Of a stretch of DNA of 46,308 bases, positions 1-46,308 are shown piece by piece; within the stretch, counting starts at the first letter, position 1; every line of letters starts with the position of its first letter. The notes under the pieces are model-generated. The model was not told the DNA's origin. It made no database searches and worked only from the letters and a program-made list of their open reading frames with translations. The DNA comes from Actinoallomurus soli (GTDB lineage Bacteria; Actinomycetota; Actinomycetes; Streptosporangiales; Streptosporangiaceae). The stretch is from assembly GCF_024055715.1 (NCBI RefSeq), contig NZ_JAMXMV010000038.1, positions 1-46,308 on the forward strand. Reading direction: 5' to 3'. The translations under genes were made by a program, and so were the position numbers.

Positions 1-26
1 GGCTCACCTTCATCGGAAGGTGAGCC
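1..26. terminator. perfect hairpin, probable terminator of an upstream gene
   Basis: Ten-base perfect inverted repeat (GGCTCACCTT / AAGGTGAGCC) with a six-base loop at the very start of the window. There is no long T-run on either side, as is common for actinomycete terminators. It probably ends a gene lying outside the window and insulates the HEAT-repeat gene. Confidence 0.6.
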
Positions 27-110
27 ACCGCAGCCGATGCGTTAGCATAATCTGGCCCAGTAACATGGATAGTTTTGTTGATATTTTCAGTGCCCTATCG
101 AGGGGATTTC

Positions 111-986
111 ATGGCGAATGGCGAAGAATATTTGGGGCAGGTCGACTGGAATTCTCTACTAGATGCCCATGATGATTCTGCGAGTCTTCCGAACGTGCTT
201 CTCAAGCTAGCATCGAACAATTACGAGGAACGTAAGGATGCATTTAATGAAGTAATTAGTCGCCTGGTACATCAAGGCTCGCGTTTTAGTGCGAGCTCAC
301 ATGCCGTTCCTTTTCTGCTTTTTCTGGCGGAGGCCGGTATGGAAACCGTAAGCATTCTTGAGCTGTTGTCGCTAATTGCACTCGGGGATGATTATGAATA
401 TCTGAGCGGCACAATCAACCCCTATTTGATGCGCCGAAACGCTGCGCGCCTGCTGCGTTCGTCTGTTGGGGCGCTAGGATCCGAGATAATGCCAGATTCA
501 TATGAACTGGATCCAGATGAAGTGGCGGCTTATGATGCGGTAAAGGAAGGTGTCCCGCTCTTTATTGATCTGCTGAAGGGTAATGATCGCCAAGCCCGAA
601 TCTGGGCGGCATATATATTGGGATTCTTTCCGGAGAGGCGTGAGGAGATAGTCCCTATTCTCGCGGACGTACTGGCGAGCGAGACCGACTCGCAAGTGGC
701 GGCGACTGTCGCAATTAGTAGCGGCCTGGTTGCCCTACCAAATGATCCTCGTCTCTCAATTGCTCTTGAACGACGTTTGCATGGACGTCATCGGGCGGAA
801 AGATGGGGGGCGGCCATTGGGCTTGAGTGGTGGTCTCACCGCAGCGATCCACTCGTAAGAGAAATTCTTCAAGACTGTATTTCATCAGGGGGCCGACCTG
901 CTACAGAGGTCCCCTTCTGTTGTCGGAACATAGATACTGTGGCGAGTTTGGCCAATGAGGCCTACCGGCGTCGGAAATGGGACTGA
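111..986 (+). CDS. HEAT-repeat protein (immunity-like family)
   Basis: A 291-aa soluble all-helical protein. The ATG at 111 is preceded by GAGGGG at a good distance, so I prefer it to the in-frame TTG at 75. After an N-terminal segment VDWNSLLDAHDD come helical pairs typical of HEAT or PBS-lyase-like repeats (VPFLLFLAEAG, VPLFIDLLKG, ARIWAAYILGFFPERREEI, VPILADVLASE). No catalytic motif, signal peptide or membrane segment is visible. Actinobacterial proteins with this VDW...AVPFLL layout are often encoded next to polymorphic toxins, where an immunity role has been suggested; no toxin is adjacent here. Its base composition is clearly more AT-rich than most neighbours, which suggests recent acquisition. 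HEAT-type fold likely; function unknown. Confidence 0.75.
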   Translation: MANGEEYLGQVDWNSLLDAHDDSASLPNVLLKLASNNYEERKDAFNEVISRLVHQGSRFSASSHAVPFLLFLAEAGMETVSILELLSLIALGDDYEYLSGTINPYLMRRNAARLLRSSVGALGSEIMPDSYELDPDEVAAYDAVKEGVPLFIDLLKGNDRQARIWAAYILGFFPERREEIVPILADVLASETDSQVAATVAISSGLVALPNDPRLSIALERRLHGRHRAERWGAAIGLEWWSHRSDPLVREILQDCISSGGRPATEVPFCCRNIDTVASLANEAYRRRKWD

Positions 987-1076
987 TCCTGGGGCCCTGT
1001 ACCGCTCCAGAACTAGTCGCAGCGGTGCTGGCCTGCGGTTTGGGTGAACGGCCGGGTTGGGGCAAGATCCCGGTCT

Positions 1077-2156
1077 GTGGCACTTCGTCTCCTGTATCTG
1101 ATCATGGTTCGGGTCTTCGGATGGCTGGTGCTGCTGGCGCGTAGCCAGGCGTCCAAGGACGCGGAGATCATGATTTTCCGTCATGAGGCCGCCGTGCTGC
1201 GGCGTCAGGTCGCCCGCCCGAAGGTGGACTGGGCCGACCGGGCCGTCCCGCAGGGCTGGCCCGGTTGCTGCCTGCGGTGCTGCGTTCGCATCGGCTGGTC
1301 ACGCCGGGCACGCCGCTGGACTGGCACCGCCGCCTGGTCAAACGCACGTGGACATACCCGAATCGGCCTGGCCGTCGTGGGATCGGCCGAAAGATTCAGA
1401 ACTTGGTGACTCCGGCTGGCACGGGAGAACCCGAGTTGGGAGTACCGAAGAGTCCACGGCGAGTTGGTCAGACTCGGGTACCAAGTCGGTGAATCAACCA
1501 TACGGCGGATCTTGCGGGCCCGAGGGCATGGTCCGGCGCCGCGTAACCTCGACACCTCCTGGCGGGCGTTCCTCCGCACCCAGGCCGAGGAGATGCTAAC
1601 CTGCGACTTTTTCACGTGGACACGATCGTGCTGAAACGGTTGTACGTCTTGTTCGTCATGGAGGTGAGAAACCGGCGCGTGCACATCCTGGGGGTGACCG
1701 CCAACCCGACCGGAGGTCGGACCGTCCAGCAGGCCCGGAACCTTGCCACGGATCTTGGGCACCGGATCGGCTCATTCTGTTTCCTCATCCGGGACCGAGA
1801 CAGCAAGTTCACCGGCGCGTTCGATGAGGTCTTCGCCGTTGAGGGTGTGACGGTTGTGAAGACGCCGCCGCGGACGCCACGGGCGAACTGCTTTGCCGAG
1901 CGGTGGGTACGCGCCGTACGGGCCGAGTGCACCGATCGGATGCTGATCTACAACGATCGGCACCTACGGTCCGTGCTCGGCGAGTGCACCGACCATTACA
2001 ACCGCCACAGGCCCCGCCAGTCCCGCCGGCAGCAACCGCCCGACTCCGACGAGCCAGTGGTCGCGCTGTCGGACACACCGATCCGCCGACGGAAAATCCT
2101 CGGCGGTGTGACCAACGAGTATCACAAGGACCGTGACGAGTTTTGGAGCAGTACAA
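1077..2156 (+). pseudogene. broken integrase-core (rve) transposase, IS3/IS481-like
   Basis: Remnant of one actinobacterial DDE transposase read through at least three frameshifts. The N-terminal part (DAEIMIFRHEAAVLRRQVAR) is in frame 3 up to about 1235. The next part (VTPGTPLDWHRRLVKRTWTY) is in frame 2 from about 1265. The following part ([20 protein letters not shown]) is back in frame 3 from 1437 to about 1620. The integrase core is in frame 2 from 1616. The catalytic triad can be placed at DFF (about 1603), RDRDSKF (about 1792) and AERW (about 1897), followed by a C-terminal [10 protein letters not shown]. The pieces are collinear and complete, so this is a decayed whole element and not a chance overlap. 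It cannot make active transposase. I could not define its terminal inverted repeats. Confidence 0.85.
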
Positions 2157-2319
2157 GCCTGACAGCCCTGCGAACGCCCGGCTCGGCCACGGTGTTCGTC
2201 ATTTTGGCACAGCACAGGTGCGGGTGACGGGGCTCCGTGCCGGGCAGCGCCGGACGGGTCTATCGCCTTCCGCCGGGGCGTGTTCGACAATCCCGGAGCA
2301 ATGTTCGGGGGCCGGTGGG

Positions 2320-2355
2320 ACGCCCTGACCCGGAATTAGGCCCGGGCCAGGGCGT
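2320..2355 (-). terminator. terminator downstream of the GH16 gene
   Basis: A 14-bp stem with one A-C mismatch (2320-2333 with 2342-2355, GC-rich) and an eight-base loop, about 45 bp beyond the glucanase stop codon. Position and stability fit an intrinsic terminator. It also separates the gene from the transposase remnant. Confidence 0.65.
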
Positions 2356-2398
2356 TCGACCAAGCCCCTCTGGTGACAGTGGCCACCGGACGGGACCG

Positions 2399-3778
2399 TC
2401 AGGAGGGCAGGTGCCACTGCTGGTTGGAGCCTCCGGTGCAGTCCCAGATCTCCACCTGGGTGCCGGGGGTCGCGGACCAGCCGGTGTCGTCGAGGCACTT
2501 GTTGGACTGCGGGTTGTACAGCGACCCGTTGGACTGCGGGATCCATACCTGGGCGGCGGTGTTGTTGCAGTCGTACAGGTCGACCTTGGTGCCGTTGGCG
2601 GTACCGCCGCCGTTGATGTCCAGGCACTTACCCAGGACGTGCAGTGTGCTGCCGGCCTCGACCACGGTCCACTGCTGGGCCGGGGTGCCGTTGCACGTGT
2701 ACACCTGGACGGGGTTGAAGTTCGTGGTGTCCGCGGCGCGGTCGTCCAGGCACAGCCCGGCGTACCCGGTGATCGCCCCTCCGCCCGACGGGGGCGGCGG
2801 GTTGCCGCCACCCCCACCACTGGTCAGCACCCGCACGTAGTCCACCAGCATCGGTACGCCCGACTGGGTCGAGCCGGTCGGGCCGCCGCCGAACGCGGCC
2901 GGGAACCCGCCGCCCATCGCCACGTTGAGGATGATGAAGAAGCCGTGCTGGACGGCGTTGCTCCAGGTGTTGGCGTCGACCTGGTTGGCGTTGATGGTGA
3001 AGAAGTTGTTGCCGTCGAGGTAGTAGCGCAGATGCTCCGGCGAGACGCTGCGGTCGTACTCCACGGCGTACTGGTGGAAGCCGGTCTGGCAGCCCCCGCA
3101 GGCGCGTTCGCCACTGCCGATGCCGGTGGTCTCGTTGCACGGGCCGCCCGGGTTCGATCCACAGTGCAGGGTGGCGAACTCCGAGCTGCGCCCGTTGATG
3201 TCCTCCATCATGTCGATCTCACCGATGCTCGGCCAGTTCGTGGCGCCGACCGGCCGGGCCCCCGCGCCGAGCGCCCAGAACGCTGGCCAGTAGCCGGCCG
3301 CGGCCGCTCCGGAGACGTTCGGTTGCTGGAGCGATGCCTCCATGCGCAGCTTCCCGCCGGCGGGAGCAGCGAAATCGGTGCGCTGGGTCTCCACCCGGCC
3401 GGAGGTCCAGTTGCCGTTGCCGTCGCGGAGCGGCTTGATCACCAGGTTGCCGTTGCCGTCCTGGTAGACGTTCTGCGTGCTGCTGGTCATGGTCTCGACC
3501 TCGCCGGTACCCCAGTTCGCGGCACCGCCGGGGTAACCCGTACCGGTGTCGTACCGCCAGTCACCGGTGTTGAGACCCGAGCCGGCAGGACCGGTGAAGT
3601 CGTCGCTGAAGACGGTGTTCCAGCCCGACGGGGCGGGCGGGATGGACGCTCCGGCGCTCGGGACCGCGACTGCGGTGGCGGCCACTGTGGCCGACACCGC
3701 GACAGCGGCCATGATCAGGCGGCCGAAGGGCCGGCGACGTCTCCGCGCGGACGCGGCGGGGGAATCCGCGATCATCAC
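2399..3778 (-). CDS. secreted GH16 beta-glucanase with C-terminal CBM13
   Basis: A 459-aa secreted glycoside hydrolase. Start is GTG at 3778 (ATG follows directly) behind GGAAGAGG. An Arg-rich N-terminus and hydrophobic helix, with likely cleavage near residue 45, form a Sec or Tat-like signal. Residues about 50-310 are a GH16 domain. The signature GEIDMMED at 186-193 supplies nucleophile Glu187, assisting Asp189 and acid/base Glu192 (ExDxxE). That motif form is typical of beta-1,3(4)-glucanases (laminarinases). A Gly/Pro linker (GGGGGNPPPPSGGG) leads to a ricin-type CBM13 at about 325-459 with three QxW signatures (QQW, QVW, QQW). Expected role: extracellular beta-glucan degradation with carbohydrate anchoring. 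The CBM13 is of the same type as the tail of the giant protein at 32.8 kb. Exact substrate is inferred. Confidence 0.93.
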   Translation of the reverse strand: MMIADSPAASARRRRRPFGRLIMAAVAVSATVAATAVAVPSAGASIPPAPSGWNTVFSDDFTGPAGSGLNTGDWRYDTGTGYPGGAANWGTGEVETMTSSTQNVYQDGNGNLVIKPLRDGNGNWTSGRVETQRTDFAAPAGGKLRMEASLQQPNVSGAAAAGYWPAFWALGAGARPVGATNWPSIGEIDMMEDINGRSSEFATLHCGSNPGGPCNETTGIGSGERACGGCQTGFHQYAVEYDRSVSPEHLRYYLDGNNFFTINANQVDANTWSNAVQHGFFIILNVAMGGGFPAAFGGGPTGSTQSGVPMLVDYVRVLTSGGGGGNPPPPSGGGAITGYAGLCLDDRAADTTNFNPVQVYTCNGTPAQQWTVVEAGSTLHVLGKCLDINGGGTANGTKVDLYDCNNTAAQVWIPQSNGSLYNPQSNKCLDDTGWSATPGTQVEIWDCTGGSNQQWHLPS

Positions 3779-3892
3779 ACGTACCTCTTCCAGGGTTCGG
3801 TTGCGAGGCGCAACCGGAGTCGGCCCCAGGCCGACAGGCGGGGGAGTGACACAACGAGCGCCCGGTCGATGGGAGGGTGCGGGTCAGGGGCG

Positions 3893-3939
3893 GAGAGCGC
3901 TCTCACGGAATGGTCTTCCACTGTTAACAATCCTGTCAA
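3893..3939 (-). promoter_or_regulatory. promoter with LacI-type operator for the GH16 gene
   Basis: On the minus strand TTGACA (3939-3934) is followed after 18 bases by GACCAT (3915-3910), a reasonable sigma-70-type promoter. Just downstream lies the perfect 12-bp palindrome GAGAGCGCTCTC (3893-3904). Its GAGCGCTC core is that of the operators of actinomycete LacI-family sugar repressors such as CebR. The palindrome is about 115 bp upstream of the GTG start, where a bound repressor would block initiation or early elongation. No LacI regulator is encoded in the window, so it would act in trans. Confidence 0.6.
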
Positions 3940-3974
3940 TACCGCCGAGTAGCCGTCGCACAATCGGAGACCGC

Positions 3975-4003
3975 GTGCTCCCCACGCACGTGGGGGTGAT
4001 CCG
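3975..4003 (+). CRISPR. solitary 29-bp type I-E-like CRISPR repeat
   Basis: The 29-bp unit begins GTGCTCCCCACGCACG and ends GGGGGTGATCCG. This is the size and hairpin form of actinobacterial type I-E repeats. No second unit occurs one period (about 61 bp) to either side, so it is an orphan. Nearly the same unit occurs in the remnant at 32.4-32.7 kb. One edge coincides with the end of recognisable transposase-like sequence at 4004, so it may mark a recombination junction. Confidence 0.6.
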
Positions 4004-4110
4004 TCGAGCGCGGGCTTGACCTCGCGGCAGCGGCGCACCAGATCCGGCTCACACGCCCCGATCTCCTCGGCGATCCAGCCTGCGGGGTCCACACTGTCAC
4101 TGACGGCCAT
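4004..4110 (-). pseudogene. N-terminal fragment, IS256-type transposase-like
   Basis: From an ATG at 4110, behind GGGAG, the minus strand encodes about 35 residues beginning MAVSDSVDPAGWIAEEIGA and continuing EPDLVRRCREVKPALDG. This resembles the N-terminus of actinobacterial IS256-family transposases (SVDPAxWLAExI...PDLLR). It is followed immediately by the CRISPR-like repeat and loses resemblance beyond it. I read it as a truncated scrap; a stand-alone small protein with the same start is the alternative. The upstream 60 bp resemble those before the tiny ORF at 21744. Confidence 0.4.
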
Positions 4111-4169
4111 CGCGATGTCTCCCTTTCGATCTCGAACTGGCTAATCGAAAGGATCACGCGATGGCCGTC

Positions 4170-4484
4170 TCAGTTCACGACGCTATGCCCCTGATCAGCG
4201 GAAACTCGTACACCACCTGCGTGGACGCAACCTCCGGCCTCGTCGACGACCGCGAGTCCTTGGTCGACCGTACGGAGGAACGCCGAGGCCTCATCCGGGT
4301 GCAGACCGCGGCGTGGTGGCACGACTGCGGAGGGGATTACTCCGGGTGCAAGCTGCGTGAACCTTGTAGCACATCGGTCGAGCAGCGCGCGAAGGCGACC
4401 GACAGACGCGTCCTGTTGCGCCGATGGCGGCACGGCAGCTTCGCCGACGCGGGCTGCGACCCACTCTTTATCGATCAACGCCAT
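4170..4484 (-). CDS. hypothetical small protein, C-terminus frameshifted versus a paralogous ORF
   Basis: A 104-aa reading frame from ATG at 4484 with GGGAG six bases upstream. I do not recognise a family. The first 80 residues (MALIDKEWVAARVGEAA...) look like an ordinary soluble protein. The last 35 codons are related at DNA level to the 47-aa ORF at 21534-21677. There the conserved ending reads VVASTEVVYEFPL...VAS-stop. Here the same DNA in the neighbouring frame reads VASTQVVYEFPLIRGIAS-stop (stop at 4175-4177), so a net frameshifting deletion has displaced the C-terminus. Probably a decayed copy. Confidence 0.35.
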   Translation of the reverse strand: MALIDKEWVAARVGEAAVPPSAQQDASVGRLRALLDRCATRFTQLAPGVIPSAVVPPRRGLHPDEASAFLRTVDQGLAVVDEAGGCVHAGGVRVSADQGHSVVN

Positions 4485-5069
4485 GTTCACTCCCTGCCGT
4501 CGGCTTACGGTCACATGATGAACGACGCCATCGACAGCGTCCTGCGAATCGGGGCCTCTCCCGGCGGGATTCGCGCATCGCAGCGCCAGCAACCCACATC
4601 GAGTCCGAGTGATCCTCGACTGGAGGGAATGGCCGTTCTCGCAAGAGCACCGGTGCACGGGAGGCGGTCACTGACCGCGCCACCTGCGGGGACCCCCATT
4701 CTCTAAGTCACTCCGGCCGCCGCTTCTTACCGGGATTGGACGCGCGCATGGCGACGTTTGGCCTGGTCGTCAGATAGATCATCCGCGCCCCCATCCGGGG
4801 AGGAGCGTGCAATGGCAGGCAGGCGCCCGCTGACCGATCCCAGGGATCCACTCATGGCCAGGCTCTAAGCCCGGCCGAGGTCGGCGACGACCGCCCCCAC
4901 CCTCGGCAAGATCCCACAGCTCAGGGCTGGATCGGCCGCGGGCTGGTGGAGATCCTGAGGGACACCGTGTCCGAGCGCCCGCTGGCCACAGCGTCGAGAC
5001 GAGGCTCACCGAGCTGTCCCGTCAGCCCACCGGCTTCACGAGCGATCAGCGTCGACAATCCAGCTGAAC
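4485..5069. other. stretch without a recognisable gene
   Basis: About 580 bp with only overlapping weak frames on both strands. None has a good ribosome binding site combined with a recognisable product. I see no repeat or RNA gene. It is probably degraded mobile-element DNA between the transposase scrap and the next gene. Confidence 0.4.
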
Positions 5070-5096
5070 TGACAACTTCAGCTGTCGATGACAACT
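5070..5096 (+). promoter_or_regulatory. direct-repeat putative operator upstream of 5108
   Basis: TGACAACT occurs twice (5070-5077 and 5089-5096), 19 bp apart, about two helical turns, ending 11 bases before the start codon of the next gene. The AGGA that follows at 5097 serves as ribosome binding site. Same-face spacing suggests binding by a dimeric regulator, possibly the downstream HTH-like protein itself. Confidence 0.35.
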
Positions 5097-5107
5097 AGGA
5101 TTGTCCT

Positions 5108-5665
5108 ATGACTGCTGAGAGGGTTCGGCCTGCCGGTCCCCCGTACACCGAACCGAGCGAGGAACTGATCGAGGAATTCACCGACGCCATCGGGACCCTG
5201 GTGTGGGAGTTCGCTAACGACCTGGTTACCCCGATCGAGGGACTGCCGGAGCCTGGACGTGTCCGTACCGCCGAGCAAGTCGCGATGGCAGGGCGGCCGA
5301 CCAACCTGGCGAGACTGCGGCTACTACGGGAGGTCGGCCCGGCCGCCGAGCGGATCGCCAGCCTGGCGGCGAAGAATGCCGGGCAGCATGGCGCCACATA
5401 CCCGCAACTGGGCCAGGCATGGGGGATCACCCGCCAGGCCGCCCGCAGCCGGTGGCCCGGAGTCGTCAACGCCAGCGACCAACGGCCCCCGGTCTCGGTG
5501 GAGCTGGCCGGCGGTACTGCGAACATCTACTGGGATCCGGAGGACGACGGTTGGTGCTGGAGCGCCAACGCGGCGAACGGCGAGCACCAGACAGAGGGGG
5601 AGTGCGCAAGCTCGGAGGAGGCGGCCGCCCACGCTGGCGCCTTCTTGGTCGCCAACTCGCTGTAG
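5108..5665 (+). CDS. hypothetical protein with possible helix-turn-helix segment
   Basis: A 185-aa acidic soluble protein from ATG at 5108 with AGGA eight bases upstream. Residues about 60-120 are helical and include YPQLGQAWGITRQAARSRWPG. This has the spacing of a helix-turn-helix that tests for 'GITRQAARSRW'-like recognition helices in small actinobacterial regulators. The C-terminal third (VSVELAGGTANIYWDPEDDG) looks like a short beta-rich domain. No catalytic motif is visible. It stands alone between a direct-repeat upstream region and a strong terminator. A DNA-binding role is inference from the helical segment only. Confidence 0.6.
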   Translation: MTAERVRPAGPPYTEPSEELIEEFTDAIGTLVWEFANDLVTPIEGLPEPGRVRTAEQVAMAGRPTNLARLRLLREVGPAAERIASLAAKNAGQHGATYPQLGQAWGITRQAARSRWPGVVNASDQRPPVSVELAGGTANIYWDPEDDGWCWSANAANGEHQTEGECASSEEAAAHAGAFLVANSL

Positions 5666-5676
5666 CGTGACCGAGC

Positions 5677-5708
5677 GCGACAGCCGACTGGTACTGGTCG
5701 GCTGTCGC
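5677..5708 (+). terminator. strong hairpin terminator after 5108-5665
   Basis: A 12-bp perfect stem (GCGACAGCCGAC with GTCGGCTGTCGC) and an eight-base loop, 12 bp after the stop codon. It closes the single-gene transcript. Confidence 0.75.
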
Positions 5709-5987
5709 TTCGTTGACCAGAACGAGTCCTTCGACCGGAGCCCCGCTGCCTACGACCTCGACGCCGCGCTATCGGAGGGCATCGCCCGGCACGGCGCGGA
5801 CTACGCGCCTCATGCCCAGTCTGCAACGCCGCCTTGGACGTCCCGATCCTGAGTACCGAGTCCGCCCGGCATTCCCGCGCCGTCGCCCCTGCCGAGACGC
5901 CCGAGGAGTAGCGCGAGAGATTGATTCGGTTGTTGTCGGTCGGCCGTCGTAGAGTGCTGTTCGAAGCGGAGCGGTGAAGACTGCGAG

Positions 5988-8900
5988 ATGCGCCTGCTGA
6001 AAGATGCGATGAACAGTTCGAGCGAGACTCCCAGCGCCACCAACACGGTGGCGACGGCATCGAGCGGGTCGAACGCGTACTCGACTGGCGGAGGCGGGGT
6101 CACCTTTGCCCACCGCGTCGCTGTCATCTACCTCGCGAGCATGCTCACCGGCAGCCGTCGCACCGAAACGAACGAGCTTGCGGTCCGGTCGCTCGCGTTC
6201 CAAACCGGGCCTGCGCACCCAGTTGATGACCTCCTCGTCGTGGCGGGGGACCGCGAAGTTGAGCTCGCCATCGCATGCCGAGCAACACCACACTTTGTTC
6301 CGAGTCACACGACGACGGTCAAATTGGTGAAGTCACTGCTTGACGAAGTAGCCGCACACCCCAACGGACAGGTTGCCGTAGCGGTCGCAGGATGGAAGAC
6401 GGAATGGGAACAGGTTGCCAAGCTGTGCGATATCGCTCGAACGAACGCTAACGCCAACGCTTTCCATACCGCCCTGGAGACCGAAGGCCGCTGGTCGCAA
6501 GGCGTCCGCGGCCGCTACACGCAGCTGCGGCAGATGGTTTCGGACGCACTGGATGGAACAGCCACTCACGCCGAGGTGTTAGAGGTGACCTGGGCGCTCC
6601 TTACCCGGCTTCGCATACTCGGGTTCAAACTGCAAAGTCCAGACGAAACCGACTGGACAGGCGTCGCCACATCCCTGGATGGCATCGCAGCCGCCCCCAC
6701 AGACGGCGTGGGACTTCGTGACCGTCTTGCAGTGAACGCTGGCCGCTACGACGCGATGGGGGCCGTAGTCGACCTGAACCTGTTGCGGAAGGACACCCAC
6801 CCGCTTCTCAACGCCTCCTCGACCCGGGCCAAGCAGGCATGGGACATCCTTAACCTGAAGCCGCGGCAAAGGTCAGTGCTGACGCATGAGGAGATACTCC
6901 AAGGGCTGCGCAGTAGGCACACGTTTCTGCTCGACAACGAACTGCCGTTCGCGGGGCCGGGGGCGGATCACGAGGCCGACCCTGCGCGACTACTCGCCCG
7001 TCTGTCGGCCGCGGATCCTCCCGGTGTGCTCATCATCGGCCCCGCGGGGGCGGGGAAGACTCGTACCTGCTTGGAAGTCGCGGCAATAGCTCATGCCCAG
7101 GGGTGGCGGGTGCTGCACGTGCTGGCGAGCCCGGAGGTGACCGTCGAGCATCTCAGCGCCGACCTGCTTGAATCTGGCCATGGCCGCATCCTGCTGATCT
7201 TCGATCACCTCGACGGGTACTCGCAGCTTGACCTGCGGGCGTTGGCCGACGAGTTCCTGGCGGACGCCAAGCGGTCGGAGATCGACGTTGCGTTGCTGGC
7301 CTCAACGCGTCCCGGCTCGGAGAATGAGCTCATGCACCGGGGAGGAGCTGAGTTCCTCTTCGAACCGGTGCACCTCCGCAACGATCAGGCGTACCGCTCG
7401 CAGGTCGCCGGGCACATCATCCACACGGTCGCACCTGCCTCCGTCCAGAACCTGGGCGAGACCGCCATGGCGGAGGCATGCGGTCAACGCCCGATCATCG
7501 CGTTGCTCATCGCGCAGGCGATTGAGAGGTGCCTTACGGACGGGCATCCGGTGCCGGAAGTAGTGAACTCACATGCCGGCAAGCTGCGCCCATGGCTACG
7601 GGACGCGCTCCAACACGATCAGCTCACCGGTACCGTCAGGACACCCCCGGGGCCTCTGAGCATGGCAGCGCCCTCCGCGCAGGAATTGGCATGTGCGGTG
7701 GCGGTAGCCGCCTGCCCGCAACCGCGCGAAGACATAGAAGCCGTCGTCGATAATCTTCCGGGGGACAACTTCGGCGTGCTGGCGGTTGAGCATCTCCTGC
7801 GGCTGGGCTGGCTGGAGGAGGTCAACGGTCAGCTCGTCACCGTCCACGACATCGTTACCGACGAGCTCGTCCTGCACTCGATGCTTCCGCCACCGAGCTA
7901 TGGCATCCACGAACCTTCGGCGGAGGCGGTCTTTGCGGCCTTGAGCCGGGACATAAGATCACTCGCGCTGCTGGCCGCGCATCTTCGCCGAATCATGGCG
8001 GATCTCTCGGCGCAGACAAAGCGACATCAGGCTGCCGTCCTAAAACGCTTCTGCGAGCAGTGGCTCGTTCAGCACCGGGCGCGGCTGGGGGAGCTACTGG
8101 CCACCGCGGGCAAGGATGGCGAGCACGTGCTGTTGACCATGCTGCTCGACCGCCCGTGGTGCTGGACCGTCGCCGAGTGGTGGGAGGAACTTGGTGCTCG
8201 GTGGCTAGCCTGGGCGGAGTCAAGAAAAGAAGCCACCTCATTCCTGGCGGCCGTTATTCGGGCCAAGCATGCTCCAGCTGTGATCGTCAACGCAGCCCTG
8301 TCCTGGCTGTCACGAAATTACCTTCAGACAGATGCCCACCGAGTGATCTTGGCTCTGCTCGGTCGAACAAAACTCACCGCGGTGCAGCGTCGCTTCGTCC
8401 TGAATCGCGCGATGGCCTGGGTCGAAAAGCAACCTCGTTGGGCCGCAACACCTGAGGTCCTCTACCGGTTGCTCGCTGACGCGGCTACTCGTACCGAACG
8501 GATAGAGGCAGCCCGTTGTGCCTTGACCTGGCTTCGGCGGGACCTGCACCCCCAGGCCCAGATTTTTAGGGTGGTACGCCTCCTTCTGACGCTCGAGGAT
8601 GTTCCTGGCGAGTTCCGTAACTCGACTGTGATCACGGCCTTGTCCTGGGTGGAAACCCACGAACAAGATGGCGCACCTGTTCTGAGTGCCTTGCTTCGGG
8701 CCAGAACGCTCACCGAATCGCAACGACACCAGGTCGGTGAAATCAGCCTGCGCTGGCTGCGGGAGCATCCGCCCGAGCCCAGCCGGCGTCCACTCATCCA
8801 CGCGCTGCTCGACAGTGATCAGGACCGAGAGAAGTGTTTGTCGATTCTATGGTCGCAGATACGCGAGAACGAGGCGGATCCGGTAGTAATCTATAGGATG

Positions 8901-9602
8901 CTCGAGGACGGTCGGATCAATGCCGAACAGGCCCGGTTTGTCATCGATCAGGCCTTCGGCTGGCTTCAAAGCGCGAATCATCTTGCCGATATACGCTTGG
9001 TCATCACCGCGCTCATGCGCAGGGATGACCTTACTGCCGAAGAATCCGCCCGGCTCACGAATGCTGCCATGGTCCTGGTCGATACAGGCTCCGACCCGAA
9101 ATTCCTCACAGTGATGCTACGTCGGTGTTCGTCCCTGAACGCTGAGCAGGTCCGCCGCCTCGTCACCGCTGCGGTTGAGCAATGCCGATCCCGCAGGGGT
9201 TTGAAGCGGAAGCGGCCGCTCATCAACGCGCTGCTCCTGCGGCGCGATCTGGCTCCCGATGAGGTCCGCGAAGCGATCGGGCTTGCCTTCAGGCACTTGG
9301 ACGCCGACTCGGCCTTGGACAGAGGCGCCATCCTTATCTCTCTCCTGGAACGCCTCGACCTGCTACCGGACGAGTCTGAGCGGGCAATTTCTCACGCGCT
9401 CCGCTGGTTGGATCAGGATCAAGCATCGTCGAGCATTCATTTCCCTCACCTGCTGACCCGGCTACTGCGCCGTACGGACCTGCCTCCGCCAGCGGTGGCA
9501 AGCTGTGAACGCCACGCTCGGGAGTGGCTTGCCACGGTGCCCCCCGAGGACGAGCGCGCCGAAGACACACGTCGAAACTTCCCTTACCAGGCCGACAACT
9601 GA
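5988..9602 (+). CDS. large STAND/AAA-type NTPase with degenerate nuclease-like N-terminus and C-terminal repeats
   Basis: A 1204-aa protein (an ATG at 6009 is the alternative start). Residues about 35-135 (GGGGVTFAHRVAVIYLASML ... VDDLLVVAGDREVELAIACR) follow the layout of PD-(D/E)xK/Cap4-like nuclease domains. Asp81 and Glu92 are in place, but the Lys expected two residues after Glu92 is Ala94, so it may be catalytically dead. A Walker A motif GPAGAGKT sits at 351-358, and ILLIFDHLDG near 396-405 reads as Walker B. From about 790 to the end there are about ten tandem helical repeats of roughly 36 residues, each with an 'L..R..L...Q...V...A..WL' pattern. The order effector, NTPase, repeat sensor is that of STAND proteins such as Avs and other NLR-like phage-defence proteins. 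No partner gene is adjacent. Family assignment is solid for the NTPase, inferred for defence. Confidence 0.8.
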   Translation: MRLLKDAMNSSSETPSATNTVATASSGSNAYSTGGGGVTFAHRVAVIYLASMLTGSRRTETNELAVRSLAFQTGPAHPVDDLLVVAGDREVELAIACRATPHFVPSHTTTVKLVKSLLDEVAAHPNGQVAVAVAGWKTEWEQVAKLCDIARTNANANAFHTALETEGRWSQGVRGRYTQLRQMVSDALDGTATHAEVLEVTWALLTRLRILGFKLQSPDETDWTGVATSLDGIAAAPTDGVGLRDRLAVNAGRYDAMGAVVDLNLLRKDTHPLLNASSTRAKQAWDILNLKPRQRSVLTHEEILQGLRSRHTFLLDNELPFAGPGADHEADPARLLARLSAADPPGVLIIGPAGAGKTRTCLEVAAIAHAQGWRVLHVLASPEVTVEHLSADLLESGHGRILLIFDHLDGYSQLDLRALADEFLADAKRSEIDVALLASTRPGSENELMHRGGAEFLFEPVHLRNDQAYRSQVAGHIIHTVAPASVQNLGETAMAEACGQRPIIALLIAQAIERCLTDGHPVPEVVNSHAGKLRPWLRDALQHDQLTGTVRTPPGPLSMAAPSAQELACAVAVAACPQPREDIEAVVDNLPGDNFGVLAVEHLLRLGWLEEVNGQLVTVHDIVTDELVLHSMLPPPSYGIHEPSAEAVFAALSRDIRSLALLAAHLRRIMADLSAQTKRHQAAVLKRFCEQWLVQHRARLGELLATAGKDGEHVLLTMLLDRPWCWTVAEWWEELGARWLAWAESRKEATSFLAAVIRAKHAPAVIVNAALSWLSRNYLQTDAHRVILALLGRTKLTAVQRRFVLNRAMAWVEKQPRWAATPEVLYRLLADAATRTERIEAARCALTWLRRDLHPQAQIFRVVRLLLTLEDVPGEFRNSTVITALSWVETHEQDGAPVLSALLRARTLTESQRHQVGEISLRWLREHPPEPSRRPLIHALLDSDQDREKCLSILWSQIRENEADPVVIYRMLEDGRINAEQARFVIDQAFGWLQSANHLADIRLVITALMRRDDLTAEESARLTNAAMVLVDTGSDPKFLTVMLRRCSSLNAEQVRRLVTAAVEQCRSRRGLKRKRPLINALLLRRDLAPDEVREAIGLAFRHLDADSALDRGAILISLLERLDLLPDESERAISHALRWLDQDQASSSIHFPHLLTRLLRRTDLPPPAVASCERHAREWLATVPPEDERAEDTRRNFPYQADN

Positions 9603-10025
9603 TCACGTCCCGGCGCGCAGCCCTCTACCAGCCAGTTCCGTGGCCTGAAGGCGGCCGTGCGCTTGCCGCAACGCCCTCTTCTGCCGCTGATCACCCTGGT
9701 CCTCGTCTCAGCCGCCCTGCCCGTGAACCGATGAAGGATAACCAGGTCTCGGCCTAGGAGCCTTTGCGCTTACAACCGGGCCCATGCCAGTTTTCCAGCG
9801 AATGTTACGTCCACACACGTATCTGAGCGGCGAACCTGGAAGCGAGCGCTTCGGTCAACACTGCGCCGTCGCCACCGGAATTGTGCGGTCACATAGAACC
9901 CTCGACCGCGGTGATGGGTTCGCTCTTGTGCGCCTTGACCGTGATCTGGCGCCGTCCACCCTTGCTGGCCACAGGTCCGCTAGAGGAACCTGGGGCCATC
10001 GCGGAGCCCCTGCGAATAAGCCCTG
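9603..10025. other. stretch without a recognisable gene
   Basis: About 420 bp between the NTPase gene and the inserted IS256 copy. The minus strand near 9890-9985 can be read as a short peptide ending GGRRQITVKAHKSEPITAV-like, perhaps a gene end, but it is too short to assign. The segment ends with the left arm of an inverted repeat that the IS split. Confidence 0.35.
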
Positions 10026-10034
10026 CCCCGGGTG

Positions 10035-11423
10035 GGGTCTGTCCAGTTAACGGTGTAACTCGATCTTGCGGGGTCTAGTTGCGGGCGGCGGCCAGGCGGC
10101 CTTCGAAGGTGATCTCGAAGGCGTTCAGGGCTGCTTTCCAGCGGGTGATCCAGCGTTTGCGGCCCTTGCCGGTGGGGTCCAGGCTCATCACCGCCAGGTA
10201 GACGCATTTCAACGCGGCTTGTTCGTTGGGGAAGTGGCCGCGGGCCTTGACCGCCCGGCGGATCCGGGCGTTCACAGACTCGATGGCGTTGGTGGAGCAC
10301 ACGACCTTGCGGATCTCGGGGTCGAACTGCAGGAACGGGACGAACTCGGCCCAGGCGTTCTCCCATAGCCGCACGATCGCCGGGTACTTGGTGCCCCAGG
10401 TCTCGGCGAACTCCAGCCACCGTTGCATCGCGGCTGATTCGGTCGGGGCGGTGTAGACGGGTTTGAGGGCCTTGGCGATTTTGTCCCAGTCCTGCCGGGC
10501 GGCATACCGGAAGCTGTTGCGCAGCAGGTGAACGATGCAGGTCTGCACCAGCGCTTGGGGCCAGACGTGGGCGACCGCGTCGGGCAGGCCACTCAGGCCG
10601 TCGCAGACGACCATGCACACGTCCGCGATGCCGCGGTTTTTCAGTTCGGTGAGGACCTGCAGCCAGTACTTGGCGCCCTCGCCGCCCTCACCGGCCCACA
10701 GGCCGAGGATGTCGCGGGTGCCATCGACGGTGACCGCCAGCGCGACGTAGATGGGGCGGTTGGCGACCTGCCCGTCGCGGATCTTCACGTGGATGGCGTC
10801 CAGGAAGATGACCGGGTAGACGGCGTCCAGCGGCCGGTTCTGCCATTCGGTCATGCCGTCGATTATCTTGTCGGTGATGGTGGAGATGGTCTGCTTGGAG
10901 ACATTCGCGCCATAGACCTCGGCCAGGTGAGCGGAGATCTCGCCGTGGGTGAGGCCCTTGGCGCTCAGTGACAGGACCATTTCATCCACGCCGGTCAGTC
11001 GGCGCTGCCGCTTGCGGACGATCTGCGGTTCGAAGCTGCCGTCCCGGTCGCGGGGCACGTCGATCTGGACCGGCCCGATGTCGGTGGTCACGGTCTTGGA
11101 CCGGCGTCCGTTGCGGGAGTTGGCGCTGTCCTTGCCGGCCGGATCGTGCTTGTCATAGCCGAGGTGATCGGTGATCTCACCTTCCAGCGCCGATTCCAGC
11201 ACCCGCTTGGTCAGCTGCTGCAACAACCCGCCCTCGCCGGTCAGGTCCAGGCCCTGGGCACGGGCCTGGGCGACAAGCTGGTCGATCAGATCACCGCCCT
11301 GCCCGGCGTCCTTGCCCTTCGCCGGCTTACCAGGCTCAGCCACCGCGGCGTCCGCCTTCACTTCAGTTGTCGTCATCGGGTGTAACTCCTTGATCAGGAG
11401 TTACACCGAAAACCGTACAGTCC
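10035..11423 (-). mobile_element. complete IS256-family insertion sequence
   Basis: A 1389-bp element with imperfect terminal inverted repeats of 26-27 bp. The left end begins GGGTCTGTCCAG and the right end, read inward, GGACTGTACGG. Both share the inner block CGGTGTAACTC. It is flanked by a 9-bp direct repeat CCCCGGGTG (10026-10034 and 11424-11432), matching the 8-9 bp target duplication known for IS256. It carries one intact transposase on the minus strand. The perfect duplication and intact gene argue for a recent insertion. Confidence 0.92.
10075..11376 (-). CDS. IS256-family transposase
   Basis: A 433-aa transposase of full family length. The N-terminus (LIDQLVAQARAQG, TGEGGLLQQLTKRVLESALE, GEITDHLGYDKHDP) is the usual DNA-binding region. 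The DDE triad is visible as FLDAIHVKI, VVCDGLSGLPDA and STNAIESVNARIRR. The C-terminal ARGHFPNEQAALKCVYLA completes the mutator-type fold. No frameshift or stop interrupts it, so it is probably functional. It fills nearly the whole element. Unlike the other four transposase traces in the window, this one is intact. Confidence 0.97.
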   Translation of the reverse strand: MTTTEVKADAAVAEPGKPAKGKDAGQGGDLIDQLVAQARAQGLDLTGEGGLLQQLTKRVLESALEGEITDHLGYDKHDPAGKDSANSRNGRRSKTVTTDIGPVQIDVPRDRDGSFEPQIVRKRQRRLTGVDEMVLSLSAKGLTHGEISAHLAEVYGANVSKQTISTITDKIIDGMTEWQNRPLDAVYPVIFLDAIHVKIRDGQVANRPIYVALAVTVDGTRDILGLWAGEGGEGAKYWLQVLTELKNRGIADVCMVVCDGLSGLPDAVAHVWPQALVQTCIVHLLRNSFRYAARQDWDKIAKALKPVYTAPTESAAMQRWLEFAETWGTKYPAIVRLWENAWAEFVPFLQFDPEIRKVVCSTNAIESVNARIRRAVKARGHFPNEQAALKCVYLAVMSLDPTGKGRKRWITRWKAALNAFEITFEGRLAAARN

Positions 11424-11445
11424 CCCCGGGTGCCGCAGGGGCTCC

Positions 11446-11829
11446 TCGTCGCTAAGACCAACCGATCTGGCCGATGGATCATAGAAGCGCCCCAGACAAC
11501 CTGTGAACGAGAGGCCGTTTGAAGCCGACCAAAGGCGGCGTATCGGGGTGTCGTATCTACGGTGAGCCGGCGCGATGTCCTGTCGATCGCGTGCGTGAAA
11601 AGCAGTCAGTAACCTCAGAGAACGCACATTCTCGCAAGGTTGGTGCACTCCGCGGTGGTTCGGGGCAAATTTCGGGTTGCCGAATGGGCGCGCGGGGCCC
11701 TGGCGACCGAGCCCGTAGCAGTGTGGTCCGGCGTAAGGTGCGGCTGCGGTCAGACAAGGCGAGCGAGCACGGCGCCGAGGACTCCTGCGCTGTTCGTACT
11801 TCTCGGGGAGCGATCAAAACTCGCTGTTT
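11446..11829. other. stretch without a recognisable gene
   Basis: About 380 bp between the IS and the end of the CHAT-like gene. Frames exist on both strands, but none has a plausible start with ribosome binding site and none resembles a family I know. No repeat apart from the right arm of the split hairpin. Confidence 0.4.
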
Positions 11830-12756
11830 TTACGGGCAGGATTCCGGAGCCAGTATGTCGGTCGTCCAGCGTGCCCGTTTGAGCTGCGGGCGTTCTTTCT
11901 GGACGAGGAGCAGCGTGTTGGCGAGCGTCGTGCGCAGTTGCTCGGTGTCGGCGTGGGTGCCGGCGAGTGCGCCGAGGCGATCGAGCAGTGCGAGGTAGAG
12001 ATGTCCGCGGTGGGCTGTGGGCACGGCGTCATTGCAGCCCAGGAACGCTACGGGTCGGTCCAAACTGCGTCGTAGGGCCGCGGTGTGTTCCTGTCCGGCG
12101 GCGTCGTGACAGGCCAGGATGATGGCTAGGGCGCCCAGTTGGTCGCCATTGGGACCGCTTAGTGCGGCCAGGTTGAGGCCTCGTATGTGGGGCGTTGTTC
12201 CGTCGTCGAGCATGTCGCAACGGTCGTCGATGACGACGACGTCGGCGGTGCGGAGCGTGGCCTGGCGTTTGGTGGCCCGGTTGTCGAGGCACAGGCGGAC
12301 GTCGAGCTCGCCGGATCCGGCATATCGTCGTTCAAGCTTCCCCATCTGGCGGGCGATCCCGGTTTTGCGGCGGCTCGTCACGAGCGCTACCACCAGTGGT
12401 TTGGGCAGCGCCCTCGACGATAGGAGGGGTGTGATCGTTCCGAGCGCCTCGTTAACGTGGCCGACCGCGTTGGGCCCTTCGGCGTTGGCCTTGATCGTCG
12501 TGCGGCCACTTGGGTCGATCGCGATCTCGATGATCACGCGGTCACGGAGAATCTCCGGAGCGGGAGGTGGCTCCGTGACACAAGTGCGTTCGACCACGCC
12601 GGTTGCAATGCCTGTGAGGAAGGTGGCGACAGCCACGGCCGTCCAGGCCAGGACGCTGTGAAAGTGATCAGTGGCGAAGTTGATGGACAGTCCGACCCCC
12701 GAGGTGGTCACCGCGACGGCCAGCCCATGCACTAGGGGCCGGGGCCTGCCGTTCAC
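11830..12756 (-). CDS. two-TM protein with CHAT/caspase-like motif, partner of the TPR protein
   Basis: A 308-aa protein starting at GTG 12756, which overlaps the upstream TPR gene's stop by four bases (GTGA), so translation is coupled. Two membrane segments near residues 8-50 (LAVAVTTSGVGLSINFA; VLAWTAVAVATFLTGIATGV) precede a soluble domain. Its second half has TADVVVIDDRCDM, a TPHIRGLNLAAL block, then AIILACHDAAG and RPVAFLGCNDAVPTAHRG. This order recalls the caspase/CHAT fold (His block, then a strand ending in a Cys after 'xxACxxA', then a Gly-rich element). The canonical HG dyad is not clear, so peptidase activity is inference. Its tie to a TPR protein fits the TPR-CHAT theme of bacterial effector pairs. 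Confidence 0.6.
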   Translation of the reverse strand: MNGRPRPLVHGLAVAVTTSGVGLSINFATDHFHSVLAWTAVAVATFLTGIATGVVERTCVTEPPPAPEILRDRVIIEIAIDPSGRTTIKANAEGPNAVGHVNEALGTITPLLSSRALPKPLVVALVTSRRKTGIARQMGKLERRYAGSGELDVRLCLDNRATKRQATLRTADVVVIDDRCDMLDDGTTPHIRGLNLAALSGPNGDQLGALAIILACHDAAGQEHTAALRRSLDRPVAFLGCNDAVPTAHRGHLYLALLDRLGALAGTHADTEQLRTTLANTLLLVQKERPQLKRARWTTDILAPESCP

Positions 12757-15266
12757 GTGCCGGCTCCCTGGGCCATCGAAAGACCGGTATTCGCCCGCTC
12801 GATGATCGTCGGCAGGCCGGTATAGCCAGTGGCGTCCTCGGCGTCTTCGAGCACGGCCGCGAAGTCACGCTCGGCCCCGTCGGTGTCTCCGGCCGACAGG
12901 CGGGCGAACGCGAGGCTGCTCCGTGCCTCCAACGTTGCAGGGTGCTTATTGCCCAGTTGGCGGGAGCGCTGGATGACCACTTCGTCCAGGAGGTTGATCG
13001 CTTCGGCATGTTGGCCGCGGTCGTGCAGCAGGGCGGCTAGCCCTGCACGGATGGTCAAGCTTTGCGCGTGGCTTGAGCTCAGGGGGTGGTGGGTGTCCTC
13101 AAGGAGGGACCGCAGCAGCGTCTCGGCCTCCCCGGAGGCGTTGCGATCGCGCAGGATTGCCGCGTGATTGTTCTTAATCCGAAGAATCTCCTCGGCATCG
13201 GCTGTGGGAAGGCGCTCGGCGCTCTCCAACACCGCACGGCTCTGCGCCTCCGCCTCGTCGAGTCGTCCGAGCGCCCGCAGCGCCGCGGCAAGGTCGCCGC
13301 GGGCGGAGATCACCTCGGGATGCTCGGGCCCGAGTTCACGTTCCGCGTCGTCCAGAGCCTCGCGAAGTAGCCTGGCGGCACTTGGAGCGTCGCCGAGATC
13401 CAGCCGGATGGCGGCGTGGTTGGCGCGCAGCCGAAGGTCCCGCGTGGGGTCGGTGACTCTGAGGCGGCGTGCAGCGGCGAGAGCCTTATCGAGGATCAGC
13501 TCGGCCTCGGCGGGGCAACCTCCGGCCCGCAAAGTGGCGGCGAGATTCGCTGCTGCAGCGATCATCCGCGGGTCCCGACGGAACCGCAAGCGCACGAATC
13601 TCCGCAGGATCGGCTCAGCCTCTATGACCCACCGGACATCGAGCCCTCGTTGGGTGGTTCGCGACACCGCATCGACTGCCTCCAACACACGTCTGCGTTG
13701 GGTGTTCTGCCTCCGTGCCGCTCTGACCAGGGGAATCATCAAGCCAAGGATCACAAGGCAGATCTCCGTCGCTGCCCAGACCGGCCGTAGCCCAACATCA
13801 TCGACCGCTGCCACGAAGCCTGCGATGATTCCAACCAGCAGGATGATGTCGGCCGCGAGTGCGAGCAGCCGCGACAGCCAAGCCCACCACGGCCGGGTCC
13901 GTGGTTTCAGCGGCGGAGGCGCCGCGCGGCGCGGGTTCTTGACCGGGATCGGCAGCCGTAGCACCCACGGGAGGGCGACCTGGGCGCTGGGCCCCTGGGT
14001 GCGGGCCAGGGAGGCGATCCAGTTCTGGTGACGGCCCTGCGGAGACAGTCCCTCTTCGGGGGGGAGGGCGCCGGGCAGGTCGTCGATGTCGGCGTGGTGG
14101 GCGTGGTCGACCGAGGCCACGACCAGCAGGGGATGCAGTTCGCTGCGGCGGCTGCGCACGTCGCTGATGGCCAGGAGCAGTCCGACACCGCCGTTCTGGC
14201 GGGTGATGCCCCTGAGGAAGACCACGGACGGGACGGGCCGCTTAAATCCCCGGAGCGTGAAGGAGAGCTTGCGGTGCCGGGCACGCAGGTCCTCCAGGAA
14301 CGCGAACGCCTTGACCTGCAGCCAGAAATCGGCCGCCTTGGCCGCGTCGGCCGACGCGGCCGTGAGGGCCTTGTGGATCTGGTCGAGTTGGAGGTGCAGC
14401 CGACCTCCGAAGCCCCGGTTGCCCTGGACCGCGAAGAACGACGAGGCGGCCAGCCAGCGGTACCGCGTACCGAACCCGACGCGGGACAGGATGGGCAGCC
14501 AGATCCTGCGGTTCGACAGGCCCACGACGAGCGCGGCGACCGCCAGCACGGCGAAGCATCCGGCCAGGAGCGTGCCGATGCGTGTCTTGTCGGCGATGCC
14601 CTGGGCGATGCCGCCGAAGATGGCGGCGATGAGCACGATGACGGTGGACCACCAGACCGGCGCGGTCAGCGGCCGCCGGGTCCATGGCAGTAAGACGGCG
14701 GCGTCGTACCACTCCTCGGCGGGCGTGGTCGAGGACGGCTGCGCCCGGTTCTTCTCGGCGGCGCTGCGGACGGCCTCCTCGAAGGACCGTACGAGGTCCG
14801 ACCGGGGGAACCGGTAGCGGCCGGCGGGACGGTCGCCTGGCCAGGCGCCCGGCTTGGCCAGCGAGTCGAGCAGGGCGATCTCCGGCGGGGTCCGGCCGGT
14901 CGCCGTGCCGCTCCGGTCACGGCCCCCCACCGGCGAAATGCCCCTGCCTCCAGGCGAGGCGTCGCCCGTGCCGGGCGCGGTGCCGGTCGTCTCAGGGGCG
15001 GTCTCGGCTGGAGCGTCGGTGTCTTCGGGAACGTGCGGAGGCGTGAGGACGACATACGGGATGTCCGCCGCGGTGGCCTTCTGCGCGAGCGCGTCGATGT
15101 ACGCGTCGGCGTCCATCCCCGGGGCCGTCGCCTCCAGCACCATCAGCGGGAACGCCAGGCCACCGAGCCGCCATGGATGCGCGCGGGTCCGGTCGTCGAG
15201 GAGTTCCAGCAGCCCGCACCCGAACTCGGTGCTGAGGACGTCCTCGGCCGGTTCCGTAACGCTCAT
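12753..15266 (-). CDS. four-TM tetratricopeptide-repeat protein
   Basis: An 837-aa membrane protein. I choose the ATG at 15266 (GGGGTGGGC just upstream) over an upstream frame extension without one. Residues about 1-200 are soluble and include a Gly/Pro/Thr-rich low-complexity linker. Two TM helices (VIVLIAAIFGGIAQGIA; GTLLAGCFAVLAVAALVVGL) are followed by a large domain with FLRGITRQNGGVGLLLAISD. Two more TM helices (ALAADIILLVGIIAGFVAAV; ATEICLVILGLMIPLV) follow. The last 300 residues are tandem 42-residue tetratricopeptide repeats of the kinesin-light-chain type (LGPEHPEVISARGDLAAALR; LGNKHPATLEARSSLAFARL). TPRs probably recognise a ligand or the partner. It forms a two-gene operon with 11830-12756. 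Not a family with a known function. Confidence 0.75.
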   Translation of the reverse strand: MSVTEPAEDVLSTEFGCGLLELLDDRTRAHPWRLGGLAFPLMVLEATAPGMDADAYIDALAQKATAADIPYVVLTPPHVPEDTDAPAETAPETTGTAPGTGDASPGGRGISPVGGRDRSGTATGRTPPEIALLDSLAKPGAWPGDRPAGRYRFPRSDLVRSFEEAVRSAAEKNRAQPSSTTPAEEWYDAAVLLPWTRRPLTAPVWWSTVIVLIAAIFGGIAQGIADKTRIGTLLAGCFAVLAVAALVVGLSNRRIWLPILSRVGFGTRYRWLAASSFFAVQGNRGFGGRLHLQLDQIHKALTAASADAAKAADFWLQVKAFAFLEDLRARHRKLSFTLRGFKRPVPSVVFLRGITRQNGGVGLLLAISDVRSRRSELHPLLVVASVDHAHHADIDDLPGALPPEEGLSPQGRHQNWIASLARTQGPSAQVALPWVLRLPIPVKNPRRAAPPPLKPRTRPWWAWLSRLLALAADIILLVGIIAGFVAAVDDVGLRPVWAATEICLVILGLMIPLVRAARRQNTQRRRVLEAVDAVSRTTQRGLDVRWVIEAEPILRRFVRLRFRRDPRMIAAAANLAATLRAGGCPAEAELILDKALAAARRLRVTDPTRDLRLRANHAAIRLDLGDAPSAARLLREALDDAERELGPEHPEVISARGDLAAALRALGRLDEAEAQSRAVLESAERLPTADAEEILRIKNNHAAILRDRNASGEAETLLRSLLEDTHHPLSSSHAQSLTIRAGLAALLHDRGQHAEAINLLDEVVIQRSRQLGNKHPATLEARSSLAFARLSAGDTDGAERDFAAVLEDAEDATGYTGLPTIIERANTGLSMAQGAGT

Positions 15267-15441
15267 GCCCACCCCGCGAAGAAATCGAACCGTACGGCGG
15301 TTGGCGGACCACCGTGGAATGCAGCGTAGGAGGCGGATCGGGCCCTTATACGTCACATAGGGATCTGTCCCGACCACAACCCGGTTTAGGGCAGAACCAG
15401 ACTGCTCTCATGGTGCCGAGCCCGGGCACCCAACGTCCTCC

Positions 15442-15588
15442 AGTGCCACGCTGCTGGTGTCGCTGCGCGCCATCCAGGCCGCCCTGCCGGTTCTGGTGGT
15501 CATGGACGATCTAGACCGGCTCGCCCCCGAGGAACTGCTGGTCGTCTTCAAGCTCATCCGCCTAGTCGGCCACCTGTCGAACGTGTGA
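15442..15588 (+). pseudogene. KAP-family P-loop NTPase fragment
   Basis: A 48-codon scrap ending in TGA at 15586 reads LPVLVVMDDLDRLAPEELLV then VFKLIRLVGHLSNV. This is the Walker B region of KAP NTPases (hhhhDDLDRL followed by a helix and 'VxHLxNV'). No start, Walker A or membrane segment is left. KAP NTPases are often found in defence and membrane-effector loci, and this scrap lies directly upstream of the TPR gene on the other strand. Confidence 0.75.
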
Positions 15589-15678
15589 TCGTGTGCTCGG
15601 CTGGTCCGCTCCGCTGATCGTCCGTCAGCCGTGCGGCTCTGCAGGTGGCCGGTTGCCCCAACAGGGACGCCGAAGGGG

Positions 15679-16605
15679 TCACCTCTCGCAGAGGACCTCG
15701 CGGCCGGACTGGGTGAGGAACTCGGTGAACCGCCGTGCAGGAGGCGGGAGCCGCCGTGTGGCGGGCCAGACCCCGCCCAGCAGGCGGTGTGCCGGAGGAT
15801 GCCCGATGGACATGTAGGTGACGCCTTCGTCAGGTGCCGGGCTGCCCGGGAGCACAGCGACTCCGAGACCGGTGCTGACGAGGCCGCGGAGGGTGGCCAC
15901 GTCCTCGCCCTCAAAGGCGAGATCCGCCTCGAATCCCGCAGCCGCGCACATCTCGTCGAACACCTGCCGCAGCCCGTGCCCCAAGGTCAGGGCAATGAAC
16001 CGCTCGCCCGCGGCCTGGCGGAGTTCGACCGTCTCCCGCTGAGCCAGCCTGTGCCAGGCGGGGACCGCAAGGAACAGTTGCTCGTCGCGCAGGACGACCG
16101 AGTGCAGGGTCTTGTCCTCGGGGATGGGCGCGGTGATGACGACGTCGATCTCCCCGGCACGCATCCGGTCGAGAAGGGCCAGCGCCGGGCCTTGGGTGAG
16201 GGCGAAGCGCACGTCCGGGTGGGCGGCGAGGAAGGCGTCGAGCAGCCGGGGGACGTCGCGCACGCCGAGGGTGTGCAGGAAGCCGAGGCAGACCTGCCCC
16301 CGCTCTGGGTCGATGACATCTGCCAGCTCCTGGCGCGCCGCGCGCAGGGTGGCGAGCGCCTCGCGTGCGGCTGGCAGGAAGGCCCGGCCGGCTGCGGTCG
16401 GCACGACCCCGCGGCCGACCCGCTGAACCAGCGGCGCCCCGATGGTGTCGTTCATTCGGCGCAGGGCGTGGCTCACCGTCGGCTGGGGCACCCCGAGCCG
16501 GTTGGCGGCACGCGTCACGTGCTCTTCCTCGAGCACCGCCACGGCAATCGCCAGATTGGGGGCCATCAGCGCCAACCAATCCTTATCTGAATCAATCACA
16601 GTCAA
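15679..16605 (-). CDS. LysR-family regulator of the adjacent catabolic operon
   Basis: Up to 308 aa. The longest frame begins with TTG at 16605; an ATG at 16566 would drop 13 residues and still keep the whole helix-turn-helix. HTH is at residues about 17-60 (HVTRAANRLGVPQPTVSHAL), followed by the linker helix and a periplasmic-binding-protein-like effector domain (VCLGFLHTLG; FIALTLGHGL; GLVSTGLGVAVLPGSPAPDE). It is divergent from the MaoC operon with about 80-120 bp between starts. That is the usual arrangement for a LysR activator of the neighbouring genes. If the pathway assignment is right, the coinducer would be the substrate (itaconate) or a derivative. Confidence 0.93.
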   Translation of the reverse strand: MTVIDSDKDWLALMAPNLAIAVAVLEEEHVTRAANRLGVPQPTVSHALRRMNDTIGAPLVQRVGRGVVPTAAGRAFLPAAREALATLRAARQELADVIDPERGQVCLGFLHTLGVRDVPRLLDAFLAAHPDVRFALTQGPALALLDRMRAGEIDVVITAPIPEDKTLHSVVLRDEQLFLAVPAWHRLAQRETVELRQAAGERFIALTLGHGLRQVFDEMCAAAGFEADLAFEGEDVATLRGLVSTGLGVAVLPGSPAPDEGVTYMSIGHPPAHRLLGGVWPATRRLPPPARRFTEFLTQSGREVLCER

Positions 16606-16685
16606 AACATTATTGGATGTATCGAATGAAGGCGACCAGTGTGGAGTCGTCGAAGGAACCCGAGTCGAAAGCGAGAAACCCCGCG

Positions 16686-17222
16686 ATGACCGAGATGACC
16701 GAACAGGGCGGGCGTCTGGTGCCCGGTTGGGACGGCCGGTATTTCGAGGACTTCACCGTCGGCGATGTCTACCGCCACCCGTTGGGCCGGACCATCACCC
16801 AGACCGACAACTCCTGGCTGACGCTGCTCACACAGAACACCGCGCCCCTGCACTTCGACGCGCACTACGCGGCGCAGACGGCCTGGAAACGGCCGCTGGT
16901 CGACTCGACGTTCACCCTCGCGCTCGTTACCGGGCAGTCGGTGACGGACGTGAGTCAGCACGTGTTCGCGAACCTCGGGTGGGACGAGGTGCGGTTGCCC
17001 GCCCCCGTCTTCGAGGGCGACACGATCTACTCGCAGTCCACGGTGCTCATGGCGCGGGAGAGCAAATCCCATCCCGAGGCCGGCATCGTCCGGGTGAAGA
17101 CCGTGGGCTACAACCAGGACGGCACCGTCGTCATCAGCTTCCTGCGCACGTTGATGGTCTTCCGGCGCGGAAACGGTCCCGCCGGCGTGCCCGCGCCGAA
17201 GGAAGCCGGGGTGGACGCATGA
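16686..17222 (+). CDS. MaoC-type enoyl-CoA hydratase, probable itaconyl/mesaconyl-CoA hydratase
   Basis: A 178-aa single hot-dog-fold protein. In-frame ATGs exist at 16617, 16626, 16686 and 16695. I choose 16686 because upstream starts would leave almost no promoter next to the LysR gene. FEDFTVGDVYRHPLGRTIT and APLHFDAHYAAQT form the hydratase core with the conserved HxD region; the usual Asp of the catalytic pair is replaced by Asn in 'QNTAPLH', as in several MaoC relatives beside CitE genes. It overlaps the lyase start by four bases (ATGA). In the itaconate route this enzyme (Ich/RipB type) hydrates itaconyl-CoA to citramalyl-CoA. The substrate is inferred from the operon. Confidence 0.82.
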   Translation: MTEMTEQGGRLVPGWDGRYFEDFTVGDVYRHPLGRTITQTDNSWLTLLTQNTAPLHFDAHYAAQTAWKRPLVDSTFTLALVTGQSVTDVSQHVFANLGWDEVRLPAPVFEGDTIYSQSTVLMARESKSHPEAGIVRVKTVGYNQDGTVVISFLRTLMVFRRGNGPAGVPAPKEAGVDA

Positions 17223-18025
17223 ACGTGGATGCCCGCAGCTGGCTGTTCACACCCGGCCACCGGCCGGAACGGTTTCCCAAGGCCGTCGCCTCCGGGGCTG
17301 ACGCGGTGATCCTCGATCTCGAGGACGCGGTCGCGCCCGACGCCAAGCCCCAGGCGCGCAAGAGCGTGCTGGCGTGGCTGGCGCAGGGCCACCGGGCGTG
17401 GATCCGGATCAACGACCGCCGGTCAGGATACTGGGCGGACGACGTCGGCGCCCTGGCGAGCAGCCACGGCCTGCTCGGTGTGGTCCTGCCCAAGACCGAG
17501 AGCGCCGCGGACGTCGAGGAGACCGCCGCACTGGCCGGAGTCGGCGTCGTCGCACTCATCGAGACTGCGTGCGGTGTGGAGAACGCCTGGCACATCGCGC
17601 GGGCAGCCGGGGTGGTGGCCCTTGCCCTCGGCTCGGCGGACCTGCGGCTTGATGCGGGACTCGGCGATGACCCCTTGGCATGGGCGTATCCGCGCAGCCG
17701 GCTGGTCTTCGCCGCCCGGGCGGCTGGGCTGAAAGGCCCGCTGGACGGGCCGGACATGCAGCTCGACGATGCCCTGATCACGCGTGTCCAGGCCGAGCAG
17801 GCCCGGGCGGCCGGGTTCGGCGGGAAGCTGTGCATCCATCCCCGTCAGGTCTCCGCCGTCAACGAGGCGTTCGGCTACACCCGTGAGCAGGCGGCCTGGG
17901 CCCGTGCCGTCGTGTCCGCCGCCGAGCACAGCCACGGCGCCGCCGTCCGGGTCGGCGGCGAAATGATCGACCGCCCTCGCCTCGAACTCGCCAAGCGCAT
18001 CGTCACCGCCGAACAGGAGAAGTGA
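17219..18025 (+). CDS. CitE/HpcH-family lyase, probable citramalyl-CoA lyase
   Basis: A 268-aa TIM-barrel protein. SWLFTPGHRPERFPKAVASG opens the fold. ADAVILDLEDAVAPDAK carries the metal-binding acidic residues, WIRIND the substrate Arg, VVLPKTESA and VALIETACGVENA the second metal-site Glu, and KLCIHPRQV the closing motif. Length and motifs fit CitE-like acyl-CoA lyases (malyl-, citramalyl-CoA) and not full citrate lyase, whose other subunits are absent. Together with the hydratase and CoA-transferase it would split citramalyl-CoA into acetyl-CoA and pyruvate. Translationally coupled upstream. Confidence 0.88.
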   Translation: MNVDARSWLFTPGHRPERFPKAVASGADAVILDLEDAVAPDAKPQARKSVLAWLAQGHRAWIRINDRRSGYWADDVGALASSHGLLGVVLPKTESAADVEETAALAGVGVVALIETACGVENAWHIARAAGVVALALGSADLRLDAGLGDDPLAWAYPRSRLVFAARAAGLKGPLDGPDMQLDDALITRVQAEQARAAGFGGKLCIHPRQVSAVNEAFGYTREQAAWARAVVSAAEHSHGAAVRVGGEMIDRPRLELAKRIVTAEQEK

Positions 18026-18027
18026 TC

Positions 18028-19320
18028 ATGACAATCGTGCCGGAACGCGTCGGCGGGCTGATCCCCGGCGACCCCGCCGACGTACTGCGATGGATCCGCA
18101 GGGACGCAAGGGTCGTCGTGCCGATCGGCTTCGGCGAACCCCCCACCCTCCTCGACACCATCGAAGCCCATGCCGAAGAACTCGACGGCGTCCAGATACA
18201 CCGCATGGACCCCTACGCGACCCGGTCCTACATCCAGGGCACCTACGGCAAGCATCTGCATCACGTCGACTACTTCCTCGGTCCCGGCTCGCGCCAGGCC
18301 TTCTGGGACGGTCAGTGCGACCTCGTGCCCAATCATTTCTCCGAGATGCCCCTGCTGCTGCGCCGGATCCGGCCCGACCTGGTTATCGCCCGTGCCAGCG
18401 GGCCCGACGAGCACGGCTACTTCAGTCTGGGCACCAACGCCGACTACGCCGCGGCCTTCATCGGCGAAGTCCCCTTCTTCCTTGAGGTCACCGAGCAGCA
18501 GCCGTTCACCTATGGACAGAACCAGCTCCACGGCAGCCAGATCGCGGGCTGGATCAAGACCGACGCCGGGTTCCCGAAGGTCTCCCACCGCGCGCCCGCA
18601 CCGCAGGACGGGGCCATCGCGGGCCACATCGCGGAGCTGATCCCCAACGGCGCCTGCCTCCAGGTCGGGGTCGGCTCCATCCCCGACGCTCTCCTGAACG
18701 CTCTGAGCGGCCATAAGGACCTGGGCATCCACACCGAGTGCCTCTCGGACGGGCTGATGCACCTCGTCGAAAGCGGAGCGGCCACGGGCATGCGCAAGCG
18801 CAACTTCCCGGGCAAGCACGTCACGACATTCTGCGTGGGCACCCCGGAGTTGATGCGCTGGCTCGACCACAACACTGCGGTGCAGATGATGCCGGTGAAC
18901 TGGACCAACGATCCGCGTGTCGTGGCGACCGAGCCGAAATTCGTGTCGATCAACGCGACCACCGAGGTCGATCTGATGGGTCAGGCCGCCAGCGAGACCA
19001 TCGCCGGACGCTACTGGTCCTCCTCCGGCGGGCAGGCCGACTTCGCCCGCGGCGCCATGTACTCCGAGGGCGGCAAGGCGTTCCTGGTCCTGCGGTCCAC
19101 CACGAGTTCGGGGCGCGGCCGGATCCGCTCCACGCTGACTCCGGGCAGCGTGGTCACCACCCTGAAGAACACCGTCGACCACGTCGTCACCGAGTACGGG
19201 GTCGCGAACCTGCGCGGCGCCAGCCTCCACGAACGAGCCCGCCGCCTCATTGCCATCGCGCACCCCGACCACCGGGACGAACTGCGCTTCAACGCCCGCA
19301 AGACCGGGCTTCTCCACTGA
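18028..19320 (+). CDS. acetyl-CoA hydrolase/transferase-family CoA-transferase, probable itaconate CoA-transferase
   Basis: A 430-aa protein. The ATG at 18028 lies behind AGGAGAAG; a GTG at 18022 overlapping the previous stop is possible. GIHTECLSDGLM contains the Glu that forms the glutamyl-CoA intermediate in family I transferases. GQAASETIAGRYWSSSGGQ and ARGAMYSEGGKAFLVL are the family's C-terminal signatures, and VVTEYGVANLRG closes the active site. The size matches the 4-hydroxybutyrate/itaconate CoA-transferase branch (RipA/Ict). It would activate the free acid using succinyl-CoA or acetyl-CoA. Only two bases separate it from the lyase stop. Confidence 0.88.
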   Translation: MTIVPERVGGLIPGDPADVLRWIRRDARVVVPIGFGEPPTLLDTIEAHAEELDGVQIHRMDPYATRSYIQGTYGKHLHHVDYFLGPGSRQAFWDGQCDLVPNHFSEMPLLLRRIRPDLVIARASGPDEHGYFSLGTNADYAAAFIGEVPFFLEVTEQQPFTYGQNQLHGSQIAGWIKTDAGFPKVSHRAPAPQDGAIAGHIAELIPNGACLQVGVGSIPDALLNALSGHKDLGIHTECLSDGLMHLVESGAATGMRKRNFPGKHVTTFCVGTPELMRWLDHNTAVQMMPVNWTNDPRVVATEPKFVSINATTEVDLMGQAASETIAGRYWSSSGGQADFARGAMYSEGGKAFLVLRSTTSSGRGRIRSTLTPGSVVTTLKNTVDHVVTEYGVANLRGASLHERARRLIAIAHPDHRDELRFNARKTGLLH

Positions 19321-19334
19321 GGAGGGACCCTCAC

Positions 19335-21071
19335 ATGTCCACCACCGTCGCAGAGCAGCTCATCGACGTGCTCCACGCCGTCGGCGTGCGCCGGATCTAC
19401 GGCCTGGTAGGCGACAGCCTCAACCCGGTTGCGGACGCCATCCGCCGACACCCGGACTTCGAGTGGGTGCACACCCACAACGAGGAGGCCGCTGCCTTCG
19501 CCGCCTCCGCCGAGGCGCAGATCACCGGGAGACTCGCGGTCTGTGCCGGAAGCTGCGGCCCCGGCAACACCCACCTCATCCAGGGCCTGTACGACGCGCA
19601 CCGCAGCGGTGCCCCCGTGCTGGCGATCGCCTCCCACATCCCCTCGGGCCAGATCGGCACCAGCTACTTCCAGGAGACCCACCCGGAGCGGGTGTTCGCC
19701 GACTGCAGCCACTTCTCCGAAATGGTCAACAGCGCCGAGCAGATGCCGCGGCTGCTGCGCATCGCCATGCAGACCGCAGTCGGCAGAAGCGGAGTCTCTG
19801 TCATTACGATCCCCGGCGACATCGGGACTCGGCCCGCGGCACACCCGACCGGTACAAGCCCCCTCGTGTACGGCACGCCGGCCGGACTCCCGGCGGCAGA
19901 GGACATCCGCGAGCTGGCCGAACGCATTAACAAGGCCAGAACCGTGACCCTCTTCGCCGGAGCGGGGATCCGCGACGCCCGCAAGGAGGTGCTCCAACTC
20001 GCCGAAACGCTCAACGCTCCGATCGGCCACTCGCTCGGCGGCAAGGAGTGGATCCAGTACGACAACCCCTACGACGTCGGCATGAGCGGCCTGCTCGGCT
20101 ACGGCGCCTGCTACGACGCCATGCACGAAGCGGACCTGCTCCTCCTGCTGGGCACGGACTTCCCCTACGACACCTTCCTGCCGGGCAGCCACACCGTCCA
20201 GATCGACCGGGACGCCTCCCGCCTGGGTCGGCGCACCCCACTCGACCTCGGCGTGACCGGTGACACCGGCGCGACGATCCGGGCGGTCCTGCCTCTGCTG
20301 AAGGCCAAGACCGACCGGCGTTTCCTGGACCGAATGCTGAGCCGCCACGCCAAGGCCCTGGAGCACGTCGTAGCCGCGTACACCCGCGGCATCGACACGA
20401 TGCGCCCCATCCACCCGGAGTTCGTCGCCGCCCAGATCGACGATCTCGCCGCCGCCGACGCGATCTTCACCGTCGACACCGGCATGTGCAATGTGTGGGC
20501 TGCGCGCTACCTCACACCGTCCCTGCACCGCCGGGTGATCGGCTCGTTCCGGCACGGCTCGATGGCCAACGCCCTGCCGCAGGCGATCGGCGCCCAGACC
20601 GCCGCTCCCGCCCGGCAGGTGGTCTCCCTGTCCGGCGACGGCGGCCTGTCCATGCTCCTGGGCGAACTGCTGACCACCCGCGAACGGAACCTGCCGCTCA
20701 CCGCGGTGGTGTTCAACAACGGCTCGCTCGGCATGATCCGCCTGGAGATGATGGTCTCCGGCTACCCGTACTTCGCCACCGACCACGGCGCGGTGGACTA
20801 CGCCGCCATCGCGGCCGCCTGCGGGCTCGACTCGATCGCCGTCGACGATCCGACCGAGGTCCGCCCCGCCCTGGCCAAGGCATTCTCCTCACCCCGGCCC
20901 TTCCTGGTGGACGTCCGCACCGACCCCAACGCCCTCTCCCTCCCCCCGCACATCACCGCCCAACAGGTGCGCGGCTTCGCGCTCGCCTCCACACGCACAG
21001 TCCTCGACGGCGGGGTCGGCCGCATGCTCGATCTGGCCCGCAGCAACATCCGCAACATCCCACGGCCCTGA
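19335..21071 (+). CDS. poxB: thiamine-diphosphate pyruvate dehydrogenase (quinone)/pyruvate oxidase
   Basis: A 578-aa protein, ATG at 19335 behind GAGGAGGGA, 14 bp after the CoA-transferase. The N-terminal PYR domain has RIYGLVGDSLNPVADAI and the cofactor Glu in THNEEAAAFAASAEAQ, then LAVCAGSCGPGNTHLIQGLY and SYFQETHPERVF, a run typical of PoxB. The FAD-type middle domain contains TLFAGAGIRDARKEV. The C-terminal PP domain has the ThDP motif GDGGLSMLLGELLTT...NN. PoxB-type enzymes oxidise pyruvate to acetate and CO2, passing electrons to quinone. As last gene of the operon it could consume the pyruvate released by the lyase and feed the respiratory chain. Glyoxylate carboligase or sulfoacetaldehyde acetyltransferase are less likely from the sequence. 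Confidence 0.87.
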   Translation: MSTTVAEQLIDVLHAVGVRRIYGLVGDSLNPVADAIRRHPDFEWVHTHNEEAAAFAASAEAQITGRLAVCAGSCGPGNTHLIQGLYDAHRSGAPVLAIASHIPSGQIGTSYFQETHPERVFADCSHFSEMVNSAEQMPRLLRIAMQTAVGRSGVSVITIPGDIGTRPAAHPTGTSPLVYGTPAGLPAAEDIRELAERINKARTVTLFAGAGIRDARKEVLQLAETLNAPIGHSLGGKEWIQYDNPYDVGMSGLLGYGACYDAMHEADLLLLLGTDFPYDTFLPGSHTVQIDRDASRLGRRTPLDLGVTGDTGATIRAVLPLLKAKTDRRFLDRMLSRHAKALEHVVAAYTRGIDTMRPIHPEFVAAQIDDLAAADAIFTVDTGMCNVWAARYLTPSLHRRVIGSFRHGSMANALPQAIGAQTAAPARQVVSLSGDGGLSMLLGELLTTRERNLPLTAVVFNNGSLGMIRLEMMVSGYPYFATDHGAVDYAAIAAACGLDSIAVDDPTEVRPALAKAFSSPRPFLVDVRTDPNALSLPPHITAQQVRGFALASTRTVLDGGVGRMLDLARSNIRNIPRP

Positions 21072-21533
21072 ACGCCGCGTCGTCCTGTTCCTGGAACGTG
21101 GAGACGCTCATGTCTGCCAGTGCGGCGATGTCGATGCCTTCCCGGGGCCTGTCACCCACCTGACCGGTCTGAGGGGTGCTTCCTTCTGGTCGGCCTTGCG
21201 AGGCGTGGCCACCGATGCGCTGCGTACTCGGCCCGGCGATTGCTGAATGCCGATCGCCCGGTGCCACGCCGGGGCTGCCGTTGTCCGTGCTGCTGCCCAG
21301 AATGCGATACCGCTCGGTCGCTTCTTAGGGCGTGGTCCGGAGACCTCCGGAAAGCCCACGGGTTCGGGGAAGGCACTGGCGAGCACGTTGAAACCCCGCG
21401 GCGCCAGCCAGTGCGGCAGGTGTAGGCCGCGGCGCTGGGGTGACAGCGCCGCAACGGCCGGTGAGCGGCGTGCGAGCAAGCGGCCGGACAACCGGCGGGG
21501 ACACAGACGCGGGGGTCACCGAAGGATGGATCG
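21072..21533. other. gene debris after poxB
   Basis: No intact gene. On the minus strand about 21095-21160, REGIDIAALADMSVSTFQEQ resembles the first helix-turn-helix of AraC-type regulators (IDxxALAxxxxMSVSTFHxHF), with a short deletion; it would be a regulator scrap. The rest shows nothing I recognise. Confidence 0.3.
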
Positions 21534-21677
21534 ATGAACAGTTCGACGCTCCCTGCAACCCAGCCGGCTTTCCAGGAAGTCGGCGGGGCGATAGTCCTGC
21601 TGGATACGAAGGGGACGGTGGTTGCGTCCACGGAGGTGGTGTACGAGTTTCCGCTGGTGATAGGCGTGGCGTCGTGA
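21534..21677 (+). CDS. 47-aa small protein, conserved ending shared with the 4.2-kb locus
   Basis: From ATG 21534, with GAAGGA about eight bases upstream, this frame encodes MNSSTLPATQPAFQEVGGAI followed by a strand-rich segment VLLDTKGTVVASTEVVYEFP and ending LVIGVAS. The last 20 codons and the following intergenic DNA recur at the 4.2-kb locus on the other strand. Selection for that ending is possible because VVYEFPL is preserved in both. I know no family for it; a small regulatory or precursor-type peptide is conceivable but unproven. Confidence 0.4.
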   Translation: MNSSTLPATQPAFQEVGGAIVLLDTKGTVVASTEVVYEFPLVIGVAS

Positions 21678-21743
21678 AGTGAGGACGGCCATCGCGTAGA
21701 TCCCTTCGAAGTCGACCAAGACACGAAGGAGAGTGGTTACGCG

Positions 21744-21818
21744 ATGGCCGCGGACAACAGTGTGGGAGGTGAGATCCCTCCCGGCTACTCGCCAACGGCC
21801 TGGCGGTGGGGAGTGTAG
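21744..21818 (+). CDS. 24-aa mini-ORF
   Basis: ATG 21744 follows GAAGGAGAG at 21725-21733, an excellent ribosome binding site at a slightly long distance. The peptide begins MAADNSVGGEIPPGYSP and ends TAWRWGV. The 66 bp upstream and the first codons are related to those before the transposase-like fragment at 4110 (MAVSDSV...). It may be the truncated second member of the same two-ORF module. Too short to judge by sequence alone. Confidence 0.3.
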   Translation: MAADNSVGGEIPPGYSPTAWRWGV

Positions 21819-22360
21819 CGGGGGGTTGGGCAAGCGTGGGACGGTCTTGAGCCGGCTGTCCCACCAACGGGTGCCCGCGCCAATGTGATGACAGCGTCGG
21901 GCTCGTGCCTGGTGGCGACGCCGCCATCGGGACCAGTTCATCGCGTGGTCGCGGCGGGCAGGATGGCGGCGGAGTTGAGTTGCCAGCAGACGACGGATTT
22001 CGGCTGGCGTGAGATCTACGAGGTCGGGTGTGTCGGCCTGGTCACCCCCTTTTCACGCTCCTGCACGGCCATTACCGCAAGGAAGGCGTGGACGAGCATG
22101 GGGAGCGTGATCTGCCGGTATCAGCCCACGTAACGACGGGCCGTACTGGTCCAGGCGGAACTCGTTCTTCGCACTCTGGGTAGGGCCGGCCGCGCGCCGA
22201 GGTGCCGGGTACGCTGATCCTTTTCCGTGCTGCCTCCATCCAAACCGGACGGGCCCGCTTTCCGGGCATCCGTGGCACGGTTCTGAGGGGCCCCGGTGCA
22301 GCAATGCACCGGGGCTACCCGACAACACCACCGGCGACCACCTGCGGATCCTCACCGCGT
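21819..22360. other. stretch without a recognisable gene
   Basis: About 540 bp without a convincing start or product on either strand. It separates the mini-ORFs from the acetyltransferase remnant. Confidence 0.35.
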
Positions 22361-22563
22361 GCCTGCAGCCGCCGTCGCCAAGGACACGCCACCGCGATGC
22401 TGGCCGCCGTCCTTCCGGCCGCCTTCGACCTCGGCGTCGATCCGGTCGTCCTGGTCTGCGCCGAGACGAACATCGGCTCCCGCCGGGTCATCGAACGCAA
22501 CGGCGGCCGCCTGACCGTAAGCCGCGGGCGATGCTGCTACCAGATCAGCCACCACATCGGTAG
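22361..22563 (+). pseudogene. GNAT acetyltransferase C-terminal fragment
   Basis: RRRQGHATAMLAAVLPAAFD, then LGVDPVVLVCAETNIGSRRV and IERNGGRL, is the acetyl-CoA-binding loop (Q/RxxGxA/G) and the C-terminal half of a GNAT acetyltransferase. The first half of the domain is missing and upstream DNA is not in frame with it. A decayed gene. Confidence 0.7.
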
Positions 22564-22867
22564 ACGATGCGCGAGGCGGCGTGCGCGCTGGCCACCGAGC
22601 TGGGCCTGTTCATCGACCTGACGATCGTGTCGGCCCCTGCGGCGTTCTGCCTGATCAGGCGGGCGTTTGCTCACAGCGGTCCGCGAACGCGCTCAGGCCA
22701 GGGCCGGTGTCACGCCCCGCCGTGCAACCGTTCGGGCCGTCGAGAACCGATCGAAGATCAGCAGGCGTCCGGCGGTCCGCATTCGATCTTGCTCGGGCAA
22801 AGGACCGTTTGCGCGAACCGGGCCTCCCTGCCGACGAGTCGTGCGCCGATCCTCGCCATGGGGGCGG

Positions 22868-23480
22868 TCACGGACTACGGAGCATCGGGGCGGAGCGCGC
22901 GAGATCGAAGGACTGGTCGTAGAGAGCGACCACGTCGGCCTCTCCGCGTGTCGCGCTCCAGGTCCCGAAGCGTCGGCGCCGGCGAAAGCAACGGCGATGA
23001 CGGTGCGGGCCTCGTGATCGACGCGGCTTGCCTCGCTGCCGTGGGCGAGCAGGCGTTCGCGGATCACCGGCATGAGGCTGACCGCCCAGCCCAGACGTTT
23101 TTGGGTGTAGCTGGAGTGCAGCGCGGGGGTGCGGAAGATGAGCGTGCTGATGCGCAGCGTCTGCTCCAGCGAGTGGTTGGCGGTCAGGACCGTGACGAAG
23201 CCGTCGCGCAACACCTGCCAGACGGATGCATTATCGGACTGCTCGGCCGCCAGTTGCACGAACAGCTCACCCAGCTCGTCCTGCTCTCCGCAGACCAACT
23301 CCTCCTTGGTGCCGAAGTAGCGGAAGAGCGTGCGCTGGGAGAGGCCCGCCTCCTCGGCGAGCGCGATGGTCGTCCGTTCGAACCCTTGCGAGATGAACAG
23401 CTGAGTGCAGCGGCCTTGATCTCCTCGCGCGCCATCTGACGCGACCGCTCCCAGACCGACGGCAGCCTCGTGCTGTTCAT
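22868..23480 (-). pseudogene. TetR-family regulator with two frameshifts
   Basis: From ATG 23480 the frame reads SVWERSRQMAREEIKAAAL. A one-base loss near 23400 shifts it; the next frame continues LFISQGFERTTIALAEEAGL and SQRTLFRYFGTKEEL, the TetR helix-turn-helix. A second shift near 22970 is needed to reach the natural end ADVVALYDQSFDLARSAPML with a stop at 22868-22870. Joined, it is a normal regulator of about 200 aa. It is divergent from the aldehyde dehydrogenase and sits beside a large palindrome, so it was probably its repressor. Real inactivation and sequencing error at the two sites cannot be told apart here. Confidence 0.8.
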
Positions 23481-23509
23481 CGCCCCATTTAGCGGAGACC
23501 GCCAATTGG

Positions 23510-23556
23510 GCAGCCTGTATCGGATTGGCAGTGACTGCCAACCTGGTATAGGCTGC
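23510..23556 (+). promoter_or_regulatory. 47-bp palindromic operator overlapping the ALDH promoter
   Basis: The centre is a perfect repeat TTGGCAG-TGA-CTGCCAA (23525-23541). Outer arms GCAGCC (23510) and GGCTGC (ending 23556) extend it to an imperfect 47-bp palindrome, the length of two TetR-dimer sites. TTGGCA (23525-23530) and TATAGG (23547-23552), 16 bases apart, can act as -35 and -10 for the dehydrogenase. Repressor binding would cover the promoter. Confidence 0.7.
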
Positions 23557-23701
23557 CTGTAAGAGCGAAACGGACACCGCTGGTGGGTGGTCACAACAGC
23601 GGCCACAGCCTGAGGGTGGGAGACGCTCTGATCCAGCCCGTAACGGGTGCTCCGCGCACGACGCGGTGTCCAGTACGTCCACTGAAAGAGGTTCCCTCGC
23701 T

Positions 23702-25186
23702 ATGAACACCCCCTCTGCCCCCGCTACGGCCCGGCCTTCCCCTACGTTTGCGACGCGGCCGCACGGCCTGTTCATCGACGGCCGTGAACGGCCCGCTGCC
23801 GACGGCGGGACCATGGCTACTGTCGACCCGATGACCGGTGCCGACCTCACCACAGTCGCCGTCGCTGGGCGCGACGATGTCGATGCGGCCGTGGTGGTGG
23901 CACGCCGCGCCTTCGAAGATCCGGCCTGGGGGGCAATCGGCCCCGAACAGCGCAGCCGCGTGCTGTACCAGATCGCCGACGTCATCGAGGCGAACGCCGA
24001 TGAGCTGGCCACCCTGGACTCCCTGGAGATGGGCGGACCGGTGGCGCTGACGCGCTGGATGGTCGACCACACCGTCGAGGTCTACCGCCACTACGCGGGC
24101 TGGCCGACCCGGATCTATGGCGCCACCGCACCCTCTGCTCCCAGCCAACTGCAGTACACCAAACGCTCCCCGCTGGGCGTGGTCGTCGCGATCGCCGGCT
24201 GGAACGGCCCCCTCCTGCAGATGGGCTACAAGATCGCCCCCGCACTGGCCACCGGGAACACCGTCGTCGCCAAGCCCTCGGAGCAGACCTCGCTGAGCCT
24301 GCTGCGCATGGCAGGACTCGTCCGCGAGCACACTGACCTGCCCGACGGCGTCCTCAACGTCGTAACCGGCCCCGGCCAGAGCACCGGTGAGGCCCTGATC
24401 ACCCACCCGGACGTCAACAAGATCAGCTTCACCGGGTCCACCGCCGTGGGCAAGCACGTCCTGGAATCCTCCGCCCGTGACCTCAAGCGCGTCACCCTTG
24501 AGCTGGGCGGCAAGTCGCCGTTCATCGTCTTCGAGGACGCCGATCTGGAGGCGGCCGCGATGTCCGCCGCGCTGGGCTTCTGTTTGGGCAGTGGCCAGGG
24601 GTGCGTGGCCGGCACGCGCGTCCTGGTGCAGGAATCCATACGCGAGGAGTTCACCCGCCTGCTCGCCGAGAACATGGCCAAGATCCCCATCGGCGATCCC
24701 TTCGACTCTCAGGTTCTCATGGGCCCCCTGGCCTCCCGCGGCCACTACGAAAAGGTCACCAGCTACATCGACCTCGCCCGCCAGGCTGGCGGGAACATCA
24801 TCGGTGACACCCGCGAAGAGTCCGACGACCTCTTCGTGGGCCCCACCCTGGTCACCGGCCTGGACAACACCTCGCGCATCGCCCAGGAAGAGATCTTCGG
24901 TCCTGTCGCCGCACTGCTGCCGTTCCGTGACGTCGAAGAGGCGGTGCGCATCGCCAACGACACCGTCTACGGCCTGGCCGCCACCGTGTTTACCACGGAC
25001 CTCAGCCGCGCCCACACCATGGCCGACCGCCTCCAGGCCGGAACCGTATGGATCAACACCGTCAACCAGATGAGCAGCGGGCCGCTGCCCTTCGGCGGGT
25101 TCAAGCAGTCCGGCATAGGCAGGGAGCACGGAACCGACGTCATCGACGCCTACACCGAGACCAAAGCCGTCGTCGTCAACCTCTGA
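23702..25186 (+). CDS. NAD(P)-dependent aldehyde dehydrogenase
   Basis: A 494-aa protein from ATG 23702 (AAAGAGG upstream). Motifs in order: LFIDGRERPAADGG at the N-terminus, IAGWNGPLLQMGYKIAPALA, NTVVAKPSEQT for NAD(P) binding, SFTGSTAVGKHV of the Rossmann fold, and the general-base Glu in TLELGGKSPFIV. The nucleophile Cys is in SGQGCVAGTRVL, then EEIFGPVAALLPF and the C-terminal GGFKQSGIGREHG. This is the full ALDH superfamily length, cytosolic. GQGC in place of the common GQxC is within family variation. Substrate cannot be read from the sequence. Regulation is probably by the neighbouring TetR gene, which appears broken, so expression may be constitutive. Confidence 0.95.
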   Translation: MNTPSAPATARPSPTFATRPHGLFIDGRERPAADGGTMATVDPMTGADLTTVAVAGRDDVDAAVVVARRAFEDPAWGAIGPEQRSRVLYQIADVIEANADELATLDSLEMGGPVALTRWMVDHTVEVYRHYAGWPTRIYGATAPSAPSQLQYTKRSPLGVVVAIAGWNGPLLQMGYKIAPALATGNTVVAKPSEQTSLSLLRMAGLVREHTDLPDGVLNVVTGPGQSTGEALITHPDVNKISFTGSTAVGKHVLESSARDLKRVTLELGGKSPFIVFEDADLEAAAMSAALGFCLGSGQGCVAGTRVLVQESIREEFTRLLAENMAKIPIGDPFDSQVLMGPLASRGHYEKVTSYIDLARQAGGNIIGDTREESDDLFVGPTLVTGLDNTSRIAQEEIFGPVAALLPFRDVEEAVRIANDTVYGLAATVFTTDLSRAHTMADRLQAGTVWINTVNQMSSGPLPFGGFKQSGIGREHGTDVIDAYTETKAVVVNL

Positions 25187-25205
25187 CCCCAGCACCGCAT
25201 CCGGC

Positions 25206-25242
25206 CCCTGCAGCGCCCCGCCCGCAAGGCCGCGCTGCAGGG
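25206..25242 (+). terminator. terminator after the aldehyde dehydrogenase gene
   Basis: An 11-bp perfect stem (CCCTGCAGCGC with GCGCTGCAGGG) and 15-base loop, 20 bp after the stop codon. Confidence 0.75.
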
Positions 25243-25287
25243 ACCAGCGCCAAGCTGTCCCGCCGGGCGACGAGGATTGGACACCGT

Positions 25288-25835
25288 TCACCCCTCTTGG
25301 CTGTCGTCGTCCTCATCCAGCTCGGGCGCCTCCGGGTCGCGCAGCGGACGCAGGCCGCCGCCAACAGGGGTGGACGCAGTGAAGCTGTAGCGGCCCAGCA
25401 CGTTGAGGTTGCGGTGCTTGAGCGGGGACAGCCGGGCGATGTCCTCGTCCCGGATCTTGTACCCCTCAGCGCGCATCTGGGCGACAGCAACGTCGACGTA
25501 CCGCGTCGTCCACAGCACCACAGCGTTCAGCACCAGGCCGAGCGCGCCGAGCTGGTCCTCCATCCCCTCGCGGTACGCCTGGTGGATGGTGCCACGCTTG
25601 CCGTGGCACACGTCCCAGGCCAGTTTGTGCCGGGACTCCTGCACGGTGAGCTGCCGGTTCATCTGCCGGCGGTCGGTGTGGTCGACCGGGTCGACCACCC
25701 GCATTAGATGCTCGGTCTTCGCGATCCGCCCATACTCGGCGAACGCCTGCCCCAGCGGGGTGGGGCGGCCCTCGCGGCCGAACACGCGCAGCAGGTCGTG
25801 GGCGCGGACCTGGTTGGTGACCGGCCCGCGCCGCG
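25288..25835 (-). pseudogene. C-terminal fragment of a Tn3-family transposase
   Basis: About 180 codons match the end of TnpA: TNQVRAHDLLRVFGREGRPT, AFAEYGRIAKTEHLMRVVD, RRQMNRQLTVQESRHKLAWD, and YREGMEDQLGALGLVLNAVV. Tn3 transposases are about 1000 aa, so some 800 N-terminal residues are missing, cut at about 25836 where sequence becomes non-coding. The frame then runs to its natural end. A one-ended relic; no Tn3 terminal repeat was recognised nearby. Confidence 0.9.
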
Positions 25836-26104
25836 CGCAGGCGGCGGGGGCCGGGTGAAGTCGGCGCGGTGCGCGGCCGTGCCGGGACGATCTCAGATGC
25901 AGATGGGGGGATGGGCAGGAGGCCCTGGACTCCTAACCGTGACCTGGGTCGCAAGGTAGAGGTTCCTTCGCTGGTCAGGTCTTTGGAGCGGGTGCCGCCG
26001 GAATAGGTCCTGCATTCGTGTTCGTGCGATTGGTGAGAAGTAGCTCTGCGTGACAACGGGAAGAGCCCGGATCTGCGAGGATTTTCTTCCTCGATGAGGC
26101 GGGG

Positions 26105-27301
26105 TCAGGTCGCAGTGCTGCAGGTTTGGGTAAGCGAAGGGTTTTGATAGGCAGCGGCCAGGCATCGGCCCTGGAACTGCTGGGCGAAGGCGTTGGGGTG
26201 CAGTGACTCCTGCTGGTAGCCCTGGCTGATCTTCATTCCGGCGGTGCCGTAGCGCACCCACTCCATCTGGCTGCCCAGTTTGCCGGCGTCTTCGCTAGGG
26301 CCTGCCTGGCGGGTGTCGTTCTCGCACAGGGCGTGGCCGTCCAGCGCGTGGAGCATGCTGAGGAAGGTCACGTTTCTGCTGGCGGCGACCTTGTGCAGCA
26401 TCGTGTCGATTGCGGGTGTCAGAGTGTCGTGCATGAGGTCGAAGTCGGCGTTCCACAGTGGGCATCCGCCGACAAGGGTCCGCTTGGTCGTCTTGCCGCC
26501 TCCGGCTTCGGGGAAGATGTCTCGCACCTTGGCGCTGGTCGGTACCGGAGAGGGGTAGGACTGCAAGATCAGTTTGTAGCTGTCGGCGGGTGATCCGGCC
26601 GCGTTCATCACCTGGCGGATCTTGTCGATCGCTTTTCCGACGTTCGTGGCGACCTGCGGTAGTTGGTCGAGTAGGCGTTTCCCCTCGCCTGCGGCGGCGC
26701 ATGATGGCTTGCTGTTCATGTACTGATCAGTGCAGTGGCGCAGGGCATCCGACACGTTCAGGTCGTTGCCGCCGATCGACACCACGATCAACTTAACCCG
26801 ATGAGTGGCGGCCAGTGTTTGCAGTAGCCGCGTCTGCGATGCCTTGTTCTCCTTGTAGGGCTCGCTGAGGATGTGCTTGGTCTCGGCTCCCGAGCAGGCC
26901 AGATTGACCGGAGTGAGCGCGACCTGCCGGGTGCCGTTGATTTCGGCCACATCCGAGCGGTGGCATCCGGTGGTGGTGGGCTGTCGGGGATCGACGGCGG
27001 TGTCGTCATAGACCCGCTTGGGGTCATAGCGGCAGATGGCCGCGACGCGGTAGGCGGCGCGATCGGTCCCGCCACGGGTGCAGAACGCCGCCGCGGCGAG
27101 ATCGCCGTTGCCCCACCAGCGGCCTGCCTCACCGGAGATGAAGCTGTCTCCCAGCGACACCGCCACCGGCCCGCCCTGTTGCGCGAGAGCCCCCTCGCCT
27201 ACGGCTCTGGCCTGGGGTGCCCAGGCCGAGTAGGCGGCCGGCACCCCTGCGATGGCGGTGGCGAGGGCGGCGAGACCAGCGCGTTTCTTGCCTTTTGTCA
27301 T
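26105..27301 (-). CDS. secreted SGNH/GDSL-type hydrolase
   Basis: A 398-aa protein from ATG 27301 behind GGAGG. Lys-rich N-terminus and hydrophobic core (AGLAALATAIAGVPAAYSAW), with cleavage near residue 33, give a signal peptide. Block I is VSLGDSFISGEAGRWW with the nucleophile Ser, block III is SIGGNDLN, and block V near the C-terminus is SLHPNAFAQQF with the catalytic His. Several Cys suggest disulfides, as expected outside the cell. Actinomycete relatives include lipases and carbohydrate esterases. The SGEAGRW form after GDS is typical of a larger actinobacterial SGNH group with unknown substrate. Single gene. Confidence 0.9.
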   Translation of the reverse strand: MTKGKKRAGLAALATAIAGVPAAYSAWAPQARAVGEGALAQQGGPVAVSLGDSFISGEAGRWWGNGDLAAAAFCTRGGTDRAAYRVAAICRYDPKRVYDDTAVDPRQPTTTGCHRSDVAEINGTRQVALTPVNLACSGAETKHILSEPYKENKASQTRLLQTLAATHRVKLIVVSIGGNDLNVSDALRHCTDQYMNSKPSCAAAGEGKRLLDQLPQVATNVGKAIDKIRQVMNAAGSPADSYKLILQSYPSPVPTSAKVRDIFPEAGGGKTTKRTLVGGCPLWNADFDLMHDTLTPAIDTMLHKVAASRNVTFLSMLHALDGHALCENDTRQAGPSEDAGKLGSQMEWVRYGTAGMKISQGYQQESLHPNAFAQQFQGRCLAAAYQNPSLTQTCSTAT

Positions 27302-28353
27302 GAACGGAACCTCCCAGGCGATATGAGGATGAGAGTCGTTCCTCCGCTGCCTGGTTCGGAACCATAGAGAGAGGAGGGTGACAGCGTTCAGCGAACGCCT
27401 CGTACCCAAATTATTCCGCACAGTGACAACGGCAAGATTGGCTGAGCGGAGAGTGTTTTCTGGCGGCCGGAATAGCGCATTGTTCATCACTCGCCAGGAC
27501 ATCACCGCCATTCCGGCAGAATCGGCGACACCATGCCGTGTCGGCGCTCCTACTCGTCCATTTCTCGTCTGTTTCGAGGCCACGGCAACGCACAAAGCTG
27601 GGCAGCAAGCCCCAGACGGTCCGCCGGATCCCGCCCGCGGCCCGTGCGACGGCCATCCGGTCGGACACCCCGTACAGGTGCGGTGAGGACCCGGGCAGAG
27701 GACCTTCAGGGGGCTGCCGGAGCGCCGTGATCATGATGGTCCTGCGCGCCGGCAAGCGCTGGTCGGCGTGAGCACTGCTCGATTAGGTCGGCTGACGGTT
27801 TCCCGGCAGAACCACAAATGGCATCGGGCGCGGGCGCTCAGAGGTGGATGCGATGCATAGCCATCCAAGCCCAACGACCGGCTTGGGTGCTCCGTGGGTG
27901 CTCGTATGTCGCGGTACCACCCGGCAGCACCCGGTACGCCGTCGCGATGATACAGGTGGAACGAATCGCGAACGCGGACCAAGTGGCACGTAGTAAAACT
28001 GTGGAATAGGACGCGGTAGCGCGTCGAGTAGGGGCTTCTTGTGGAGCTGTGGAATTTTAATCCGCAGCTTCGGAGCCACAGGCAGCAGGCCGGCCTCAAT
28101 TCGGGCATTTCGGAAGCCGCAGGTCACGGCCCGGTTGGCCGTGGGCCGAAGGATTGTGCATGATGCGCTTCATGTGCGACGTCGGACTCATCCGGACACG
28201 CATTTATCGTTGCAGGAGGCGGGAGTTCCAGACGTCGACCGGCTCGCCATTCGCCTACGAAGTGCCAGGCAACCATCCTTCTGTACCGGTCGGTCTGTCA
28301 ATCGGCGACCGAGGAGACGACCGACAGCATCGCCGCGTATCGGTCCGGCGAGC
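27302..28353. other. about 1 kb without a recognisable gene; contains a short dispersed repeat
   Basis: No frame here shows both a plausible start and a recognisable product. The DNA around 27400-27560 and 27850-28060 is more AT-rich than its surroundings. At 28101-28130 lies a 30-bp sequence (TCGGGCATTTCGGAAG...) matching 44681-44710 at 27 of 30 positions. This suggests both places share mobile-element or island-flank DNA. Confidence 0.4.
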
Positions 28354-28806
28354 TCATTGACGCCGTACGCCCAGTCTCCGGAACCTGGTCACCAGGCCGG
28401 GCCGCGTCTTTCCGGAGGACCGTTCAGGCTGCTCACGCCACTCGGGCTCCTCGGGTCGGTCTCCGCGCAGGTGCCGGTCGAGCCGTGCGCGGTCGCGCTG
28501 CCGGTTGTCAGCGATCTCGCGGTCTGTGTAGCGGCGGCTCCACCGAACCCTGCCGTCACGGACCCAGTAGTGCGACTGGCAGGGCAGTCCCCAGTTGCCG
28601 ACCGAGGGATCGAGGGATACGTTCTCGCCGTCGTAGATCAGCGTCCACCGCGCCGGCGACAGTGAGGTGAAGACCTCCTCTCCGCAGCCGCAGCAGCATA
28701 GATGCCCGCACGTGGAGTAGGGGATCGAGACGTACAGCACGCCGGGCTCCATCTCCGGCGGGACGTGGTCGACGAATTCGGGGCGGAGCGCGGCGATGAG
28801 GGTCAT
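28354..28806 (-). CDS. DUF6527-like Cys-rich protein of the ubiquitin-like operon
   Basis: A 150-aa protein starting at ATG 28806, overlapping the E1 stop by four bases (ATGA). Cys33, Cys37-39 and Cys41 in YSTCGHLCCCGCGEEVF and the CQSH pair Cys76/His79 form a likely zinc site. VSLDPSVGNWGLPCQSHYWV and DGRVRW match what I know of DUF6527 proteins, which occur beside Multiubiquitin and ThiF genes. The C-terminal 60 residues are Arg-rich and helical. Its role in those operons is not settled to my knowledge; a ligase-like or target-binding part is a guess. No JAB peptidase motif is seen. Confidence 0.7.
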   Translation of the reverse strand: MTLIAALRPEFVDHVPPEMEPGVLYVSIPYSTCGHLCCCGCGEEVFTSLSPARWTLIYDGENVSLDPSVGNWGLPCQSHYWVRDGRVRWSRRYTDREIADNRQRDRARLDRHLRGDRPEEPEWREQPERSSGKTRPGLVTRFRRLGVRRQ

Positions 28807-29972
28807 ATCCGGTCCTCGTTGGCGATCTCGTTGGTAATCAGCGAGTAGGTGCTGAAGGTCTCGCGTGTGACGTCGGCGTAGACGCCGAGGTGACGTTTCC
28901 ACCGGCCGATCGCCAGGACAGCGTTGAGAGCGTTCAGGTCGGCGACCTGAATGTTTCGGCCGTAGTCGTCGTGCTCGGGGGCCGATGCGGGGATCCGCCG
29001 CCGGACCTGTTCGCGGTGCCCCGGCAGGCTTGTGGAGGTCCGCAGCAGCCCCGTTAGGTGCCCGTCGACTTCCTCGATGCCCATACCAACGTCGACGAAC
29101 GGCACGTCGCGGGCCTCCAGCCAGTCCATGACGGCGGGCTTGCCGGCCGCGTTGTCGGAGCATAGGAACACGAAGCTCGCCCCCTCCAGAACATCGAGGT
29201 TGTCCTCATCGAGGAATTCCTCGCACGCGGTGATGCCCCGGTGCATGTTGGAGTAGATCGTCTTGAAGTAGGCGGCCTTGTTGGGGCGTGCCCGCAGCGT
29301 CTCCAGGTCAGGGGCACCAGGGGCCCTGAAGGCGTTGTGGTTGTCGAAGTGGTCGCCGTCGATGAGCAGAATGGTGTCGACCTCGGTCTTGGCGACCTGG
29401 TCCAGGATGTAACCGCCGGTCCCGCCCAGCCCGACGATCGCGATACGGTGCCCGCGGTAGCGGCGGTTGACGGCTGCGAGCCCGGCCCGTGAGGTGGCGG
29501 TGTCACGGTAGGCGAACACCGAGTCGTCCCCGACCTCGTGCCAGGCGGCGCCCGGAGTGGCCGTGACGGCGGGGTCTAGCGCCTGAGCCGGGTGGGAGAT
29601 CATCCGCACGTATGCGGTCACCTTGGAGTACTCATCGGGGTAGCCGTCCGGCGCCGGCTTGCTGGAGAGCATGAAGGATGCCCGCAGCCCGTCGGTGATG
29701 TCCCGAATCTCGTCGTTGACCATCCTGAGCCGCCGGCCCTGCTCGTCGCACGGCGCCGACCCGACCCACCAGATGCGGTGGTCGGTTCCGGACACGATGC
29801 GGTCGCCGCTGATGGTCACCGGATAGGCCAGAACTCCGTACTCGACGGTGCCGGTCTGTGTGCGGTAGGGGATGCGCTGGATGAGCAGGTGCCCCGCCTG
29901 CACGACGACGTCATACCCGTCGTCGAGCAGGCGGGACAGGTCCTGATCACGAGCGAGAGGTGCGCTCGACAT
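28803..29972 (-). CDS. E1-like ThiF adenylyltransferase with Cys-containing N-terminal domain
   Basis: A 389-aa protein. The C-terminal half is an E1/ThiF adenylation domain: nucleotide loop GLGGTGG at 181-187, LLIDGDHFDNHNAFRAPG with Asp205 and Arg216, Lys232, and LCSDN with Asp273. No Cys follows Cys271, so the usual E1 thioester Cys is absent. The N-terminal 170 residues form a separate domain (LLIQRIPYRTQTGTVEYG; HRIWWVGSAPCDEQG) with a single Cys75. It resembles the N-terminal domain seen in prokaryotic E1 fusions (DUF6791-like) and could be an E2-like or acceptor module; that is inference. It starts 26 bases inside the Ubl gene and overlaps the DUF6527 gene, so the three are co-translated. 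Confidence 0.85.
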   Translation of the reverse strand: MSSAPLARDQDLSRLLDDGYDVVVQAGHLLIQRIPYRTQTGTVEYGVLAYPVTISGDRIVSGTDHRIWWVGSAPCDEQGRRLRMVNDEIRDITDGLRASFMLSSKPAPDGYPDEYSKVTAYVRMISHPAQALDPAVTATPGAAWHEVGDDSVFAYRDTATSRAGLAAVNRRYRGHRIAIVGLGGTGGYILDQVAKTEVDTILLIDGDHFDNHNAFRAPGAPDLETLRARPNKAAYFKTIYSNMHRGITACEEFLDEDNLDVLEGASFVFLCSDNAAGKPAVMDWLEARDVPFVDVGMGIEEVDGHLTGLLRTSTSLPGHREQVRRRIPASAPEHDDYGRNIQVADLNALNAVLAIGRWKRHLGVYADVTRETFSTYSLITNEIANEDRI

Positions 29973-30207
29973 CGAAGACCATGCCCTCCTTCACGTGCAC
30001 GCTGTGGCCCGCCGTGAGGCTGCCAGCACCGTGGCCCTCGGGGCCGCGGGTGTAGCGGACGGTGAAGGTGTCCTGCTCTGTCGGCGGCCGGTCCGGGAAG
30101 GCGAGCACGACGAGCTGCTCGAAGGAGATGTCCTTGTCCTCCCACTGGTACGGCCGGCTGTTGATGATGATCGTGACGGGCTTGTGCCCGTGGTCGTCCT
30201 GTGCCAT
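29947..30207 (-). CDS. small ubiquitin-like protein (single Multiubiquitin-type domain)
   Basis: An 86-aa protein, ATG 30207 with AGGA upstream. VTIIINSRPYQWEDKDISFE, QLVVLAFPDR, FTVRYTRGPEG and the ending EGMVFDVERTSRS fit the beta-grasp pattern of the Multiubiquitin family (strand-strand-helix-strand, then 'V..GM.F.V..T'). Only one domain is present. There is no C-terminal diglycine, so if conjugated it uses another terminus or is trimmed first. It is the first gene of a three-gene operon, followed by an E1-like enzyme that would adenylate its C-terminus. Confidence 0.75.
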   Translation of the reverse strand: MAQDDHGHKPVTIIINSRPYQWEDKDISFEQLVVLAFPDRPPTEQDTFTVRYTRGPEGHGAGSLTAGHSVHVKEGMVFDVERTSRS

Positions 30208-30262
30208 CAGATCATTCCTACGGCGCGTATAGAGGCCAGCCGAATCCGCGCCGAGTATCGAC

Positions 30263-30286
30263 CAGTGCTCGAAATTTCGAGCACTG
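30263..30286. promoter_or_regulatory. perfect 24-bp palindrome between the Ubl operon and the Xre gene
   Basis: CAGTGCTCGAAA followed directly by its reverse complement (30263-30286), in the 137-bp divergent intergenic region, 56 bp from the Ubl start and 59 bp from the Xre start. A second small repeat TGCTA-CCG-TAGCA follows at 30285. This is the expected site for the neighbouring Xre protein controlling both directions. Confidence 0.75.
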
Positions 30287-30344
30287 CTACCGTAGCAGAG
30301 GTGAGCGACACTTTGAGCGGTGCGAGAAGTCAGGAACGCGGGTA

Positions 30345-30722
30345 ATGAGCGAGAACCTGAGCGTGAACGTCAAGGCGCTGCACGCCGCCCTGGACGCGGC
30401 GCGCACCGAGAAGGGCCTCTCGTGGCGGCAGCTGGCTAAGGAGATCGGCGTGAGCGCCTCGACGATCTCGCGGATGGCCAATAACCTCAAGCCCGACGTC
30501 ACGGCCTTCGCCGCGATGACGACGTGGCTGCGGATGCCGGCCGAGACCTTCTATGTGACCTCGGAGCCGGCCAGCGACGAGGAGCCCGAGCTGGTGGCCT
30601 CCTTGGTCCCGCACCTGCGGGCACGCCGTGACCTCACCGAGCAGGATGTGGACTATCTCGAAGAGGTCATCGCCGCGGCCGCCCGCCGATTCCGCGCCGA
30701 AAGCGGCGGCCGGAGCCGGTGA
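30345..30722 (+). CDS. Xre-family HTH repressor
   Basis: A 125-aa protein from ATG 30345 (CGGGTA just upstream is weak; GAACGCGGG lies further back). The helix-turn-helix at residues about 22-60, LSWRQLAKEIGVSASTISRM, is textbook Xre/Cro. The C-terminal half is acidic and helical (DLTEQDVDYLEEVIAAAARR). The next gene is an ImmA/IrrE metalloprotease, one base away. In such pairs, as in ICEBs1 ImmR/ImmA, the protease cleaves the repressor on a signal. Divergent from the Ubl operon across a perfect palindrome, so it is probably its repressor. Confidence 0.92.
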   Translation: MSENLSVNVKALHAALDAARTEKGLSWRQLAKEIGVSASTISRMANNLKPDVTAFAAMTTWLRMPAETFYVTSEPASDEEPELVASLVPHLRARRDLTEQDVDYLEEVIAAAARRFRAESGGRSR

Positions 30723-30723
30723 C

Positions 30724-31314
30724 GTGGCCTGGACACAAGCACTCATGCGCGAGGTCGCGCAGGAGGAGCGGGCCGAACTCGGCCTGAGTGCGACCGACCG
30801 GTTCGATCCTTATGCCCTAGCCGAGGCCCACGGCATCAAGGTCTACACGCTGAGCGATCTGCGCCAGTACGACCTCGGCGTTCAGGCGCTCCACCACTTC
30901 ACCGAGCAGGACTCCTCCGCCTGGTCTGCCGCGCTCGTCCCGTTCGGGACCGCGCGGATCATCATCGAGAACGAGACGCACGCCCCGGCCCGCCGCCGCT
31001 CGAACATCGCCCATGAACTCGGCCACCACCTCCTTGAGCACCCCTTCGACGGCGTGATTTTCGGTGAGAACCACAAGCGGCAGTTCAACGACAAGCAGGA
31101 GAAGCAGGCGACCTTCATGGCCGGCGAGCTCCTGATCCCGCTCGCCGCCGCAGCGCGCATGGCTTACGCCGGCTGGGACAACCAGCGCGTCGCCGACGCC
31201 TACGGCGTGAGCCCCCAGTTCGCCCAGATGCAGATGAAGGGACAACGCGTGCGAGCCCAGCGAGCCGCCCGCAAGTACGGCTTCTCCAGCCCCGTCATCC
31301 GCCAGCAACGCTGA
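30724..31314 (+). CDS. ImmA/IrrE-type metallopeptidase
   Basis: A 196-aa protein starting at GTG 30724, directly after the Xre stop. The zinc motif HELGHH (residues 97-102) lies in ARRRSNIAHELGHHLLEHP, with EKQATFMAGELLIP supplying the third ligand Glu. Downstream WDNQRVADAYGVSPQFAQMQ is the usual helical C-terminus. The family cleaves Xre partners or other regulators. Here it would relieve repression of the ubiquitin-like operon. No membrane or sensor domain is attached, so the trigger cannot be read. Confidence 0.93.
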   Translation: MAWTQALMREVAQEERAELGLSATDRFDPYALAEAHGIKVYTLSDLRQYDLGVQALHHFTEQDSSAWSAALVPFGTARIIIENETHAPARRRSNIAHELGHHLLEHPFDGVIFGENHKRQFNDKQEKQATFMAGELLIPLAAAARMAYAGWDNQRVADAYGVSPQFAQMQMKGQRVRAQRAARKYGFSSPVIRQQR

Positions 31315-31846
31315 CCACCAGTACAGCGTTCTGGCCGATGCTCTCGCCCTTTAAGCCTCGGGCAGGTCTTCGACTTCATCTTCCGGGCCACGAAGGACTC
31401 GGCGGCCTACTAGCAGCGCAGATGCGTGAACAAGGGTAGTTGAGTCGGCCTCGGGCGCGGTGTCGGGATAACTCTCGGTCCGTTTTCACAGGCCGTTCGC
31501 CGAAGCCGCCGTGCCGATCTCTCGGCAACCCGAACCCCGACAGCAGGGCCCAGGCTCACGCCAAGGTTTTGCGGGCGGTGGTGGCCGTCTGGGCTGGCTG
31601 AAGATCGTCCCTGGGTATGCGCCTCGCGGGAGCGGCTTGGCCGGGATGGGCTTGCGTGGTTACGCCGGTGATCGGTGAGGGGCTGGCCACCGGGGGTCTC
31701 GGGCGGCGTAGATGTGATCCGGTCCGGTTCGTCGGCGGTGGGCTGGCGGGTCGTACGCCCGGGCGGTTCGGTGGTGCCGGGGGCGGATTTACCAAGATCA
31801 CGGCACGCGAGCACACATGGAGCACATGTGGTCGCCATACCGCCCC
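31315..31846. other. non-coding stretch; left copy of a diverged long repeat from about 31590
   Basis: No gene recognised. From about 31590 the DNA is a diverged relative of 44934-45182 (for example the shared AAGATCACGGCACGCGAGCA). This leads into the 102-bp near-identical repeat. Confidence 0.5.
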
Positions 31847-31948
31847 AAAACAGACACTGGGCGCTCCCGGTGGAACCGAGAACGCCCAGGTCAGGACGGG
31901 TGCGCCGCCAGGGACTTGAACCCCGAACCCGCGGATTAAGAGTCCGCT
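31847..31948 (-). repeat. left copy of a 102-bp direct repeat containing the 3' half of tRNA-Lys (att-like)
   Basis: Matches 45183-45284 with a single mismatch. Positions 31902-31948 on the minus strand are the 3' half of a tRNA-Lys(CTT). They contain the anticodon arm with CTCTTAA, the T arm with GTTCAAGTC and the acceptor strand GGCGGCGC. A 5' half that could pair with them is not found next to it, so it is a remnant and not a working tRNA. Integrative elements of actinomycetes commonly recombine at tRNA 3' ends. Confidence 0.8.
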
Positions 31949-32398
31949 GCTCTCGTGCCAGATCGACGCTCTCACTGCCAGACTATGCCGGTCCGTCCGC
32001 GACTCCGCCGGTTCCGGTGCCGGGTAATGTCGCCGACTGATGCGCTGTCTCATGGCATCCGAGCACACAGCGAGCACATGCACGGATGACATTGGTGGTG
32101 GGCGAACCGTGATTGGTGCGCGAGGGGGCATTCCTTGCAGGGTGCCCAGGGTGTGCGAGTACCCTCCGGCTGCCTTCTGATCATTGAGGATCGCGTATCT
32201 CTGCCAGGCTCTCCGCAGGAGAGATCGCCGTGGCCGAGGCTTCAGCGCCGAGCAGGCGATTCGGTAGACGGTGATCGTTAGCGTCGTCGTACTCGTTGCC
32301 GTCGCGGCGGCAGTGTTGTACATGCAAACGTACCTGCTGGTACGGCGATATGGCGTTCACCGCAGGGCTACTCCCTGCGTCCCCGACTTCTGGAACGC
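31949..32398. other. stretch without a recognisable gene
   Basis: Contains only a short possible membrane peptide frame from 32271 (IVSVVVLVAVAAAVLY) that runs into the CRISPR-like DNA. I do not regard it as a supported gene. Confidence 0.35.
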
Positions 32399-32656
32399 CG
32401 GATCATCTCCCATGCGTGGGGAGGACCCGCCAAGGGGCAGCTTGAGGGCCTCAAGCTGCCCCTTGGCGCACCCTCACGTGCGTGAGGTTCGCATCGGCGC
32501 AGAAAGCGGAACACCCCCACGTGCGTGGGGAGGACCGACGAAACGGCCATGGTGGTGAGCGTCGGATGGGAACACCCCCACGTGGGGGTGACCCGAAGGT
32601 CACCCGGGCCTTGGCGGAGATGGATCCGGGCTCCCCACGCATGTGGGGGTGATCCG
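32399..32656. CRISPR. decayed type I-E-like CRISPR remnant with an internal change of repeat orientation
   Basis: Repeat-like units at 32399-32426, about 32467-32489 and 32507-32535 read as the reverse complement of the 29-bp repeat at 3975. About 32568-32595 is a hybrid whose core CACCCCCACGTGGGGGTG is a perfect palindrome. 32628-32656 is in the forward direction. Between the last three units the gaps are exactly 32 bases (32536-32567, 32596-32627), the type I-E spacer length. The first gaps are irregular. No cas gene is in the window. Probably a collapsed remnant. Confidence 0.6.
32428..32468. repeat. perfect 19-bp hairpin occupying a spacer position
   Basis: CGCCAAGGGGCAGCTTGAG, loop GGC, then the exact complement. 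It lies between the first two repeat-like units, where a spacer would be. It is far stronger than the CRISPR repeat hairpin and could be a terminator or the end of an inserted element. Confidence 0.75.
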
Positions 32657-32755
32657 CACCTGACCGTCGCCGAGTACGCCGACGATCGTGTCGGGAGACC
32701 GGCATTTAGGCATTCCCCCGAGGTGGGGACACCTTGGGGGAATGTCCGTTCTCGG

Positions 32756-35700
32756 TCAGGGGGCGGTCCAGGATTGGGCGTTGGTCTGGTTGCAGCCGTA
32801 GATCTGTAGTTGGGTGCCGTTGGTGGTGCTGGCTCCGGGGTCGTCGAGGCATCGGTTGGAGTTGGGGTTCCACAGTTGTCCGTTGGAGTCCAGGTGCCAG
32901 TCTTCGCCGGGGCTGCCGTTGCAGTCGTAGAGCTGGATGAGGGTGTGGTCGGTGGTTCCGTCGCCGGTGACGTCCATGCATTTGGTGACGCCGTTGATGG
33001 TCACGCTGATGGCGTTTCCGGGCCCGTCGGGGGTGATGGTCCAGTTCTGATTTGGATTGTTTGTGCAGCTGTAAATCTCGATTTTGTTGCCGTTGTTGGT
33101 TCGGCTCTGGGAGTCGTCGATGCACAGGCTGCTGGAGTGGCCGGAGATGATGGGGCCGGTGATGGGGACGGGGTTCCACCAGGCGTCGAGTTCGGCGGTG
33201 GTGACGTAGTAGCTGTAGTAGGCGACGTGGCTGATCTGGCCTTTGAAGTAGCTGGCGCGGTTCGTGCTGGTGACACCGGGGGCGTTGATCCAGGTTTTGG
33301 TGCTGGTGTTGTGGGAGAAAACGCCGGCGCCGATGAAGTTGAGGGGGTCTGCGTTGTTGACGGGGTCGTGGCCGGCCATGCCGATGCGGGGGTAGTTGTC
33401 GAGGTAGAGGCCTTGGTGGTAGGCGCCGCCGCCGGCGTCGTAGGCGTTGAGGGTGGCGGTGTGCCATTGGCCGTCGTTGACCGGTTGTGGGGAGATCATC
33501 GGGGTGACGGCGCCGTTCCAGAATTGGGCGTACAGGCGTCCGTCGGTGCCGATGTACATGACGGGCATTGCCGCCGGGTTGGCCTTGTCGGGGGTGTCGT
33601 TGCCGGTGGAGAACAGGATTCCGTTGCTGCCGGGGTCGGCGCGGAAGGACAGGGTGAGAGTGAGCGTGTTGGAGGAGTGGATCATGTTCGCGGGAGCGGT
33701 GAGGTAGCCGGTCCCATCGAAATCGGCGACGGTGCCGTAGGTGGAGTCGGGGGGGAAGGTGACCCCGCCGGTCGCCGGGATGTCGGCGCCACCGCGGGTG
33801 TCGGGGGTGCAGACGGTCGCGGTGCAGCTGCTGGTCGGTCCGCTGCTGGTGGTGAGCGGCCATTCGTGGTCCGGGGCGATCAGGCTGACCGTGGTGCCCT
33901 TAGACAGGGTGGTGCCGGACAGGGTGTAGGGGGTGGCGTTGGTGCCGGACTGGGCCCACAGTTCGATGTTGCCGGTGGTGGTGACGTCGCCGGAGACCAG
34001 GGTCGGCGGGGTGGTCCAGGGGACGGTGATCTTGGTCCAGGTTCCACCTTGGGAGGTGGCGGTGCCGATCGGGGTGGCGGCGTTCTGGCTGGGGTTGGTG
34101 GCCTCCCACAGTTCGCCGGTGGTCTTCTTCAGCGCGAACAACACGGCGGTGCCGCCGGGCTGGGCGGTGGCCAGGGAGAAGTTGTTCCAGTCGCTGGCGC
34201 CGTCGGGGGAGTCTGAGGGGCCGGCGAGGGTCTGGTAGTAGCCGTAGCCGGTCGCGTCACAGCCGCCGCAGGTGGTGTACAGGTCGAGTTGGTAGCCGTT
34301 GGTGGCATCGCCGGTGATGCCGATCAGGTCGGCGATGCCGGTGCCGGTGAGGCTGGCGTTCCCGGCGGCGACCAGGTCGATGGGGTTGTCACCGTCGCCG
34401 TTCAGGGAGTAGTCGGCGAACTGGCCGGAAGGCAGGTTCTGCTGGCTGTCGGAGACGGGGGCGAGGGGGAGGGTGTCGCCGTTGCCGTACAGGATGCTGC
34501 TGGTTCCGGTGTGGGTGCCGGTGGGGTAGTAGGCGATGACGTCTTGGACGTGGTTGCCGGTGAAGTCGCCGTGCAGGACCTGGGCGCCGGTCCAGTCGGC
34601 GGGCGTGCCGGCAGTGTCGACCCCGGTTCCTGCGGCGCCGATATCGGTGGGGACGTTCAGGTTCCCGGCGCCGTCGCCGGTGGCCAGCCACAGGCCGGGG
34701 TTGCTTCCGGTGCCGGAGGCCAGCAGGTCGGGATGGGTATCGCCGTCGATGTCGCCGTCGGTGTAGGGAGCGGCCGGTCCGGTGACGGTGAAGTCGGTGG
34801 AGGCGGAGTCTCCGGGGTTGCCGCCGGAGGAGATCGAAAAGACGGTCAGGGTGTTGGGCCCGGCGTGGGTGAGGGGAACCTGGACGGTCTGGGCGCTACC
34901 GGTGGCGGTCACGCTCAGCGGCGGGCTGGAGTTGATCTGGTAGGTGTAGCGGTTCGGTGGCGTGCCGGTGCAGGTTCCCGGAGGGTCGGCCAGCGCGTCC
35001 GCGCAGGGGGCGAGGGTGAAGGTGCCGCTTTGGCCGAGTGCGCCGGCGTTGCCGTCGCTGTCGGTGGTGACGGCGACGCCGGGGGCGGCGGGCTGGGTGG
35101 GGTCGTAGGTGAAGGTACAGGGGCTGCCGGAGGAACCGGTGCCGGTGGTGGGGCTGTACAGCTTGCCGTCGCTGGATCGGGTGTACCAGGAGTAGGCGTA
35201 GGCATTGGTGGCCCCGTCCGAATGCCAGCCTTGGATCACGGTGCGTTTGATGGTGAGACTGACCACCTTGCCGGAGGTCGAGGTCAGCGCGGTCGAGGCC
35301 GTCTTGGCGTCGCCGGAGTCATAAACGGTGGAGCCGCCGTAGTTCTTGACGACGAACTGGGTGCCGAGCTGGCCGCCGTCGGGGTCGGAGGCGACGGTCT
35401 GGAAGGTGACGTCGTCGTTGCCGATGATGGTCGCGGACGGCGCGCCGGTCTGGCACGGCCCGCCGGGCGAGGCCGCCGGGTGGGTGGGCAGCGTGGGCGC
35501 GCGGTCGTAGGTGGTCGACATCGTCAGCGTCGAGGCGTGGAACTGTTTCCAGGCGTCCTTGTCCGACTCGGAGGCGGCAGCGATGCCGAAGGTCAGGCTG
35601 GAGGCGCCTTGGGCGTGGGACTGCATGAAGGAGGTGATGGGGAAGCCGACGTTCTGGCCCGAGCAGGCGGGCGGGTACTGGGTGTTGATCTTCTGCTTCC

Positions 35701-37033
35701 AGGACGGGGCGTTGTTCCAGGTGGTGGAGGAGGAGATGCCTCCGGTCCACCACAGTTCCAGGCCGGGGGTGGGTGCGCTGGAGCAGGAGGAGTACGGACC
35801 GTAGGCGACGGTCAGGTCGAGTTCGGAGGAGTAGATCTGCGCGCCCTGCAGCTGGGACGGGACACTCATCCGGACGTAGGACTCGGCGGTGAAGGTGGGG
35901 TAGCAGGTGTCCCAGCCGCAGTATCCGTTCTGCAGTTCACTGGGTTTCCAGTGCGCGGCGGATTTGTTGATGGTGTCGGTCTGGGCCCACGCCTGACGAG
36001 AGGATCCGGCGTTCTGGCTCACCCAGGTTGGGTCGATGTAGACCGGGAACACGGTGGATGCGCCGGTGAGCAGTCCGGAGTCGGGCCGCAGGTTGATCGA
36101 ACCGCTGTGTGCCGTGCTCGGATTCGCCGTATGCGGGGTGGCGGCCTGCTGAGCGGTGGTCTTGATCGGTGCCACGTGCGCACCCTGCCCCGGTCCGGTG
36201 ACGGTCGATGCCGCGGGTGCCTGCGCACCGGATCGGCCGGCGGTGGTCGCCGAGTCCCACATCATCGGGGCGATGGCGGTGAAGATCGGCTCGCCGTCGC
36301 CGGCCGCGGTGGCTTTCAGGTCACCTGCGGCATTGGCGGTGACCGTCAGGTCATTGCTCGCCGTGGCCATCGTTAAGCCGGCGAGCCGGGGATTGGCGGC
36401 GGCGGCCGGAGTCTTGACGACGAGAGTGTCGTTGAATCCGCCCTGAGGGGAGACGGTGACCACGAGATCGACCCCGTCGAGGACCGACGGGTAGGTCGCG
36501 GTTGCGCCCGAGATGGTCGGGGTGGGCAGCGGCGTGGGCCAGGACAGCGACAGCGTGTGGCCGGTTGCGGTCATGGTCGCCAGCGGCCCGGTGCCTCCGC
36601 CGGACAGGACCAGGCCGCTGGTGGTCACGTTCGGGGACACGGTGTGGTCGGCATTGACGTGCAGGGTCGCGTCCAGGTTCTTCCATGTCCCGTCACGCCA
36701 GGCCCGGACCGGCTCGGCGGTTTGCGTCAGGGTGAAGGTGCCCGCGGAGTCGGCGACCGTGGTGGACGTCGGCGTGGTCAGCGATGTGACCGGGACACTC
36801 TGCCCGGTGGCTTCGGCCCGCCGGAGCGCTTGGGTGGATTCGCGCGCTACCTTCGCCGACCCGGTCAGCGGCGGCGATCCGGTCGTCTTTGTATGGTCCT
36901 GGCGGGAGACGGCCGCAACGGCCGTGCTGCCGGAGAAACCGACCGCGCACGCGGTGAAGACGGCGACCAGCGAACTCAGCGTGCCGCAGTGACGCAGGAT
37001 CGGTCTGCGGTGACGGGTCGATGCATTTGCCAC
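32756..37033 (-). CDS. giant secreted multidomain protein (FG-GAP-like, LamG, CBM13)
   Basis: A 1425-aa protein from GTG 37033, behind GGAAGGGG. Signal peptide in residues 1-41. Residues about 50-500 are beta-rich, with GWDTCYPTFTAESYVRM and QIYSSELDLTVAYG resembling the DNRLRE-type module of actinomycete wall-associated proteins. FN3-like stretches follow. Residues about 780-1000 carry FG-GAP/VCBS-like repeats (DGDIDGDTHPDLLASG). About 1070-1260 is a LamG jellyroll (GTVADFDGTGYLTAPAN; GQWHTATLNAYDAGGG). About 1285-1425 is a ricin-type CBM13 with three QxW-like units (NQNWTI, EDWHL, AQSWTAP). No catalytic domain is evident. Divergent from the Rhs gene, so the two are probably expressed together and may act at the cell surface. 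Confidence 0.88.
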   Translation of the reverse strand: MANASTRHRRPILRHCGTLSSLVAVFTACAVGFSGSTAVAAVSRQDHTKTTGSPPLTGSAKVARESTQALRRAEATGQSVPVTSLTTPTSTTVADSAGTFTLTQTAEPVRAWRDGTWKNLDATLHVNADHTVSPNVTTSGLVLSGGGTGPLATMTATGHTLSLSWPTPLPTPTISGATATYPSVLDGVDLVVTVSPQGGFNDTLVVKTPAAAANPRLAGLTMATASNDLTVTANAAGDLKATAAGDGEPIFTAIAPMMWDSATTAGRSGAQAPAASTVTGPGQGAHVAPIKTTAQQAATPHTANPSTAHSGSINLRPDSGLLTGASTVFPVYIDPTWVSQNAGSSRQAWAQTDTINKSAAHWKPSELQNGYCGWDTCYPTFTAESYVRMSVPSQLQGAQIYSSELDLTVAYGPYSSCSSAPTPGLELWWTGGISSSTTWNNAPSWKQKINTQYPPACSGQNVGFPITSFMQSHAQGASSLTFGIAAASESDKDAWKQFHASTLTMSTTYDRAPTLPTHPAASPGGPCQTGAPSATIIGNDDVTFQTVASDPDGGQLGTQFVVKNYGGSTVYDSGDAKTASTALTSTSGKVVSLTIKRTVIQGWHSDGATNAYAYSWYTRSSDGKLYSPTTGTGSSGSPCTFTYDPTQPAAPGVAVTTDSDGNAGALGQSGTFTLAPCADALADPPGTCTGTPPNRYTYQINSSPPLSVTATGSAQTVQVPLTHAGPNTLTVFSISSGGNPGDSASTDFTVTGPAAPYTDGDIDGDTHPDLLASGTGSNPGLWLATGDGAGNLNVPTDIGAAGTGVDTAGTPADWTGAQVLHGDFTGNHVQDVIAYYPTGTHTGTSSILYGNGDTLPLAPVSDSQQNLPSGQFADYSLNGDGDNPIDLVAAGNASLTGTGIADLIGITGDATNGYQLDLYTTCGGCDATGYGYYQTLAGPSDSPDGASDWNNFSLATAQPGGTAVLFALKKTTGELWEATNPSQNAATPIGTATSQGGTWTKITVPWTTPPTLVSGDVTTTGNIELWAQSGTNATPYTLSGTTLSKGTTVSLIAPDHEWPLTTSSGPTSSCTATVCTPDTRGGADIPATGGVTFPPDSTYGTVADFDGTGYLTAPANMIHSSNTLTLTLSFRADPGSNGILFSTGNDTPDKANPAAMPVMYIGTDGRLYAQFWNGAVTPMISPQPVNDGQWHTATLNAYDAGGGAYHQGLYLDNYPRIGMAGHDPVNNADPLNFIGAGVFSHNTSTKTWINAPGVTSTNRASYFKGQISHVAYYSYYVTTAELDAWWNPVPITGPIISGHSSSLCIDDSQSRTNNGNKIEIYSCTNNPNQNWTITPDGPGNAISVTINGVTKCMDVTGDGTTDHTLIQLYDCNGSPGEDWHLDSNGQLWNPNSNRCLDDPGASTTNGTQLQIYGCNQTNAQSWTAP

Positions 37034-37154
37034 GGTAGCGGGCCCCTTCCACGGCGGAACGACGTACGTGCACGTGAGGCCGGCGGCCTAAGGCGCCGGC
37101 GGCCGGGACACGACGCAAGCCGCATCTCACGTCCTGGCAAATGCAGTCGTCAAT

Positions 37155-37179
37155 GTGACCAAGGTGACATAAATGTGAC
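37155..37179. promoter_or_regulatory. GTGAC direct repeats in the divergent LamG/Rhs region
   Basis: GTGAC occurs three times at 37155, 37164 and 37175, that is 9 and 11 bp apart. The region is followed by an AT-rich patch (GTAAAATTTTC at 37219) and GTTAAC/TTCTTAAC motifs. Direct GTGAC-type repeats are bound by response regulators such as MtrA, but that assignment is only a suggestion. The location fits shared control of both giant genes. Confidence 0.35.
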
Positions 37180-37420
37180 GGGTGGTCGTCCTCGCTGGTT
37201 AACGAGTTCTTAACTGGTAGTAAAATTTTCTTTGCATTTGCGGGGCTTCGTGGCGGACAGTGGCTATGGGAGTTTTTGCACTGATTAATCCTCGTTCGCC
37301 GGGTTGTGCTCCGGCTGTAGCCGTCTACCGGCGGAGGGCGCGCGGACCTGCGTACAGAGGCGCTGTGCTGGTGTTGGCGTCGTGCTGGTCACGGCGCCGA
37401 GGCGAGGGAGCGGGTGCGCG

Positions 37421-40400
37421 GTGCGCGATTTAGGCATCCCGGGCTGGATCGGCCGGGGCTGGGCGGCGTGGATGGCTCGGTCCATCTGGCTGCGGGCGTC
37501 GGTCGCGATGGTCATGATGGTCGCGTTGCTGTCGGGTGCGTACTTCTCCCTGGGCGGACCGGTGGCACCGCCCGTCCCTGGTGTTCACGGGGCCCATGGC
37601 GTACGCAAGGCGCGCTTCGCCTCGCCGCCGAAACCCCACGATGACGCTGCCAAGAGCGCGGGCGCGGGCCCCCGGAAACTGCCGTCCGGTGGAATCGGCG
37701 TGGCGAGCTTCGACCTTCAGCGTCTGGGATCGGCCGGCCGCGTCAGTGCGCACGGCACACCGGTGTGGGCCAAGCCGGTGCTGCCGACCTACGGCGGCGC
37801 CTACCATGGGCCGTCGCAGGTGGCCGTCACGGTCGCGAGCCGGAAGGTGGCCGCGGCGGCGGGGGTGAACGGGGTGCTGTTCACCGCCACCGAAAAGGGC
37901 GGTACGGGGCCGGTGACCATCGGTGTCGACTACCGGAAATTCGCCGATGCCTACGGCGGTAACTACGGGTCCCGGCTGCACCTGGTGGCGATGCCGGCGT
38001 GCGCGCTGACCACCCCGCAGGCATCGTCCTGCCGCGTGCAGACGCCGCTGTCGCAAGGCGGCAACGATGTGCGGGCGCGGTCCGCCTACGCCCAGATCGA
38101 TCCCGGCAGCATTCACCCGGCGGCACTGCACACCTCAGGCTCTGGGACGGCGACCATCCGTCCCGCGTCGTTCACCACCACGACCGCGCAGGCGGCCGCC
38201 TCCTCGGACACGGTGGTGCTGGCGGCCACCACGGGCGGCTCGGCCGACGGCGGCAACGACGGCGGTAGCCCGGCCGGCACCTACAGCGCGACCACGCTGA
38301 AGCCGTCGGCGTCCTGGTCGGCGGGAGGTTCGGCCGGATCGTTCACCTACTCCTACCCCATTCAGGTGCCATCGGCGGCCTCGGACCTGGTCCCCAAGAT
38401 CGATCTTTCCTACGACTCGGGGGGCGTGGACGGCCAGACCGCGGCCACCCAGGCGCAGGCCGGCTGGCTCGGGGACGGCTGGTCGACCCCGCAGTCCTAC
38501 ATCGAGCAGTCCTTCAAAGCGTGCTCGGATTCACCGGAAGGCTCAGCGGCCCCGAAGTCGACGGCGGACGAATGCTATGACGGGCCACTCTTGACCATGT
38601 CGCTGAACGGGTCGACGACCTCGCTGGTCTGGGACTCTGACAAGAAGACCTACACACCGGCCGATGACAACGGTGAGGTGGTCAAGCGCATCACCGATTC
38701 GGGCAACGGCTCCGGTACCCATGACACCGACTACTGGCAGGTCACCGACCGATCCGGCACGGTGTTCATGTTCGGGCGGAACCAGCTGCCCGGCTGGGGT
38801 TCCGGCGATGCGGCCACCAACTCGGTGGATTCCGAACCGGTGTTCTCCGCCCATTCCGGCGATCCGTGTTACAACGCCACCTGGTCGGATTCGTGGTGCA
38901 CGATGGCGTACCGGTGGAACCTGGACTACGTCAAAGACCTGCACGGCAACGCGATGGCGTACTACTACAAGCAGGACACCAACGCTTATGCCCGCGACGC
39001 CGACACCAGCGGCACGACCACCCCGAAGGCGAACTCGACCTATGTGCGGGATTCGCACCTGGACCACATCGACTACGGCTTCACCGACGGCAACGCCTAC
39101 ACGGTCAACGGCGGCCACGCCCCCGACCAGGTGCTGTTCACCACCGGGAACCGCTGCCTGTCGGGCACCTGCGACCCGCTAAACAAGACCAACGCGGCCA
39201 ACTGGCCCGACGTGCCGTACGACCTAAACTGCACCAACGGGGCGGACTGCCTGGTGACCGGTCCGTCGTTCTGGTCGACGGTCCGGCTCACCGGAATCAA
39301 GACCCAGCAGTGGAACGGCACCGCCTACGCGCCCGTCGACTCCTGGGACTTCACGCAGACCCTTCCGGCGACCGGGGACGGCACCTCACCGACCCTGTGG
39401 CTGTCGAAGATCGTTCACACCGGCTCAGACACCACCGCGGGCGGGTCGGCGGTCACGCTGCCGGCGGTGACGTTCACCGCCAAGGAGATGGCCAACCGGC
39501 TGGACACCGTCACCGACGGACTGCCGGCGCTGACCCGGATGCGGATCTCCTCGATCACCACCGAGACCGGGGCGGTGATCGGCGTCGACTACACCCTCAC
39601 CAATCCGTGCAGCGTCAGCGCCAAACCGACCCCGGCGTCCAACACCTCTTCCTGCTACCCGGTCTACTGGACGCCGCAGGATGACACCCAGCCGCTGCGG
39701 GACTGGTTCAACAAGTACCAGGTCGACTCCGTCACTCAGGCGGATCGGGCTGGCGGAGCCCCGACCATGTACACCGGCTACAAGTACCTGGGCGGCGGGG
39801 CCTGGCACTACGACGACAACGAAGTCGTCAAGGCTAAATACCGCACCTACGGCCAGTGGCGCGGGTTCGGACGCGTGCAGACCTTCACCGGCCAGGGCGC
39901 CGACCCGCAGACCGAGTCCGAAGACACCTACTACCGGGGGATGTCGAAAAACAACAACGACACGACCGTCACGCTGACCGACTCCCAGGGCGGCACCCAC
40001 GAGGACCTCGACCAGCTCGCCGGCGACACGCTGGAATCCACCGACTACAACTACGCGGGCGGGTCGGTCACCGGCTCGACGATCAACTCCTACTGGGTCT
40101 CGCCCGCAACCGCCACCCGGGCCCGCAGCGGCCTGCCCGCGCTGACCGCGACCGCCACCGGGCAGGTGGAGACCTGGACCCGCCAGGCGCTTGTCTCTGG
40201 TACGACCACGAGGTGGGGACAGACCGAGACCGACACCAGCTATGACACCGATGTCTCCTCGGCCACGTTCGGTCTGCCGCTGATCGTCTACACCCACGGC
40301 GATCTGTCCAGAATCGATCAGCGGCAGTGCGCGGTCACCACGTACGCGCCAGCCAACACCAGCCTCAATTTAGCCGGGCTGCCCGCCGAGGTCGAGACCG

Positions 40401-43400
40401 ACGCGGTCGCCTGCGGGGGATCCAACCCCGATGGTGCCAGCGCCCCCACTCCTGCGCAGATGAACGCGTTGACCGCGCCCACCGGCGTGACCCGGCCCGA
40501 CGACGTGGTCTCCGACATCCGCACCTTCTACGACACCCCCACCCTGGCCGCCACCTGGCCCCAGCCCGCCAGCCCGGCCTGGCCGCAGGCCGCACCGACC
40601 AAGGGCGATGCGTCCGTCGTCGAGGTCGCCGACGGCTACTCCGGCGGCGCGTTCACCTACCGGACCAAAACAGCGACCGTTTGCGACACCTACGGACGCC
40701 CCGTCGACGCCTACGATCCGCTGGGCCACAAAACCCACACCGACTACACGATGGCCAACGGCCTCATCACCGGGTCGAAGGTCACCAACCCGCTCGGCCA
40801 GGCCGCCAGCACCACCCTCGACCCGCTGCGCGGTGTGACTACCTCGGCCACGGATGCGAACAACATCACCACCACCACGCACTATGACGGGCTGGGCCGC
40901 ACGATTGCGGTGTGGGAGTACGGCCGGGCCACCAGCTCCCCGGCGGACCTGCTGTTCGGCTACCAGGTCAGCAACAGCGGCCCAACCGTGGTGACCACCC
41001 AGAAGATGAACGACGCGCAGGGGTATGCCACCTCCACGGTGCTCTACGACGCGCTGCTGCGGCCACGTCAGACCCAGGACCCCACCCCGCAGGGCGGCCG
41101 GCTGGTCACCGACACCTTCTATGACACCCACGGCTGGACGTGGAAGACGAACAACAAGTGGTGGGATTCCGGCTCGACGCCGGGCTCCGCAGCGGTCACC
41201 GTCCCCGACGCCCAGGTCCCCGACCAGACCGTGACCGCCTTCGACGGCGCCGGCCGTGCCGTGCTGGCTACCTCCTACGACGACTCCCAGGTCAAGGAGC
41301 AGACCGCGACCGCCTACGACCAGGCCGACACCGGCAGCAACGATGCGACCATAACGGTACCGTTGGACGCCGCCGGCAAGCCCTACACCGGAGCCCCGGC
41401 CAAGGCGACCATCAAGGACGCGCTCGGCCGCACCGTCGAACTGAAGGACTACACCACCGCCCCGGAGGTCACCGTCACCACCGGCGATGGCCCGGCCCCG
41501 ATCACCACGGTCGCGATCAGCGGCGGGTCCACCACCGCCTCCACCGGCAACCCCCAGGCCACCCAGTACGTCTTCGACAAGACCGGCCACCAGACCGATG
41601 TAAAGAACCTGGCCACCGGCGATGACTGGCACACCGGCTATGACCTGCTCGGCCAGGCCACCTCCAAGACCGATCCGGACGCCGGCACCTCCACCATCAC
41701 CTACGACGCGGCCGGGAACATCGCCCAGAGCACCGATGCGCGCGGCAAGACCCTTTCCTTCACTTACGACGCGCTCGGCCGTAAGACCGGCGAATACGCC
41801 GCCGCCGTGGCGAACCAGGCGTCATCGAACCAGCTGGCGTCGTGGGTGTATGACAACGCCGATAACGCGGTCTCCGGGATGGCCAACCCGATCGGGCATC
41901 TGACCGCCTCTACCTCCTACATCGGGGGCAGCGGCTCGGGCGGGCACGCCTACACCGACCAGATGCGCGGGTTCAATGTCTGGGGCGAACCGACCGGCGA
42001 GACCGTCACCATCCCCGCCAGCGAGGGTGCGCTCGCCGGCCCCTACACCCTCACCCATGTCTACACCAGCGGCACCGGACTGCCGTGGCGCGACATCTAC
42101 CCCGCCAGCGGCACCCTGCCGTCCGAGACCGTGACCCATGGGTACTCCACCGCCCTGGACGTCCCGTCCGGCCTCACCGGCCTGGCGTCCTATGAGCTGG
42201 ACACCACCTGGGACGCCTTCGGCCGGGCCGCGCAGAACAAAATCGGCTCGACCAGCGCGAACGCCTACATCACCAACACCCACGACCTGCACACCGGCGC
42301 GCTGACCGACACCAGACTCGCAAACACCGCCGTCTCGAACACCCCGATCGACGAGACGACCTACACCTACGACCCGGCCGGCAACCCCACCAGCCAGACC
42401 GAGACCCGGCAGGGATCGGCGAGTGAGACCCAGTGCTTCGGCTACGACACCCTCGACCGGCTCGCCCAGGCCTGGACCGCCACCGAGAACTGCGCCACAG
42501 ATCCCACCACCAACGGGACCACCGTCGGTGACGGCATCACCGGCGCTGCCTACTGGACCAGCTGGACGTTCAACCCCCTCGGCCAGCGCACCAAACAGAC
42601 CGACCACGGCCTGTCCGGCGCGAGCGACACCGTCACCACCTACACCTACGACGGCAATAGCGCCGGCCAGCCCCACACTCTGACCAAGACCACCACGACC
42701 GGCCCCGCCGGCACCTCGACATCGACGATGTCGTACGACAAGGCCGGCGACACCACCACCCGCAGCACCCCCGGCCAGGGCCAGCAGACCTTCACCTGGG
42801 ACGACGCCGGGGACCTGACCGCGGTCACCGGCAGCTCCGGCGGGTCCAGCTACATCTACGACGCCGACGGCAGCCTGCTCCTGCAAAAAGACCCCGGCAC
42901 CACCACGCTTTACCTGCCCGGCGAACAACTCGCCCTCAACACCAGCACCGGAGCGATCACCGGAACCCGCTTCTACGCCCTGCCCGGCGGAGGCGAAGCC
43001 GTCCGCACCGGATCTGGCAGCAACTACACCTTCGAAACCGGCGACCAGCACGGCACCGCCACCCTCACCCTCGATCCCGCCTTCACCACACCTACCTGGC
43101 GGCAGCAGACCCCCTACGGCGCACCCCGCGGCACCACCCCTGCCACCTGGCCGGACAACCACGGCTTCTTGAACAAGCCGCAGGACACCGTGACCGGGCT
43201 GACCGATGTGGGCGCCCGCTGGTACGACCCGACCACCGGCACCTTCGCCTCACTCGATCCGGTGTTCGAAGCCACCGACACCCAGCAACAGGCCGGCTAC
43301 AACTACGCCGCCTCCAACCCCATCACCAACAGCGACCCCACCGGCCTGAACGGCTGCACAATCTCCGACGGCGCCGACTGCCGATGGTCCGACCCCACCG

Positions 43401-44092
43401 GAAAGATCCACAACGGCAGCCGTGTCGTCGGCGCCAGCCATAGCTACTGCTACTACCACAACTGCAACCCCGACGTCCTCCCCGAAGTAGGCTCACACGC
43501 CTACGAGACAAATCTCGCCGCAGACATCGCAGCCAGGCAAGCGGCTGACGAGGCGGCCGCCCGAGCCGCCGATCAAGCCGCCGCGCGACGACTCGAAATG
43601 CACAATAAGCTTCTTCAAGCCCATCACAGTGGCGGATTTGGAAGCTGGCTCAGAAAAGCGGCAAGCTTCGCTGGAAATATCAGCACGTATGCTGGGATGA
43701 TCCCGTTCTGTGAGGTGTGTCAGACCGTCTCGCTTGGAGCAGGTCTTATCTCGGCAGGACTCTACGGCGCCACGGGCGATTGGGGCATGGCAGGACGAAC
43801 GCTCGCCTCTACAGGAGTTAGTCTTGTAATGGGTGGCACAGGACTCGGGGCACTTAGGTCGTTTGGTAAGTACGGCAAGATGTATAAGTACTTCAGTTCT
43901 CCATCGCGCGTTGTTCGCAGATATGGGTATACGCGAACATGGCTGAATCACGGTGGTGCTATCGGCGCATTTCAAAAAGCTGCAACAAGGGCGGGCAGGG
44001 GAAGGGTATCACAAGCGTTCTGGTCAACCCATATGCAGTGGTCCACGAGTGGTTTGGGGATGGTTTTGACGGGCCCTCCTTCTGGGTTGTGA
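37421..44092 (+). CDS. Rhs/YD-repeat secreted polymorphic-toxin-like protein
   Basis: About 2223 aa. GTG 37421 has GAGGGAG upstream; ATG 37472 is the alternative. A membrane or signal helix follows (LRASVAMVMMVALLSGAYF). Residues about 300-700 are the SpvB/Rhs N-terminal shell (YPIQVPSAASDLVPKIDLSY; TQAQAGWLGDGWS). From about 1100 come many YD-type repeats (TYDALGRKTGEYAA; YTYDPAGNPTSQTE). The core ends with GARWYDPTTGTFASLDP and NYAASNPITNSDPTGL, the Rhs hallmark before the variable tip. The last 247 residues differ in character. They contain an Ala/Arg helix (AARQAADEAAARAADQAA), a hydrophobic stretch (TVSLGAGLISAGLYGATGDW) and a basic end, with lower GC and different codon use. That is typical of a swapped toxin tip. 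The tip's activity is unknown. Confidence 0.9.
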   Translation: MRDLGIPGWIGRGWAAWMARSIWLRASVAMVMMVALLSGAYFSLGGPVAPPVPGVHGAHGVRKARFASPPKPHDDAAKSAGAGPRKLPSGGIGVASFDLQRLGSAGRVSAHGTPVWAKPVLPTYGGAYHGPSQVAVTVASRKVAAAAGVNGVLFTATEKGGTGPVTIGVDYRKFADAYGGNYGSRLHLVAMPACALTTPQASSCRVQTPLSQGGNDVRARSAYAQIDPGSIHPAALHTSGSGTATIRPASFTTTTAQAAASSDTVVLAATTGGSADGGNDGGSPAGTYSATTLKPSASWSAGGSAGSFTYSYPIQVPSAASDLVPKIDLSYDSGGVDGQTAATQAQAGWLGDGWSTPQSYIEQSFKACSDSPEGSAAPKSTADECYDGPLLTMSLNGSTTSLVWDSDKKTYTPADDNGEVVKRITDSGNGSGTHDTDYWQVTDRSGTVFMFGRNQLPGWGSGDAATNSVDSEPVFSAHSGDPCYNATWSDSWCTMAYRWNLDYVKDLHGNAMAYYYKQDTNAYARDADTSGTTTPKANSTYVRDSHLDHIDYGFTDGNAYTVNGGHAPDQVLFTTGNRCLSGTCDPLNKTNAANWPDVPYDLNCTNGADCLVTGPSFWSTVRLTGIKTQQWNGTAYAPVDSWDFTQTLPATGDGTSPTLWLSKIVHTGSDTTAGGSAVTLPAVTFTAKEMANRLDTVTDGLPALTRMRISSITTETGAVIGVDYTLTNPCSVSAKPTPASNTSSCYPVYWTPQDDTQPLRDWFNKYQVDSVTQADRAGGAPTMYTGYKYLGGGAWHYDDNEVVKAKYRTYGQWRGFGRVQTFTGQGADPQTESEDTYYRGMSKNNNDTTVTLTDSQGGTHEDLDQLAGDTLESTDYNYAGGSVTGSTINSYWVSPATATRARSGLPALTATATGQVETWTRQALVSGTTTRWGQTETDTSYDTDVSSATFGLPLIVYTHGDLSRIDQRQCAVTTYAPANTSLNLAGLPAEVETDAVACGGSNPDGASAPTPAQMNALTAPTGVTRPDDVVSDIRTFYDTPTLAATWPQPASPAWPQAAPTKGDASVVEVADGYSGGAFTYRTKTATVCDTYGRPVDAYDPLGHKTHTDYTMANGLITGSKVTNPLGQAASTTLDPLRGVTTSATDANNITTTTHYDGLGRTIAVWEYGRATSSPADLLFGYQVSNSGPTVVTTQKMNDAQGYATSTVLYDALLRPRQTQDPTPQGGRLVTDTFYDTHGWTWKTNNKWWDSGSTPGSAAVTVPDAQVPDQTVTAFDGAGRAVLATSYDDSQVKEQTATAYDQADTGSNDATITVPLDAAGKPYTGAPAKATIKDALGRTVELKDYTTAPEVTVTTGDGPAPITTVAISGGSTTASTGNPQATQYVFDKTGHQTDVKNLATGDDWHTGYDLLGQATSKTDPDAGTSTITYDAAGNIAQSTDARGKTLSFTYDALGRKTGEYAAAVANQASSNQLASWVYDNADNAVSGMANPIGHLTASTSYIGGSGSGGHAYTDQMRGFNVWGEPTGETVTIPASEGALAGPYTLTHVYTSGTGLPWRDIYPASGTLPSETVTHGYSTALDVPSGLTGLASYELDTTWDAFGRAAQNKIGSTSANAYITNTHDLHTGALTDTRLANTAVSNTPIDETTYTYDPAGNPTSQTETRQGSASETQCFGYDTLDRLAQAWTATENCATDPTTNGTTVGDGITGAAYWTSWTFNPLGQRTKQTDHGLSGASDTVTTYTYDGNSAGQPHTLTKTTTTGPAGTSTSTMSYDKAGDTTTRSTPGQGQQTFTWDDAGDLTAVTGSSGGSSYIYDADGSLLLQKDPGTTTLYLPGEQLALNTSTGAITGTRFYALPGGGEAVRTGSGSNYTFETGDQHGTATLTLDPAFTTPTWRQQTPYGAPRGTTPATWPDNHGFLNKPQDTVTGLTDVGARWYDPTTGTFASLDPVFEATDTQQQAGYNYAASNPITNSDPTGLNGCTISDGADCRWSDPTGKIHNGSRVVGASHSYCYYHNCNPDVLPEVGSHAYETNLAADIAARQAADEAAARAADQAAARRLEMHNKLLQAHHSGGFGSWLRKAASFAGNISTYAGMIPFCEVCQTVSLGAGLISAGLYGATGDWGMAGRTLASTGVSLVMGGTGLGALRSFGKYGKMYKYFSSPSRVVRRYGYTRTWLNHGGAIGAFQKAATRAGRGRVSQAFWSTHMQWSTSGLGMVLTGPPSGL

Positions 44093-44093
44093 C

Positions 44094-44237
44094 ATGTTTA
44101 AATGGATGACACGGGACAGAGGCTGGTTAGGCGAACTGTCGGGATCCTGGTTATGGCTGATGCATTGGTGGCGGGATCCGCCTTCATCGCCGGGTCGAAA
44201 ACGGATGCAATCTTTTGGGCTCAGTAGATCCATCTAG
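44094..44237 (+). CDS. 47-aa Trp-rich mini-ORF directly after the Rhs gene
   Basis: ATG 44094 lies one base after the Rhs stop. The peptide begins MFKWMTRDRGWLGELSG, has WLWLMHWW in the middle and a basic C-terminus (GRKRMQS). An overlapping alternative starts at 44102 in another frame. It may be a cohesive small protein or a displaced end of an older tip. No ribosome binding site other than coupling is evident. Confidence 0.3.
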   Translation: MFKWMTRDRGWLGELSGSWLWLMHWWRDPPSSPGRKRMQSFGLSRSI

Positions 44238-44300
44238 TGGCGCCTGTGAGGCGGCAGCTTTGGGCTGCACCTCAGAGTAGTTCGAGCCGGCTTATGGATA

Positions 44301-44675
44301 TTGGGAGTAGCCTTGGCGCTGATCGCCGTAGTAGTAACACTCGCGCTAGTCATTGGCCTGACAGCTCGTGACTATAAGTTGCTGGGGCCTGACGGTGTCT
44401 TGCTTGCGACGCTGATGTGGCTTATCGCGCCAGTATTCGCGCTGCTTCGATTTAGGTGGATGGGTTGGTCTTACGAAAAAGCACTATGGTCCATTGCGGT
44501 GTTTTTCCTCTGGATTGCGATCTGTGGTCTAGGGAGGCCGGGCCTCCTATTGAATAAGCTCTTTAAAGATGACAGTAAGATTTCGCAGAGAATTCTGTTG
44601 AGATCGATTATCGGTCAAGCTTCCCTGGTGCTAGGTATAATCATTCTTTCAATCGTTGTTACTTTCTTCGTGTAG
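44301..44675 (+). CDS. small membrane protein, candidate immunity protein
   Basis: 124 aa from TTG 44301; the frame is open back to 44250, so the true start is uncertain. Four hydrophobic segments: ALALIAVVVTLALVIGL, GVLLATLMWLIAPVFALL, ALWSIAVFFLWIAI and SLVLGIIILSIVVTFFV. It is the first gene of normal look after the Rhs tip and shares the tip's lower GC. Immunity proteins against membrane-active tips are often small polytopic proteins in this position. No family recognised; the role is from context only. Confidence 0.5.
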   Translation: MGVALALIAVVVTLALVIGLTARDYKLLGPDGVLLATLMWLIAPVFALLRFRWMGWSYEKALWSIAVFFLWIAICGLGRPGLLLNKLFKDDSKISQRILLRSIIGQASLVLGIIILSIVVTFFV

Positions 44676-45182
44676 TTGCTTCGGGCATATCGGAAGTCGC
44701 AGGTCGCGGCCGGTGTCGAAGGTGTGCGCCGAGTGTCAGGGGATGATCCTCGACCGTTGATCAAGATCGGTGACCTGGGCGGATCGTAGCAGTCCATCAG
44801 CGGTGGGCGTGGTTCGCGTGTTCGTGCATCTGTGTCCCCCTCGCTGGGGCCGTCGGGAGGCTGTTGCCGCGCTACTGGGTCATCGGCTTCAGTGTGTGAT
44901 CACCGGTTCCTGCAGGCGGGTAGTGACCGCCTGGGGCGGCTCAAGAGCGTCCCTGGGCCTGTGCCTTGCGGAAGCGGCTTGGCCGGGAGGGAGCGGGCGG
45001 CCGATGAGCGGTGATGGGGTCGGCCGCTGCTGGCGTCGGACGGCGTAGATGTAATCCGTATCCGGTTCCGGCGGTTGGCTGGCGGATCGAGCCCCAGGCG
45101 GTTCGGTGGTGCCCGTAGGTGGATTTAACAAGATCACGGCACGCGAGCACATATGGAGCACACGTGGTCGTCAGACCGCCCT
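44676..45182. other. non-coding stretch with repeat copies
   Basis: 44681-44710 matches 28101-28130 at 27 of 30 bases. 44934-45182 is a diverged copy of about 31590-31846. No gene recognised. Confidence 0.5.
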
Positions 45183-45284
45183 AAAACAGACACTGGGCGC
45201 TCCCGGTGGAACCGAGAACGCCGAGGTCAGGACGGGTGCGCCGCCAGGGACTTGAACCCCGAACCCGCGGATTAAGAGTCCGCT
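45183..45284 (-). repeat. right copy of the 102-bp direct repeat with tRNA-Lys 3' half (att-like)
   Basis: Same sequence as 31847-31948 except one base. tRNA-like part at 45238-45284 on the minus strand. The next bases to the right (AGCCCGGCGTGAC) differ from those after the left copy and do not supply a tRNA 5' half. The pair brackets about 13.3 kb that holds the CRISPR remnant, LamG and Rhs genes. Confidence 0.8.
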
Positions 45285-45493
45285 AGCCCGGCGTGACAGC
45301 TTGAGGCGCGAGTGTGCTTATCAGCCGGTTGCTCACCTTGCCCAAGGGCGTGCCTACGCGTCAGGTGGCGGGCCCAACCCTGTGCCTGAGCGCGTGCCTA
45401 AGATCGTTTGTGCCTTGCCCGAGGTCTGCCGAAGGCGTGCCTAAGAAGTGCCTAAGGGGCCGGGTTGGCTTGGTTGGGTGCCGTTCGGGACAG

Positions 45494-45916
45494 ATGGATG
45501 CGCAGAAGCAATCAGCTATGTCGAACACCCACGATCGCTCCCAGCAAGACCACCGAAGCGAGGCACCACGGCCTCTCTCCGACCGTCGGCCAGCCGACGC
45601 GCAAGGCCCGTTGGGCACGCCTTCGGAACACCGACAGGCTCCTGGAGAAGCGCGCCACTCCACAGCGTCCGCCGACGCCCGCCCCGAGATACCGGAGCCT
45701 GTGACCCCATCGTCTGATCTTCGGGACGGCCTGCTGGTGTACGCGCCGGACGAGGCTGCGCGGTTGCTCGGTGTGAAGGCGTCATGGCTGCGCCGCAAGG
45801 CCGCCGCCCGGGCGATTCCGTGCACGTTCTTGGGCAAGCACCTGCGGTTCTCCCGCGCCGACCTGGAGGCGATCGTCGCCGCTGGCCGGCAGGCCCCACG
45901 CTCCCGCCGCCGATAG
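45494..45916 (+). CDS. excisionase-like helix-turn-helix protein
   Basis: About 140 aa from ATG 45494 (45518 is an alternative). The first 75 residues are polar and disordered. The C-terminal 60, VYAPDEAARLLGVKASWLRR and HLRFSRADLEAIVAAGRQ, are a MerR-like winged helix of the excisionase (Xis) family, which ends in 'FsraDLeaiv'. It precedes an integrase start by 126 bp, the usual xis-int order of actinomycete integrative elements. Confidence 0.82.
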   Translation: MDAQKQSAMSNTHDRSQQDHRSEAPRPLSDRRPADAQGPLGTPSEHRQAPGEARHSTASADARPEIPEPVTPSSDLRDGLLVYAPDEAARLLGVKASWLRRKAAARAIPCTFLGKHLRFSRADLEAIVAAGRQAPRSRRR

Positions 45917-46042
45917 TCGGATCCGCCCGGGGAGCGGGGCGTGACTTGAGCGCCCACCCCGAGTCGAGCGGTGATGACCCCGACCCGCGCCGCCCCCCAC
46001 CCAGCGGCGCGACGCCAATCCACGCATGCGTGAAAGGAGCTC

Positions 46043-46150
46043 ATGATGGCCTGGGCAGAAAAACGCGGACCCTGGTTCCGGGTCCGCTACCGCGACGCCG
46101 AAGGTGTCGTCCGCACCACACCGGACAAATACCGGACCAAGAGGTCCTAA
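46043..46150 (+). pseudogene. tyrosine integrase, N-terminal stub cut by an IS
   Basis: ATG 46043 behind AAAGGAG begins 35 codons, MMAWAEKRGPWFRVRYRDAE and then YRTKRS, ending in a TAA. AWAEKRG...WRVRYR is the standard N-terminal arm of actinomycete phage-type integrases. The frame ends where IS5-type sequence begins, so the integrase is inactivated at this junction. The remaining parts would lie beyond the IS, outside the window. Confidence 0.85.
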
Positions 46151-46158
46151 CAGAAAGA

Positions 46159-46308
46159 TCAGCGGACGAGGCGTCGCCAGCAGATGATGGCTGCGGCCAG
46201 GGTCATGAACGCCTCATGGATGTCATCGCGGATCTCCCAGCGGATGCGCAGGCGGCGGAACCAGTGCAGCAGGCCGATCGTGCGTTCCACGACGTAGCGG
46301 TGGACGCC
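46159..46308 (-). CDS. IS5-type transposase, C-terminal end (cut by window edge)
   Basis: The last 49 codons: VHRYVVERTIGLLHWFRRLR, then IRWEIRDDIHEAFMTLAAAI and a final RRLVR. ERTIGLLHWFRRLR...E carries the last Glu of the DDE triad in IS5-family DDE transposases. Element end lies between the integrase stub and the stop codon, at about 46145-46158. The rest is beyond the window. Confidence 0.88.
   Translation of the reverse strand, partial: GVHRYVVERTIGLLHWFRRLRIRWEIRDDIHEAFMTLAAAIICWRRLVR

Follow-up and report, generated by a model that had tools for sequence, protein, structure and literature searches.

The five genes at positions 28354-31314 of the window (the whole 46,308-nucleotide stretch analysed here, one contig of a 9.42-Mb source genome in 60 contigs) are an added member of a known operon type pairing a ubiquitin-like protein (Ubl) with an E1-like enzyme, and their Ser-tailed, Cys-less chemistry is worth testing. 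It is this chemistry that stands out: the Ubl and the 44 relatives compared with it end in serine, and their E1s share no invariant cysteine.

Gene content and relation to described operons

Three of the genes lie on the minus strand and two on the plus strand, with a palindrome between the divergent sets. The first minus-strand gene (29947-30207) encodes an 86-residue Ubl of the single Multiubiquitin type (one copy of Pfam Multi_ubiq PF14452, 1.7e-15), which matches the solved multi-ubiquitin protein 9cd2 at 1.6e-5 and whose C-terminal tail reads ...FDVERTSRS-stop. The second (28803-29972) encodes an E1-like enzyme of 389 residues, with DUF6791 (6.1e-45) at the N-terminus (residues 10-158) followed by a ThiF adenylation domain (6.5e-13; residues 171-310); it exceeds the NCBIfam NF004805 cut-off, scoring 401.3 against 352 bits. 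The third (28354-28806) encodes a 150-residue DUF6527 protein (PF20137, 4.1e-24), which probably binds metal via the pattern C-x3-C ... C-x2-H (in full C-x3-C-x34-C-x2-H), whose Cys and His residues are invariant in 37 aligned rows. The Ubl and E1 genes overlap by 26 nt (29947-29972, minus strand), the E1 start codon lying inside the Ubl tail, and the E1 and DUF6527 genes overlap by 4 nt (ATGA). On the plus strand, a 125-residue Xre/HTH repressor (30345-30722; Pfam HTH_3, 1.5e-8) is adjoined, without overlap, by an ImmA/IrrE (M78) metalloprotease with the motif HELGH (30724-31314; PF06114 Peptidase_M78, 6.7e-19), the start of immA being GTG at 30724 or ATG at 30745.

The original prediction had placed three overlapping genes for a Ubl, an E1 and a Cys-rich DUF6527-like protein at these coordinates, divergent from an Xre and ImmA pair across a perfect 24-bp palindrome, and all of this proved correct, with Multi_ubiq, ThiF, DUF6791 and DUF6527 each matched by Pfam. 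The absence of a separate E2 or JAB gene was also borne out, both among the operon's three genes and among the five scanned with Pfam; PF14461 and PF14462 had no match in the source genome, in a search whose controls were silent too. The description "minimal" does not set this locus apart.

A search with the E1 found matches in 118 of 72,556 plasmid records and in none of 50,697 phage records; 109 of the plasmid matches cover 80% or more of the E1 length, and the weakest of the 118 are other ThiF proteins. The closest E1 relatives point to an actinobacterial source, and DUF6791 is present in 3 of the 396 genomes sampled from that phylum, the source genome being one of them. We compared 48 loci, 36 from a scan of genome contigs and 12 annotated plasmid regions chosen among the 60 matches listed of the 118. 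The 44 loci with a Ubl tail adjoining the E1, hereafter the relatives, belong to Actinomycetota, Planctomycetota, Pseudomonadota, Cyanobacteriota, Bacteroidota and Bacillota. In 42 of them the Ubl stop and the E1 start share an overlap of exactly 26 nt; the exceptions are L037, in which the match to the E1 starts only at residue 9, and L051, where the E1 start has been annotated farther upstream. After the E1, 34 of the 36 genome loci have a DUF6527 match (L016 and L040 do not); among the 12 plasmid regions the gene is annotated as DUF6527 in 11 and is unnamed in L042. Public plasmid records already label such genes multiubiquitin, ThiF family and DUF6527. In L032 the Ubl matches are split over two frames, so this copy may be broken. 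A 375-residue protein (P0116) carries the Ubl first and then DUF6791-ThiF, and resembles an in-frame deletion fusing both genes.

The available part of Iyer et al. 2006 (PMC1779556) describes, as the fifth of its operon types, one that combines a Ubl of one to three repeats with an E1 and a Cys-rich protein, the E1 being usually JAB-fused and, in a subset, fused to an uncharacterised N-terminal domain ("domain X"); an inactive E2/RWD-like domain, fused or separate, occurs in part of the group and is not universal, and the table includes a solo Ubl and the domain-X form in Frankia. As far as that text goes, our locus fits this polyUbl type in its domain-X form (row 6e), with one Ubl domain where the row has one to three, an E1 with a non-JAB N-terminal domain, a Cys-rich metal-type protein, and a sporadic, partly plasmid-borne distribution. 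From its position and the absent JAB motif, we infer that DUF6791 is domain X. Unlike row 6e, the cassette is without an E2/RWD protein, and its metal motif, C-x3-C-x34-C-x2-H, compares with C-x3-C-x35-38-H-x2-C as printed. The available part of the paper was found to make no mention of a terminal Ser or a missing E1 Cys.

The JAB/E2-type operons of Synechocystis pSYSX (L053) and Nostoc pC052_E (L056) resemble the cassette in having Multi_ubiq, ThiF and DUF6527, and resemble the window in their divergent HTH and ImmA genes, the ImmA proteins being 33.5% and 34.9% identical to ours, respectively. However, their E1s carry JAMM and CxxC motifs (Prok-JAB by Pfam in Synechocystis), unlike the window E1, and they have a separate E2/UBC protein and a Ubl ending in ...TTTEG, neither of which is found in the window cassette. 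Likewise, the Bil operon has separate E2 and JAB genes beside its Ubl and E1, neither being among the five window genes scanned. In a Celeribacter multiubiquitin operon, an IS256 transposase gene (L066:2676-3947) separates the E2 gene from the E1 gene.

The Ubl tail and the E1

The Ubl tail reads T-x-x-S-stop in 44 of 44 relatives, and Ser stands at the end in all 34 aligned rows, the window Ubl included; the terminal Gly of ubiquitin-type conjugation is absent from the window Ubl and from every one of the 44. In ten related JAB/E2-type operons the Ubl is never Ser-ended. Given that the E1 start overlaps the Ubl tail, conservation of the tail may partly reflect a shared coding constraint. No Cys is invariant across 20 diverse or 58 close E1s, no CxxC motif occurs in 19 E1 relatives, and no JAMM motif in the DUF6791-type E1s. 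The adenylation-type residues of the ThiF domain are conserved, and in DUF6791 His65, Ser103, Lys105, Lys117 and Tyr121 are invariant. Ser in place of the terminal Gly and a Cys-less E1 are both unlike the conjugation systems familiar to us. Of the protein-modification system first proposed, the Ubl-activation cassette is supported, while conjugation is more doubtful than that proposal implies, for lack of a terminal Gly, a conserved Cys or an E2.

In a Foldseek comparison of the E1 ThiF domain, BubCD takes ranks 1-4, PaaA rank 5 and MccB rank 7, with ThiF and MoeB also among the best structural matches; the resemblance to Bub covers the ThiF domain, and a PDB sequence search with DUF6791 returned no credible relative. 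The two peptide-modifying enzymes that follow BubCD, PaaA and MccB, lend some weight to a reading without protein conjugation, in which the E1 acts on the C-terminus of the Ubl itself (adding, for example, AMP or another cap to the Ser end) and the Ubl so altered serves as effector. The missing E2, the lack of an invariant E1 Cys and the fixed non-Gly tail agree with this reading, which we consider unlikely. Quite improbable, in our estimate, is that the Ubl acts mainly by self-assembly, with the E1 capping or loading the assembly instead of tagging targets: the solved multi-ubiquitin relative 9cd2 speaks for it, but the window Ubl is a single domain and the E1 has retained its conserved adenylation-type residues. 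ThiF and MoeB would also suit a sulfur carrier, the Ubl being a ThiS/MoaD-like thiocarboxylate donor in a biosynthetic step. Yet there is no terminal Gly, the window E1 has no rhodanese domain, CxxC is missing from the 19 relatives, and among the 12 plasmid regions no metabolic gene was seen to recur next to the cassette, so that this role seems very improbable.

The Xre/ImmA pair and its predicted operator

The perfect 24-bp palindrome between the divergent genes, CAGTGCTCGAAATTTCGAGCACTG (30263-30286), is the predicted Xre operator. Its 18-bp core pattern has one exact copy in the 9.42-Mb genome and occurs at two further places with one mismatch, and a reversed control pattern gave one genome match with one mismatch allowed; because the exact core is found only once, the palindrome is not due to chance. 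Close orthologues of both Xre and ImmA, oriented divergently to the Ubl gene, are retained in twelve loci, L042 included. The core, TGCTCGAnnTnTCGAGCA, is present upstream in all 12 of these (at most one mismatch) versus none of the other 32 relatives (up to three mismatches); at four mismatches, 6 of the 32 give matches. A second, degenerate operator-like site lies at 30302-30319, 36 bp from the first, with five mismatches to the core as counted by eye, and a second core copy with one to four mismatches is located 36-42 bp away in 12 of 12 pair-keeping relatives. A sigma-70-like promoter was looked for and not found. The sole match of Xre in its own genome is Xre itself. Since the operator tracks the pair and the core is unique in the genome, the sequences point to the Xre/ImmA pair as most likely the local controller of the cassette.

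The idea of inducible control by this divergent pair is likely to be right. The neighbourhood survey found the pair linked in the 12 relatives, and also beside the E2/JAB-type multiubiquitin operons of Synechocystis and Nostoc. ImmA relatives without a Ubl operon within 10 kb do exist (for example in L054, L055 and L058), as would be expected if the pair had nothing to do with the cassette or formed a toxin-antitoxin module of its own. That reading is scarcely credible to us, because pair and operator occur together in the 12 cassette relatives, with the operator absent from the rest, and because some HExxH ImmA-type gene lies at most 3.5 kb upstream in 36 of the 44 (two others of the 44 have one at another place in the flanks).

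As in the CapH/CapP control of CBASS and further immune operons, an HTH protein and an HExxH ImmA-type protease adjoin the operon. The window pair matches the PADLOC models weakly (capP 8.1e-12, capH 1.5e-4) compared with a Pacificitalea pair (8.9e-66 and 1.8e-31), and the best PADLOC model for the window Xre is RmrA (1.6e-9). CapP has a cysteine-based switch; such a switch is unlikely in ImmA proteins of the window type, since 9 of the 12 orthologues contain no Cys. The available part of a 2026 EMBO J report (PMC13373217) states that 219 of 544 Bub operons, a set that may or may not include the DUF6791 subtype, have CapW or CapH+CapP next to them, and reports phage protection by Bub operons as not shown. 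With such regulators in print and an ImmA-type gene upstream in 36 of the 44 relatives, control relieved by a protease is no novelty in kind. The novelty claimed for the combination is not supported either, the gene set being present in Iyer et al. 2006 and such regulators beside Bub operons, as far as both texts are available.

Other cassettes have other controllers. CapH+CapP matches are strong in Pacificitalea and weaker in L026 and L033, L013 has an HTH-ImmA fusion, and WYL genes or CopG serve as controllers of other members. In Streptomyces and Nocardioides copies, the gene for an ImmA-type protease that ends in a Cys-rich tail, which we read as zinc-ribbon or RING-like, lies upstream of the Ubl on the same strand (L008:6184-7206 (+), L020:6638-7654 (+) and L028 (+)); further matches to its protease part occur in L009-L012, L015-L017, L021, L023 and L041, and a DUF3892 gene lies between this protease and the Ubl in L008 and L041. 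In Sphingomonas, relatives of the window Xre and ImmA are divergent to a DUF2188-TIR pair, and in L045, L064, L057 and L058 genes for small DUF2188 or DUF1883 proteins separate or flank HTH+ImmA pairs and genes for Ubl, TIR or other proteins.

Proposed mechanism and surroundings of the locus

We put at even odds that the locus is a stress- or phage-induced system for Ubl activation and transfer, of the DUF6791 ("domain X") type, sporadic and often plasmid-borne. At rest, Xre would bind the palindrome, as its conservation suggests, and repress both divergent transcripts. By analogy with CapH/CapP, ssDNA from damage or infection might activate ImmA, which would then cut Xre and release the Ubl-E1-DUF6527 operon. 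The ThiF domain, to judge from its conserved adenylation-type residues, would adenylate the C-terminal carboxylate of the Ubl on the conserved Ser. Because there is no E2, JAB or conserved cysteine, the activated Ubl would probably be passed on directly from the adenylate, or via a non-cysteine intermediate on DUF6791, for which the five invariant residues named above are candidates. The metal-type DUF6527 protein may help to choose the Ubl's target. No processing protease is present, in keeping with a Ubl that is synthesised with its final C-terminus already in place. Against this proposal we count, besides the Ser tail and the Cys-less E1, the weak capH/capP scores, the degenerate second operator-like site, the missing sigma-70-like promoter, the 0 phage records matching the E1 and the non-defence neighbours; those scanned in the window comprise an aldehyde dehydrogenase, a GDSL lipase and a ricin-lectin protein, with no defence genes.

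More tentatively, and with clear reservations, we propose a widespread form of tagging without a Gly end, catalytic Cys or E2, in which the E1 would activate Ser, DUF6791 would hand the Ubl on without a thioester, and a dedicated repressor/protease switch would govern the whole. If conjugation is real, a glycine tail and a thioester relay would be dispensable for protein tagging, and the locus would offer a very small test system of two or three proteins. Even without conjugation, the comparison suggests which of the two sister types of operon can be expected to conjugate conventionally, and the conserved operator is a ready reporter for the inducing signal.

Elsewhere in the window, two tRNA-Lys(CTT) genes are predicted on the minus strand (31899-31969 and 45235-45309), the first some 585 bp past immA. 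A 30-nt inverted repeat (28044-28073/31923-31952; 80% complementary), which may be chance, has its second arm within that tRNA-Lys gene, while its first lies past the gene for DUF6527. Finally, a minus-strand gene at 32756-37033 encodes a 1425-residue protein with a terminal ricin B lectin domain.
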